A stretch of 64,000 nt of DNA from Endomychus coccineus (taxonomy: Eukaryota > Arthropoda > Insecta > Coleoptera > Endomychidae): NCBI GenBank assembly GCA_958510875.1, contig OY294068.1, positions 23,292,297 to 23,356,296 on the forward strand. Direction: 5' to 3'. The notes beneath the pieces are model-generated. The model saw only the letters and a list, made by a program, of their open reading frames with translations. It was not told the DNA's origin and searched no databases. A program made the position numbers and the translations under genes. Positions 1-64,000 of the stretch are shown here, piece by piece (position 1 is the first letter of the stretch; every line of letters begins with the position of its first letter).

Positions 1-795
1 GGAATGGAAACTTACATACCCCAAATCAACAAATCACCGTCATCTGGTGAACTATGGTTCAATAAAATCTGTTCTAGGGTGTCGCTTCAACACAAACCGC
101 TTACCGTCGTTGACGCCGTAACCCATGTTTAGAGACCAGAACAGAATATGTTGAAGCCAGAAATATGTGCAATGAAACAATAAACGCTTCGAAAGGAGAA
201 TACGAGTATAATACCAAAATTAGATCAAAGCTTGTCGAATGTCCGAATGGCGCCCATTCGTTTTGATCTTTCGCCAAAGCAAATGGTATAAATTTCACTT
301 CCAGTTCATTCCCTAACCTAACCAAAGATGATGGCACCCTGGCTACTACACCACACGAATAAAGCAACCTTTTTGTTGGAACGTTTGGAGCAAATTCCAC
401 TCTCTAATATTGGTGCCATCGATAGCCATATGCCTGAAATTGTCTTTCGTCAGCACACAACAAGATGCATTCTGCATGATCTCAATACCAAAAAGTCTAT
501 GGGGTCAGTCGGAATTCTACCTGTCGTTTCTCGAATGTGCGCCTGAATTAACATCAATTTTCTGCAGGTTGTTTTCCCTTTCATACAAGCTTGGTGTCTT
601 TCCTTTCAACTGGGAGGCAGCTGCATTGTACTATTATCTGTGATCTCTATAGTCATGGAGAAAGCAATTAACATGGAGCTTATCCAATACCTAGAGAGCT
701 CCATAGTCGTTAATGACCGGCAATATGGCTTTCCTCAGCAGAGATCAACAGGAGGCCTGCTTGCCTACGTAACATACGTATGGCAGAAATCTATT
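1..795 (+). pseudogene. LINE A: degenerate Jockey/CR1-like non-LTR retrotransposon, upstream part of RT region
   Basis: Translating across frames gives recognisable linker and early reverse-transcriptase sequence of a Jockey/CR1-type element. It includes the stretch DDGTLATTPHE near 328-360, MPEIVFRQHT near 430, CAPELT and LFSLSYKLGVFP near 537-610, and NDRQYGF near 713-730, the latter being the usual RT fingers motif. Several stops and frameshifts break it, so it is not functional. Coding sense stops at 795 and resumes in the same logical order at 4020, so the gap is a later insertion. The 5' end lies outside the window. Family placement rests on motif recognition; Jockey versus CR1 is not resolved. 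Confidence 0.75.
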
Positions 796-1060
796 AGATA
801 GATAGATAGATACTTTATTGGTGCCTTTACAATACAAGTAGTTTTGCACAAGTCAAAAAAAAAAAGTAATATATAAACAATAAATGTATACATAATAAAT
901 ATAAAAATGGAATACGACAAAACATAACATGTTAAAATATACTAAGATCAAGAAGACTTTCATTAAAATCAGGGAAATTTAAAAGCTTCAACTGTCATAG
1001 AAAAGTTTAAAAATTCATCAAAACTATAAAAGGAATGCATGTTTAAAAAAGCTTTAACTT

Positions 1061-3518
1061 TTAATTTAAATGTATTAAGAGGTAAAGTAGCAATGAAATC
1101 TGGTATCCTAAAAAACTTAAACTAAAATAATTCAAACTGTATCTACTAGATCTTAACCTAATACATCCTATATCGATGTGATTATTTGTTCTAGTATGGT
1201 AATTGTGTAGATCTCTACGAAAAATATGGATATCAGATTCTTTTGCCAAAATAAGGCATTTGTAAATATAATAAGATGGATATGTCAAGATATTGAGATC
1301 TTTAAAATAGTTACGAACGTCTACTCTAAAACCCTTGTCAAGAATTATACGTATGGCTTTCCTTTGAATTCCAAATATTCTATTAGCATGAGGTGAGTGA
1401 CCCCAACATAACAGCGCATACGATATGTGTGAGTGTATTAATGCATAATAAGCAGTCAACAATACTTCACGAGGTACACAGCCCTTTAGGTTTCGTAACA
1501 CAAACAAACCCTTCGACATCTTCTTCGCAATATAATCAATATGTAAGTCCCAGTTAAAAGTATGGGTTAAATTTACTCCCAAAAACTTTATGGAAACTGG
1601 ATTTTTAAAATTTATAGTTCGGTGAGTGAATAACATGCATTCTGTTTTTTTGTGATTCAAGCACAAGTCGTTAGCTGAAAACCAGTCAACTAGTAATGAC
1701 TGTGATTCCCTTAATGAATCTAACACTACAGATTCATCTTGATCACATTTTGAATTTGAGGTATCAGCACAAAATAATAGTAGGAGATCGTCTGGATTCG
1801 CTACCTTCATTAGGTCATTTATAAATACAATAAAGAGGATAGGACCCAAAATAGATCCCTGTGGTACCCCACAAACGGCAGTTACATGTTAGATGTAGTA
1901 TTATTTTGATAGGTGTATTGCCTCCTATTCGAAAGAAAGGAACTTAATAATTTACAACTAGTGTCATCAAAACCGTAACAAGCAAACTTTCAAAAATTTT
2001 AGAAAATATAGGTACCAAGGCTATAGGACGAAAATTGTTGGGATCATTTGTGGGACCTTCTTTATACAAAGCAATAATTTTTGTAATTTTTAAAGAGTCT
2101 GGATACAATCCTGCATTTATGCTGAAATTTATTAAATCAGTTAAGGGATAGACTATAGTGTTTAACGTAAGTTTGACTAATTCAACAGTTAGACCAAAAT
2201 GGTCAGTGCTTTTTTTATTTTTGAGATTATGTATTATGTCCCTAATTTGTATATAAGAAGCATTCTTAAAAGAAAACTGTTTGGAATTACTGGGTAAATG
2301 GAGAAGATAATCTGTAAAGAGCCTGTTTGTATCAGGAATATTATGTTTAATTTCTCTTGTTATATTAAGAAAAAAGTCATTAAGTGTATTGGCACTGAGA
2401 GAACTTTTAGATTTAGCAGGTAAATTTCTATTTTGGTTTATAATGGTCCAATAACTGTTTATTTTATTAGGTGTGTTATTGATATAATTTTGATACGCTA
2501 TTTTTTTGCTGTTTTCCAATTCAAATCTATATAAATATTTGATCTTTTTGAAAGCGTTTTGTATTAGGACGTCATCAGGAAGTACGCTTTTTAAATCACT
2601 CAAGATACGTATATGATCCCTTAAACTCCTAAGTTTTTCGTTAAACCAGTTTAGTGGTGTCTTATTATGCTTTTTAATAGCTTTTTGTTTAACAGGAAAA
2701 GCAATATTTAAGGAATTTATAAATACATCGATAAAAAAGTTACATTTTATATTTGTATCAACATTTGATGACTTTATAAAGTCCCAATTTGTGTTATTTA
2801 TCATAGAAAAATAAAGCTGTTTACCTCGCGCAGTTATGGGGCGACTTATTTCTTCGCTAACAGTATTTATGTCGTTACGTGGTGAGACTTTAATACTAAT
2901 AGCTTTATGGTCCGAAATATTTGGATCATCCACACTAGCAACAAAAGATCTGTGATTTTGAAAATTTATAATTATATTGTCTAAACACGTTTTCTTACGA
3001 GTACTTTCGAAAATTGTAATGTCAAAACCAAAAGATAAAATAAGATCCCTGAATAATAAAAATCTACTATCAGTAGTATGGAAATGAACATTAAAATCGC
3101 CTATAATGATGACATCTAATTTTTTAGAAACAAGTTTGTTAAATAATTGAGACATAATATGTAGAAATGTGTTGAAATTTCCAGCGGGTGGACGATAAAT
3201 CGTTATTACAATTAACTTTTCATTTTCAATCAATACAGCCGCAAGTTCACGTTCATTAGCTATGGACAGATTCACTAGATCGGACATATTAGAACAATTT
3301 ATATTAATATTACACATTATTAAAGCACCACCTCGGAGAGTAGTACGAGAAAAACAAGAAATTATATTGAAATTATCTAAAGTGAATTGTTCAGCTTCTT
3401 CAGATAATAGAAAATGCTCAATTATACACAAAATATTTAGGTAAGGATTAGTCTCTTTTACATAGACATTAAGTTCATTGATTTCATTTCGTACTGATTG
3501 AGCGTTCAGATGAACCAC
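1061..3518 (-). pseudogene. LINE B ORF2: endonuclease and reverse transcriptase, deleted and frameshifted
   Basis: The N-terminal 524 codons (3518-1944) hold an apurinic-type endonuclease. Visible motifs are HLNAQSVRNEI at the start, the IGDFNVHF block and the SDHKAI block. The linker leads to the first RT motif NFRPIALVPIFSKIFE. From there the sequence jumps directly to FDDTSCKLLSSFLSNR, so roughly 100 residues containing RT catalytic motif A are missing. After a frameshift the RT resumes at QGSILGP and runs to 1061. The catalytic box, normally FADD, reads FCADTS here. Endonuclease and RT would nick the target and copy the RNA in an intact element; this copy cannot. Confidence 0.8.
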
Positions 3519-3574
3519 ACATACACAATGTTCACAAATATTTGCAGAACTAGTTATGTTATAATCGTTGTTTG

Positions 3575-4015
3575 TTAAGGTGTCAATTTCTGAATGGGGC
3601 GCCTTGAAAAAAATTTATTTATAGCCACTCCTTCAGGCCACGTTTTGGAATCCATAACAGTTCCCAAATATTCAGTTGAAAATGAGAGTTTGAAAGAAGA
3701 ATTAATATTCGGTTGTTTAGACTGTAATTTTTCGCAGGTGATTTGAGGTACTGTTGGTTTCAAATAATTTATTATGTCTTGTATTGAAGTTAATGGGTCT
3801 AATCTAGTAATGTGAACATGTGAGAGTGTTTTTTTTGGTGCCCCTTTGGTTTTATTTTGGGTTTTACTGGATGTTGATTTTTCCCAGGATTTTGTTGCTT
3901 AGTTGGTGAAGACATTTTACGAGATTTTTTCTTCGTTACTATTGTCCACTCCTCTTCGATTTTTAGAAGATTCGAAGATTTAGTGCTGGAATCATTTTCT
4001 AAATCGATAAATTGA
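3575..4015 (-). pseudogene. LINE B ORF1 C-terminal remnant
   Basis: Two short reading pieces (4015-3799 and 3763-3575) lie just upstream of the ORF2 endonuclease on the same strand. The first has EEEWTIVTKKKSRKMSS followed by a lysine- and proline-rich stretch. The second ends with VMDSKTWPEGVAINKFF, a pattern common at the C-terminus of insect LINE ORF1 RNA-binding proteins. The N-terminal part is absent because the insertion is 5'-truncated. The first 30 or so codons of the longer open frame (up to 4113) belong to the flanking LINE A and not to this gene. Confidence 0.55.
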
Positions 4016-4019
4016 TATT

Positions 4020-4565
4020 GAAAAACGTGGAGAATCTCTAGCTGTATCATTGGATATCTCCAAAGTATTTGACCGAGTCTAGCGCCGAACCCTTCCTGAG
4101 ACACTTCCGTCATATAGTTTGCCGCCTCAACCTTGTCCCTTACTAACTAGTTTTCTCTCAAATAGGTCACTCCTCGTGGTGGTTGACGGAGTATGCTCCG
4201 ATACAATGGCTATTAACGCTAGGGTTCCAGAGAGATCTGAGTTGGCACCAACTTAGTTTCTGCTCCGTATCAACTGCTGGAAGTGACCCTCTGTCACGTT
4301 CAAATCTTTGCAGATTATGGTACACTTCACACCGCTTTCTCATCTACAGTCACTATACCATCCAATGAAGCCAGAGGAACAAGACAGAGTTGACGCAATT
4401 AATGGAGATCTGGTGATGATTTCAAAATGGGGATCTGATAATCTAGTAGGGTTTAATGCAACCAAAACTCAAGCTTGCTTTTTCTCCAGGAAGGCGGATC
4501 CCACAATCCCTAATATGATGTTCTTCGAACATTAGTGTTTACCTCTCGTGTAGTCAATGTATAGG
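4020..4565 (+). pseudogene. LINE A: downstream part of RT plus 3' end, internally deleted
   Basis: Coding sense of LINE A resumes with SLAVSLDISKVFDRV, which is RT motif A, followed by FLSNRSLLVVVDGV and DTMAINARVPERSELAPT, the normally QGS-containing block. At 4380-4510 it reads KWGSDNLVGFNATKTQACF, then PTIPNMM. It then jumps straight to the element's 3' end (FFEH, then the GTAGTCAATGTATA terminus), so the C-terminal RT region is deleted. The 3' end matches the ends at 58,530-58,580 and, inverted, 12,573-12,620. Confidence 0.75.
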
Positions 4566-5541
4566 AAAAAACAAAGACATAAGCACAGTATTCTAGAATC
4601 TTTGGACATTTTGAAACATTCATATAACAATAGTAACATAATGTTAAATAATAATGCAAATGCACTCACACCCAAACCATAATCTACCCCCATCCCTTAA
4701 TATGTACCATATTCAGATTGATTTCTCATATTTAGGAACATAATTTTAGATTTAGGTTCAGTTGATAATTCCTAGCTTTGACAATGTCACAGTGTGGTGA
4801 AACAATTTGCCAGTATTATTTCTAAATTAAATGTTTTGTGTAAGTTCATTTCTCCAACTTCCGAAAATTAAAATGAGTTAACGCCGAAGTCATAGATATA
4901 CTATTATGTTGCTAGATTAATTTTTTATAAGGTAGTAATGATGATGTTGCATTATACACAAAGAATACCTTTCCAATACCTTGGGGTTAAATAATTGAAT
5001 CCATCGTCTGCGAAACCGAGATTGTTTAAAAATTCAGAATGCGACGCTTATCAATTTTCTTGCATAACTAAATATAGACATGACATAAAATCGATATGTA
5101 TTATACGTTGTTATTAATTAGCACGTGTCGCTATCCGTTAGGAAGAAAAGCCATCTCATTCAGTGCTGGCAGTAAATTACCTCTAGATGTATACATTTCT
5201 ATTATTGATTCATTGATAGTAATAATTTTCTTGATTGATTCAATTTTCCTGCTGGGTTCAGTAATTTAGAATAAAAGGACTCGAATTCGAATCATGTTGC
5301 TTCAAGACTGAGTTTTAAATGTAAATTACAACCTAATAACTGTAGATGCTCCAATTTGTGATCAGGAAATAAAGCAGAAAAATGGCCAAAGTAAAAAAAA
5401 ATCAGCAGAATAGATTTTTATTATTGATAACTCCTTGCTTTGAAAATGCCACAGTCTGGTGGAACAATTTGTCAGTATTTTTAAATTAAATGTTAAAAGT
5501 CTTGTGTAAAATTTGAGTTTTATTCTCCAACTTCCGAAGAA
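4566..5541. repeat. Intergenic stretch with a diverged direct repeat
   Basis: No coding sequence was recognised. A block of about 100 bp at 4765-4865 (CTTTGACAATGTCACAG, then GTGGTGAAACAATTTGCCAG, then TTCTCCAACTTCCGAA) recurs diverged at 5427-5541. The second copy ends exactly where the palindromic element begins. Confidence 0.4.
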
Positions 5542-6907
5542 TAGATTTTGATGATTTTTTTAAAATCAATTCTAGAAGTCATTTAAAAACAATTTTACCA
5601 GTTTATTTTTTCATGATATGCATTTTAACATTTCTGCAGAGGTAAATGCATCTTTTTGAATACATTTTGACGAGATAATTTTAAAAATGTTGTAAACCTG
5701 GCCAAATATAGCCAAAATAGTCCAGAATTTCTTACTCGGGAGTTTTTGGAATTGCTGATCACGATTCCAGTGCCAGACTCGAACTACGACGAACCTTAGG
5801 TTCAGAACTTCCTGGTACTATCGTCGTCTCCAGAGAATTGGGAAACATCTTTTGCAATGGAATGGAACTTATTGAAGGGCTTCTCATGATGTTGCGGGTC
5901 TTGACCTTCACCCTCAATAGTCACCTGATGGAGAGGATGCCCTGGTGACCAAGGTCATCTTCATGGATTGTTTTTAATATGCTCTGAAATGCAACCAAAT
6001 TTGTTTCTCGGGGATTTTTTGGCGCGCTGATCACTGGAGTCGGAATCAATCGACGATGCATCTTATAAAACAGATCTGTGCGGCTACAAAGAATTCAAAA
6101 TATATCTTTCGCACAGTAATCAAACTTGATTGAGTTTTTCTAGTGCGAAAAAAATAATAGTGAATGTTTATGATTTTAAATGTAGTAAATTTTTATAATT
6201 AAGTTTGTTTTTTAGGAATTAATCTACAACAGATAAGTTTACAAGAAAAAATAACAAAAACAATATCGTAAAACACGAATTTCAACTTCAACTTTTGAAT
6301 TATTTATTAGAAATATTACATTAGTAAAAATCACGTAGTCTTTATTATTATTATTATTTTTATTATTTTTGATTCCGAATCCAGAATCGTGATCAGCGCC
6401 CATAAATTCCCCGAGAGACGAAACTGGTTGTATTTCAGAGCATATTAGAAAACAATCCCTTGAGATGACCAAGGACGTCAGGGTCTCCTGACCACCAGGT
6501 GACTATCGAAAGTCATGGTCACAACCGGCAACCTCAACTAACCTCTCACACAAGCTTCATCCAATGCCAAAAGATAATTTCACAAATTGCTTGGAGATGA
6601 CATAGTATTCGAGATACGAATTTGGTTGCATTTCAGAGCATATTAAAAAACAATCCATGGAGATAACCTCACCACCAGGTTACTATCGACTGTTATGATG
6701 ATGACCGGCAGCATTGAGAGAACATCCCCAAATAGGTTTCATTCCATTGCAAAAGACATTTTCCCAAAATCCCTGGAAACGTCAAAAGTACCAGGATGTC
6801 CTGAGCCCAAGTGTGTCATAATCTAGCACAGGAATCTTGATCAGCAACCCCGTAAACCACCGCGAATGACTTCTAGAATCGATTTAAAAGAATCATCGAA
6901 ATCGTTT
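5542..6907. repeat. Old palindromic (inverted-repeat) element, about 1.37 kb
   Basis: The two ends are inverted copies: TGATGATTTTTTTAAAATCA then TTCTAGAAGTCATT at 5549-5585, against AATGACTTCTAGAATCGAT near 6865. Further in, TGCTGATCACGATTCCAGTGC (5753-5773) faces GCACAGGAATCTTGATCAGCA (about 6819-6849). The block around the CCTGGTGACCAAGG motif (5830-5960) has two inverted relatives on the right (6440-6560 and 6640-6790), so the right arm is internally duplicated. There is no coding potential and the arms are clearly diverged. This fits a fold-back or MITE-type non-autonomous DNA element, but no target duplication was confirmed. Confidence 0.55.
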
Positions 6908-8090
6908 CTACCGATTTTTTTCCCAACCTTTTCTGTTTCATTTCCTCGACTAGATATTGGTTATTTATTTCTGATTTTAATCATCTTTGTTTTGCAGGGA
7001 AAATGGTTTCATCTGTTTTCACGTTTTTAACTGTATGTATAGTGAATTGTGGAAAAATTGAGAAAACGTTTATGTACTTTTAAATGAGAAATTATTGTTT
7101 TTAATTTAATTTCTGGAATGTAATAGTTCCACTGTAGTTTGATAAAAAATCGATGAAGCTAACTTAATCATAAAAGTGCAGGGTGCGATATTAATACTCT
7201 TGATAATTAAACGTAGGGGATATTTCACTGGGAAGTCAATATATGGAACAATGTATTATTGTTGTAGCACGAGGATTGTGTGCAGTTCCTATAAATTTAC
7301 ACCATTTTATTTTGTATTGATTTTACTCGTTTGGCGCAGGATACACTTGGGAGTTAATCTACGTAATAGGATATAGATACGATCGTCCGCATCCTAGGTC
7401 TGTGGCGGCGCTAATATGTTATTCAGAACAAATTTTGAGGTCTGGCTAATTTCATATAACTTAGCCGTATGAATTACATTTAACATGATGCTTAGCTCTA
7501 ACACATGTATGTATTATTCATCATCTTAGTTTATTAGTGTAATTTCGTGCTCACCTAAAACAGTTTGGAATATATCATTCCTGTAGAATTGTTATGGAAT
7601 TATTATAATATGTGCGTGGGCCAAAGTCTACCATTCAACCATTATCAACGGAATGTGTTACGTGTAAGATAATATCATCATCAGTGTTCCCAAATAATAT
7701 AATGCAATAAGGCTACCTACCTATCATAGTAGTAGCCATTATGTGAGCTGTCAACCAATCAAAATAGAGTAGTATAAATATTAAAAGGCGCTAAAAAACA
7801 CCCAGGAGACCTAAAGTGAGGTTAAATAAATATGTATCAAGTTGCACCAGAAGTAATGATTTCTAACGCATGCTCATTAATATTGAATTGGGGCTTTGGA
7901 ATTTGAAGGATAGACTGTAGTGATTGACATTTGGAGCTTTCCACTAATAAATGCTCCCACTAAATCGACCGGCGATCATAGTTCACGAACTATGATAGCC
8001 GGTCGAAGACGTTACTCACCTTTCAATGAAGTGCTTGAACATTCAATCACTTGCTCTTCCCTAATGAAGAAACATATATAATTACTCCAG
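6908..8090. other. No recognisable gene; one 40-bp palindrome
   Basis: AT-rich sequence with only short, unrecognised open frames. The single structured feature is a near-perfect palindrome at 7966-8005, listed separately. Confidence 0.5.
7966..8005. repeat. Near-perfect 40-bp palindrome
   Basis: The sequence begins CGACCGGCGATCATAGTTC and ends with its complement GAACTATGATAGCCGGTCG. Only one base pair in the stem is mismatched. It could extrude as a hairpin or be a fused pair of short terminal repeats. Confidence 0.7.
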
Positions 8091-8091
8091 C

Positions 8092-9480
8092 AGGCAATCG
8101 ATACACTGGCCCCTATGCTGTGTGAAATGCTGAGCGCCAGCTTGGCACTGAGCTACATACCGGAAGAGTGGAGGGCGGCAAAGTTGGTATTCATACCAAA
8201 GCCAGGGCGAGTCTTACGCCCAGTCAAAATCTTTTTGTCCGATCAGTCATTGTTTTCCTGAAAACTCTAGAGAAACTGATCGACAGGCATGTTAGGAATG
8301 GAACTTTTATGAGAAACCCCTTACATCGTTATCAGTATGGTGCACTGGTTGTACACCACCATAGTGAGACACATTGTAACATACGTCGCAATCGTGTGGC
8401 GAAAAACAAAAAAGAAAGTATTCCAGCATTCCCTGAACAGAGTTGAAAGGCTGGCGTGCTTAGGAATAACAGGTGCAATGTCGACCACTCCAACGGTTGC
8501 TGTTTGGGTTGGAGCCACTGCGCCTCGCCGTGCAGTCAGAAGTCATAAGAGAAGCGTATCGCTTTGATCTTATTGAACAAGTAAAGGCCGACTGTAAAGG
8601 CCGAAGCATTCTTGGATTGCTTGGATCACCTGGGCCATCGGGGATGAGATCCGACAGGATCAAGGTTCACATGACTTCCCAACTGTTCACGATTCAGACC
8701 TTGAATGGGCAGAGTAACGCTGGGGGCAATCCTCATATGATACCAGGGGATTCCGTATGATTTACGGAAGGCACCAAGACCGAAAAAAGTACAGGTGCTG
8801 GAATAGTCGAGACAACGGACGAAGGAGAAATGATTTCTTCGAACCTAGGGACACTAGCGACAGAATTCCAAGCAAAAATAGTAGCAATTACAAGATGTGC
8901 TCGAATTATGAGGGGGAGAGCCTAGACAAATCACAATCATAGTGAGTAACCTAACAGTGCTTAAGGCTTACTGGAGTCATACACAATCACCTCACTTGTG
9001 TGAAAGAACTAACGGCACTAGTAAAGAACCCCAATAGAGTGACACTCGTATGGGAGTATGAGGAAACTAGACACGAAGGGAATGAAACTGTCGTCGCACT
9101 CGCTAAAGTGGGGGCGGAACAACCCCTGGTTGGACCAGAGCCAACCTGTAGCATTTCTCATGCCACAACGAAATCTGTAATCCAAAAATGGCTCGAGAAA
9201 GAGCACCGTGCCTACTGGAGGGAACTGCCCCGTATGTCGCACTCCAAGCGACTAATGGGAGATCTCCAGCAGCAACGAGTGAAAAATCTACTGACGTTTA
9301 GCAGACGAAAGAACGGAATCTTCTTGCATGAGTCTGGTAGATCAGCCTACATGTAGGGGATGCGGCGTGGAAGAAGATACACCCATACATGTGCTGTGGC
9401 TGTGCAGGGCATACGCAGTTGTTTGTCGGACATACCCCGGAGACGATAAAACTACACCCGAGGAAATTAGATGTATCCCC
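8092..9480 (+). pseudogene. I-like non-LTR retrotransposon remnant (RT, RNase H and zinc-knuckle pieces)
   Basis: Frame-shifting translation shows EEWRAAKLVFIPKPGR (8168-8215), the usual opening of RT in I/R1-like LINEs, then a jump to the thumb region (YTTIVRHIVTYVAIVW and ERLACLGITGAM, 8345-8490). Weak RNase H-like sequence follows near 8760-8920 (STGAGIVE, then EFQAKIVAI). After that come NRVTLVWEYEE, AYWRELPRM and RLMGDL (9036-9270), and a terminal CRGCGVEEDTPIHVLWLC block (9350-9410), a CCHC-like knuckle. RT palm motifs A to C are deleted and many stops are present. RNase H in the pol ORF points to the I superfamily; the exact clade is not resolved. Confidence 0.7.
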
Positions 9481-11047
9481 TAATTCAGGCTACTGAACTT
9501 CATATAGAATACACCGAACTGATGAGGAGATAGCAATATATGAGGGCACAATAGGACACTAACGACCGCAGTGCAGCGGCAACCCTCTGGAAAGGAGAAC
9601 CAACCTCGCGAGGGAGGGATTTTAGTTCGTAAGAATCCGGCACAACCGAGGGCGCGGGTCCCCGAAGGCGTCTATGCAAGATTTCCCCTCCTCTATGCAA
9701 AAAAAAACGCAAGCGCATTTCACAGTTAACTCGATGACACGTGTTCCAACATTCAGAAGTGAGTTTGACACGTGCTTCAACATTCCGACATGTGTTTCAA
9801 TATTCCAGCAATAATTTCGCCACTAAGTTTTACAATCTCTATAGTGGTGTGTAAACAGCTTTATGTAATACGTGCGATAAAGTCAGATGGTGTAAAGCAC
9901 TCAACTGACAAAGAATACGAATATATAAGGTAAATCTTGAAAACATGCAGTTTTTACTTTCAACAGAAAGAGAAAATACTCAACATTCATGTTTATATTC
10001 TCAAAGTAAACATCCTTGATTTGAATGTTAAATTTCGACTTCATAAAATATATATCATGTACATCTTGTTCAAAAGTTATATGTACTTTGATTTGTGTGA
10101 AAAATTTAAGCAGAAAATTACGATTTGCTAATTATTATTACTGATCTTTCTCTCTGATCTAATGAACTATTTGTGAAGTAGGATTTCTATGATAGATTAG
10201 TATTCGAAATTCGTGTTTATAACTAGAGAACACTTGTCTGTAAGCCTGGAAAATTGCTTGTCACCGAAGTGTCCTGGGCGAAGGCGAAAAAAAAGAAGGA
10301 TGAGTGATACTATGATTTAGAATTATGTAATATCAACCATTTATATTATTCAAAATGGTCCTATGGTTTATATTGGCTTCTCGAATGAATATACTGTAAT
10401 ATCATACCATTCGTCGATACAAGAGAAGACATTTGAGTTGTTGAACATGTCAAGGTTGTAAACGTTATATCTTGTCGAATCGTAATAGCGATTCCTAATT
10501 GAAGTAATACGATATTTCAAGTGTGACAGAATAATAGGAAGTGACAAAAATTCACTGAACATCGTAGATAATGAAATAAAAATATCAACCGCTTTGTGGG
10601 AAGTAGATACTTCGAGCTGGCTCATATCTCTTCTAAAGTGCAATTGCATTCCATTAAATTTTATAGTTAGCTGTCATCCTTACAAAGTTTTTATGATGGC
10701 GTGTCATACTAAAAATACAATTCCCTTTTTATGTAACATAACCACACAATTATTCTCAGACAATGTATCCTCTGAAATCTCTACGATCCACAGACTTAAA
10801 TCCGATATAACTTTCAGATTTCGAATAACCAGTGTTGTTAGTCGGCATTTTATATAGATTCTGGATAATTTGTTGAAAAATGGATTAACACATTCTATAT
10901 TTTGAACATTATAATCTATTCGATATATCCACCAATTGTTTCACCATCATCATAATCAGGAAACAGTTGAATTAAGCTAGAGGGTGTGCCAAAATTATGT
11001 GTGCTATGGAACAATGCATTGGATGAATAACAAACACATTTTTGTGT
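9481..11047. other. No recognisable gene
   Basis: Nothing supportable was found. 9720-9800 has three loose repeats of an ACACGTG(T/C)TTCAACATTC-like phrase, and 10,368-10,857 has overlapping short open frames on both strands with no recognisable domain. Confidence 0.4.
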
Positions 11048-12020
11048 TAGAAGCCAATAGACTTGATGGTAATCCACTGAAACTGACAAAAGATCTTAGA
11101 AAGAGCTCTCTATTATCTATTGGAATTTTTTCTTCACTAGGGAGGCGATGTTTAGGTCGTGACTTTTGACAATATCGAGAACAATGCTTTCATCCTTTCT
11201 GTGACTTGATGGTGAAATCAAATGAAGAGAAATTGAATGATGTAGAAAATATTGAATTCTTGTTGGAAGTAGGAATCCTCTCCATCAAGTTCATCTAGTT
11301 CGGACTGCAAACAATTTTGTTGCTTTGTTCGATGTCGTTATCCGGTAACTGTAACAGCATCACCCTCCTGAACGATAAAGACCAGGAGAATAAAAGATCC
11401 CTCTGGCTAATTCAGCCAGAACATCCTTGCACTCCCGTACAAACCTAGAAGTCGTTCTAGGGGCGCGGAGCGCGCCTAAGGCCGTTCGGCTGTTGTTGCA
11501 GATATGAATCCGCCTCCCTCAGTAGTTTTTTATCAGGTTCTCCAGGTCACAGGTTCGGATTGCACAAACCTGGGCCTGAAAAACCGTTACGTGAGCACGT
11601 AAGTAAACTGAAAGTTCAACTCTGACTTCGGCTCCGTGTCCCCCTGACAAAATGGGTCCGGAGTTTTTGTTCTCCTGGTCCTTTTATCGTCGAGGAGGGT
11701 AACGTTCTTACAGTTACCGGAGAATGACATCGAACAAAGCAAAACATTGTTTGCAGTCCGAACTAGATGAACTTGCTGAAGAGGACTCCTACTTCCAACA
11801 AGAATTCAATATTTTCTACATCATTCAATTTCTCCTTAATTGATTTCACTATCAAGTCGCAGAAAGGATGAAAGCATTGTTCTCGATAGTGCCAAAAGTC
11901 ACGACTTAAACATCGCATCCCTACTCTGAAAGAAATTCCAATAGATAATAGAGAGCTCTTTCTAAGATCTATTGTCAGCTTCGGAGAATTACCATATCCG
12001 AGAGTTTATTGGGGCATCTT
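11048..12020. repeat. Palindromic element, about 0.97 kb, arms about 330 bp
   Basis: The left arm (about 11,048-11,395) and right arm (about 11,680-12,020) are inverted copies. For example, GATCTTAGAAAGAGCTCTC at 11,092-11,110 faces GAGAGCTCTTTCTAAGATC at 11,951-11,969, and TTCATCTAGTTCGGACTGCA at 11,291-11,310 faces its complement near 11,753-11,772. The spacer of about 280 bp is GC-richer and contains CTGGCTAATTCAGCCAG, a small hairpin. There is no transposase. It resembles a fold-back or hairpin-type non-autonomous DNA element; no clean target duplication was seen. Confidence 0.65.
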
Positions 12021-12572
12021 TCACCTCGAGTCCTGATCCGGTACGAATGAATAAAACGTTGATGAACGAACTATTCGAAATATTCGCGTTAACAATGCCT
12101 TGTTCACAGGTTCGTCTAGAATTCCCCAGAAGTTTATATTACATCGCGACGTACGGACTACAATTCGGGAATAGAAGGGTAGCGGTGTCGGTGGATTCTG
12201 AATGGTGGAAGTTGGAAGGAGACTCTCATTAAAATGTCGTCTCAACAATAGCTTTGAACATCTTGCGATCTGTCTCACAATTCACACGACACCCATACAG
12301 CTTCTCAGGCTGGTTGACCGCAACTTGCTTCTACCAGATTTGTGTTTTCCCATTTCCAGCTGTCATACTAAACACTAGCGCTCTGCATAAACGAGGCAAC
12401 AGTGTGAAACATGCTTGAAACGTCCTACTGAGTAGAATACTTGAACTTCCGCCGACAGTAAAATTTGAAATTTCTTGGCTTCCGTATTATAGTAGCACGT
12501 ATCGATGTCGTCGTTTCCCAAACATTACAGGTTTCATTTTCAAGCCAGGCCTATTTATATTATTATTACTTT
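12021..12572. other. No recognisable gene
   Basis: Short open frames occur on both strands at 12,021-12,278, but neither resembles a known family and they overlap each other in antisense. Nothing else was seen. Confidence 0.35.
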
Positions 12573-12745
12573 CATACTTTGACTACACAAGAGGGAAACC
12601 TATAATGTTCGAAGAACATCGCGTGAGCCTGCAGTAAAATGTAGGGAGAGGATATAGGCATTCGTATCTTTCTTGAAGGTTTGGAGGTTATAACATAGAA
12701 TAAGACCTCACTAGGTCTATATTACTGCTGAACGTTGCTAGATAC
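12573..12745 (-). mobile_element. LINE A 3'-terminal fragment
   Basis: On the plus strand this begins CTTTGACTACACAAGAGGG, followed by AAACCTATAATGTTCGAAGA. It is the reverse complement of the LINE A 3' end at 58,530-58,580, and continues through the GGAGGTTATA and AAGACCTCACTAG blocks also seen at 36,365-36,395. It is a short 5'-truncated insertion. Confidence 0.65.
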
Positions 12746-13400
12746 ACGAAAAAGTCAAGAGAGGTTTTTTGTTCAGTGTACAAATTTTTGACAAGAGATC
12801 TTAGTAAATTTTATTTTGCCCAGGTCCGTACTATCATTTTTACCAATTTAATATGAGTAGACCCCCATTTCTCCGCCACTGGTTACATGAGAAATAACAC
12901 GTCACATTTTATGGCTGTTTATGGCAATATATCGTGTACGAAATTTCGCTACAATGTCTCTTTCACTTTGAAAGATATTAGAAAAATAATATATATCTCC
13001 ATAACGAAGCAATTGCGGATATACGTGTATTTGAACTTTTAAAATATTTCTCGATGTAGAACCCGAGGTTAACTTTTGACAGGGTATACAACGCTGCCCG
13101 CGAAAATAGGACTGAAGATTTAATAATACGTGACTGTAGATTTCATCTTAGGCAATCATGCTGGCAAAAAATTCAAGGTTTGGGATCAAGCAGAACTACA
13201 AAGAAAAAAACTGAAGTTGGCAAATGGGTATAACATAAATCTTTAAACCGTTTATTTCTTTTTTAAGTCCCGATGAAGTCGGAGATTGCAACGTAGAAGA
13301 TTTTCCTACGAATTTAATATATTGCGAAAAATTTGTGAAATTTTGTGACTATTCAGTAGACACTTATATCAGTGTAAATGCGACTTTTCTTCCAAATATA
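12746..13400. other. No recognisable gene
   Basis: AT-rich sequence with no coding signal or clear repeat. It may be the far 3' flank of the Penelope-like remnant that follows. Confidence 0.35.
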
Positions 13401-14295
13401 TGGGCCGAACCCTCCCTGTTGGTAAGAACAACAAATGCGTGCCCTGAAGATGCCACCTGTAATGGTTGGCGAAACGTCGGCATCAAGTCGAGCTATTGTG
13501 ACGCGGAATCCATCCGGGAGACAAGATTTTTCAAGATTAGCTGTTCGCGGAAGTCTACTATCCAACATTTTATTCGTATTGTAATAGCCTAATAATTATT
13601 CCCCCACCAAAATATTTTTGAATTTACTGAAGAATTTAAAAAATTACAGATAGATACATATATAAAAATGAACAGCTAAACCATTGTGAGCAAATTTACA
13701 AATTTTATGTTTATCAATCGATGCGTAAAAACGGAAAAGTTGATATCACATTATAATTGTGTGAAAAGTATGTCATATTACAATAAATCAAACTGACTTG
13801 TTTCTAAAGTATAGAAATTATTTGATCCATGTGTAGATGTATATTTGTGCCATTTGATTTACTTAATAAAATTGCGGTTCATAATCAATTTTCATCATTC
13901 CGATTGATTCTTGATAAATAAGTACTACCTCTGGACGCTTGCTTACATATAACATCGCACAATTCGACCTTCATGAAATTTCGTTACATCGAGCAGCTCG
14001 AGACCGTCGAGCAATTTGGATAATACGATTTTTGGCTTCAAGAATTTTTCGTAGCTAGAAATTTGTGGATCGAGCTAGTATTTCAGTATCTTTGGAAAGG
14101 ATTTGACTATTGGTGTCAAGCTTATGTTCCGCAAGTTCAAATCTATTGGTGTCATGAAGCTCATGTTATTTCGCGCGAGTAGGTAGATACTGCACGACCT
14201 GTTTCACCTATGTAGACTTTACCACAAGTACAGGGAATGTTATAAGCACCTAAATAAAGAGAAGGAATTACATCTTCGATAGGTTTATAAAACTG
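13401..14295 (-). pseudogene. Penelope-like element: GIY-YIG endonuclease and 3' region remnant
   Basis: Reading the minus strand from about 14,290 gives YLGAYNIPCTCGKVYIGETG followed by RAVSTYSRE. This is the N-terminal part of the GIY-YIG nuclease domain that ends the Penelope-like polyprotein (conserved YNIPC, VYIGET, R). Downstream the frame degenerates with multiple stops. The VSPTITGGIFRA stretch near 13,440-13,490 is likely 3' sequence of the same element. Related degraded sequence (GCTACTGTGACCCGGAATCC) occurs at 23,677-23,696. Penelope-like elements pair an RT with this nuclease; the RT is missing here but related RT pieces lie at 37.6 and 57.6 kb. Confidence 0.7.
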
Positions 14296-17200
14296 AGCTA
14301 GTTTTTAGAAATGTGTAAAACATTTTTTTTTAAGGATTTTGGAAATTCGATGTGTTATATTTTCAATATATTGAAGATAGGCAGTGATAAAGACAAATCA
14401 TATCAAGTCAGCTTCCGCTCAATAGAGTCGAATAGTTGAGTTAACAACTCGAAATCAAGAATCTAGCATAGATGTCTGACAAACAAATTCAGGGGTAATA
14501 AAACGGGAGTGAAACGATGTGAAGGCATGAGATAGTTGAAAATCAGCGTTTTCCCATTTTCCAATACTGGGGAGAATAATTTCATGAAAATTTATTCAAT
14601 AATTCCGGGATTTCGAATTTTGTAGAGCGTGAAAAGGTTGAAATAGTGAATATTATTCCAATCAAATTAACTTTTGAATATGTATAAGCGAATCAAAACT
14701 TGAATATACAAATAGGACAACACTATATATGTTGCATGTTCAAATTCAAATCTAGACATGTAAAACCATATCGAATTTACACCAAAACAACAAGAGCATT
14801 GTGTGAAAAGCAACTGGATGTGTCATTACAGGACTTGTATCAACAAAATAACAGATTGATATTTTTTAATCGACAATAATAGTTATTATTCCTAGCCTGT
14901 TTTTAACTAGAAATTCGAACTCTGAATTAATGTGGAGTACTTTCAATTTCAAGATAAACTAGGCCATTGCTAGTTGTGTTTTTGACTGATTTGCAAATCA
15001 AATCAATCAATTTGAAATTAATTTCAATTAAAATAACTATCAAAAGTTTGATTTCCACTTATTTAATACATTTTCCAACAAAATTACTCACCCAACCCAA
15101 TTCACATTTTTTCATTTTTGGCCCTATAAAAAAAGTCTCGTACGAAAATTTGACAATTTTTTTGCGAACTTTTGAAATATGTAATCGCCCGTTTCAATGT
15201 TTTAAATGGGACATCCTATTATTCTTCAATAATTGAATTCTACGGGTTTTTCTGAGTTCCAAAATATATACATATGCTAAGCTGTTGCTCAAACATTTTT
15301 ATTCTTTATCATATTAGCCTTGGATAGAAACACAATGTAGAATAGGAGTGACAATTTGGACAATGTCAAATACTAGTATCAGAACAACAATAAACGATAT
15401 TAATTAGATTTTATTCCATTATAGAATAGTATGAAAATGTTGGCCTTAGATACACTACTGGATATTTTGTCATTATATTTATTTGAAAAATAATAAAAGC
15501 ACTTCGCAAAGGAAACTAGTATCTTGAGGAAAACTGTGTATATTTTCTTAGAAAACAATTATATTATTAATGAACAAATATTACCAATAATTATTAATAG
15601 TTCCAACAAAAACGGTTCGAAATGATACCCCTGGTGTTCAAGACAAAGTTGGTATCTTCGCTGTAGATTTAATAAGAACTTTTCTATTATCTCACTTTGG
15701 TTATTTAAATTCAAAATTTCCTCGACTATTCTATTTATCAAGTTGCCTAAATTATCTATTGTCATTCCTATTTGACGTTTTGTAAGATATATGATGAATG
15801 AAAAATGTTTAAGCAGCTGCAGCTTCTGTGTTGTTAAAAACGCAACATAAAATGACATCCTTCGAACAAATAGAGCATATTTATATATTTTGGAAATCAT
15901 AAAATCAGTAGAATTCAATTATCGAAGAATATATAGGGTATCCCATTTGAAATAATATATATTTCTTTAAGTCGCATTCATTTCGGCAGTTCAAATACAT
16001 ATCTCGAAAATTCACAAAAAAATTTCAAACTTTTTTGTGGATACAAAAATAATAAAAATGGGGGCGAGTCATTTCGTTGGAAACTTGGGACATGAATGCG
16101 ACTAGTTTCGCCAACACCGTAGCTTCTTCAAACAGATATTACAAACCACTTTGTAAGCGAAATTGAAATAAAACGGTTCAATCATTAGACAGTGGTTCCA
16201 TTCAAAGCAAACGACGAAAAACGAACACCTACATCAAAACACTGTGTTTGAATACAACGATTAGAGAGATAGATAGTTTTAAAAAAATATCGAAACTTGT
16301 GGAAAGCCAATCCAAGAAAGTAAAGTCATCAAGTTTACCGACTAAACAAGGGGAATGTTGTATCAACAAGGCGAACGAATTTCTAGACGTGTAGCAGTAG
16401 GGGTTGCAGAGAAATTTATTTATAGCCATTGCGGCAAATACTAAGGAAAGGCCGTTCCTGACTATTGGCATGACATTGTTTTGTTAAGTCACATATATCA
16501 TTCAAAAATATCAACTCGATGTGGTTTTTGTTCTTCTCTAAAACCTGATTCTAGATTACAAGAATTGTCGATAGAAAGGACATTTCATATGAAGTAAGTC
16601 TTTCTCACATTATTCTAACTAATAAATATCGCTTTTCTTTGCCACTTTAAAACAAGTTGTTTATTGTCTCAGGGAAGGAATCTTTTCATCTTTTAAATAC
16701 CTACAAATTTAGTATTGCAAATATAACAAAAACTGTTATTCCAAAAACCAAATAAGTTTGCTGGTGCTTCTTACAAAAACAATTTCAGCTTCGAGAGATT
16801 TCTCAGGTTCCAGAGGTAAAGGCTGTTCCTAATAACTCTTATTGTATTATAGCGGTTCAATCAGATTTACAGTAACTATGGGGTAATTCAAAGAAAATAT
16901 CCGTCGATCCAATTATTAGTGTTTCAAGTAACTTCTGTCTCATAAATATAAAAGCCGCCACTGAATCAAGAAAGTTTCTTGAAAGAAATTCAAACGCCTG
17001 TTTGCAATTGTTTCATGTGAGTGAGCTATCATCGTTTCGGAAGGAGTAATGTAGTGTGAATAAATTGTCAAAACTTTTTTAAAAAGCACATCATTATAAG
17101 GTCTTGTCGTTACCATGGCGGTACGTCGTCGATGTCGAAAATTCTTGGCCCAGTTACACAATTCGGCTATGCTTATTCATTCTTGTATGAGAGCCTCCGC

Positions 17201-17689
17201 ACGCGTCTTTCGGGCACATTGATCTTTATTCCTTCCGACGCGACGGTCCTTTTCGCTGCGTCCCTCATTCTGGTCGTCAACGTAGTGTACGCACGCCGCT
17301 ACTGGATCGATAACGCCGAAATGCGAAGGCGCCATTCTTTTCATCTCCCATTTTCTCGTCTTCATCTATAAAGGCGATCCTCAGCACGCTTTCAACGTCT
17401 TAATAGCAGCGCTGTTTTGTTGTTGATACAGAATTCTTCTTGTTTTGTTGGGAAACTCGATGTGGTTTTACATTCATTGGAATTTTGAATATTCAGCGTT
17501 GTGGGAACATCGGTTTTCCTGAAAATGGCTTCATCTCTTTATATTGAAATGTTTTCATATGCAGTTCTGTATCTATAATTGTTGCTCTCTTTGTCTTTTT
17601 GACTATCAACGATGATCATCTACCTTATACATTACTTACAGCAAAGCGAAGTATAGAATAATAATGGAATATCAGAACTCCGATACATT
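14296..17689. other. Long stretch without a recognisable gene; two inverted end-like motifs
   Basis: Mostly AT-rich DNA. AAATGGGACATCCTAT near 15,203 and ATAGGGTATCCCATTT near 15,932 are inverted relatives. The sequences beyond each of them (roughly 14,970-15,217 and 15,932-16,090) are also distantly similar in inverted sense, so they may be two ends of related repeats. A GC-richer patch at 17,105-17,380 is open in both directions but was not recognised. The 119-codon minus-strand open frame at 15,559-15,918 has no family signature I know. Confidence 0.35.
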
Positions 17690-17965
17690 CTTACACCTCC
17701 CAAAACTGGCGCAGTTGAACGGATTGAGATAGGTTTTCTGCATTTGATTCAGAAAGTATTTTAGAAAATTTGTGCCGGGTTTGTTTTTTGCGGGAGAAAT
17801 CAATAGCATTTCTACAGCAAAAAAATGCATTTTTCTGAGTGCACGTGAATAAAAAAAAACGGACTCGAATTGGTTTCTGGGGATATTCGGGGTCGCTGAA
17901 CACGAATATGCTATCAAAGGTCCCCTTGGACCTTCTCCGGGGTATCCGGTTTCCTGATGCCCTAT
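17690..17965 (+). repeat. Left member of a long inverted-repeat pair
   Basis: The stretch containing GCATTTGATTCAGAAAGTAT, AAAAAATGCATTTTTCTGAG and GGTCCCCTTGGACCTTCTCC recurs in reverse complement at 21,215-21,510 with moderate divergence. The two copies face each other around 3.2 kb that contains a LINE fragment and a mariner-superfamily element. They may be the terminal repeats of an older DNA element into which the others inserted, or two independent inverted copies. Confidence 0.6.
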
Positions 17966-18793
17966 AATTGTATTAAAAATTATTGAATAACCAAATTATT
18001 GACGTAGATAATAGTACTAAATTTTTGGGACTTATTATAGACAAAAATTTGAATTGGTATGAACAAATAACATCTCTTTCAAACAGACTTAAATCTAAAC
18101 TATACGTATTTAGAACTTTAAAAAAATCGGTGGACAAGGAAACTCTAATGGTTGTCTATTACGCCTTTTTTCAGTCTCTGATAACTTATGGGATTACTTT
18201 CTGGGGCAACAGCTCTCAATCTAAACAGATTTTGATTCTACAAAAAATGGCAATACGCATAATTTATGGCCTGAGGCATCGGCACTCCTGTAGAGGTACT
18301 TTTCGCAAATTCAATATTTTAACTGTTCCGGCACTTCATATCTCGGAAAGTCTTATGTTCAACTTCAGGAACAAACACTATTCGGCAGAGTATGAAAACG
18401 GACAAGTATATGAAACTCGTAAGATTTTATATCTTTACCCAGAGGTTGACTTGACATTATAATCAAAAAAATATGGAATACATGAGCCTTAAGCTTTTCA
18501 ACAAACTTCCAAAAGAGATTAAAGAGATTAAGGAATTAAAAAAATTCAAAGCAGCTGTTACTAAATTGCTAATAACTTTAGAACCTTATACAGTTGCAGA
18601 TTTTTTAGAACAATATGTCTGTATATAATGTGCTAACATTTTACGGTGATAGTGTTTCTATATTATTTATTATTTGTTTATATATGTATATATATGTAGT
18701 GAAGTGTATATACATATAGTTACTACGACGTTTTTTAATATTGTATTGTTCATGTTTATTTTTTAAATGTAGACAAACCATGTTGAAATAAAG

Positions 18794-18825
<32 letters not shown>

Positions 18826-18832
18826 TTTTGCC
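17966..18832 (+). mobile_element. LINE C: 5'-truncated non-LTR retrotransposon 3' end
   Basis: An open frame at 17,983-18,462 encodes the thumb and C-terminal region of a Jockey/CR1-type RT: KFLGLIIDKNLNWYEQI, then the YYAFFQSLITYGITFWG block, then LQKMAIRIIYG. After a frameshift it continues with LFNKLPKEIKEIKELKKFK to about 18,627. The insertion ends in an (ATT)n tail at about 18,795-18,832. It starts just after the left inverted repeat, which suggests insertion within or next to that older element. All RT catalytic motifs are absent because of 5' truncation. Confidence 0.8.
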
Positions 18833-19114
18833 TCAAGTGTCTTGTTTATCCGGTAGAGGGCTTCAAAATTGCAAAAATAATTTTGTTTTTTTGGTATAAC
18901 TTGAGAACGTGATGAAGAACTTTTACAATATTTAGCAGGTGAGTTACTTCAATAATGGCCATTTTTGAGAGTGGAGCACAGAGCCTTAGAGACCATAGAA
19001 ATGGCTCAAACTTGAGGATGTAACGGGAAAAGTGTCCAGAACTTTTTTGTGGTGAATCTAATTCACTCGATATTTTTTATGTAGATAGCTTATCTAATTT
19101 AAAAACTTTTCTTA

Positions 19115-20708
19115 CTCTTAGAAAATTTTGATAAAATCAACGGATTAGCTTGAAAAAATTAATTTTCGAGTCTCTGCAATTTTGGCTTACTAATTTTACT
19201 TGATTAAAATACCTTAGTTGCCTTTGCTTTTCCGATGTCATTTATGCATTTGAAAAATTTATTCTCAAAACTGTCAGTTTTTACTTTGCTTTCCGTAAAA
19301 ATTTTATAAAATTATGGCTCAAAATTTCACTAACACTGAAATGGTTGATATGTTATTGATTTATGAACTTTGTCGTTGCAATGGCCGGAGAAGGGAAAGA
19401 TATCCGCATCGCAGAATTCCAAATCGGCAAACCTTCGCGAAACTGGCAAATTTGAAGCAAATCGCAGAGAAACTGGACGCAGACGGACAAGAAGGACGTT
19501 AGAGCTCGAAGAAGCGATACTGGAAGCGGTTGAAACTGAACCTGGGATAAGCACACTACGTTTGGGACTTCGTATTGGAGCCTCAAAATCATTAGTTCAT
19601 AATGTACTGAAAGAAGAACTGTTGTATCCCTATCATATTAAAATAGTTCAAGACTTATTGCCCATGGATCCAGGTCATCGGCTAGATTTCTGTCGGCTTA
19701 TTGTCCAAAGACAAAACGCAAACCCCAATCTTTGTAGAAGAATTCTGTTCACGGACGAAGATACTTTCACGAGATGTGGTCTTTTTAACCTCCATAATGA
19801 ACATTTCTATGCTAATGAAAATCCTCATGAAACGGAAGTTACATATTTTCAGAATCAAACTAAAATCAATGTTTGGGTTGGAATTGTGGATAACTTCATT
19901 ATTGGCCATACCGTTATACCCGATCGATTGAACGGGGAGAACTACTTGAACTTTTTGGAACAAAGGCTAATTGAACTGTTGGAAGACTTGCCCTTACACA
20001 TTCGTCGTGGCCTGGTTTATCCATGATGGTGCACCTCCTCATTTCACATTAGCTGTGAGGCGACATTTGAATGCGGAATATCCAGATCGCTGGATAGGTA
20101 GAGGACACGATGCACCAGTGAACTGGCCGGCCCGCTCCCCTGATTTGACGCCCTGCGACTTCTTTCTATGGGGCGGTTTGAAGTCGAAAGTTTATGCAGC
20201 TCCAGTAAACACACGAGAGGAATTGCTGCAACGAATTAATCATGAAGCGGATTTATTGAAGAATGATCCTGAAGTACTAGCCAGAGTTCAATCCAATTTC
20301 TTGAAACGAATTAATTTGTGTATTCAGGAAAATGGGCAACATTTCGAACAATTGATGCCTTAGCGATTTCCCAAAAAGTTTTGTTGTTTCTTTTAATTTA
20401 GCATTTGTTTTTCCTAAATAATCACATCGTTTCCCCATTTCTATTGTTTTTATTATTCGTGTTTTACCGAGATATTAACCATTTCAGTGTTAGTGAAATT
20501 TTGAGCCATAATTTTATAAAATTTTTACGGAAAGCAAAGTAAAAACTGACAGTTTCGAGGATAAATTCTCCAAATGCCAAAATGACATTAGAAAAGCAAA
20601 GGCAACTAAGGTATTTTAATCAAGTAAAATTAGTAAGCCAAAATTGCAGAGACTCGAAAATTATTTTTTTCAAGCTAATCCGTTGATTTTATCAAAATTT
20701 TGTAAGAG
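19115..20708 (+). mobile_element. Tc1/mariner-superfamily transposon with 237-bp terminal inverted repeats
   Basis: The terminal repeats span about 19,115-19,351 and 20,472-20,708. They start CTCTTAGAAAATTTTGATAA and CTCTTACAAAATTTTGATAA (right end read in reverse). Each is flanked by TA (19,113-19,114 and 20,709-20,710), the superfamily's usual target duplication. Unusually, the repeats reach past the transposase ATG at 19,314, so the right repeat carries an antisense copy of the first dozen codons. The repeats are diverged in places and the transposase is frameshifted, so this copy is inactive. Confidence 0.75.
19314..20363 (+). pseudogene. Mariner-superfamily transposase, two frameshifts
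   Basis: Three overlapping frames together read as one transposase of about 345 residues. The N-terminal helix-turn-helix part is MAQNFTNTEMVDMLLIYEL, then NRQTFAKLANL. The second part (19,440 to about 20,005) holds SKSLVHNVLKEELLYPYH and ILFTDEDTFTR with the first catalytic aspartate. The third has WFIHDGAPPHF (second aspartate) and RSPDLTPCDFFLWGGLKSKV with the third acidic residue as Asp, about 43 residues after the second by eye count, longer than the 34 of classical mariners. Frameshifts lie near 19,440 and 20,010. In life it would cut and paste the element at TA sites. Confidence 0.8.
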
Positions 20709-20710
20709 TA

Positions 20711-21214
20711 AAAAGGAACCCTCTATCACGATAGGGTTTTCCTTCCAATAAGACAAACTTTACTTCCGTCCACAACCAGTCACGTTGAAACTAAGTTTTA
20801 ATCCCCAAAGGTGCATTAATTACACAAATAATTCCAATAATTCCAATCCAAATTGGTAATTGATGCCTTTGCTTCCAACGGAAGAATATTCCCAGAATTT
20901 GGTTCCAAACATAAGCTTGATATCACCTTCCTGTTGAAATAAACGATTTGACCAGAAGTAACGCCATTTTCTCTTTCTTTCCGGAGTCTCGTTGTTTCAC
21001 AGAACAACCTCGAAATAGAAGCGGTAACTACGGATCTGACACCGAACAACCATGACTCTTAGAATATACGGTCTAGCATAGCTGACGTCACAGTAGTTAA
21101 CCGATTGTACTACAGCAGCCATTTCTAACCCGTTAAGGGGAATTTACAAGTTACACTCTCTCGAACAGTTGACAAGCATTAAAACATAATTTTTAATGAA
21201 ATTCGTCGATATCC
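20711..21214. other. No recognisable gene
   Basis: A minus-strand frame of 77 codons at 20,816-21,049 has no known signature. Part of it (CAATTTGGATTGGAATT in reverse) loosely resembles 21,880-21,920 inverted, so it may belong to the surrounding inverted-repeat structure. Confidence 0.35.
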
Positions 21215-21510
21215 AAGGCGTCAGGACCCCCGGATATCCCGGGGAAGGTCCAAGGGGACCTCAGGGAATTTTTTTGATAGCATAGTCATGTTCAGCGACC
21301 CCAAAAACCCTCGAGAAACCAATTCAAGTTCGTATTTTTTTCAGCTCGAAAAGTGCACTCAGAAAAATGCATTTTTTGCCTGTAACAATGTAACAAATTT
21401 CTTTCCGCAAAAAACAAACCCGGTACAAAATTTTTAAATTATTTTCTGAATCAAATGCCGAAAACCGCTTCTAAATCCATCTAGCTGCGCCGATTTTGGA
21501 AGGTTTGGCC
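21215..21510 (-). repeat. Right member of the long inverted-repeat pair
   Basis: Reverse complement of 17,690-17,965. Matching blocks include GGAAGGTCCAAGGGGACC, CTCAGAAAAATGCATTTTTT, CGCAAAAAACAAACCCGG and TTCTGAATCAAATGC. Confidence 0.6.
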
Positions 21511-22239
21511 TTTTTTAATGCTTTTCAAACAATAACGCTCCGTAGACAACACAACCCTGTTTCTGTTAATACTCACCACCAGCACCAAAGCCCAACGGGA
21601 AGCATAGTTACGTACCTGCAACAAACGAATTTCATGAGTAAAGTCAGCGAACATTGAATTACAAAGGATATTGTAACGTATAAATTCAATTTAACGACCT
21701 AACGACATCTGTGACACGTAGTGTCCAGATCAGAGTTCTGTGACGTGCTCTGAACATCGAGAGAGAATGACAATGACTTCACTTCCGCTGAAACGGTTGT
21801 TGAGGGAAGTCACGAGTGTGTTGGGACTTGGGAAGTTTTGTGTAAAACTTTAAGATTCAAAATCGAATTATGGGAATTTCCTTCCATTGGAATCACAAAC
21901 ATCTGTCATCAATTTGGATTGAAATTGTGGACTTATGAAGGATTTACCGTAAGAGAGTACAACTTCCATTTTTGTACAAGCTGTAAATTGATAACGTACA
22001 AATTGTAATTTCCAAAAAGGGATTTGAATATTAAAAACTGATTTGCAAAGGGGAAAATACCTATCCTATGACCTCCATAGGATAGGTATCTGAGTACCTA
22101 CTATAAATTCTAGTTGATTTGTTCACCTTACTTCAGATGGTTGTTTATCTTGCTCAGGTTAGATATGTTAGGAATGTACGTCAGTCTTATTTCGGTTAAG
22201 CAATTATTGTGAATTCTACTCATTTTCATGAGTACAATG
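21511..22239. other. No recognisable gene; one strong hairpin
   Basis: Nothing coding was recognised. A perfect-stem hairpin at 22,057-22,089 is listed separately. Confidence 0.35.
22057..22089. repeat. Perfect 14-bp stem hairpin
   Basis: ATACCTATCCTATG is followed by a five-base loop and its exact complement CATAGGATAGGTAT. There is no U-run after it. It lies in otherwise plain DNA; it could be a microRNA-like fold or a collapsed pair of short terminal repeats. Confidence 0.6.
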
Positions 22240-23081
22240 CGAGGGCAAGGTGTAAAGTCCCTGTAAACTTAAAAGAGAAATGATTTATTTTATTTCTCAA
22301 CATAATGTGTCCCTGAAAATAAAACAGATGGCGCCACAATCGAAAATCCCATGTGACATTTGTGATGTACCAACTTCAACTATGCTATGGGTATCTCAAC
22401 CGAACGGGTACGGAACATTTTGCATAAATTTTTTAATGTGAAGAAGCTACCTGCATTTGCTCTCTGTTGACAACAAGCGCGACCGTGGGACAATTTCAAA
22501 GGAGTGTTTGGCGATGTTCAAGCGATATTAGAAAGACTTTTTACGCCGTTTCGTAACCGTGGACGGAACACGGATTCATCGCAACACACCAGAGACCAAA
22601 GAACAGTCGGAACAGTGGACTTGCTCTGGCGAATCGAAGTCGAAAAGGCCAAAGTGGGTTTATCGGCCAACAAAGTCATGGCGGCAGTTTTTTAAGATGC
22701 ACGCATGGTATCGTCCATATCGATTACCTTGAAAATGGCAAAACGATCACCGGGCTAGAATTGTTGGATCGATTTGACGCAGATTTGAAGCGGAAGTGGC
22801 CGCATTTGGCTAAGAAAAAAATGCTCTTCCACTAGGACAACGCATCGACGCACAGGTCCGTAGTCGCAATGGCAAAACTGCTATGAATTGCGCTACGAAT
22901 TAGTTCGTCATCCCCCATGTTCTTCAAATTTGGTCCCCTGCGATTTTTATCTATTACTTGAAGAAATGGCTATTTTGAAGGATTGCCGAAATCGTATTAT
23001 TTGGAATGAATAATAAAATACGTTTTGACCAATTAAATAATTTCTTATTCCATTTTTCAAGTACTTTTCACCTTGCCCTCA
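22240..23081 (+). mobile_element. Mariner copy 1, internally deleted (CGAGGGCAAGGTG ends)
   Basis: The ends are CGAGGGCAAGGTGTAAAGT (left) and ACTTTTCACCTTGCCCTCA (right), inverted repeats followed on the right by TA. The left flank is TG, a one-base departure from TA. The interior encodes a broken mariner transposase: VDGTRIHRNTPETKEQS (usually VDETWIH), KAKVGLSANKVMAAVF in an open frame at 22,504-22,695, then HGIVHIDYLENGKTITG, PHLAKKKMLFH and DNASTHRS. It is shorter than the usual 1.3 kb and has stops and frameshifts. The N-terminal DNA-binding region is mostly gone. Confidence 0.8.
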
Positions 23082-23083
23082 TA

Positions 23084-24426
23084 CAATATAAATATTTATG
23101 AATAAAGAAAAAAATTAGAAATAGTCTTCATCTTCCTTCTGTAGCCAAGTGTGTATGAATCTATTCATATAATTTAGTTCACACCATCACCTTCTTTCCA
23201 CTTAGATTCAACGAATCTGAAGCATATTTCAGCTACGATGCAGTCATTATCAAAGGATCTAACATGAATTTTAGGCTTATATTCGAAAAAGTCGGTATTT
23301 CATGGCCGATAGTAAGTATCAAATATTCCAGGTAGTCAGTTAATCTTAACAAATGACAACATATAAATACGTGTCAATCGGAGATACATAAAAATGCATC
23401 AAATGATAGCTATGTTTATACAATACTTCAGATTCAAATGTCTATAAGTAAGGGTAGTGGCCCTATTTTGAGAGAATAGAAACAAATTACTAATACTTTT
23501 CCAAAAATCCAATTTGTAAACTATTTCAGTTCAAATGGTTCGCCAAAGTGATCTGTCAACATGAACACAGCAAAGGAATCTTGAATAGTATAGACTTACG
23601 CGAATAGCTAATCTTGAAAAATCTTGGCTTGCACGTTTCTCCAACCATTACAGGTGACATCTTCAGTCGTGCTACTGTGACCCGGAATCCATCCAGAAGC
23701 CAAGATTTTCCAAGTCAAGGAATGGTTAGTTGAAATGCTAACTTGATGTTTTATCGATATTGTGAAAATAAATATTCAGTTTTCAGTTATTTCGACCCAC
23801 TTATCATGAAATCGAGGTGCATTAGAGAATTCCCATTTCCAAATTCGTCGCACCCCACCAAATATTTTTATTCATGAGTCGTATGATGTTTGGCTATCGT
23901 TGATTTCAGTCGACAGTAATATAATAAATTTCAATTTAATTATCATCAAACAGTAGGTGTTCGTTATAAAAACAGCAGGAATGAAACGACACATCGCCAT
24001 GTAAAATATAAATTCCTCTTAATTGGAAGGTTAGTACATATTTCAATTAGTCTTTGTAAACTTTCATTGTTAATTTTCGGAGTTGAAACGTTGAAAATAA
24101 ACTCTGAAGCAAATATTTACCGAATGGAATTTCAACGTTTGTAATTTGCACAATGACCAGGATAAAATAAAAAAGTCAATATGGAGCTATCGATTTCACA
24201 AAATTACTTAACAAGGGGACCTAGGATTGTAGCTGACAAGATTCAGGAATTGATAGAGAGTAATCCAAAAGTATTGGGAACAACCGTAATTAATTAAATT
24301 AATTACTACCAGTACAAAGTATAGAACTTAGCAGCTAGATAGGTAGATTAGATTACTATTATTAGGGTCTAGCTCCTACAGCATCCATAGAGGACATTGT
24401 TTTTCAATTCCCTCTCTATCCCTATA
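23084..24426. other. No recognisable gene
   Basis: Anonymous AT-rich DNA. A short block near 23,648-23,720 (CCATTACAGGTGACATCTTC and GTGACCCGGAATCCATCC) resembles pieces of the Penelope-like remnant at 13,440-13,540, partly inverted relative to it, so it is probably Penelope-derived debris. Confidence 0.4.
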
Positions 24427-24428
24427 TA

Positions 24429-25683
24429 CGAGGGCTAGGTGAAGTTTTTGAAAAATAAAACAGATGGCGCCACAATCGAAAATCCCCTGTTACATTTGTG
24501 AAGTACCATCTTCAACTAGTACGCATCAAAATTTTCAGACTGATATGTCATTAGGTTCTGTTTTAACATCCCTCGAAAGCAAGCAACCTTGAAGCTTTAT
24601 GGAAAAAAGTGAATTTCGCATCTTGACTGAACATTTTTTCATGCGTGGATAAAATATTATGGTAACCAAAGCCTCGCTTGTTGAACATTATGGTTTCTGG
24701 TCGTCGAATTGGGGTTACAACGCCAGGAATCGTCGATAAAATCCATGGTATGATATTGGAAGATCGTTTTAAAGTGTACGAGAAGGCTGAGGCTATAGGC
24801 ATCTCAACCGAACGGATACGGAATATTTCACATACATTTTTGAATATGAGAAATTTGTAAAATATCGATAAGGTCGAAGAGGTTCCTCACATAGGGAATA
24901 ATGAATAACGAAGTAATGGTTCTAAAGAAAACAAGTGCTTTACAGTATATTGGTAGTCAAGATATATTCTTATGATCAATTCGAAACGACACATATATCA
25001 CTTGCTATGGTTTAAACAAAGGTTTTTTACCCTGAGTTTTTCTACTTAGCGTAATTTATAAACTACCCTTGATCACACAGTGCTTAATTAATGTGTTAGT
25101 GTCTCAACTAAAGAAGAGTGAGAATTACATATATCTATTGATCATATTGTTGCCTGATTTGCCTAGCTAATGAGAAACCCGTGATATCGGGTCACTTTCT
25201 GGTTATCAGTGCACCTACTGCAAGTTATACTGATATTAGTTAATCAAGGCAAATGATATATAAGAACGAATTTGATAAAATAAGTAAATTGATAACCTTT
25301 AGTAAATAAAGTAAACCAGGGAAGGGCTCGTTATTACACCATCGAAATACACCACAAGGCAAAGTAAGTTTATCGGCCAATAAAGTCACGACGACAGTTT
25401 TTTTAGATGCTCACGGTATCGTCCAAATCGATTACCTTTAAGAGGGCAAATTACCTTTAAAAGGGCAGACGCATTTGGCAAAGAAAAAAGTGCCCTTTCA
25501 CCAGGACAACGCACCGGCGCACAGGTCCGCATCGCAATGACAAAATTGCATGAATTGAGCTACGAATTGCTTCGTTTGAATAACGTTGGACGATATGTAT
25601 CGGGTACGAGGAGATTATGTTGAGGAATAAAATAATTTTTGACCAAATAAATCATATCTCAGGGACTTTTCATCTTGCCCTTG
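24429..25683 (+). mobile_element. Mariner copy 2, decayed (same family as copy 1)
   Basis: The ends CGAGGGCTAGGTGAAG and CTTTTCATCTTGCCCTTG are flanked by TA on both sides (24,427-24,428 and 25,684-25,685). The 5' leader phrase ACAGATGGCGCCACAATCGA is shared with copy 1 at 22,325. The N-terminal region is recognisable: TTPGIVDKIHGMILEDRFKV, then EAIGISTERIRNI. A later block matches the transposase core (VSLSANKVTTTVFLDAHGI, about 25,360-25,430), then AKKKVPFHQDNAPAH. Between 24,880 and 25,350 I see no transposase sequence, so that part was replaced or has decayed. The length of 1,255 bp is near that of an intact mariner. Confidence 0.75.
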
Positions 25684-25685
25684 TA

Positions 25686-26850
25686 CACCCTCAATTTACA
25701 GCTTCATTTCTAGTTCCAGTTTTTTTTTTAATACAAATTGCGTCAACACCCATGAAGAAATTTATCTCTACAATTTGGAGCCATGTTAAGTTGTTGACTT
25801 TACCATTGCAAGTAAATTCCGGTTATACCATTTTAAGGTAGTTGTATCGTGGTATACAATCTCAGTCAAAAATTTCCAACAAAACCACTAGAGTTTTACA
25901 TTTGATGTATCACATGCAACAAAGAACTCTACTTATCCATGTCAGGATGTAATAAATCTGTCATATCACTGTTGAATGTTTCATTTAAATCGTTGTTGTT
26001 CCAGGAAAGGAAGTAGTTGAAAGCACAGGTAATGGAACTAAAACAAGGAACTTTGAACCAAACGATGCTGTTCGATACAGTGGTTATATTATTTTATGTC
26101 TTGATATTCTTGCCGAGTTCAATGTAACATGCAAATTTATTGCAATTCACAAACGTAATAGAAGGAAGTCTACAAATCGGTTGCATTAACGATAACAAAG
26201 AACAATCGGGATTTAACAAAAACGAAACAATTTTGAATAATGAAACTGTTGCTTGGGTTCCGAACGAAATAAATATTCACAAAGGAATTATTATGCTTGG
26301 AATTTTTCGTAAACGATATGTAAATTGTAAACACCATTAATATTGATGCGGCACTGAACTCTCCAATGCAGGTACAGTCGGCAAAGGCAAGAGAATCCTC
26401 GTTACGTATGCTCGAGTCATTTCCAAAGACTGAATAAAAACTAAACTTCCCTGTAGGTTTTTCTTTGAAAGACACACCCTAGACATGAAGGACGTTATCA
26501 ATATTTATAGTGATCGTGAGGCAGCGGCCTGCTGGGAACAATCCGGGGACAATTCAAAGAGTGGAATCGAAGAATGGAAACGCTGGGATGGGGTCGGGGT
26601 CATAACTGCCAACTCACTGTAGAACTGTCATTCAAGAGCGTGCGTGGTTAGATTACCACCCTCGGTGTTATTGTACACGTTTGCGAAAGGCCGATACGAC
26701 CCCAATCCAGAACACTGACCAAGTAAGACCTCAAGAAGGCCATTTACATGTACGACAAAAGAACGTTCGCGAAAATAAATCTCCTTTCCAAATCAAAACT
26801 GAAATATCGTATCTTTCAGAAACATTAAATGTCTATTCTATTATTCCCTG
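25686..26850. other. No recognisable gene
   Basis: Short open frames exist at 26,140-26,340 (+) and 26,170-26,475 (-), antisense to each other, without a known signature. Confidence 0.35.
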
Positions 26851-27276
26851 TATTTTACCATTTCATCGTTCAGTTATTTAATATTGTACGAGAGGCAAAC
26901 TTGATAGATTCAATATTTATTATTTTAAATTAAACAAAATAAAGTTTCTACGAAGGATGTAATTATAATTACAACGTACGTATTTGCAATATTTATATTA
27001 CGGCTCAATTTTTGTTTAGCTGAAATTAGTTATATAAGAAATATTTGTTTATTCAGTATATCATTTTTATTTATTGATAAAATATTGTAGAATTTAGAAT
27101 GATTAAAAATGTATTCGGCAATTGGATCTCGTAAACAGGAACGTACAAAAACGTTTGACAGGTTTTTACAAGTCGTTAAGATAGTAGCTCTCTTATTGTT
27201 AGTATAGGCGTATAGTAAAACAGATAGTGCGGAGTAGTGGTGATTGTTTGGTTATCCGTAGCCCTTAAACATACAT

Positions 27277-27700
27277 GCGCATGAAAGTTCAAGCGGAAAC
27301 GTTATCGCAGGTTAGTTTGTTGAATTTTTATATATTTTTGGGAAACAGTAGGTTAGGTTAGTACTAGTAGGTTATTTGAAGGTAGATTTTTTTTAATTGT
27401 TAGATTTTTGTGGCCCTTATACACATGCGCAGGAAAGTCCAAGCGGCAACGTTATAGCCGGTTAGTTTGTTGAATTTTTATATATTTTGGGAAACAGTAG
27501 GTTAGGCTAGTACTAGTAGGTTATTTGAAGGTAGATTTTGTAATTGTTAGATTTTTGTGGCCCTTATACACATGCGCAGGAAAGTCCAAGCGGAAACGTT
27601 ATCGCAGGTTAGTTTATTAAATTAATATATTTTCGGGAACATTAGGCTAGGTTAGTACTCGCGAGTTATTTGAAGATAGGTTTTTGTAATCAATAGATTT
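27277..27700 (+). repeat. Three tandem units of about 148 bp (copy 1)
   Basis: Units begin near 27,277, 27,426 and 27,572. Each carries CATGCGCA(T/G)GAAAGT(T/C)CAAGCGG, then AACGTTAT, then GGTTAG(G/T) and GGGAACA(G)TTAGG phrases. The third unit is the most diverged. The set is repeated at about 28,914-29,337 in the second copy of the large duplication. No coding content; it could be an old satellite fragment or a promoter-repeat region of a retroelement. Confidence 0.65.
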
Positions 27701-27777
27701 TATAGAAAATTGTATTTATTTAATAATTCTTAATGATGTCAGATATAACTATTCCCATGTAGTCCTCAATATTCATA

Positions 27778-28487
27778 AGAATAAGAATAACAATAAGAAT
27801 AAGAAATTTATTTATCCGTTAAAATATACATTTTGTGGGCAGGTCAAGATAAATGCATATACATTAAAAGATTAAGCTAATAAATTACTAAATAAGTACT
27901 ATCACATGTTAAAACACTTAACATTAAAAAAATCTTTAACAGAGTACAAGCAATTTTCCAAAAGGAATTTTTCAATTTTTGTTTTGAATACTGAAATTTT
28001 ATTAATTGATCGAATATCACTAGGCAATTCATTGAAGAGGGCAAGACCAAGTTTATTGCTTACTTTTAATTTAGTTTTTGGGTGTACGAGTTTGTCACAA
28101 CCTCTCGTTGAGTAAGAGTGATAATTTGAATGAGTGGTGTATTCATTTAAGTGGAGTTTTACATCCATAAGGTGTTCATAAACAATTCGTGAAAATAATG
28201 ACATTATTTTTAATTCTTTAAAAACAGACTCGCAATGAGTTTCTTGTTTTAAACCTTTAATAGCTCTTAGGGCCGCTTTTTGTAATATGAAATTTTTTTC
28301 TAAATGAGTATGAGCAGCGTTGCTCCATGTTATGAGACCATACGACATTAAGGAGTGAAACAGACTATAGTAAGTTACAAGGGCCACCTCCTCGCCAGCA
28401 ATTCTGTACATTCTTTTAGTTGCGTAAACCGCCCGAGCTAATTTCTTACTAAGATAGGTAATGTGGTGTGACCAGTTTGAAGAACTG
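27778..28487 (-). mobile_element. LINE D 3' end, copy 1 (cut by the duplication breakpoint)
   Basis: The minus-strand frame 28,498-27,902 encodes the RT thumb and C-terminus: SSNWSHHITYLSKKLARAVY, VTYYSLFHSLMSYGLITW, LQKAALRAIKGL. The element ends in an (AATAAG)-type simple tail seen on the plus strand as AATAAGAATAACAATAAG at 27,780-27,808. The first codons of the open frame come from duplication-junction sequence, not from the LINE. Confidence 0.8.
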
Positions 28488-30124
28488 TATTTTACCATTT
28501 CATCGTTCAGTTATTTAATATTGTACGAGAGGCAAACTTGATAGATTCAATATTTATTATTTTAAATTAAACAAAATAAAGTTTCTACGAAGGATGTAAT
28601 TATAATTACAACGTACGTATTTGCAATATTTATATTACGGCTCAATTTTTGTTTAGCTGAAATTAGTTATATAAGAAATATTTGTTTATTCAGTATATCA
28701 TTTTTATTTATTGATAAAATATTGTAGAATTTAGAATGATTAAAAATGTATTCGGCAATTGGATCTCGTAAACAGGAACGTACAAAAACGTTTGACAGGT
28801 TTTTACAAGTCGTTAAGATAGTAGCTCTCTTATTGTTAGTATAGGCGTATAGTAAAACAGATAGTGCGGAGTAGTGGTGATTGTTTGGTTATCCGTAGCC
28901 CTTAAACATACATGCGCATGAAAGTTCAAGCGGAAACGTTATCGCAGGTTAGTTTGTTGAATTTTTATATATTTTTGGGAAACAGTAGGTTAGGTTAGTA
29001 CTAGTAGGTTATTTGAAGGTAGATTTTTTTTAATTGTTAGATTTTTGTGGCCCTTATACACATGCGCAGGAAAGTCCAAGCGGCAACGTTATAGCCGGTT
29101 AGTTTGTTGAATTTTTATATATTTTGGGAAACAGTAGGTTAGGCTAGTACTAGTAGGTTATTTGAAGGTAGATTTTGTAATTGTTAGATTTTTGTGGCCC
29201 TTATACACATGCGCAGGAAAGTCCAAGCGGAAACGTTATCGCAGGTTAGTTTATTAAATTAATATATTTTCGGGAACATTAGGCTAGGTTAGTACTCGCG
29301 AGTTATTTGAAGATAGGTTTTTGTAATCAATAGATTTTATAGAAAATTGTATTTATTTAATAATTCTTAATGATGTCAGATATAACTATTCCCATGTAGT
29401 CCTCAATATTCATAAGAATAAGAATAACAATAAGAATAAGAAATTTATTTATCCGTTAAAATATACATTTTGTGGGCAGGTCAAGATAAATGCATATACA
29501 TTAAAAGATTAAGCTAATAAATTACTAAATAAGTACTATCACATGTTAAAACACTTAACATTAAAAAAATCTTTAACAGAGTACAAGCAATTTTCCAAAA
29601 GGAATTTTTCAATTTTTGTTTTGAATACTGAAATTTTATTAATTGATCGAATATCACTAGGCAATTCATTGAAGAGGGCAAGACCAAGTTTATTGCTTAC
29701 TTTTAATTTAGTTTTTGGGTGTACGAGTTTGTCACAACCTCTCGTTGAGTAAGAGTGATAATTTGAATGAGTGGTGTATTCATTTAAGTGGAGTTTTACA
29801 TCCATAAGGTGTTCATAAACAATTCGTGAAAATAATGACATTATTTTTAATTCTTTAAAAACAGACTCGCAATGAGTTTCTTGTTTTAAACCTTTAATAG
29901 CTCTTAGGGCCGCTTTTTGTAATATGAAATTTTTTTCTAAATGAGTATGAGCAGCGTTGCTCCATGTTATGAGACCATACGACATTAAGGAGTGAAACAG
30001 ACTATAGTAAGTTACAAGGGCCACCTCCTCGCCAGCAATTCTGTACATTCTTTTAGTTGCGTAAACCGCCCGAGCTAATTTCTTACTAAGATAGGTAATG
30101 TGGTGTGACCAGTTTGAAGAACTA
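28488..30124. repeat. Tandem duplication, copy 2 (1,637 bp)
   Basis: Second copy of 26,851-28,487. Offsets of all shared landmarks are exactly 1,637, for example the open frames starting at 27,902/29,539 and 27,906/29,543. Here the LINE sequence continues uninterrupted past 30,124, which shows this is the original right-hand junction. Confidence 0.85.
28914..29337 (+). repeat. Three tandem units of about 148 bp (copy 2)
   Basis: Same structure as 27,277-27,700, offset by 1,637. Confidence 0.65.
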
Positions 30125-30610
30125 TCTATCACAACACCAAGAAACTTAACAGAACCAAAAGAGTTAGGCCGACACTGAAAATTAAGTATTTGAGTTTTTG
30201 CTTCATTAAAAAAAAGTTCGTTTGAAGTAAACCAGTTGGATGCCGAGGTGACAACACTGTTATGATCAATGTCATTGAATGATTCACCCTTAATTAAAAA
30301 GTTTGAGTCGTCTGCAAAAAGCAAAGAAAGACATTTATTTGAAGAAATGATATTTGGTAAGTCGTTAATATATAGTAAAATAAGAAGTGGCCCCAAAATA
30401 GAACCTTGGGACACACCTCGTAGTATCGGCATTTCAGTTCCCAGTTTACCTAAGTGATATACCGTTTGTGTTCGGTCTTAGGTAAGATGATAAAAGTTGA
30501 GAAACAATGCCCCGTATTCCAAAATAATCAAACTTGTTTATCAAAATGGCTTGTGAAACACAATCGAATGCTTTAGTCAGGTCCGCAAAAACACCAACGC
30601 AACACTCCCC
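29415..30610 (-). mobile_element. LINE D: 5'-truncated Jockey/CR1-like non-LTR retrotransposon
   Basis: The open frame 30,432-29,539 (297 codons) begins within RT just before the GVSQGSILGPLL block. It includes an intact catalytic box LSLLFADDSNFLIKG, the thumb (VKFLGVVIDSSSNWSHHI) and the C-terminus. Upstream, in broken frame, TKAFDCVSQAILINKFDYFG (30,500-30,590) is RT motif A. Similarity ends near 30,605. The 3' end is an AATAAG-type simple tail at about 29,415-29,445. It lacks endonuclease and ORF1, so it cannot move by itself, but its frame is cleaner than LINE A or B and it is probably younger. Confidence 0.8.
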
Positions 30611-32159
30611 CTCGTCTTGGTGTTACCACCAACAGCAACATTTCATGAGACGGTTGTGTCAGGTTCATTGCGTAAGCTACTCTACAGAACCACCCCAACA
30701 GCTCCTCATGATCTGCAGAGATAGACTTCACATGAACTAAAGCGGCAGTCGTTCATAAAGCATAGGACTACGGTTAAGAAAATATGCAGTGTTGCATGTT
30801 TTATTTCCCGGCTTGTATAGAGTCGGCTGAGATCCTGAGAAGCTGCTAGGGTGTAAACTGGCTATTGGCCTGATATAGAATTATGTGGAGGCATTTTTGC
30901 AATGGACTTCACATGATCATTCCACGAGAGGGTGCTAATGGTGGTGATACCGATCATGTATATGGAAGACTTCATACGAATAGTTAGTTGTACCTAACAT
31001 CATCATATTAGGTATTTTGGTAGCATGAAACTCTACTAGATGATCTGATCCCCATTTCAAAATTGTGAACTATGTGGATATCCCCTGGTCCATTCTGAGT
31101 CTACGCTTCTTCAGACACCTCCTTAACTTTTGGTGCCGAAATTGTGCAATGCAGCACAGCGATATCATGTAGACGCAGCTTAAACGAAGTTGAACGTCTG
31201 CTATTTCTATTAATTAACTATAAAAATCAATAACTTGACCATCCACTTAGTATTTGATGCGTATATAACACATCATCAAATGAGTGTTTCCTTTGTGCTG
31301 TCTTTCAATGAATAATTGCATTCCATATTAATCAACCATGCGTGCCACTTCGTAGGTACTACACATTTGTTTTGACACATAGCCTTCTTTGAGCTTTGCG
31401 AATACACACGCCATTTGCGGTTTTAGCATAATGAACATTTCATTATACTAGATTATAATTAGCAGTTTCTATGCTATCGCTCTATAAAAAGCTTTCATTT
31501 CCATTATTTATAACTTACATTCCGCTTTTATTCGTACATCTACTTACTATTAAATATGCAATACAAAGGAAGTGGATTCGTGAACCGTGAACTATGAATG
31601 TAACCAACTTGACAGCATTTGAATAAGTTATATTTGTTGAGTCTAGACGTTCATGTATCTTACTTTTGTGTAACAAATTTTTTTTTTCAATTTCATATTA
31701 TTTGCTTACATAAATCTGCAATGTTTGATTGTTCGCCGAAAATATGCAGGCTTTAATAAAAGTGAAAATGAGTTCCCACCTCCACCCATCGCTTATGTGA
31801 TGAGCGGTGCCTCAAGCAAGAAAAAGAAACTATCGACAGATCAAATTTTAAGCTAGGATTATCTTAGAGTGGGGCTGCGGATTCATCCACATGGATTAAA
31901 TTCAGAGGTTCCTTGAACTTAACCCTCTTATATGCAGATCTGGTGTCGTTTAGGTAAAATGTAAAGCGTGTCTGAAAATGAATCATCAATCCCTCCAAAA
32001 AAAATGAGGAAATGATAACCATAAGAAGCGCCAGTCGATAGAAGAGTGCTGGATTTAAGATAGTGCGAAAGCACCAATGAATTCCTGATATTCCTCGAGA
32101 TGCTCTATTAAGCGAAGTAGATCCTGCTCACCATTGGGGAACCAACCAAGTGCGTCTAC
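30611..32159. other. Mostly anonymous DNA with one LINE A scrap
   Basis: No gene recognised. A LINE A fragment lies at 30,935-31,075 (separate entry). The minus-strand frame 32,055-32,246 (63 codons, with LLRLIEHLEEYQEF) was not recognised. Confidence 0.4.
30935..31075 (-). mobile_element. LINE A short fragment
   Basis: GAGGGTGCTAATGGTGGTGA, then GACATCATCATATTAGG-like and CATTAAACTCTACTAGAT-like phrases match 36,680-36,860 with indels. It encodes part of the RT thumb in the minus direction. Confidence 0.55.
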
Positions 32160-33305
32160 ATAGTCCAATCTGTGAGCTGGGGAATTAGGCCGACTAACTA
32201 AGTTTTGTGCAGACGGTCGAATCCAAAAAATTCTTGTTTCCATCATATTCTATGAACAATTAAGGTCATACGTGACTCTCTACCAACCTGCCAAACAACG
32301 CCCCCCCCCCCCCCATCACCTCTATACTATAACATACCTCATATTCTCACTCACCCTAATTTTTACTATTATTTAATTTCTGAAAACATGACAATTAAGC
32401 CTCGGGTCGATGATCATGAAACCGGTGGCATATTCCCGGAAAATACATACTACGGCCGTGAAAACGGGAGAATTTGGTCAGTTTTGTGGAAATTTACTCA
32501 TTTTTCACGCGATTTGTCATCAAGGTTACCAGTCACGTTTAACGATTGAACAACTATGAAGAAAAATTTTGTCGAATGATCCTGTGATAGGTTGCTATAG
32601 GGGTCGCTGATAACAGTTTTTATATTTAAAATGTTAGAAAAAACATTTTTGCCAAAATTACCTTTCCTTTTCAGTGTTATTGTTCCAGTTTTGTGTTGGA
32701 AGCAAAGGTAATTCATGATAAAATTTTCCGCGTTTTGCCGGAAAATGTTTTTTTACATTTTAAATATAAAACCTTGATCAGCGACCCATAAAAACCCTAT
32801 AGCGACCAATCACACGATCATTCAAATAAAATTGGAAAATTTTCTTCCCACTTTTTCCATAGTTTTCCGGGAATTTTCATTTTCTCGTTATTCGTAATCA
32901 CTATACGTGACTGGTAACCCTGATAACGTAGAACGCAAATCGCGTGAAAAATTAGTCATATTCCGTAAAAATTACAAAATTTTCCCGTTTTCCCGACCGT
33001 GGTATGAATTTTCCGGGAAAATGCCACCGGATTCATAATCAGCGATCTAAAAAAACTTCCTAGACCTCATTTTCGAGGCTTAATTGTCATTTTTTCAAAA
33101 ATTTAATATTACTTTAAAAATGAGGGCGAGAATTTGGGGTATTTTATAGTATAGAGGTGATAGGGGGGGCAGGTTGGTAGAGAGTCACGAATGCCCTTAA
33201 GGGTTCATAGAATATGATGCAAAAAAAACATTTTTTTAATTCGACCGTCTGTACCATACTTAGAGTTAGTCTCCCAACTCACGAACTGGACTAACAAGCT
33301 CTGCT
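32160..33305. repeat. Palindromic element, about 1.15 kb
   Basis: The arms are inverted copies across most of the region. GACTCTCTACCAACCTGCC (32,274-32,292) faces GGCAGGTTGGTAGAGAGTC (33,168-33,186). Similarly CATCATATTCTATGAAC faces GTTCATAGAATATGATG, GACGGTCGAAT faces ATTCGACCGTC, and a GGTTACCAGTCACGT block faces ACGTGACTGGTAACC. The axis is near 32,740. Arms are moderately diverged, with many indels. A poly-C run at about 32,299-32,314 sits in the left arm where the right arm has GGGGGGG. No transposase. A fold-back element or an old inverted duplication. Confidence 0.65.
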
Positions 33306-34379
33306 CTGATAAAATTTGCGACAAGTTAAGACCCTGTGGTAAGGGTCTAAGCTAAGTTTCTTTAGCACACTGACCATCGCGGGACTTACCGATCCTGAAG
33401 AGATGGCTTCAAAAGTTGCCGTGTCTACTTAAAAGATGGAACACCGCTCGGTTTTCGCGGTTAGGCAATGGTGCAACTATCGCAAGCCATTCCTCGATGA
33501 CAGGGATGAAAGAATGTGTCACTCTACCCTTCACGGAGTCGTCCCAGAGAAAATATACAGAAAGAAAAGTGTAACTAGAGTTTTCAGAACAGGAGTGCTT
33601 TATGTTTTATGTCAAATATAGTGACGGTGCTATGCGAAATCCAACGTTGCCAGAGATTTTGCCAGTATTTTAGACAAACAACTCGAAAAATGAGCATTCC
33701 TCAGTACATTCAAGTAGCGTAATAAATTATATAATAAAAGTTGAACGTGGATGGTTAGGGTAGAAACTTAAGACCCAGTCAGAGAGAGTTCTGCAAAGCA
33801 TAAACTGTGCAATTAATTCTTTCAAAGCGCGACGGAAATAAACTCATGGCAATCCGACGAGAGAAAATGCAGATCTAGCGTTGAGTAACATTCGAAATAT
33901 CACTGGCATTTGGACTCGCATATTTAACAACGTCTTCGACACTTAATTAAGATTCCTTATTAAATCTGTTCATTTTATAGTTTCTTCCCTTTAACAAACT
34001 CGAGATTAGTTTGTGAACTGATACTTGGGTTGATTTCGCTCGTTGAAGACATCTATTAGAGGCAAACCTCATTACATCGAGGATATATTCATTCGTTCAT
34101 TTTCGCTTGTCCTATTAACAAGGTTTTATGAACTAGATTTTTGTAGGATGGCATCACATTCATATGAAATGAAATTGGCCAGGTTTGAGCCATTTAATAC
34201 TTCTCTGGAACTAATGCATTTTGAAAGAGTCCACACTGTGGAGTGACTCAAGCATGATGCTATAGTGTTGATTCAAAGTACATCAGCCTCACTACATCAA
34301 ATGAATCAGAAGAAGGACAAAGAAATTAGCGCGTTGATTCAAAGCTCAGTTTCATTCGCTAGAGAATTCCAGATTTGCC
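33306..34379. other. No recognisable gene
   Basis: Short unrecognised frames only, for example 33,436-33,621 (+) and 34,043-34,246 (+). The last few hundred bases may be decayed upstream hAT sequence. Confidence 0.35.
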
Positions 34380-34389
34380 CCAAAAAAAT

Positions 34390-34872
34390 ACGATCAAAAT
34401 CCGGAAACTACTTTTGACTTTGAGTTCTTGATGTTTTATCGGGAAGAGTTCAAAATTTTGCTCCAAGTTTTCACCACTTTGATCAAGAATCATTTGCAAT
34501 CAGCCTTGTCAACTTTCAAACCCATTCAGGAAGTTTTTCGAATTCCGGTTCACAAAAATGATGTTTCAATTGAATTGATAGAATCAATAAAACGATTGGA
34601 ACCTGCATTTTTCAAGTCGGAACCGGAATGTTTGCTTGCTGAGGTACAAATTCTTTTTGATTCATGTGAAGAATGTTTTAATTTCAATGACGTTTCTAAA
34701 CAGGCGTTCAAACTGCGAAATGTTCTACCATCGCATACGAATTGATTCGGTACATTTTAACTGCACCGGTCACTTCAGCTTCTTGTGAACGTTCCTTTAG
34801 TAAATCGAAAATAGTAGCTAAACATTTGCCATCGGTTGAATTCAATGATGCTACTTTTTTCATCAAAAGATA
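34390..34872 (+). pseudogene. hAT-superfamily transposase C-terminal remnant
   Basis: The open frame 34,428-34,745 followed, after a stop and frame change, by ILTAPVTSASCERSFSKSK (34,748-34,810) is the C-terminal region of a hAT transposase of the ZMYM/DUF4371-like type. The SASCERSFS motif is the hallmark of the hAT dimerisation domain. The zinc finger and the first catalytic residues are missing, and no terminal repeats were found. It is a dead fragment. Confidence 0.7.
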
Positions 34873-36300
34873 AAGTAGATAAAATGGACATCCATGGAGC
34901 GGTTAGGCAGTGGTCCCTTTTGAAACACCGCAAAGTAAAAATTTGACTCGGCTTTATGCTTTATATTTTATTGTTCTATTAATGATTTTTGCGTACCATG
35001 TTTCTTTAAATGTCTGAACAATTGATTCAATTATTCAACGAAAATTGCTTGTTAATAAAATTGTCACTTATCATTGTTGGATTTTTTTATTCCTCAATAT
35101 CCTCTCCATTTACAATTCATCTACAATTTACTCACATAGTCTAACCTTTACAAACAAATTATATCAACTAATAGTCGGCATTTTTATGGAAATCACCCCG
35201 CCCCCCCATGCTCGGAATCATCGCGACGCCTCTGTCCTTATACACTAAAAATACTGTTGAAATACTGAGAACTGTTCAGTAAACAAATAGCCTTCCTCAG
35301 TGTAAACCAAATTAGAAATCAAAATAATGTTCCTATTTCGATACTATTTGGAATTAACGGGATTTATAAAAGATGAATCTGAATTCATTAAGTGGATTTT
35401 CCACTTATACATTTCCATCCCTTCTAAGTTACCTAGATATTTATGATTAGTGTTTCAAGAGTGATAAACTTTCTTGAGAAGTGGTGTTTTTTTATACTTT
35501 GACTACACGAGAGAAGAATGGTGGCTTATTTGTCTCAGATTTGTCGTGCAGAATATATATATTTTGTAATAATTATTATAACTTCCTAACCCTGAGTATG
35601 CCAACTTAACCGCTTGCATTTCCACCCCATATCTTTTCAAATATCCAATTATGGCAGAAAAAATCGATAGCAAATTATTCATGTATATTAATTATACTTT
35701 TCTTTATAAGCCCCAGAACAATTGAGGGTATTTACCCTCTGAAGATAACAAAGAAAAGAGTATACATTAAACATTTTATTTATAATTATAAATGCACGTA
35801 AGTAAAGCTTATATGTGCTGAGAATAACTCAACTAAAAATAACTACTTAAAAACAAATAATTCATAATATAATGAAATTGTTAATAGGTTGTCTGTAAGA
35901 TGAATCGACAAAAACGAAATCCTCATAAAACGCCCACTAATTTTGAATTTTTTTTACAATTACTAACTAAATATATTATCTAAACAACACTACCTAAATA
36001 AAACCATGAACAAAATAACTTAACAAAACTAAACTTATTCTCATTATTATTGAACAAATTAATCCTGTATGAGCAAATTTGACAGAATGTCTTAAGTGTA
36101 GTGTCTTGGCTTATGCCGAACAGGGATTGTTTCCAAACAAAAATCAGATATGGCGCAGAAATCAGTAAAAAATTTCTGTTTTCAACTCAGTTCTTATCGA
36201 TGGGAATGATACTATAATGAGGAAACCACCATATGTGGATAAAATGCTTTAATTTGAAACAAAAATCATTCAAATTGGTTAAATGGTTGCCTCACACGGT
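34873..36300. other. No recognisable gene
   Basis: AT-rich DNA. TATACTTTGACTACACGAGAG at about 35,496-35,516 matches the LINE A 3' terminus but only for about 20 bp, so it is noted and not called. Confidence 0.35.
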
Positions 36301-37205
36301 CTCATATCGTGTGAACCAGCAGTGAAATTTAGGGAGGGGAGATAGGCATTCGTATTTCTATGCAGGTTTGGAGGTTATAGGCATAGAGCAAGACACCACT
36401 AGGTAAAGAGTTCCATAAGTTCGGTGTTCGATAGACAAATGAAGTCTGGTAAGAAGAATTTCGGCAGGTCTCGAGTTTGACAATGAAGTGGTGACTAGTT
36501 TGAGCTCGTCTAGTCCGCCTATCTGGAATCTCTCGTGGGGGAATAACAGACGAGCTGTCTGATGAACACTGACCATGGAAATATCTATTGAAAATCTAGA
36601 GGTCTCCCACGATGTTCTATGTAGGTCAATGAACTCGTGAGTGTGCAATCATCAATCAAACGAATAGCTCTGTTCTGAGAGGGTGCTGTTGGTGGTGATC
36701 CCGAGCAATGTTATGGAAGACTTCATAGGAATAGTTGTACCTGACATCATCATATTAGGGATTATGGTATCCGCCTTCCTGGAGAAGACGCTTGAGCTTG
36801 AGTTTTAGTTGCATTAAACTCTACTAGATTATCAGATCCCCATTTCAAAATATTTGCCAAATCTCCATTAATTAAGTCAACATGTCCCTGTCTCGGTCCT
36901 CTGGCTTCATTGGATGGTATAGGGGTTCTAGATGAGAAAGAGGTATGAAGTGTATCATCATCTGCAAAGCTGAGGACGGGACAGGTGGTCACTTCCAGCA
37001 GATCGTTGATATGGACCAGAAACAAATTTGTTGCCACGACAAATCCCTGTGGAACACCAGCATTGATAGCCATTGTATCGAGGATACTCCCAAGCCATAT
37101 GACGGAAGTTGCCCAAGAAGGCTTTGGTTCCAGACTCGGTCAAATGCTTTGGAGAAATCCAATGATATAATAGCTAGTGTGGCTTATATTGAAAATATTT
37201 TCGAC
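36301..37205 (-). mobile_element. LINE A: 5'-truncated copy with RT palm and thumb
   Basis: Read on the minus strand from 37,205: IISLDFSKAFDRVWNQS (RT motif A, intact aspartate), GSILDTMAINAGVPQGFVVA, then LLEVTTCPVLSFADDDTLHT with the catalytic FADD box, then KWGSDNLVEFNATKTQA. The frame breaks near 36,770, and downstream pieces to 36,301 carry the C-terminal region (RDLPKFFLPDFI). This is the best preserved LINE A segment in the window and shows what the split copy at 1-4,565 originally encoded. Several indels make it non-functional. Confidence 0.8.
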
Positions 37206-37214
37206 TAACGCTTA

Positions 37215-37940
37215 TTCGCCACCATTGCTTTTTTATATGGCCAAATGTGGTCTATACCGAGTTAGAGTATTTTTTTCTGTTTGGCCCACTTAACATTCAA
37301 CACGACTTAATTGATTTTGTAAATCTCCGATTCGTCGAAGGTGTTACAACACCTTTGATAAAGTTTTCTTCTTCGACAAATCGAGGATTTACAGATACAC
37401 CTAAACGGTTTGTCAGCTTGTTCTGTTAATTGGTTTCGTTCCAATTTCCTGTTCTGTTAGAAATTAAATTATTAGTGAAAGATTTGTCGTAACTTTTGTG
37501 CAGCGCTATTTGCTGAAGTTTCTCAATCAAATCTCGTCAAAGGGACATTCAATAATCTATGAAGAAAACTATCAAATGGAGCTTTTTTATAATTAAATGG
37601 TGTAACTGAATCAACAGGTGTAATACCTATACTATTCGGTTGAGTGAGTTTTCAATATATGTTGAATTCTAAGTGATTACCATCTTTTATATTGTTAAAA
37701 TCAAGGGAAGGAAGCTGCTTATCTGTTTCTATTTCGACAGTGAAGTTGAGTGAATAAAATTGGCTATTATGCGTGTTCAGAAAGCCATGTAAATCGAAAA
37801 CTTTACTTATAATCCCGAAAATATCATCGACATATACCAAACTTTTGGAAACTGATTTAATTTTGTTTTAAGGAGGTTCCAAGTTCACTTAGAAAATATT
37901 GGCTAAAAAAGGGGAGAGTGAATTGCCCATTGCACATTGG
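37215..37940 (-). pseudogene. Penelope-like element reverse-transcriptase remnant
   Basis: Minus-strand reading gives a degraded QTNVQWAIHSPLF block (the usual MGSPLSP-type motif), then MVYVDDIFGIISKVFDLHGF with the RT catalytic YVDD box at 37,840-37,780. Next come LNFTVEIETDKQLPSLDF (usually LPFLDV) and HLEFNIY, and further down APFDSFLHRLLNVPLTRFD. This order is characteristic of Penelope-like RT. Single-base indels and stops interrupt it; the GIY-YIG domain is not seen here. Confidence 0.75.
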
Positions 37941-38337
37941 TTTGTTTATAGAAGTTTTGTTCAAAATAAAACTAAATGAAATAATTTTGCTCCATACATA
38001 AATACTTAACACTTAGAGAAAAGGCGATGCGAAATATGTACATCGCGCTGTGTATAAACCACTTGTACATTATGTTTGAATATTTGTGGAATATTTTTGA
38101 ATACTTAGTTTTTATTTAATTATATATTTTTGTGCATGTACTATTGTGCTCTATTTATTCATAACTCATTTTCATATAATTACACAAAAATATATACAAT
38201 ATACGTTACATAATATGTATATACGTGATCTATTCTTTGTTCGATTATATAGAACACAAATAAAGAAAATAACAAATATTTTATGTGTGACTTATCTACA
38301 ATATTCACATTATTAATAAATGTGAAATGTAATAACT
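37941..38337. other. No recognisable gene (left flank of the BEL/Pao element)
   Basis: AT-rich with alternating TA/CA stretches (about 38,150-38,230). Nothing else was seen. Confidence 0.4.
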
Positions 38338-38342
38338 GTGTA

Positions 38343-38495
38343 TGTCTTTGATTTTGTAGATAAATGGTTTAATAATGGACTGTAATAATTTTGACGTTAC
38401 CGCTTTGTTGGTTTAAAACGTACTGACTACTTGCCTAGGTACAAAGACCTAAACTGTACAGTCATGTACAAAATTTATTTAAACTTATTTGTACA
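38343..38495 (-). repeat. BEL/Pao 3' LTR
   Basis: A 153-bp terminal repeat beginning TG and ending CA, identical base for base to 54,152-54,304. It is the 3' LTR because the coding strand is minus. Confidence 0.92.
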
Positions 38496-38510
38496 TAACC
38501 CCCAACCTTG
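38496..38510 (-). other. Polypurine tract
   Basis: Read on the minus strand, CAAGGTTGGGGGTTA abuts the 3' LTR. A purine-rich tract in this position primes plus-strand DNA synthesis in LTR retrotransposons. Confidence 0.6.
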
Positions 38511-38696
38511 AAAGGCTGGCTTTCAAAATGTGATCCTAATACTAAAATATGAAAATCTATATACATTTTGACAATGATATTCATGAAAGTCTTAACTAAA
38601 CTTAAGTACTAAAGGTCGTACCAAAAAAAAATTATACTTATTTAAAATCGATCATACATAACAAACTATAACTCATTTCTTAATCTAAACATTTAT

Positions 38697-41600
38697 TCAA
38701 ATGTCAATGGGTAGAACGGCTACTTGCGAGGTAGCGCGCTTTATTTCACCTGTTGGTGTTTTAATACACACCACACGCACTACACCATCACTGCCGAGAT
38801 GCACTTTTGTGATACGACCAAGTTTCCAACAGAATGGTTGTAAGTTGCTGTCTTTTATGAGAACTAACGAATCCTTCTTGATGTCCTGGACGATACCTCT
38901 CCACTTCTGTCTGCATTGTAGTTCAGAGATGTATTCTCTGTGCCAACGAGTCCAAACATGTTGTTTAATTTGCTCTACAAGTTGGTAATGTGAGAGACGG
39001 TTCACTGGAATGTTGGCGATGCTGGGCTCAATAATGGACGTCACAGGTCTTCCAATAAGAAAATGTCCGGGTGAAAGAGGTTGATAATCAGAAGGATCGT
39101 TGGACATTGGAGAGATTGGACGGGAATTTAATATACCTTCAATTTCAGAGATGATTGTTGAAAATTGTTCTAAGGTTGTTGATGCATTGGCTAAAACTCT
39201 TTTTAAATGGTGCTTTGTTGATTTGACACCTGCTTCCCACAATCCTCCGAAGTTAGGAGAATATGCGGGTATGAAATGCCATTTGATTCCGCGGTTTATT
39301 AATTGTTCGCTTAATTCAGTTTGATTAACTTGCAAGAGCTGTCCTAATTCTTTAAGCTCTGAACTGGCCTTCACAAATGTTTTGCCATTGTCTGAAAATA
39401 TATCAGTGGGTTGTCCACGTCTGGCTATGAATCTGCGCAATGCCAATAAAAAGGTATCTGTCGTTAAATCTGTTACTACTTCTAAGTGTAACGCCTTTAC
39501 ACTCATACACACAAACAATGCAATATAACATTTGAAAGTTTTCTGCCCTCTTCCTTTTCGTTGACGGACAAAAAATGGACCAGCGAAATCTGTACCAGTT
39601 TTTATAAATGGATAACTCTGTTGAATACGTGCTGAAGGCAAATTTCCCATAAAGGGTGTAACAAACTTTGGGTTTGCCTTAAAACATTTCATACATTTAC
39701 GTACTAGTTTTTTTGATGTTGAACGTCCGCCTATAATCCAAAATTTCTGCCTGGCTATATATAATGTATGTTGTGGCCCTGCATGATAATTGCGTAAATG
39801 TTCATACCTTAAAATCAAGGTAGAAAGATTGGAATTTGAGTGTAAAAGTATAGGATGAATTTGATCCCAAGGCAGTTTAGAATTTTGAATTCTACCCCCA
39901 ACCCTAAGGATACCGTCGGAGTCAAGAAAAGGATTAAAATGAATCAATTTATTCTTATTCGGTAGTTTACCGTGTATTTTTAAATCATTGATTTCCTTGC
40001 TGAATGTTGAATCTTGTGAAAGTTTTATTATGCAATTAAACGCATCACTCACGTCTGCAACGGATAATTTGTCAACATGACGATTGTTTTTAATTTTCTG
40101 CTTACAATTGTGAATGAAACGGCGACAGTGGGCAACTACTCGTTTCAATTTAGTGAGCGATGAAGCATTTGATATAAGGTCATGATTTAATGATGTGAGC
40201 AGCACAGTGTTGACTAATAATTTTCTTTCTGGTAATTCCCCATCTGGAATTAAAACTGCCGATGTTCGCCATGAGTCCTTTGGTTCCGAAAGCCAACACG
40301 GTCCTTTCCACCAAAGTGTAGACTGATTTAATTCTCGGAATTGCATACCACGTGATATAATATCTGCGGGGTTCTCATGTGTACGTACATGAGACCAATT
40401 GTCAATGTTAGAAATATTTTGAATTTCCGAAATTCGGTTTGCTACAAAAATATGGAATAGTCGTGATCGGTTCTTTAGCCATGCTAGAACAACTTGAGAA
40501 TCTGTCCAATAAAAGCACGAAATATTTCTGAATGTAAAGGATGACTCAATTTTTTGCATTAATCGCGCTAAAACTAAAGCTCCACATAATTCAAGACGTG
40601 GTACTGTGAGAGTTTTTAGAGGTGCCACTCGCCCCTTTGAGCAAACTAAATTGACCGATATTTCATTTTCACTATTTATACATCTAGCATATATACATGC
40701 GCCATATGCGCTCTGAGACGCATCCGAAAAGCCATGGAGCTCTACGAAAACGGGATTTTTACAAAATGCTAATCTTGGAATTGAAATTTTCTCTAAATAT
40801 TGTAAATTTGACTTGAATACTAGCCATTTTGATTTTAAATTATTTGGTACCTCATCGTCCCATCCAAGTTTAAGAGCCCATAATTCTTGCATTAATATTT
40901 TCATTATTGCGATTGCAGGAGCTAACAGTCCTAAGGGATCAAATGTTTTAGCGATGCTTGAAAGAATAGATCTCTTGGTGATTTTATTGTAATTAACTTG
41001 GCTACTTTTGAATTTTAGTTTGTCTGACACAAATTCCCACTGCAAGCCTAATAATTTCATGTCTGTTGTTTCTCCTATATTAATATAATTAGATAACTGG
41101 TCATCATTTTGGACATTTTTTAGTACTTGTGGGTGGTTTGAACACCATTTTGTTAAATTAAAATGACCGTTTGCTATTATTTTCGATATTTGACTTATTA
41201 AATTAACGGCGCTTTCAATTGTATCAGTGCCGGAAATTAAGTCGTCTATGTAAAAATCTCGGGATATTATTTTTGACGCAAGTGCAAATTTTGTGCTATT
41301 ATCTTTCGCTAATTGTTTTATGCAACGCGTGGCTAAATACGGAGCAGAAGCAGTTCCGTATGTAACTGTATTTAATTCGTAAACCTCTAAGTCATGGCTT
41401 GGATCTTCGCGCCAAAAGATCCTTTGATATTTTCTTTGTTCCACTTGTACCTCTATTTGTCGATACATCTTGCAAATATCTGCAGTAAATACATAAGCGT
41501 GTTCCCTAAATCTAATTAAAATGGACATGAGGTCGTCCTGTACTGAACCGACATATTGAATGCTGTTCGTTGACAAACCGTTATCTGTAACAGCAGATCC

Positions 41601-43412
41601 GTCAAAAACTACCCTACATTTGGTTGTCAAGCTATCCGATTTTAACACGGCATGATGAGGAAAATAATAACAATTTGTGTTATCAATGGGTTCTGTCTTT
41701 TTTGTCATATGCCCTAAGGTTTTATATTCGTTCATGAACTGAATGTACGAATTTTTTAATGATGAATTGTGAGCAAATTTTTTCTCCAAGTTGATAAATC
41801 TACTTAGAGCACTGTCTACTGAGTTGCCTAAGTGAATAGGAGATTTTTTAAAAGGTATTTGGACTACAAATTTACCGTTGTGTTTTCGTGAGTATGTGGT
41901 TACGAAATGATTTTCACACTCCTGATCTTCAATACTAAGTTTAGGTTCATAGTCATAATTTTCTTCAACATTCCAAAATTTTTGAATGTCATTATGTAAA
42001 TTTATGACTGACAAATTACAACTGGATATGATATTATTTGAAGGTTTAAAATTTCCAGTGACTATCCAACCAAAATCGGAATTTTGCAGTATGGGTGAAT
42101 TTTTTCCTAGATCAATTCTCTCTGGCCTTAATGTTTTCCAGAAAAGATTGGCGCCGAGAATCATGTCAATGCTTGCAGGTTCAGCGAATTTAGGGTCTGC
42201 TAACTTTATATTGTATGGCACGTTGATATTGTCGATCTCTAATTCAAAATTCGGAAAGTTATCACCAATTTTATCGAGTAACAAACAGTCAATTTTTGTT
42301 TGAAATTGAGAATGATACGATTGGATTTGCACAGTACATTTATGTTTTATGGTTGAAGCTATATTACCAACACCTACAATTGGAATGTTGGTGACCCTTT
42401 TTGCTATACCTGATAATTTTAGGAATTTGTAAGTTATAAAGTTTGACTGTGATCCGTTGTCTAATAATGCGCGACAATTAATGTTCTTGCCCGTTTTTGT
42501 TGTAACGGTAAAACATACAGTTGAAAGTAAAACATGTGAGTTCGTGTTTAATTGGCTAATTAGAACATTTTGAGTTGACGGACCTGGATTTTGGTTGTTA
42601 TAATCAAAATGAAGTAGTGTATTATGTAGTTTGCTACATTTTTTACATCGAAAACTCGACTTACATTCGAAAGTAACGTGACCTGTTCGAAAACAATTGC
42701 AGCAGAGTTTCAACGCCTTACACTTTTCAAACCTTTCTTGTGGGGATAAATTTAATAATTGTTGACATTGAAATACCGCATGGTTTTGTTGACATATTTT
42801 ACATGACATTACAGGTCTAGCTAAAAAACTTTGCTTTTTTTGAATACTTGAGGTGTTTGAAGAGCTACAATTCTTATTCATACGCTGTTCTAATTTTTCT
42901 AAAATTTCAGCTTTGTCTAACAAGAATTTTTCGAAATTTTCAATAGACGAACTAGTATTGCTTTTAATAAACTCTTCCCAATCGCGTAACGAGGCTTTGT
43001 CTAATTTACTGCTGAGAATATAAATTAAAATTGCATTTCGTTGTTCTGTGGAATTACCCAGCCGCGATAAATATTTCAAATGTTTATTTAGCTCATCTAT
43101 TATGTTGCGAAAACCTTTCGATTCATTAGGACTAGTGTTATGAACGTCAAAAATTGCTTTAATATGTTCGTGAACTAACAAATCGTTATTGTCGAATCTT
43201 TTACACAAGTTATCCCAGACTGTCTCGTAATTGTCGCTGGACAAATTGGAACTTTGAATAGTTTTGGCGGCAGTTCCGCCAAGCGAAGCGCGCAGGTAAT
43301 GAAACTTCTGCACGTTAGATATCTGAGCAACGTGAAGATGGCTGCCAAAGTTGGCTGCTAAAATTTCCGAACATTGCCGATCGATCAGTGGCGTCGCGAA
43401 ATGATTTCCCAA
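38697..43412 (-). CDS. BEL/Pao gag C-terminus and pol polyprotein (1,571 codons)
   Basis: An uninterrupted frame. Residues 1-29 are Foldback terminal repeat read-in, residues 30-32 (QIS) are the target duplication, and true BEL sequence starts at about residue 30. Order: gag remainder with Cys/His knuckles at about 203-270 (CKICQQNH, CCNCFRTGH); aspartic protease at about 315 (LLDNGSQSNF); RT with CRVVFDGSA at about 599 and the catalytic FYIDDLISG at about 720; RNase H at about 890-975 (GFSDASQSAYG, YWTDSQVVLAW). The integrase has a zinc-binding domain at about 1,200-1,245 and a DDE core (TGTDFAGPF about 1,274, IFSDNGKTF about 1,337, GGLWEAGVKSTKHH about 1,390). A C-terminal DUF5641-like region ends at 38,697. 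All catalytic boxes look intact, but the gag start is cut off. Confidence 0.93.
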   Translation of the reverse strand: MGNHFATPLIDRQCSEILAANFGSHLHVAQISNVQKFHYLRASLGGTAAKTIQSSNLSSDNYETVWDNLCKRFDNNDLLVHEHIKAIFDVHNTSPNESKGFRNIIDELNKHLKYLSRLGNSTEQRNAILIYILSSKLDKASLRDWEEFIKSNTSSSIENFEKFLLDKAEILEKLEQRMNKNCSSSNTSSIQKKQSFLARPVMSCKICQQNHAVFQCQQLLNLSPQERFEKCKALKLCCNCFRTGHVTFECKSSFRCKKCSKLHNTLLHFDYNNQNPGPSTQNVLISQLNTNSHVLLSTVCFTVTTKTGKNINCRALLDNGSQSNFITYKFLKLSGIAKRVTNIPIVGVGNIASTIKHKCTVQIQSYHSQFQTKIDCLLLDKIGDNFPNFELEIDNINVPYNIKLADPKFAEPASIDMILGANLFWKTLRPERIDLGKNSPILQNSDFGWIVTGNFKPSNNIISSCNLSVINLHNDIQKFWNVEENYDYEPKLSIEDQECENHFVTTYSRKHNGKFVVQIPFKKSPIHLGNSVDSALSRFINLEKKFAHNSSLKNSYIQFMNEYKTLGHMTKKTEPIDNTNCYYFPHHAVLKSDSLTTKCRVVFDGSAVTDNGLSTNSIQYVGSVQDDLMSILIRFREHAYVFTADICKMYRQIEVQVEQRKYQRIFWREDPSHDLEVYELNTVTYGTASAPYLATRCIKQLAKDNSTKFALASKIISRDFYIDDLISGTDTIESAVNLISQISKIIANGHFNLTKWCSNHPQVLKNVQNDDQLSNYINIGETTDMKLLGLQWEFVSDKLKFKSSQVNYNKITKRSILSSIAKTFDPLGLLAPAIAIMKILMQELWALKLGWDDEVPNNLKSKWLVFKSNLQYLEKISIPRLAFCKNPVFVELHGFSDASQSAYGACIYARCINSENEISVNLVCSKGRVAPLKTLTVPRLELCGALVLARLMQKIESSFTFRNISCFYWTDSQVVLAWLKNRSRLFHIFVANRISEIQNISNIDNWSHVRTHENPADIISRGMQFRELNQSTLWWKGPCWLSEPKDSWRTSAVLIPDGELPERKLLVNTVLLTSLNHDLISNASSLTKLKRVVAHCRRFIHNCKQKIKNNRHVDKLSVADVSDAFNCIIKLSQDSTFSKEINDLKIHGKLPNKNKLIHFNPFLDSDGILRVGGRIQNSKLPWDQIHPILLHSNSNLSTLILRYEHLRNYHAGPQHTLYIARQKFWIIGGRSTSKKLVRKCMKCFKANPKFVTPFMGNLPSARIQQSYPFIKTGTDFAGPFFVRQRKGRGQKTFKCYIALFVCMSVKALHLEVVTDLTTDTFLLALRRFIARRGQPTDIFSDNGKTFVKASSELKELGQLLQVNQTELSEQLINRGIKWHFIPAYSPNFGGLWEAGVKSTKHHLKRVLANASTTLEQFSTIISEIEGILNSRPISPMSNDPSDYQPLSPGHFLIGRPVTSIIEPSIANIPVNRLSHYQLVEQIKQHVWTRWHREYISELQCRQKWRGIVQDIKKDSLVLIKDSNLQPFCWKLGRITKVHLGSDGVVRVVCIKTPTGEIKRATSQVAVLPIDI
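43317..43325. repeat. 9-bp target-site duplication, left
   Basis: AGATATCTG, identical to 53,194-53,202. In the BEL reading frame it is exactly the codons for Gln-Ile-Ser in both halves of the split gene, which confirms that both flanks were once one ORF. Confidence 0.93.
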
Positions 43413-43700
43413 ATCAAATATTCAATGTATTCTTATAATTTTCTTATTTTGTTAATCTGAATAACATATGGGAAGATGTATGGTAGAATGAATCAATTTA
43501 CATATCATACGTTATTCGATTCAATTTCCTCCACTATTGGTAATGATTTCCAAATCGAATTTTACGATTTCTTTTGATTAGGACTCTGGTAGATTCTATA
43601 ATACCAAGAAAATTGTTGTAAAACACATTTACTACTATGAGTACAAATTGATGTAGAGCTGCTTGCTCTTCAATCTGAGATACTACCATAATTTCTTGCA
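43326..43700 (+). repeat. Foldback-like element, left outer terminal repeat
   Basis: About 375 bp of non-tandem terminal sequence, matching 52,820-53,193 in reverse complement with about four substitutions. The tip carries a short direct repeat, TTGGCTGC, spaced by CAAAG (GGCTGCCAAAGTTGGCTGC). This part includes the false start of the BEL frame at 43,410-43,412. Confidence 0.9.
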
Positions 43701-46700
43701 CTCGAGGACTACTAGGTTACATACGGGGACACATGAATATTCGAAAATAATTTTTTTTTCAACTTTCCGGAGCGACTGCCAAAATAAAAAAATATGGAAA
43801 AGCATCCTCATGATGTGTAGAATCTCAAAATATTAAAATTATTTCTTGCACTCGGGGACTACTAGGTCACATACGGGGACACATGAATTTTCGAAAATAA
43901 TTTTTTTTCCTACTTTCCGGAGCGACTGCCAAAATAAAAAAATATGGAAAAGCATCCTCATGATGTGTAGAATCTCAAAATACTAAAATAATTTCTTGCA
44001 CTCGGGGACTACTAGGTCACATACGGGGACACATGAATTTTCGAAAATAATTTTTTTTTCATATTTCCGAAGCGACTGCCAAAATCAAAAAATATGGAAA
44101 AGCATTCTCATGAAGTATAAAATCTCAAAATACTAAAATAATTTCTTGCACTCGGGGACTACTAGGTACCATACGGGGACACATAAATTTTCGAAAATAA
44201 TTTTTTTCTCAACTTTCCGGAGCGACTGCCAAAATCAAAAAATAAGGAAAAGCATCCCCATGATGTGTAGATTCTCAAAATACTAAAATAATTTCTTGCC
44301 CTCGGGGACTACTAGGTACCATACGGGGACACATAAATTTTCGAAAATAATTTTTTTCTCAACTTTCCGGAGCGACTGCCAAAATCAAAAAATACGGAAA
44401 AGCATCCCCATGATGTGTAGATTCTCAAAATACTAAAATAATTTCTTGCACTCGGGGACTACTAGGTTCCATACGGGGAGACATAAATTTTCGAAAATAA
44501 TTTTTTTCTCAACTTTCCGGAGCGACTGCCAAAATCAAAAAATACGGAAAAGCATCCCCATGATGTGTAGAATTTCAAAATACTAAAATAATTTCTTGCA
44601 CTCGGGGACTACTAGGTACCATACGGGGACACATAAATTTTCGAAAATAATTTTTTTCTCAACTTTCCGGAGCGACTGCCAAAATCAAAAAATACGGAAA
44701 AGCATCCCCATGATGTGTAGATTCTCAAAATACTAAAATAATTTCTTGCACTCGGGGACTACTAAGTACCATACGGGGACACATAAATTTTCGAAAATAA
44801 TTTTTTTCTCAACTTTCCGGAGCGACTGCCAAAATCAAAAAATACGGAGAAGCATCCCCATGATGTGTAGATTCTCAAAATACTAAAATAATTTCTTGCA
44901 CTCGGGGACTACTAGGTTCCATACGGGGACACATAAATTTTCGAAAATAATTTTTTTCTCAACTTTCCGGAGCGACTGCCAAAATCAAAAAATAAGGAAA
45001 AGCATCCTCATGATGTGTAGAATCTCAAAATATTAAAATTATTTCTTGCACTCGGGGACTACTAGGTCACATACGGGGACACATGAATTTTCGAAAATAA
45101 TTTTTTTTCCTACTTTCCGGAGCGACTGCCAAAATAAAAAAATATGGAAAAGCATCCTCATGATGTGTAGAATCTCAAAATACTAAAATAATTTCTTGCA
45201 CTCGGGGACTACTAGGTCACATACGGGGACACATGAATTTTCGAAAATAATTTTTTTTTCATATTTCCGAAGCGACTGCCAAAATCAAAAAATATGGAAA
45301 AGCATTCTCATGAAGTATAAAATCTCAAAATACTAAAATAATTTCTTGCACTCGGGGACTACTAGGTACCATACGGGGACACATAAATTTTCGAAAATAA
45401 TTTTTTTCTCAACTTTCCGGAGCGACTGCCAAAATCAAAAAATAAGGAAAAGCATCCCCATGATGTGTAGATTCTCAAAATACTAAAATAATTTCTTGCA
45501 CTCGGGGACTACTAAGTACCATACGGGGACACATAAATTTTCGAAAATAATTTTTTTCTCAACTTTCCGGAGCGACTGCCAAAATCAAAAAATACGGAGA
45601 AGCATCCCCATGATGTGTAGATTCTCAAAATACTAAAATAATTTCTTGCACTCGGGGACTACTAGGTTCCATACGGGGACACATAAATTTTCGAAAATAA
45701 TTTTTTTCTCAACTTTCCGGAGCGACTGCCAAAATCAAAAAATAAGGAAAAGCATCCTCATGATGTGTAGAATCTCAAAATATTAAAATTATTTCTTGCA
45801 CTCGGGGACTACTAGGTCACATACGGGGACACATGAATTTTCGAAAATAATTTTTTTCCTACTTTCCGGAGCGACTGCCAAAATAAAAAAATATGGAAAA
45901 GCATCCTCATGATGTGTAGAATCTCAAAATACTAAAATAATTTCTTGCACTCGGGGACTACTAGGTCACATACGGGGACACATGAATTTTCGAAAATAAT
46001 TTTTTTTTCATATTTCCGAAGCGACTGCCAAAATCAAAAAATATGGAAAAGCATTCTCATGAAGTATAAAATCTCAAAATACTAAAATAATTTCTTGCAC
46101 TCGGGGACTACTAGGTACCATACGGGGACACATAAATTTTCGAAAATAATTTTTTTCTCAACTTTCCGGAGCGACTGCCAAAATCAAAAAATAAGGAAAA
46201 GCATCCCCATGATGTGTAGATTCTCAAAATACTAAAATAATTTCTTGCACTCGGGGACTACTAAGTACCATACGGGGACACATAAATTTTCGAAAATAAT
46301 TTTTTTCTCAACTTTCCGGAGCGACTGCCAAAATCAAAAAATACGGAGAAGCATCCCCATGATGTGTAGATTCTCAAAATACTAAAATAATTTCTTGCAC
46401 TCGGGGACTACTAGGTTCCATACGGGGACACATAAATTTTCGAAAATAATTTTTTTCTCAACTTTCCGGAGCGACTGCCAAAATCAAAAAATACGGAAAA
46501 GCATCCCCATGATGTGTAGATTCTCAAAATACTAAAATAATTTGTTGCACTCGGGGACTACTAGGTACCATACGGGGACACATAAATTTTCGAAAATAAT
46601 TTTTTTCTCAACTTTCCGGAGCGACTGCCGAAATCAAAAAATACGGAAAAGCATCCCCATGATGTGTAGATTCTCAAACTACTAAAATAATTTCTTGCAC

Positions 46701-48373
46701 TCGGGGACTACTAGGTACCATACGGGGACACATGAATTTTCGAAAATAATTTTTTTTTCAACTTTCCGGAGCGACTGCCAAAATCAAAAAATAAGGAAAA
46801 GCATCCCCATGATGTGTAGATTCTCAAAATACTAAAATAATTTCTTGCACTCGGGGACTACTAGGTCACATACGGGGACACATGAATTTTCGAAAATAAT
46901 TTTTTTTTCATATTTCCGAAGCGACTGCCAAAATCAAAAAATATGGAAAAGCATTCTCATGAAGTATAAAATCTCAAAATACTAAAGTAATTTCTTGCAC
47001 TCGGGGACTACTAGGTCACATATGGGGACACATAAATTTTCGAAAATAATTTTTTTCTCAACTTTTCTGAGTGACTGCCAAAATCAAAAAATATGGGAGA
47101 GCATTCTCATGATGTATAAAATCTCAAAATACTAAAATAATTTCTTGCACTCGGGGACTACTAGGTCACATACGGGGACACACGAATTTTCGAAAATAAT
47201 TTTTTTTTCATATTTCCGGAGTGACTGCCAAAATCAAAAAATAAGGAAAAGCATCCCCATGATGTGAAGATTCTCAAAATACTAAAATAATTTCTTGCAC
47301 TCGGGGACTACTAGGTCACATATGGGGACACATAAATTTTCGAAAATAATTTTTTTCTCAACTTTTCGGAGTGACTGCCAAAATCAAAAAATATGGAAAA
47401 GCATTCTCATGATGTATAAAATCTCAAAATACTAAAATAATTTCTTGCACTCGGGGACTACTAGGTCACATACGGGGACACATGAATTTTCGAAAATAAT
47501 TTTTTTTTAATATTTCCGGAGTGACTGCCAAAATCAAAAAATAAGGAAAAGCATCCCCATGATGTGAAGATTCTCAAAATACTAAAATAATTTCTTGCAC
47601 TCGGGGACTACTAGGTCACATATGGGGACACATAAATTTTCGAAAATAATTTTTTTCTCAACTTTCCGGAGTGACTGCCAAAATCAAAAAATATGGAAAA
47701 GCATTCTCATGATGTATAAAATCTCAAAATACTAAAATAATTTCTTGCACTCGGGGACTACTAGGTCACATACGGGGACACATGAATTTTCGAAAATAAT
47801 TTTTTTTTCAACTTTCCGGAGCGACTGCCAAAATCAAAAAATAAGGAAAAGCATCCCCATGATGTGTAGATTCTCAAAATACTAAAATAATTTCTTGCAC
47901 TCGGGGACTACTAGGTCACATACGGGGACACATGAATTTTCGAAAATAATTTTTTTTTCATATTTCCGGAGCGACTGCCAAAATCAAAAAATATGGAAAA
48001 GCATTCTCATGATGTATAAAATCTCAAAATACTAAAATAATTTCTTGCACTCGGGGACTACTAGGTCACATATGGGGACACATAAATTTTCGAAAATAAT
48101 TTTTTTCTCAACTTTTCGGAGTGACTGCCAAAATCAAAAAATATGGAAAAGCATTCTCATGATGTATAAAATCTCAAAATACTAAAATAATTTCTTGCAC
48201 TCGGGGACTACTAGGTCACATACGGGGACACATGAATTTTCGAAAATAATTTTTTTTCCTACTTTCCGGAGCGACTGCCAAAATAAAAAAATATGGAAAA
48301 GCATCCTCATGATGTGTAGAATCTCAAAATACTAAAACAATTTTTTGCACTCGGGGAATACTAGGTCACATAG
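43701..48373 (+). repeat. Left-arm tandem array, about 31 units of 150 bp
   Basis: The phrase CTCGGGGACTACTAGGT recurs at 43,851, 44,001, 44,151 and so on with exact 150-bp spacing (one 1-bp deletion near 45,850) up to 48,350, where the last unit breaks off. Each unit also holds ATACGGGGACACAT, TTTTCGAAAATAATTTTTTT, GAGCGACTGCCAAAAT and AAAAGCAT(C/T)C(C/T)CATGA. Variant units recur in blocks: GAAGTATAAAATCTC at about 44,113, 45,313, 46,063 and 46,963. That indicates higher-order duplications of about 1,200, 750 and 900 bp. No coding function. Confidence 0.95.
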
Positions 48374-48848
48374 AGAGTAACGAATAGTTACGTATATTCG
48401 AAAGTAATGAAAATCAACATCTCTAGTCGGAACAAACTATTGTGAACACAGAACAACTATAAACATTGTGAAGATTCATAATTCTTTTCCACGCCTAATC
48501 GATTTCAAATATAGAAATTTGTCTGTGATTTCTTGCCAGGACCGGCCGCTTGTCTATGGTGCGGAACGAACCTCTCTAACGCGCAATTGTGCGAGAGAGA
48601 TGAGTGAATCTAATTTTGAATTTATATTGTATCACACAGTGTATACACCAACATTCAAATTAGGTATACAGTCATAGATTTTCGTCATTCCAAACATTGT
48701 ACTGTTTTAAGTTAGATATACTTTTGAAACCTACACATTACCGAGGGTTAGCTGTATCATTCTATTTATTTGAATATTATTGGTACTTTTCAGTGCCATT
48801 CATTTTATTACCTAGTATATAATATCGCAAATATTCTAATTTTATATC
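48374..48848 (+). other. Foldback-like element core, 5' region before the ORF
   Basis: Unique sequence between the left array and the ORF. It contains an imperfect hairpin around CGCGCAATTGTGCG at about 48,580-48,594 and a 69-codon open frame (48,468-48,677) that I do not recognise. It is the only place in the element where a promoter for the ORF could sit apart from the arrays. Confidence 0.6.
48785..48800 (+). promoter_or_regulatory. Possible arthropod initiator upstream of the core ORF
   Basis: TTTTCAGTGCC contains TCAGT (48,790-48,794), the common arthropod Initiator consensus, about 55 bp before the ATG at 48,849. The same string could instead be a splice acceptor (TTTTCAG). It is a short motif and could be chance. 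Confidence 0.25.
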
Positions 48849-49532
48849 ATGGTGGGTACCCACAAGGATATCGCGTTGTTGGAAAGAATTGCTAAAGCTG
48901 TTTTAACGTTTGATAAAAATTTAACATTCAATTCCCTTATCACTTTACAACCAGATCATCGGATTTTTGTTTATGTTTGTGAACAAATAGGAATAAGGAA
49001 GTTTACATTTCCGAGTCAAGTATACCGGCATATACATAGAAATAAATCCAAACTTGAAAATATATTTAATTCAATTGCTCGTGGTGATATATGCGTAAAC
49101 GAAGAAAAAAATGCCATATTAGGAATACTGAACGACATCGCCAATAAAGAATCAAAAAATTTAAAAAGCTATAGAACGAATAACTCTTTATATACAAATA
49201 TATGTCACAATCTTAAAATTAAATCCACAAATGTTTATAACAGAAAGAGAGTGTATTATTATAAGAAATATTTTACAATTGAAAGTGAGTGCAAGGAATT
49301 GTCAGGGAATGTGACAAAAACTTCTTTCGACGTTTCGGGAAATAACCAAAATGAAATTGCTATCTGTTCGACGCCGTTAAACAGCAATTTTATTCCTTCA
49401 AAAAAGGCGCGATTTGATCTTAGTGTTATAAAAGTAGATGAAATTGTCCAGTATTCTTCCTCAGAGAAATTAGAAATTCATGTAAAATCTGAAGATTCTG
49501 AAGAGGGAACCGAGTGCAAGAAATTATTTTAG
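48849..49532 (+). CDS. Unrecognised 227-residue protein in the Foldback-like element core
   Basis: The only long ORF in the unique core. I do not recognise the family; no DDE transposase, zinc-finger or helicase motif is visible. The first half (about 1-95) looks compact and mixed hydrophobic, with KAVLTFDKNLTFNSLI and DHRIFVYVCEQIG. Residues about 100-150 are basic and Tyr/Asn-rich (NVYNRKRVYYYKKYF), fitting nucleic-acid binding. A PSKKARFDL string near 185 resembles a nuclear localisation signal, and the tail is acidic with VKSEDSEE (a possible SUMO site). The last residues ECKKLF and the stop codon lie in the first unit of the right array, so the 3' end was shaped by the repeat. It may be an element-specific factor or a captured host gene fragment. 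Confidence 0.6.
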   Translation: MVGTHKDIALLERIAKAVLTFDKNLTFNSLITLQPDHRIFVYVCEQIGIRKFTFPSQVYRHIHRNKSKLENIFNSIARGDICVNEEKNAILGILNDIANKESKNLKSYRTNNSLYTNICHNLKIKSTNVYNRKRVYYYKKYFTIESECKELSGNVTKTSFDVSGNNQNEIAICSTPLNSNFIPSKKARFDLSVIKVDEIVQYSSSEKLEIHVKSEDSEEGTECKKLF

Positions 49533-52500
49533 TATTTTGAGAATCTACACATCATGGGGATGCTTTTCCGTATTTTTTGATTTTGGCAGTCGCTCCGGAA
49601 AGTTGAAAAAAAATTATTTTCGAAAATTCATGTGTCCCCGTATGGTACCTAGTAGTCCCCGAGTGCAAGAAATTATTTTAGTATTTTGAGAATCTACACA
49701 TCATGGGGATGCTTTTCCTTATTTTTTTATTTTGGCAGTCGCTCCGGAAAGTTGAAAAAAAATTATTTTCGAAAATTCATGTGTCCCCGTATGGTACCTA
49801 GTAGTCCCCGAGTGCAAGAAATTATTTTAGTATTTTGAAATTCTACACATCATGGGGATGCTTTTCCGTATTTTTTGACTTTGGCAGTCGCTCCGGAAAG
49901 TTGAGAAAAAAATTATTTTCGAAAATTTATGTGTCCCCGTATGGTACCTAGTAGTCCCCGAGTGCAAGAAATTATTTTAGTATTTTGAGAATCTACACAT
50001 CATGGGGATGCTTTTCCTTATTTTTTGATTTTGGCAGTCGCTCCGGAAAGTAGGAAAAAAAATTATTTTCGAAAATTCATGTGTCCCCGTATATGACCTA
50101 GTAGTCCCCGAGTGCAAGAAATAGTTTTAATATTTTGAGATTCTACACATCATGAGGATGCTTTTCCATATTTTTTGATTTTGGCAGTCGCTCCGGAAAG
50201 TTGGAAAAAAAATTATTTTCGAATATTCATGTGTCCCCGTATGGTACCTAGTAGTCCCCGAGTGCAAGAAATTATTTTAGTATTTTGAGAATCTACACAT
50301 CATGGGGATGCTTTTCCTTACTTTTTTATTTTGGCAGTCGCTCCGGAAAGTTGAAAAAAAATTATTTTCGAAAATTCATGTGTCCCCGTATGGTACCTAG
50401 TAGTCCCCGAGTGCAAGGAATTATTTTAGTATTTTCAAATTCTACACATCATGGGGATGCTTTTCCGTATTTTTTTATTTTGGCAGTCGCTCCGGAAAGT
50501 TGAAAAAAAATTATTTTCGAAAATTCATGTGTCCCCGTATGTGACCTAGTAGTCCCCGAGTGCAAGAAATTATTTTAGTATTTTGAGAATCTACACATCA
50601 TGGGGATGCTTTTCCTTACTTTTTTATTTTGGCAGTCGCTCCGGAAAGTTGAAAAAAAATTATTTTCGAAAATTCATGTGTCCCCGTATGATACCTAGTA
50701 GTCCCCGAGTGCAAGGAATTATTTTAGTATTTTGAGATTCTACACATCATGAGGATGCTTTTCCATATTTTTTGATTTTGGCAGTCGCTCCGGAAAGTTG
50801 GAAAAAAAATTATTTTCGAATATTCATGTGTCCCCGTATGGTACCTAGTAGTCCCCGAGTGCAAGAAATTATTTTAGTATTTTGAGAATCTACACATCAT
50901 GGGGATGCTTTTCCTTACTTTTTTATTTTGGCAGTCGCTCCGGAAAGTTGAAAAAAAATTATTTTCGAAAATTCATGTGTCCCCGTATGGTACCTAGTAG
51001 TCCCCGAGTGCAAGGAATTATTTTAGTATTTTGAAATTCTATACATCATGGGGATGCTTTTCCGTATTTTTTTATTTTGGCAGTCGCTCCGGAAAGTTGA
51101 AAAAAAATTATTTTCGAAAATTCATGTGTCCCCGTATGTGACCTAGTAGTCCCCGAGTGCAAGAAATTATTTTAGTATTTTGAGAATCTACACATCATGG
51201 GGATGCTTTTCCTTATTTTTTTATATTGGCAGTCGCTCCGGAAAGTTGAAAAAAAATTATTTTCGAAAATTCATGTGTCCCCGTATGGTACCTAGTAGTC
51301 CCCGAGTGCAAGAAATTATTTTAGTATTTTGAAATTCTACACATCATGGGGATGCTTTTCCGTATTTTTTGATTTTGGCAGTCGCTCCGGAAAGTTGAGA
51401 AAAAAATTATTTTCGAAAATTTATGTGTCCCCGTGTGGTACCTAGTAGTCCCCGAGTGCAAGAAATTATTTTAGTATTTTGAGAATCTACACATCATGGG
51501 GATGCTTTTCCTTATTTTTTGATTTTGGCAGTCGCTCCGGAAAGTAGGAAAAAAAATTATTTTCGAAAATTCATGTGTCCCCGTATATGACCTAGTATTC
51601 CCCGAGTGCAAGAAATAGTTTTAATATTTTGAGATTCTACACATCATGAGGATGCTTTTCCATATTTTTTGATTTTGGCAGTCGCTCCGGAAAGTTGGAA
51701 AAAAAAATTATTTTCGAATATTCATGTGTCCCCGTATGGTACCTAGTAGTCCCCGAGTGCAAGAAATTATTTTAGAATTTTGAGAATCTACACATCATGG
51801 GGATTCATTTCCATATTTTTTGATTTTGGCAGTCACTCCGGAAAGTTGAGAAAAAAATTATTTTCGAAAATTTATGTGTCCCCATATGTGACCTAGTAGT
51901 CCCCGAGTGCAAGAAATTATTTTAGTATTTTGAGAATCTATACATCATGGGGATGCTTTTCCTTATTTTTTTATTTTGGCAGTCGCTCCGGAAAGTTGAA
52001 AAAAAAATTATTTTCGAAAATTCATGTGTCCCCGTATGGTACCTAGTAGTCACCGAGTGCAAGAAATTATTTTAGTATTTTGAAATTCTACACATCATGG
52101 GGATGCTTTTCCGTATTTTTTGATTTTGGCAGTCGCTCCGGAAAGTTGAGAAAAAAATTATTTTCGAAAATTTATGTGTCCCCGTATGGTACCTAGTAGT
52201 CCCCAAGTGCAAGAAATTATTTTAGTATTTTGAGAATCTACACATCATGGGGATGCTTTTCCTTATTTTTTGATTTTGGCAGTCGCTCCGGAAAGTTGAG
52301 AAAAAAATTATTTTCAAAAATTTATGTGTCCCCGTATGGAACCTAGTAGTCCCCGAGTGCAAGAAATTATTTTAGTATTTTGAGAATCTACACATCATGG
52401 GGATGCTTTTCCGTATTTTTTGATTTTGGCAGTCGCTCCGGAAAGTTGAGAAAAAAATTATTTTCGAAAATTTATCGAAAATGTATGTGTCCCCGTATGG

Positions 52501-52819
52501 TACCTAGTAGTCCCCGAGTGCAAGAAATTATTTTAGTATTTTGAGAATCTACACATCATGGGGATGCTTTTCCTTATTTTTTGATTTTGGCAGTCGCTCC
52601 GGAAAGTAGGAAAAAAAATTATTTTCGAAAATTCATGTGTCCCCGTATGTGACCTAGTAGTCCCAGAGTGCAAGAAATAGTTTTAATATTTTGAGATTCT
52701 ACACATCATGAGGATGCTTTTCCATATTTTTTGATTTTGGCAGTCGCTCCGGAAAGTTGAAAAAAAAATTATTTTCGAATATTCATGTGTCCCCGTATGT
52801 AACCTAGTAGTCCTCGAGT
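49508..52819 (-). repeat. Right-arm tandem array, about 22 units of 150 bp
   Basis: The same 150-bp unit as the left array in reverse complement (TGTGTCCCCGTAT, then CTAGTAGTCCCCGAGTGCAAG). It begins inside the last codons of the core ORF. A variant trio (TATATGACC, then GAAATAGTTTTAATATTTTG) recurs at about 50,091 and 51,590, a ten-unit (1.5 kb) higher-order repeat, with a related copy near 52,650. A small extra duplication of about 12 bp occurs at about 52,470-52,485. The array is about nine units shorter than the left arm. Confidence 0.95.
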
Positions 52820-53193
52820 GCAAGAAATTATGGTAGTATCTCAGATTGAAGAGCAAGCAGCTCTACATCAATTTGTACTCATAGTAGTAAATGTGTTTTA
52901 CAACAATTTTCTTGGTATTATAGAATCTACCAGAGTCCTAATCAAAAGAAATCGTAAAATTCGATTTGGAAATCATTACCAATAGTGGAGGAAATTGAAT
53001 CGAATAACGTATGATATGTAAATTGATTCATTCTACCTTACATCTTCCCATATGTTATTCAGATTAACAAAATAAGAAAACTATAAGAATACATTGAATA
53101 TTTAATTTGGGAAATCATTTCGCGACGCCACTGATCGATCGGCAATGTTCGGAAATTTTAGCAGCCAACTTTGGCAGCCAACTTCACGTTGCT
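52820..53193 (-). repeat. Foldback-like element, right outer terminal repeat
   Basis: Reverse complement of 43,326-43,700, about 99% identical by eye (differences seen near the tip and in the TTAAAT/TCAAAT, TATAGTT/TATAATT and GTAAGG/GTATGG positions). Confidence 0.9.
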
Positions 53194-53655
53194 AGATATC
53201 TGTGTGTTTGTGTGTATGAGTGATTCGAATAATTCTTTGAATTCTAGCCATTCCGTGTATACCCCATTAAATTTTGGCAAATTAATAATTGGCAATTTTA
53301 CATGGTTGTCTAAGTTTTGAGGATTTTGAGAAAATTGACTTGATGTAATTTCGGAATTAATTAATAATCTATTTAATTTAGAAGTTATTGAATGATATTT
53401 TGTCTCAAATTCATCGCGTTCTTTGTATTCCTCCTCTAACAGATCTTCATCGCAGCTATCTTCTATTTGCTCTTGAATTAATTTAAAATTACTTATGAGC
53501 TCGGAAGATTTATCTAAGCGCGATCGAATGATGTCTAATTGTTCAATTGTGTGGTCAGATATTATATTTTGTTGATAAAATGTATCTAACGATGTTAATT
53601 GATGTTTGATACTACCGCGCTTGCGATGTAAAGTTTTAATATTTGTGGTAGCCAT
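53158..53655 (-). pseudogene. BEL/Pao gag N-terminal part, cut by the Foldback-like insertion
   Basis: A 165-codon frame starting MATTNIKTLHRKRGSIKHQL, a typical BEL/Pao gag opening: helical and charged, with an acidic coiled-coil-like stretch SCDEDLLEEEYKERDEFE at about 68-85. It then reads LPIINLPKFNGVYTEWLEFK at about 120-139, the conserved gag block. Residues 152-154 are the target duplication and the last 11 residues are Foldback terminal repeat. The rest of gag continues in frame at 43,325 on the other side. Before insertion the ORF would have been about 1,690 codons. Confidence 0.88.
53194..53202. repeat. 9-bp target-site duplication, right
   Basis: AGATATCTG, a perfect match to 43,317-43,325, directly abutting the right terminus. 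Confidence 0.93.
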
Positions 53656-54151
53656 TGCACTAACAAAACTTATAAATTATTAATATAAAAATATGAAATA
53701 TGAATTGATATAACTATGGAAGGCTTGAAATTGATGGTATAATGACTATAAATAGGTATAAGGACTAATTGGATCGAAACTTACTGAGCATGACGTAGGA
53801 AGACTTAAGTGAGAGATGGTCAAACTCTACCGCGTTGTATTGTAATTCTAATTATGGAACCGCTTGTGTGGAGTCGGCCAGTTGAATATCGTCGTCCTTT
53901 TGTTATTCCAATATTGATGTTATGCTGCCGATGAATTCCGCGTGCCGCTGTAGCTAGAGGGTTGCTACCTGCTATAGTGTATTTAGGACCCTTCTTCTTT
54001 TGCTTGGCGTCACTATTCTGCCTTAGCATTAACAATTATGCATTTGCAATGATGTTTTTGCACTAAAACACTGTTTTCATTACACTTTGAGTTGATGATA
54101 TGTGATAAATTCAAATGCTGAATATATCCTGGATCGAATGGACCAAAATTA
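53656..54151 (-). other. BEL/Pao 5' leader with candidate primer-binding site
   Basis: Untranslated leader between the 5' LTR and gag. Six bases inside the LTR, the minus strand reads TGGTCCATTCGATCCAGG (54,145-54,128). It begins TGG as tRNA-complementary primer sites do. It resembles the 3' end of tRNA-Tyr with an extra base, so the tRNA identity is uncertain. The 71-codon frame at 53,820-54,035 is not recognised and is probably chance. Confidence 0.55.
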
Positions 54152-54304
54152 TGTCTTTGATTTTGTAGATAAATGGTTTAATAATGGACTGTAATAATTT
54201 TGACGTTACCGCTTTGTTGGTTTAAAACGTACTGACTACTTGCCTAGGTACAAAGACCTAAACTGTACAGTCATGTACAAAATTTATTTAAACTTATTTG
54301 TACA
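54152..54304 (-). repeat. BEL/Pao 5' LTR
   Basis: Identical to 38,343-38,495. It should carry the element's promoter and polyadenylation signals, though no classical AATAAA is obvious. Confidence 0.92.
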
Positions 54305-54484
54305 GTGTACAAACATCATATTATATTATAGCACGTTGGTGATAACATCAATAATTGTAGTCTATTTTTATACAATTGTATATCCCGCCACTGAGAACAC
54401 AATATTATAATATTCTCACTCAGTGGATGTCTGGTCTGTGTTGCGCGGCAGTCCGCCATTTACGATAACCTCGGCTACTGAGAG

Positions 54485-54901
54485 CAAAGAGTTCTATATA
54501 TAGAGATGACAAGTCGGATTTATACCGTATTTTCGGAGTCTCCCTTTTTTCGTTCTTTACGCATGATCGAGGCAGACGACTATTCATTTATGACGCTATT
54601 GCAGCAGAATAAAGTTATTTTCGTTATTTCGTTTTGTTTATATTATTGTTTTTGAGTGATTTAACCTCAATTTGTTTGTTATTTATGTATTATTATCTAT
54701 TTATTTTACAGCTTTCCTGAAAATCTTGAACGACGGAAATTGTGGTGTGAAACAATGTTGCTTCACCCAAGTTCACTTGCAAAAACTAGTCGACTCGATC
54801 GCTTGAGACGCGGAGAGAGGGTAACCGCGCTGGACTCCCAAAATACGTTCTCTTTATATACAAACGATACAACTTGTCATCTCTATATATAGAACTCTTT
54901 G
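54485..54901. mobile_element. hAT-like MITE, 417 bp
   Basis: Terminal inverted repeats start CAAAGAGTTCTATATATAGA and extend about 30 bp (to GATGACAAGT) at both ends. They are flanked by a perfect 8-bp duplication ACTGAGAG at 54,477-54,484 and 54,902-54,909. An 8-bp duplication and a terminus fitting YARNG are hAT hallmarks. There is no coding capacity, so it depends on a hAT transposase encoded elsewhere. The terminal repeats look essentially identical, suggesting a fairly young insertion. Confidence 0.85.
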
Positions 54902-54909
54902 ACTGAGAG

Positions 54910-55961
54910 TCGTGTTACTGGTCGTGTACGTGTGCTGCTTTGATCTTGCCTACGTTCTTATTAAATTTTAGTTTGACATTTGGAAAATGGACTCAGTAGT
55001 TTTGGGTTGTTGAAGATTTGGGGGTTTCAAGAATTGGTCCCGAAATTTAAAGGTAAGTGTTACAATATATGGGTACATAATTATTGTCATAGCTTTTCAA
55101 TCGGAATCGATGTTGCAATCAAAATTGTTTCATAATACTTAGGTATCTATAGCATTAGCATTTGTCTCATGATGAAAATTATCACAATAATAATGGATAT
55201 TATATGGGTAAATCTTTGATCACTATTATATAGTTATTACCAATTCTTCATCGGTCATTTAATGGTGGGAAGATGTCTATATACTTCTAAACACTATCAC
55301 AATAATTAATTAGTAAGGCAGTGAATGGTGATTTTTGTTTGCTTATTATAGAGATATAGATATGTTTAATAAATAGGCGGCACAAGCAAGATGTCCGACT
55401 AGGTATTGAATCTTGAAACTGTCTGCTTTAGTGCTTCCTCCAACTGATTGTGTTATTGATAGATTGATACCGCTACAAATGATTTAAACTATAATCGTCT
55501 GTGGGTACCAACGAAAAGCGCTTTATGCATCTGACCACCGAAATGAGGTATAATAATTCAATGAGTAAGTCATAACGTAATACTTTCAGTGAAGCTTCGG
55601 TTTCCTATTCCTACAACATAATAAGGCTACCGTACAAGATCGGGCGTATTCAATAATGGTATTACGAAGTACCACCGGTTTGGCGATAAACATTGTAAAG
55701 TAACGTAACGATACAGTAAAATCGGGCGTTGTGTGTGTCAGTGAACATCATTGTATAGTGGAAAATCAAATTCAATGAATAAAATTTATTTACTCACACA
55801 AACACTCGGATCAACAACCACATTTTTTTGTAACGTCAAATTACACTCGCTCTTTTACGGTACCACTTTGTATATAACCGAACCTTAACAGAATATTACG
55901 TTTTCGTAATTGTAGATAAAGCTAAAGAATTAAGTCTGGACTAATTCTATTTTATAGAGCA
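54910..55961. other. No recognisable gene; possible 5' exon-like patch
   Basis: 54,905-55,060 is GC-richer than its surroundings and contains an ATG at 54,985 (frame closed after eight codons) and AAAGGTAAGTG at about 55,049, which fits a splice donor. This is suggestive only. The rest is AT-rich and anonymous. Confidence 0.3.
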
Positions 55962-56447
55962 ACAAATTGATGTTGAAACATGAAAAATCTTGATGACGAA
56001 GACATTAAAGATCTCATACCAATTCTAGGACTTCGGAAAAGATCACCCAAGTTATTGAATACTGGAAACTCACTTTTGCCAAAAGAATGGATGATAAAAT
56101 GACTATGGTCAATGTTATAGAAGTTTTCCATGTTTGAGTCAACCATTGGGTTATTTATTGGTAAATATAATTTGGCTCTTGATAACTATACTTATCTCCA
56201 CATGTTTATATTATTTTATGGTTAATTTGATAGCTTCTTCAAGCTTTGGATGATTTTTTCAGCTGATTTAATCAATGAATGTATTTTTATTTTAGCTGGA
56301 AAGTGACTTCAATAAAATATATCCTGAGAAGGAAAATACTCTACTTGGGAAGTATTCTCAAATGGGACAGAAAATTTATGAAATGCTGATAAACAAAAAA
56401 GATTTGTTCCTGCAAGAGTGCCTTAATTTTGTTGAATTAAATTAAAG
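55962..56447 (+). pseudogene. Exon-like remnants of an unidentified gene
   Basis: Two short coding-like stretches each follow an acceptor-like sequence. After TTTTATAG (55,962) the plus strand reads MKNLDDEDIKDLIPILGLRK, resembling the helical SAM-like segments found in many insect uncharacterised and transposon-derived proteins (the DIKDLIP.LG pattern). After TTTTATTTTAG (56,295) it reads DFNKIYPEKENTLLGKYSQM, then KKDLFLQECLNFVELN and a stop at about 56,447. The pieces could be two exons of one decayed gene. No transcript evidence; low certainty. Confidence 0.3.
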
Positions 56448-57479
56448 CGTTTGTAAATAATAACTATTTTAATGAGACCTAATCGTAAAAATAGTAATTA
56501 TTTAAAAATGCTTTATTTAGTTTTAAAAAATTTAGACGAACATCATGTTTATAGTCTTTAAATACAGGAAAATTGTATTTTTTCATTTTATTATTGTCAA
56601 ATTTTATAAACAACAATAAGATTCACTTAATTTTGTCTGTACTTATTTAGGAATTTGATACAATAAAATAGTTATAAATATAGGTGATTATTTATTTCAT
56701 CCATTAAAAACATAGTTACCTAGAAATTTCTAAGAATATAATAATAACTAAGCGCGCACTAATAACTGTGATTCATTTCTCAAGGTGTTTCGACTTATTC
56801 GTTCTGAAGAACATCCGAATGCCGTTGAGTTACCCAGAGATTAACAAGGCGAAACCGCTATCATTGAAAATGAAATTTGGTAATATAATACCTTTTTTCT
56901 TATTATCTGAAGGCATCAAAAACTAGGATTTAAACACAAAAATATATAATAGAACTAAACAAAATATACAATTTAATGCATATTTCAGTTACAAAATTAT
57001 ACAATTTTGTACTATAATTGTCTACATAAATGGTACAATTATTTGATATTTATAGCAAGTATTGTGTAGGAAACCTAAAATAATTGTTCCAGAAGTATGC
57101 ACAATAGGATGTATGAGTATAACAATTTTGTGTGGTTTTCTGTACAATAGATCCATATGGTATATACCATATTGTGGATTTCTCTTACATAAATTGTATA
57201 ATAAATTAGAACATGAAATTTAAAAAATGCGTATCATGGAAGGTATCACTTGGCTATATAGAATGTAACAGAATACAGCTATTAATGTGCACAAACAACA
57301 CAATATTTTGAAACAAAATAGAATACATATTTGACAGTATCAACACAATATTTCGAGTACAAATTTATTAGTTTAGAATACACAAATTGTTCCTGTCTTC
57401 ATTTTAGGAACAATTTGTATGACAAAATTATAAAATTGTATTGAAATAGTACATTTATTTCTCTCAGTGAAGGATCACT
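56448..57479. other. No recognisable gene
   Basis: AT-rich DNA with recurrent TACAATT(T)TG(T)-like phrases (about 56,970-57,440) and a self-complementary stretch ACAAATTGTTCC with GGAACAATTTGT at 57,383-57,418. Possibly old satellite or MITE debris. Confidence 0.35.
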
Positions 57480-57870
57480 TAGGTTTTCTGTGCATTTTTT
57501 ATCGATGTTATTAATATCTGGAAGCAATATCTTCAGAATGTTTATCGACTCGAAGATTGGGGTATTTGTTAATAGTACTAAAACACCAAATGAAACGAGA
57601 CTATTACGTGGTTCAATTTTTCAATTACTTCGAAATAAATTTTCACAAACAAACTTGGTGCGGCTTGGAAGTTGCTGAATTCCTTCACTAACCATTTTTC
57701 TATGTTATACGCAGGACAATTAATGTTTGAAATTATTGGTCTCATGATCACCTGATCTATGAATTTTAGGTTAACAATACTGTTTAGGAATATTAGGATT
57801 CGAAAGTCTGAATTTGTATTTCCAATAGCGAATGAACCTCCGGAAAAAAGCATGAGTCAACTGACCCCAT
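57480..57870 (-). pseudogene. Penelope-like element RT N-terminal remnant
   Basis: Minus-strand reading gives KFIDQVIMRPIISNINCPAY (usually LRPIVSSINAPTYNL), then NIEKWLVKEFSNF, then FFEVIEKLNHVIVSFHLV (the motif A region, usually LVSFDVVSLFTN, so the aspartate is lost). In another frame LLTNTPIFESINILKILL follows. It matches the RT portion upstream of the YVDD box seen in the copy at 37.8 kb. Frameshifts make it dead. Confidence 0.7.
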
Positions 57871-58099
57871 CACGTAAGCCCCAAAAACGTGGTTTCTGTA
57901 CTTAATACAATGCTTCCTACAATGAATATTGAATAAATCCAACACAGGCTAAGACAAAGCAATTATGAAGCTTTGCTCTTTTACCTAAAGAAATAGTGTC
58001 AGTAGTTTGCTTTCAAACAATAATATGTAAAAAATTAGTCTAGTAGCCTTGATCGCCTCTACCTTAAATGCACTATAAACAGGGAAGATTTGAACAATC

Positions 58100-58590
58100 G
58101 ATCTTGTGATTGAACATCGTAGAAAGGTGGGAGATCTCTTCCTTTTCTATAGATATTTCCATAGTCGGTGTTCACCAGAAATCTCGTCTGTTGTTCCACC
58201 AAGAGAGATTCCAGATGGACGAACTAGCGAGCTCAAACTGTCAAGCTCGAGACCTGCCGAACTTCTTTCTACCAGACTTCATTTCTTTATTGAACAGCGA
58301 AGTTGTGGAAGTCTTTTACCTCATCATCATCATCAAAAGAGGGTGGGAGGCTAAGCTCCCTGATGCACTTAGGCCACTTAGTTGGCCCATTGTGCGCCCC
58401 GTAGTCAGAAGCCTATTCTACCTACTCTTTTACCTAGTGAGGTCTTTCCCTATGCCCATAACCTCCAAACCTTCAAGAAATCTTCGAATGCCTATTTCCT
58501 CTTCCAACATTCCACCGCTGGCTCACACGATGTTCTTCGAACATTATAGGTTTCCCTTTCGCGTAGTCAAAGTATATATATAAAAAAAAA
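58100..58590 (+). mobile_element. LINE A 3' end, 5'-truncated copy
   Basis: The open frame 58,110-58,583 reads MNIVERWEISSFSIDISIVG, then SRLLFHQERFQMDELASSNC and ARDLPNFFLPDFISLLNSEV, the C-terminal region of LINE A RT ORF with frameshifts. It ends in TTCTTCGAACATTATAGGTT, then CGCGTAGTCAAAGTATATAT and an A-rich tail at 58,582-58,590. It corresponds to 36,301-36,640 in the minus-strand copy and supplies the 3' terminus missing there. Confidence 0.75.
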
Positions 58591-59470
58591 TTCCAAATAT
58601 AAAATATGCGAGGCTCTGATAAGGCAAGGCGTCAACGTTATGTCTCCAGTTAGTGTTAAACAACTGAATAATAAAGCAATCAACCGCAGTAAAAATTATC
58701 GCAGAATATACAAATAGTATTGCTCGAATAATTATCTCATGAGTAAACCATTACACATGTAACAGGTTTCTATGCACTAATGAATATCGACAGATTCAAA
58801 GAACTGAACTAGCAACAGTAGCATTTGATTACTCATCAAAGATGAGTAATCAATGCCTTGAATAAATTCTCGTTGTTGAAGTGAAATAAAAGGGCATTAA
58901 ATTTAACGAAGGGCGAGTATACGCGGTTCATAAGTTCATTCGTTACATTTACTGCCTGTCGTCGACAAAATTATAGGAAGACTTTTATACCGACATAAAC
59001 GCAGATGCAAGTCGGAGGCAACACACGACAACAGACTGTTGTTCACTTTGTTTTACGAGGGAACGAGGCTTTGTTTTACCCAGCCGACATCATAAGATTG
59101 GTCAGATTTAAACTACCGATATGGTACCATCGTTATATGCACATGCCTGGTTTCACCAGAATTTAATGTCGCCACATTGATTTTGTTGTAGTTTTATCGG
59201 CATATGCGATTGTTCAACGATGCTTTGGAGTTATCCAGCGAACAGATTATATATTTTCGAGTTATCCAACATCTAGAAACCCGTTTACAAATTATCACCG
59301 CTCAGATTTTTAGATAAGAATGTATAGGATGATCCAAAGTTGATGCTCAATTCCTTTATACTCTGTCTCTATTCCAGAAATAATCTTTCATGCCACCGAG
59401 AGAAGAATCTAAAACCACAAGAACTCGAGATAATGTTCAAGCTTGATAGTCACAAACAGACTAAATTTCT
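58591..59470. other. No recognisable gene
   Basis: Nothing supportable beyond short chance frames. Confidence 0.35.
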
Positions 59471-59800
59471 CCATTGTCTTTATTTATGATCAAATGAACC
59501 AGCTCATGGTGAATTCTTTGAATTTCTTCATCTGAAACTTGATCTAATTCAGCAGAACTATCCAGCATCCGAAATTATCATGATGGGGGATTTCAACGTT
59601 CACAACTCTTGGCAAACAAGTTGGATGACGCAGGGCGACAGGCTGAGGCCTTCGCAATTACCTATGGTCTTGAGCAGTTAACTAATAAACCAACACGAAT
59701 TCCTGACAAGAATTAACATTATGTCAATAAGTTTAACTTGTTCTTCACTAACAATCCAGATCCCTGTGAAGTAAAGATCCGTGCACCATGAGGAGAGGAA
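59471..59800 (+). pseudogene. Jockey-clade LINE endonuclease fragment
   Basis: Translation across a frameshift gives YLWSNEPAHGEFFEFLHLKL, then ASEIIMMGDFNVHN (the conserved GDFNVH box), then AFAITYGLEQLTNKPTRIPD. These are successive blocks of the apurinic-type endonuclease of a Jockey-like LINE. The insertion is truncated on both sides; whether it belongs to LINE A cannot be decided because the LINE A endonuclease is not otherwise present. Confidence 0.7.
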
Positions 59801-60090
59801 GCTCGCTTCAAAACAAACAATATAACTCGAAAAGTATAAAAGATATCGATAATTATCATAGAAACAAATCGATAGATCTGTATTTGATACCTACAACTTT
59901 CTTATTCAACTTTTATCGCTCTTTGCAACTTTGCTAATTTTTTAGGTTATGTTCGCCATTTCGGATCGAGTTGCATGAAACAGAAACTCACTTTTAAATT
60001 TAATTTCCTAAACGCTCATATTTTTTTCCGTGTATTAATTTCTGAACGCACTTCTGTCTATTGCTTAAACTACTAATGAATTATCTATAT

Positions 60091-61170
60091 ATATAAAAGA
60101 AAGTCGTGTTAGTTACACTATTTATAACTCAAGAACGGCTGTACCGATTTGGCTGAAAATTGGTAAAGAGGTAGCTTAGAACCAGGAGACGGACATAGGA
60201 TACTTTATATCCCGTTTAACCGCGTTCCCGTGTGACATGACATAAAACGTCAAAGAGAATACAAGTCAATATATAAAAGAAAGTCCTGTTAGTTACACTA
60301 TTTATAACTCAAGAACGGCTGTACCAATTTGGCTGAAAATTGGTGGAGAAGTAGCTTAGAACCAGGAAACGGACATAGGATACTTTTTATCCCGTTTGAC
60401 CGCGTTCCCGTGTGACATGACATAAAACGTCAAAGAGAATACAAGTCAATATATAAAAGAAAGTCGTGTTAGTTACACTATTTATAACTCAAGAACGGCT
60501 GTACCGATTTGGCTGAAAATTGGTAAAGAGGTAGCTTAGAACCAGGAGACGGACATAGGATACTTTATATCCCGTTTAACCGCGTTCCCGTGTGACATGA
60601 CATAAAACGTCAAAGAGAATACAAGTCAATATATAAAAGAAAGTCCTGTTAGTTACACTATTTATAACTCAAGAACGGCTGTACCAATTTGGCTGAAAAT
60701 TGGTGGGGAGGTAGCTTAGAACCAGGAAACGGACATAGGATACTTTTTATCCCGTTTGACCGCGTTCCCGTGTGACATGACATAAAACGTCAAAGAGAAT
60801 ACAAGTCAATATATAAAAGAAAGTCCTGTTAGTTACACTATTTATAACTCAAGAACGGCTGTACCAATTTGGCTGAAAATTGGTGGAGAAGTAGCTTAGA
60901 ACCAGGAAACGGACATAGGATACTTTTTATCCCGTTTGACCGCGTTCCCGTGTGACATGACATAAAACGTCAAAGAGAATACAAGTCAATATATAAAAGA
61001 AAGTCGTGTTAGTTACACTATTTATAACTCAAGAACGGCTGTACCGATTTGGCTAAAAATGGTGGAAAGGTAGCTTAGAACCAGGAGACGGACGTCGGAC
61101 ATAGGATACTTTTTATTCCGTTTGACCGCGCTCCCGTGTGACATGACATAAAACGTCATAGAGAATACAA
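60091..61170 (+). repeat. Six tandem copies (180 bp) of the Helitron 5' region
   Basis: Units begin with ATATAAAAGAAAGTC at 60,091, 60,271, 60,451, 60,631, 60,811 and 60,991. Each continues TTAGTTACACTATTTATAAC, then CAAGAACGGCTGTACC. Units 1 and 3 share GTCGTG, GTAAAGAGG and TTTAACCGC. Units 2, 4 and 5 share GTCCTG, AGGAAACGG and TTTGACCGC. Unit 6 is a more diverged GTCGTG type with an internal CGTCGGAC insertion. The order reads A-B-A-B-B-A', so blocks were duplicated in pairs. Confidence 0.93.
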
Positions 61171-61335
61171 GCCAATATAAAACGTGGTATAACAAAAACG
61201 CATCTGACTTGGAATAACAAAACGTAAATGACAGCTAACCGTAATTTTGTCTATGGTTAAGTATGGTTGAAAATTTGATCATTATTATATTAGTAATAAT
61301 CAGTAATTTGTAATTTCTTTGAATCATCATTAAAA

Positions 61336-61738
61336 ATGCCGCGAGCAAGACGATCGAATCTTTCCCGACAAAGCCGTAATGCAAGAAGGATACATAACAT
61401 TGCGAATGAAAGTACTGAAGAAGAACAAGAAATTGCCCGTGAAGAGCGCCGCGTTAGTATGGCTCGACTTCGTTCTTCTCAATCACAAGAGCAAATTGAG
61501 GCAGTCCGTGAAACAGCTCGGTTGGCAATGCGAAATCGCCGAGCAAACAACAGAGATCAACAAGTAGATAATTTTCGACGCATAAGAATAAATTTATCAA
61601 GTACTGATTTGAATCGAGCAGCGTTTCGATATGATTGCCATACTGATTAATGCTTGAATCCTAGCGTTTGCATTGGGCCAATGAACGTTGTTTGCGAGTA
61701 TTGTGGCGCATTGAAGTTTTCCGGAGAAACGCCCGGAT
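61336..61738 (+). pseudogene. Helitron Rep/helicase N-terminal remnant
   Basis: Starts MPRARRSNLSRQSRNARRIH and is rich in Arg/Glu helices, as Helitron N-termini often are. After AAFRYDCHTD an in-frame TAA (61,648-61,650) stops it. Beyond the stop the same frame continues CIGPMNVVCEYCGALKFSGE, the zinc-finger-like block that precedes the Rep domain in Helitrons. It then runs directly into the helicase Walker A region in a different frame, so more than a thousand bases (Rep nuclease and linker) are deleted. Confidence 0.75.
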
Positions 61739-63046
61739 GCCCCTGGTGGAACTGGTAAGACATTCCTCATGTCAGTAGTTTTAGCCACTGTTCGTGCGAG
61801 ATCCAACATTGCGGTTGCAGTTGCTTCTTCTGGAATAGCAGCAATATTGTTAGAAGGATGCCATTCGGCTCATTCAGCATTAACATTGCCGTTAAATCTT
61901 CAGACTATTGAAGAAACAACATGTAATATTGCAAAAAACTCAGCAATGGCCAAAGTTTTATCAGCATCGAAAATCATCATCTGGGGCGAATGCACAATGG
62001 CGCATAAACGTGTATTAGAAGCACTTAACCGAACAATGGAAGATGTACGCAATGACTCGAGATGTTTTGGAGGAGCAATGATTTTACTGTCTGGCGATTT
62101 CCGCCAAACACTGCCAGTAATTCCAAGATCAACGGCTGCCGACGAAATAAACGCTTGCCTCAAATCATCGAATCTATGGCGCTATGTGGAGAAACTTCAG
62201 CTGACAACAAACATGAGAGTTGCATTGCTTACTGATACATCTGCTGAAGATTTCTCTGAACAATTGCTGGCTATCGGTGATGGTCGAGTACCTGTCGACG
62301 AATCGAACGGATTGATTTCATTTCCTCATAATTTCTGTAACTTTGTCTCATTGAAAGACGAACTTATCAACAAAGTATTCCCAAACATCATTACTAACTA
62401 CAAAAATAATGAATGGTTGAGTGAGCGAGTAATTTTAGCGGCTAAGAATAAAGATGTAGATGACCTAAACTACATAATTCAGAATGAGATCATTGGAACC
62501 ATGCATTCTTTCAAATCTATTGACTGTGTAACAAATGAAGATGAAGTCACCAACTATCCAATTGAATTTTTAAACTCCTTGGATGTGCCTGGCTTACCAC
62601 CGCACAATTTACGCTTAAAGGTTGGCTCCGTAGTGATCATGCTTCGCAACATAAACCAACCAAAACTGTGTAACGGTATGCGTTTAGTGGTAAGTAAATT
62701 GATGAACAATGTCATTTACGCGACGATACTTAAAGGAAAATTCGAAGGTGAGGAAGTTATCATTCCGAGGATCCCGATGATCCCAAACGATATGCCGTTT
62801 GAGTTTAAAAGACTTCAATTTCCGATGCGTCTTGCATTCGCCATGACCATTAACAAATCACAAGGGCAATCCTTGCAAGTTTGTGGTTTGAATCTGAAAT
62901 TTCCATGTTTTTCCCATGGTCAATTATATGTGGCATGTTCAAGGGTCGGAAGACCATCTGCGTTGTTTGTTCTTGCGCCTGATAATAAAACAAAAAATGT
63001 CGTGTATCACAAGGTACTTAACGGAAGAGTGCACCAAAATACATGA
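61739..63046 (+). pseudogene. Helitron PIF1-like helicase, 5' truncated and with altered Walker B
   Basis: An open frame runs from the Walker A motif APGGTGKTFL (61,739-61,768, before the first ATG at 61,769) to 63,046. PIF1 family motifs follow in order: VAVASSGIAAILL (Ia), IIIWGECTMAHK (Walker B, where the usual WDE reads WGE and the Asp is lost), GGAMILLSGDFRQTLPVIP (III), VDDLNYIIQNEI (IV region), LRLKVGSVVIMLRN, then AMTINKSQGQSLQ and HGQLYVACSRVGR (V and VI). In an intact Helitron this SF1B helicase unwinds DNA during rolling-circle transposition. Here it lacks an attached Rep and probably ATPase activity. A polyadenylation-like AATAAA is absent, but AATAATAAAGAATAA follows the stop. 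Confidence 0.88.
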
Positions 63047-63146
63047 ATAATAAAGAATAATTAAAATACTTTTTTTTTAATTCTTATTTCTTAATAAGAA
63101 ATTGAACTTAATAAAATCACAAATTTTGTATATTTATTGCCTCTAA

Positions 63147-63164
63147 GGCGGAACAGAGTTCGCC
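63147..63164 (+). other. Helitron 3' terminal hairpin
   Basis: GGCGGAACAGAGTTCGCC forms a seven-pair stem (one bulged G) 11 bp before the terminal CTAG, the position expected for the Helitron transposition terminator. Confidence 0.85.
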
Positions 63165-63177
63165 GGGTCAGCTAGTT

Positions 63178-63520
63178 TATAGATAGGATAGATCTTTATT
63201 CCAAATAGGAGAAACATAATATACAGTTCACAAATTTAAAAAATAAGAATAAAAATTATATATTACAAATTTTCACTTATTCTCAAATGTTTATGTATGC
63301 AACTATTTATTTGAATAATATTCAAACGTTTCTCATGAAATTTTTCAAGTTATTTTTGAATTTTACATATACTAATATTTCTCAAAGATTCAGGTAATTT
63401 GTATTGAATTTCTGAAAACCTCGAAAAAATAATGAATTTATTGTACTCCTTACTCTCAAAATATGAAAATCATTTCGATTTCTATTATTTATTAGGTAAT
63501 CAAGTAATACTACGTTGAGT
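63178..63520 (-). mobile_element. LINE 3'-end fragment (family uncertain)
   Basis: Begins on the plus strand with TATAGATAGGATAGATCTTTATTCC, resembling the GATA-type tail and start of LINE B at 796. Minus-strand reading from about 63,420 gives SEIQYKLPESLRNISICKIQ, similar in pattern to LINE RT C-termini. It sits directly beside the Helitron 3' end, suggesting the Helitron inserted at or near the LINE tail. Confidence 0.4.
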
Positions 63521-64000
63521 TTGGGTAGGAAGAGCACCAACAAAGGTAAAAATTTATATGAATATGAACCTGCTAAATTTCTTCAGCCACGCTAATGAAA
63601 GAGCCGTTTAAAATTCGAATAATCGCGAGATGATTGAAACACAGAAATCATCAGGTTTAAGAGAGATCGTTCGGGGACAATTTCTGGGTTCGAGTAATTA
63701 CGCTCGACTGTTGATTAATGAGTTGTCGCCGAATATCTCGGTAATGAAGCACTTTAGAACTTGAGGGCGGGTCATCGAATTATTTGGTCATGTTCCATAA
63801 CCGGTGGGACCGAATCACGATAATTTAAATTTATGGGTAACAGGGTGTCCAAGATTAATTGACGATACAACTTCCAATGGATTTGAGCCTACAGAGTCTG
63901 GTCTTCCCTAACCATAAGTTTCCTTCCATTCTATTAGCTAACCTTTCATTAAATTCCGAATTAACCGCCAGTTCGTGCATGACGACCGCTGTATATTTTT
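63521..64000. other. No recognisable gene
   Basis: Nothing supportable; slightly GC-richer than average after 63,640. Confidence 0.3.

Follow-up and report, generated by a model that had tools for sequence, protein, structure and literature searches.

Foldback-like elements are often known solely as non-coding arms. The Foldback elements of Drosophila (FB/NOF) have long inverted repeats made of tandem repeats, are flanked by 9-bp duplications and in some copies carry a coding core. For Tetris, an element with the same build, its authors found no coding partner, according to the part of their account used here (PMC4079207). We asked whether two opposed arrays of a 150-bp unit in the beetle Endomychus coccineus represent an element of this kind, and to which transposase it might belong. 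The arrays lie in a stretch of 64,000 nucleotides (assembly GCA_958510875.1, contig OY294068.1, positions 23,292,297 to 23,356,296), referred to here as the window, and a first-pass annotation made from the sequence alone had read them as a Foldback-like, non-autonomous element caught inside a BEL/Pao element.

The insertion and its host retroelement

The window contains a discrete insertion of 9.9 kb at positions 43326-53193 (Table 1), and the perfect 9-bp duplication claimed for it is present at both flanks: AGATATCTG is found on the + strand of the window solely at the two positions immediately outside. The terminal sequence AGCAACGTGAAG occurs once per strand, beginning at the first base of the insertion on the + strand and ending at its last base on the - strand. 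The termini had been described as near-identical over 375 bp; the likeness holds, but this length comprises the 9-bp duplication and a 366-bp outer domain, and while the two outer domains are 98.9% identical to each other, the likeness of the arms extends past them into the arrays (13 differences in an alignment of the outermost 700 positions). Opposed arrays of one 150-bp unit, with about 31 and 22 copies, were recovered in opposite orientation by TRF. A small core with one notable ORF is present as described; however, this ORF of 227 aa is a truncated fragment, the last residues of which are read from the array.

Table 1. Features of the inserted element, in window positions
Feature	Position	Strand	Basis
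Left copy of the 9-bp target-site duplication, AGATATCTG	43317..43325	.	read directly; scored; empty-site comparison
Left end, 366-bp outer domain beginning AGCAACGTGAAG; final bases overlap the array start	43326..43691	+	
Left array, 150-bp unit, 31.3 copies	43680..48372	+	TRF
Core remnant, 98-99% identical to the core start of three longer relatives	48373..49509	+	
ORF of 227 aa, read as about the first 220 transposase residues, then array-derived residues	48849..49532	+	
CCG common to both sides of the internal-deletion junction	49510..49512	.	
Right array, 22.2 copies of the left array's 150-bp unit, inverted	49510..52839	-	TRF
Right end, 366-bp outer domain, inverted	52828..53193	-	
Right copy of the 9-bp target-site duplication	53194..53202	.	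read directly; scored; empty-site comparison

The insertion splits the coding region of a retroelement, putatively of the BEL/Pao type, which spans 38343-54304, has LTR-like ends of about 153 bp that are identical to each other, and is flanked by GTGTA on both outer sides of these ends. Counting the window itself, sequence matching the left flank of the inserted element occurs at 17 places in the genome, and many copies of the host are near-identical. Ten of the 16 other copies were read across the insertion site and all ten are uninterrupted, agreeing with the window in 98-100 of 100 bases of the left flank and in 197-200 of 200 of the right flank. Together with the 9-bp duplication, this uninterrupted site indicates that the element entered a young retroelement copy and, since other loci have these same ends and 9-bp duplications, the structure is not a product of chance. 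We consider it hardly credible that two opposed arrays of unrelated satellites were simply joined by the assembler: arrays are difficult to assemble, and another structure in the window, a perfect tandem duplication of 1639 bp, might itself be an assembly doubling, but neither accounts for a precise 9-bp duplication, for an uninterrupted site in ten other host copies or for the same architecture within different flanks at nine other scored loci, although the exact unit counts could still be wrong. The feature is therefore confirmed as a real insertion.

Two further tandem structures lie in the window. The 1639-bp duplication occupies 26848-30123 (copies 26848-28486 and 28485-30123), is either recent or an assembly doubling, and holds in each copy a 2.9-copy array of a 147-bp unit; positions 60089-61179 contain a six-copy tandem array of a 180-bp unit.

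The family and its coding relatives

A query of 375 bp, consisting of the duplication and the left end, matched at least 40 places in the genome, and the 20 stretches fetched as a sample represent 18 further element loci. Eight of the 18 have no opposed partner inside the stretch and were left out of the duplication scoring. Among the ten paired copies scored, the window included, the duplication matches at 9/9 positions in eight and at 8/9 in two, so that the search for further copies with matching termini, proposed in the first-pass annotation, yielded nine scored pairs, all with 9/9 or 8/9. An eleventh copy, on C3 near 92.96 Mb, has CGCAAGCTC at both ends by eye and one damaged terminus. 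In the stretches read, the arms contain from 1 to 31 full-length units. The full 1137-bp core occurs in four places (98-100% identity), the next best match being 87% over about 900 bp, and thus most members found consist of arms with little or no core. Array-built arms, 9-bp duplications and multiple, mostly core-less copies support the view that this is a Foldback-like, non-autonomous family.

In a copy of 1445 bp (L026, 216-1660), the two ends are present and the 9-bp duplication is perfect, with no more than a few array units on one side; this copy may be read as a step towards a short non-coding element. Several tandem repeats of a core segment (query about 609-828), at 86-93% identity, lie at another place, G000:C2:140699792-140702080, which hints that core DNA can also grow into an array.

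Longer members of the same family exist. Two elements of 17.3 and 16.1 kb (L009+L010 and L011+L012) have a longer core in common, interrupted in both by a non-LTR reverse-transcriptase fragment; a third longer copy, L021, is without this insert and has two overlapping ORFs in different frames, of 975 and 481 aa. An IS630/Tc1-like transposon with long inverted ends (by eye) is nested in one of the large cores, at about 1515-3775 of L010. The window ORF and the beginning of the 975-aa protein share 99% identity, and the window coding sequence ends at the junction with the right array, where both partners have CCG. Such a 3-bp microhomology is as expected of a deletion made in repair, and from these alignments the window core ORF covers roughly the N-terminal 220 residues of a transposase that was truncated by internal deletion. 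Beyond the part that the ORF matches, the longer relatives have predicted DDE transposase, PHD finger, YqaJ-type exonuclease and Ulp1-type protease domains. The three longer copies read have broken or interrupted frames, and no active source for the window family was found among them.

In two other families of the genome, a protein of this kind is encoded without interruption in one open frame, of 1540 aa in one family and 1456 aa in the other. The first of these frames lies between opposed arrays of a 142-bp unit (L029). The second belongs to an element of 20,536 bp (L031) with a perfect 9-bp duplication, TTGAGGAAG, and ends ATTAGTGTGAAGTTACC, in which arrays of a 146-bp unit with about 52 and 35 copies flank the frame; GTGAAGTT is common to an end of this element and the right end of the window element, at the same offset. 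When 3-kb stretches behind ten further relatives (10 of 136 matches) were inspected, nine contained arrays, with periods of 144, 146, 152 (four copies of one family), 144, 177 and about 138-143 bp. There are nine unit families in total, eight of them at about 138-152 bp, and their unit sequences are largely different. Beetle satellites in general have been reported to favour units of 140-180 bp (PMC10218199), and the clustering of unit lengths may for this reason be ordinary.

The protein and its classification

The best explanation of the coding relatives is that the full protein is a single polypeptide with a helical N-terminus, a WRKY-like zinc finger, an RNase H-fold DDE transposase, one or more PHD fingers, a YqaJ-type exonuclease domain, a Ulp1-type protease domain and a C-terminal zinc finger. 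The catalytic DDE residues and the CxxH residues are conserved among these relatives. In Pfam, the PHD finger scores above the cut-off in L029 and P0013 and below it in L009, L010 and L021; at E values up to 1 it is matched in 31 of 38 relatives, the window copy having lost this part. The Ulp1 match in L021 is below the cut-off, and both PHD and Ulp1 are clear in relatives. YqaJ is matched in at least 19 of the 38, several of which are fragments, and may therefore not be universal. Named relatives in the databases are proteins of Phaedon cochleariae, Ceutorhynchus assimilis, Plutella xylostella and Pseudolycoriella hygida, and no listed protein match bore the name Rehavkus. No title or abstract describing a fusion of YqaJ with a transposase was found among the openly available papers searched.

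The window element fits best as a non-autonomous member of the Rehavkus group with a Foldback-like build, an assignment made by matching published features and not by sequence. Compared by description with Drosophila FB/NOF, it has in common inverted repeats built of tandem repeats, 9-bp duplications and, in some copies, a coding core. Rehavkus, defined in Repbase and used as an outgroup to Mutator elements, has been described as having 9-bp duplications, a PHD finger, a minisatellite in the terminal region and arthropod hosts (PMC6446971), and Rehavkus-1_TC of Tribolium has a 164-bp unit in its inverted termini (PMC10218199). All these features recur here: the duplications in the copies scored above and, in another family, perfectly in L031; the PHD finger in the transposase protein of the relatives; and the terminal minisatellite in the window element and the other families. 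However, the arrays are longer here (31 and 22 units, and about 52 and 35 in the 20.5-kb relative), and the fused YqaJ domain is not mentioned for Rehavkus in the part of that source cited (PMC6446971).

The first-pass annotation had pointed to a link between Foldback elements and Mutator-like transposases and proposed to look for a larger relative carrying one. Larger relatives with a DDE-type transposase do exist, but the Mutator part of the suggestion is weak by sequence: the Pfam MULE family (PF10551) is matched in 1 of 38 relatives, with an E value of 0.0013, below the cut-off, and the predicted transposase fold scores equally against ISCth4, the P element and Hermes. No Foldseek match reached an E value of 0.001, the first being the P element at 2.6e-3. 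This ranking and the tied fold scores would suit a Foldback-like element with a transposase of another DDE superfamily, of P or hAT type, whose array arms evolved independently; Galileo shows that such arms are possible in P-type elements (PMC3688188). We regard this as improbable in view of the 9-bp duplications, the single MULE match, the fit with the Rehavkus features as published (PMC6446971) and a finger that is predicted to be WRKY-like rather than THAP, with no THAP domain among the Pfam matches listed (25 of 47 families for the 38 relatives).

Assignment to the Rehavkus group leaves likenesses with several other systems. Tetris of Drosophila virilis has the Foldback build, with an outer flanking domain followed by tandem repeats, and duplications of 8-10 bp; its unit is about 220 bp, and no autonomous copy was found according to the cited part of the report, whereas coding relatives with long open frames are present in this genome (PMC4079207). 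Tm1 of root-knot nematodes likewise has composite Foldback-like ends and 9-bp duplications and a transposase of Mutator type (Phantom-like), but its repeated motif is about 14 bp, its protein is a FLYWCH-MULE protein of 496 aa, and YqaJ is absent from the account as excerpted (PMC3169594). Galileo, of the P superfamily, has long inverted repeats containing tandem repeats that carry several transposase binding sites (PMC3688188), but a THAP domain and a P-type transposase, and no THAP was seen here. A protein with a YqaJ exonuclease is also carried by ISL2EU elements of the PHIS superfamily; there it is a separate ORF, the duplications are AT and the ends measure 6-259 bp (PMC4482050), whereas here it is fused into the same polypeptide as a transposase of a different type. 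The window family also departs from ISL2EU in its duplications, which are of 9 bp and not the AT dinucleotide. The genome also contains an ISL2EU-like element (L056, 73-3232) that encodes a DDE_Tnp_4 transposase together with a YqaJ-PHD protein of 455 aa, from a numerous family with more than 30 matches at about 32-33% identity in 455-aa open frames.

Turnover and possible function of the arrays

Mean unit identity is 0.936 and 0.947 within the two window arms, 0.937 between them and 0.926 to other elements (402 units overall), and other elements give comparable values. For 239 of the 402 units the nearest neighbour belongs to the same arm, for 12 to the opposite arm and for 151 to a different element. 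In the left window arm a 7-unit block recurs at a lag of 5 units; in 200 shuffles, blocks reached 4 units at most. The longest block exceeds every shuffle in six of 15 arms and does not in nine, and arrays thus change, at least partly, by whole-unit blocks. When the consensuses of the nine unit families were compared, motif widths of 12, 14 and 20 all selected a TACGG-like box, the score of which was reached by 0/30, 1/150 and 0/30 or 4/150 shuffles, respectively. Because the model imposes a single site on every unit and different sites are chosen at other widths, we treat this suggestive motif as a candidate binding site and no more.

Block duplications, widely varying arm lengths, the existence of short-armed copies such as L026 and the general preference of beetle satellites for units of 140-180 bp (PMC10218199) are all compatible with arms that expanded only after insertion, by ordinary satellite growth, and with arrays that have no part in transposition. 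We think this unlikely, though it carries some weight, since arrays adjoin the gene in all three families studied closely and behind nine of ten other relatives, with largely different unit sequences.

The window element is very probably a non-autonomous cut-and-paste DNA transposon of Rehavkus/Foldback type that derives from a longer element by internal deletion and was moved by the transposase of a relative into a young retroelement copy. Acting in trans, this transposase would most likely make cuts staggered by 9 bp at the conserved, short termini, and by analogy with Galileo (PMC3688188) it would probably be retained on the ends through multiple binding sites within the arrays. The arrays would lengthen and shorten by whole-unit blocks through repeat-mediated recombination or gap repair, perhaps assisted by the element's own putative exonuclease. 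One could go further and propose that the fused, lambda-exonuclease-like YqaJ domain resects broken array ends and that annealing between repeats then grows, trims and evens the arms, while the PHD finger and the nucleosome-length units would suggest arms that form phased chromatin read by the transposase; we offer this speculatively and judge it quite unlikely as it stands.

In this one genome, numerous copies with array arms and little or no core coexist with long open frames that lie between arms of the same kind. It thus becomes possible to test which protein mobilises such elements, what purpose the arrays have and whether an element-encoded exonuclease drives array growth. The case is also relevant to the question of how transposons may give rise to nucleosome-length satellites.
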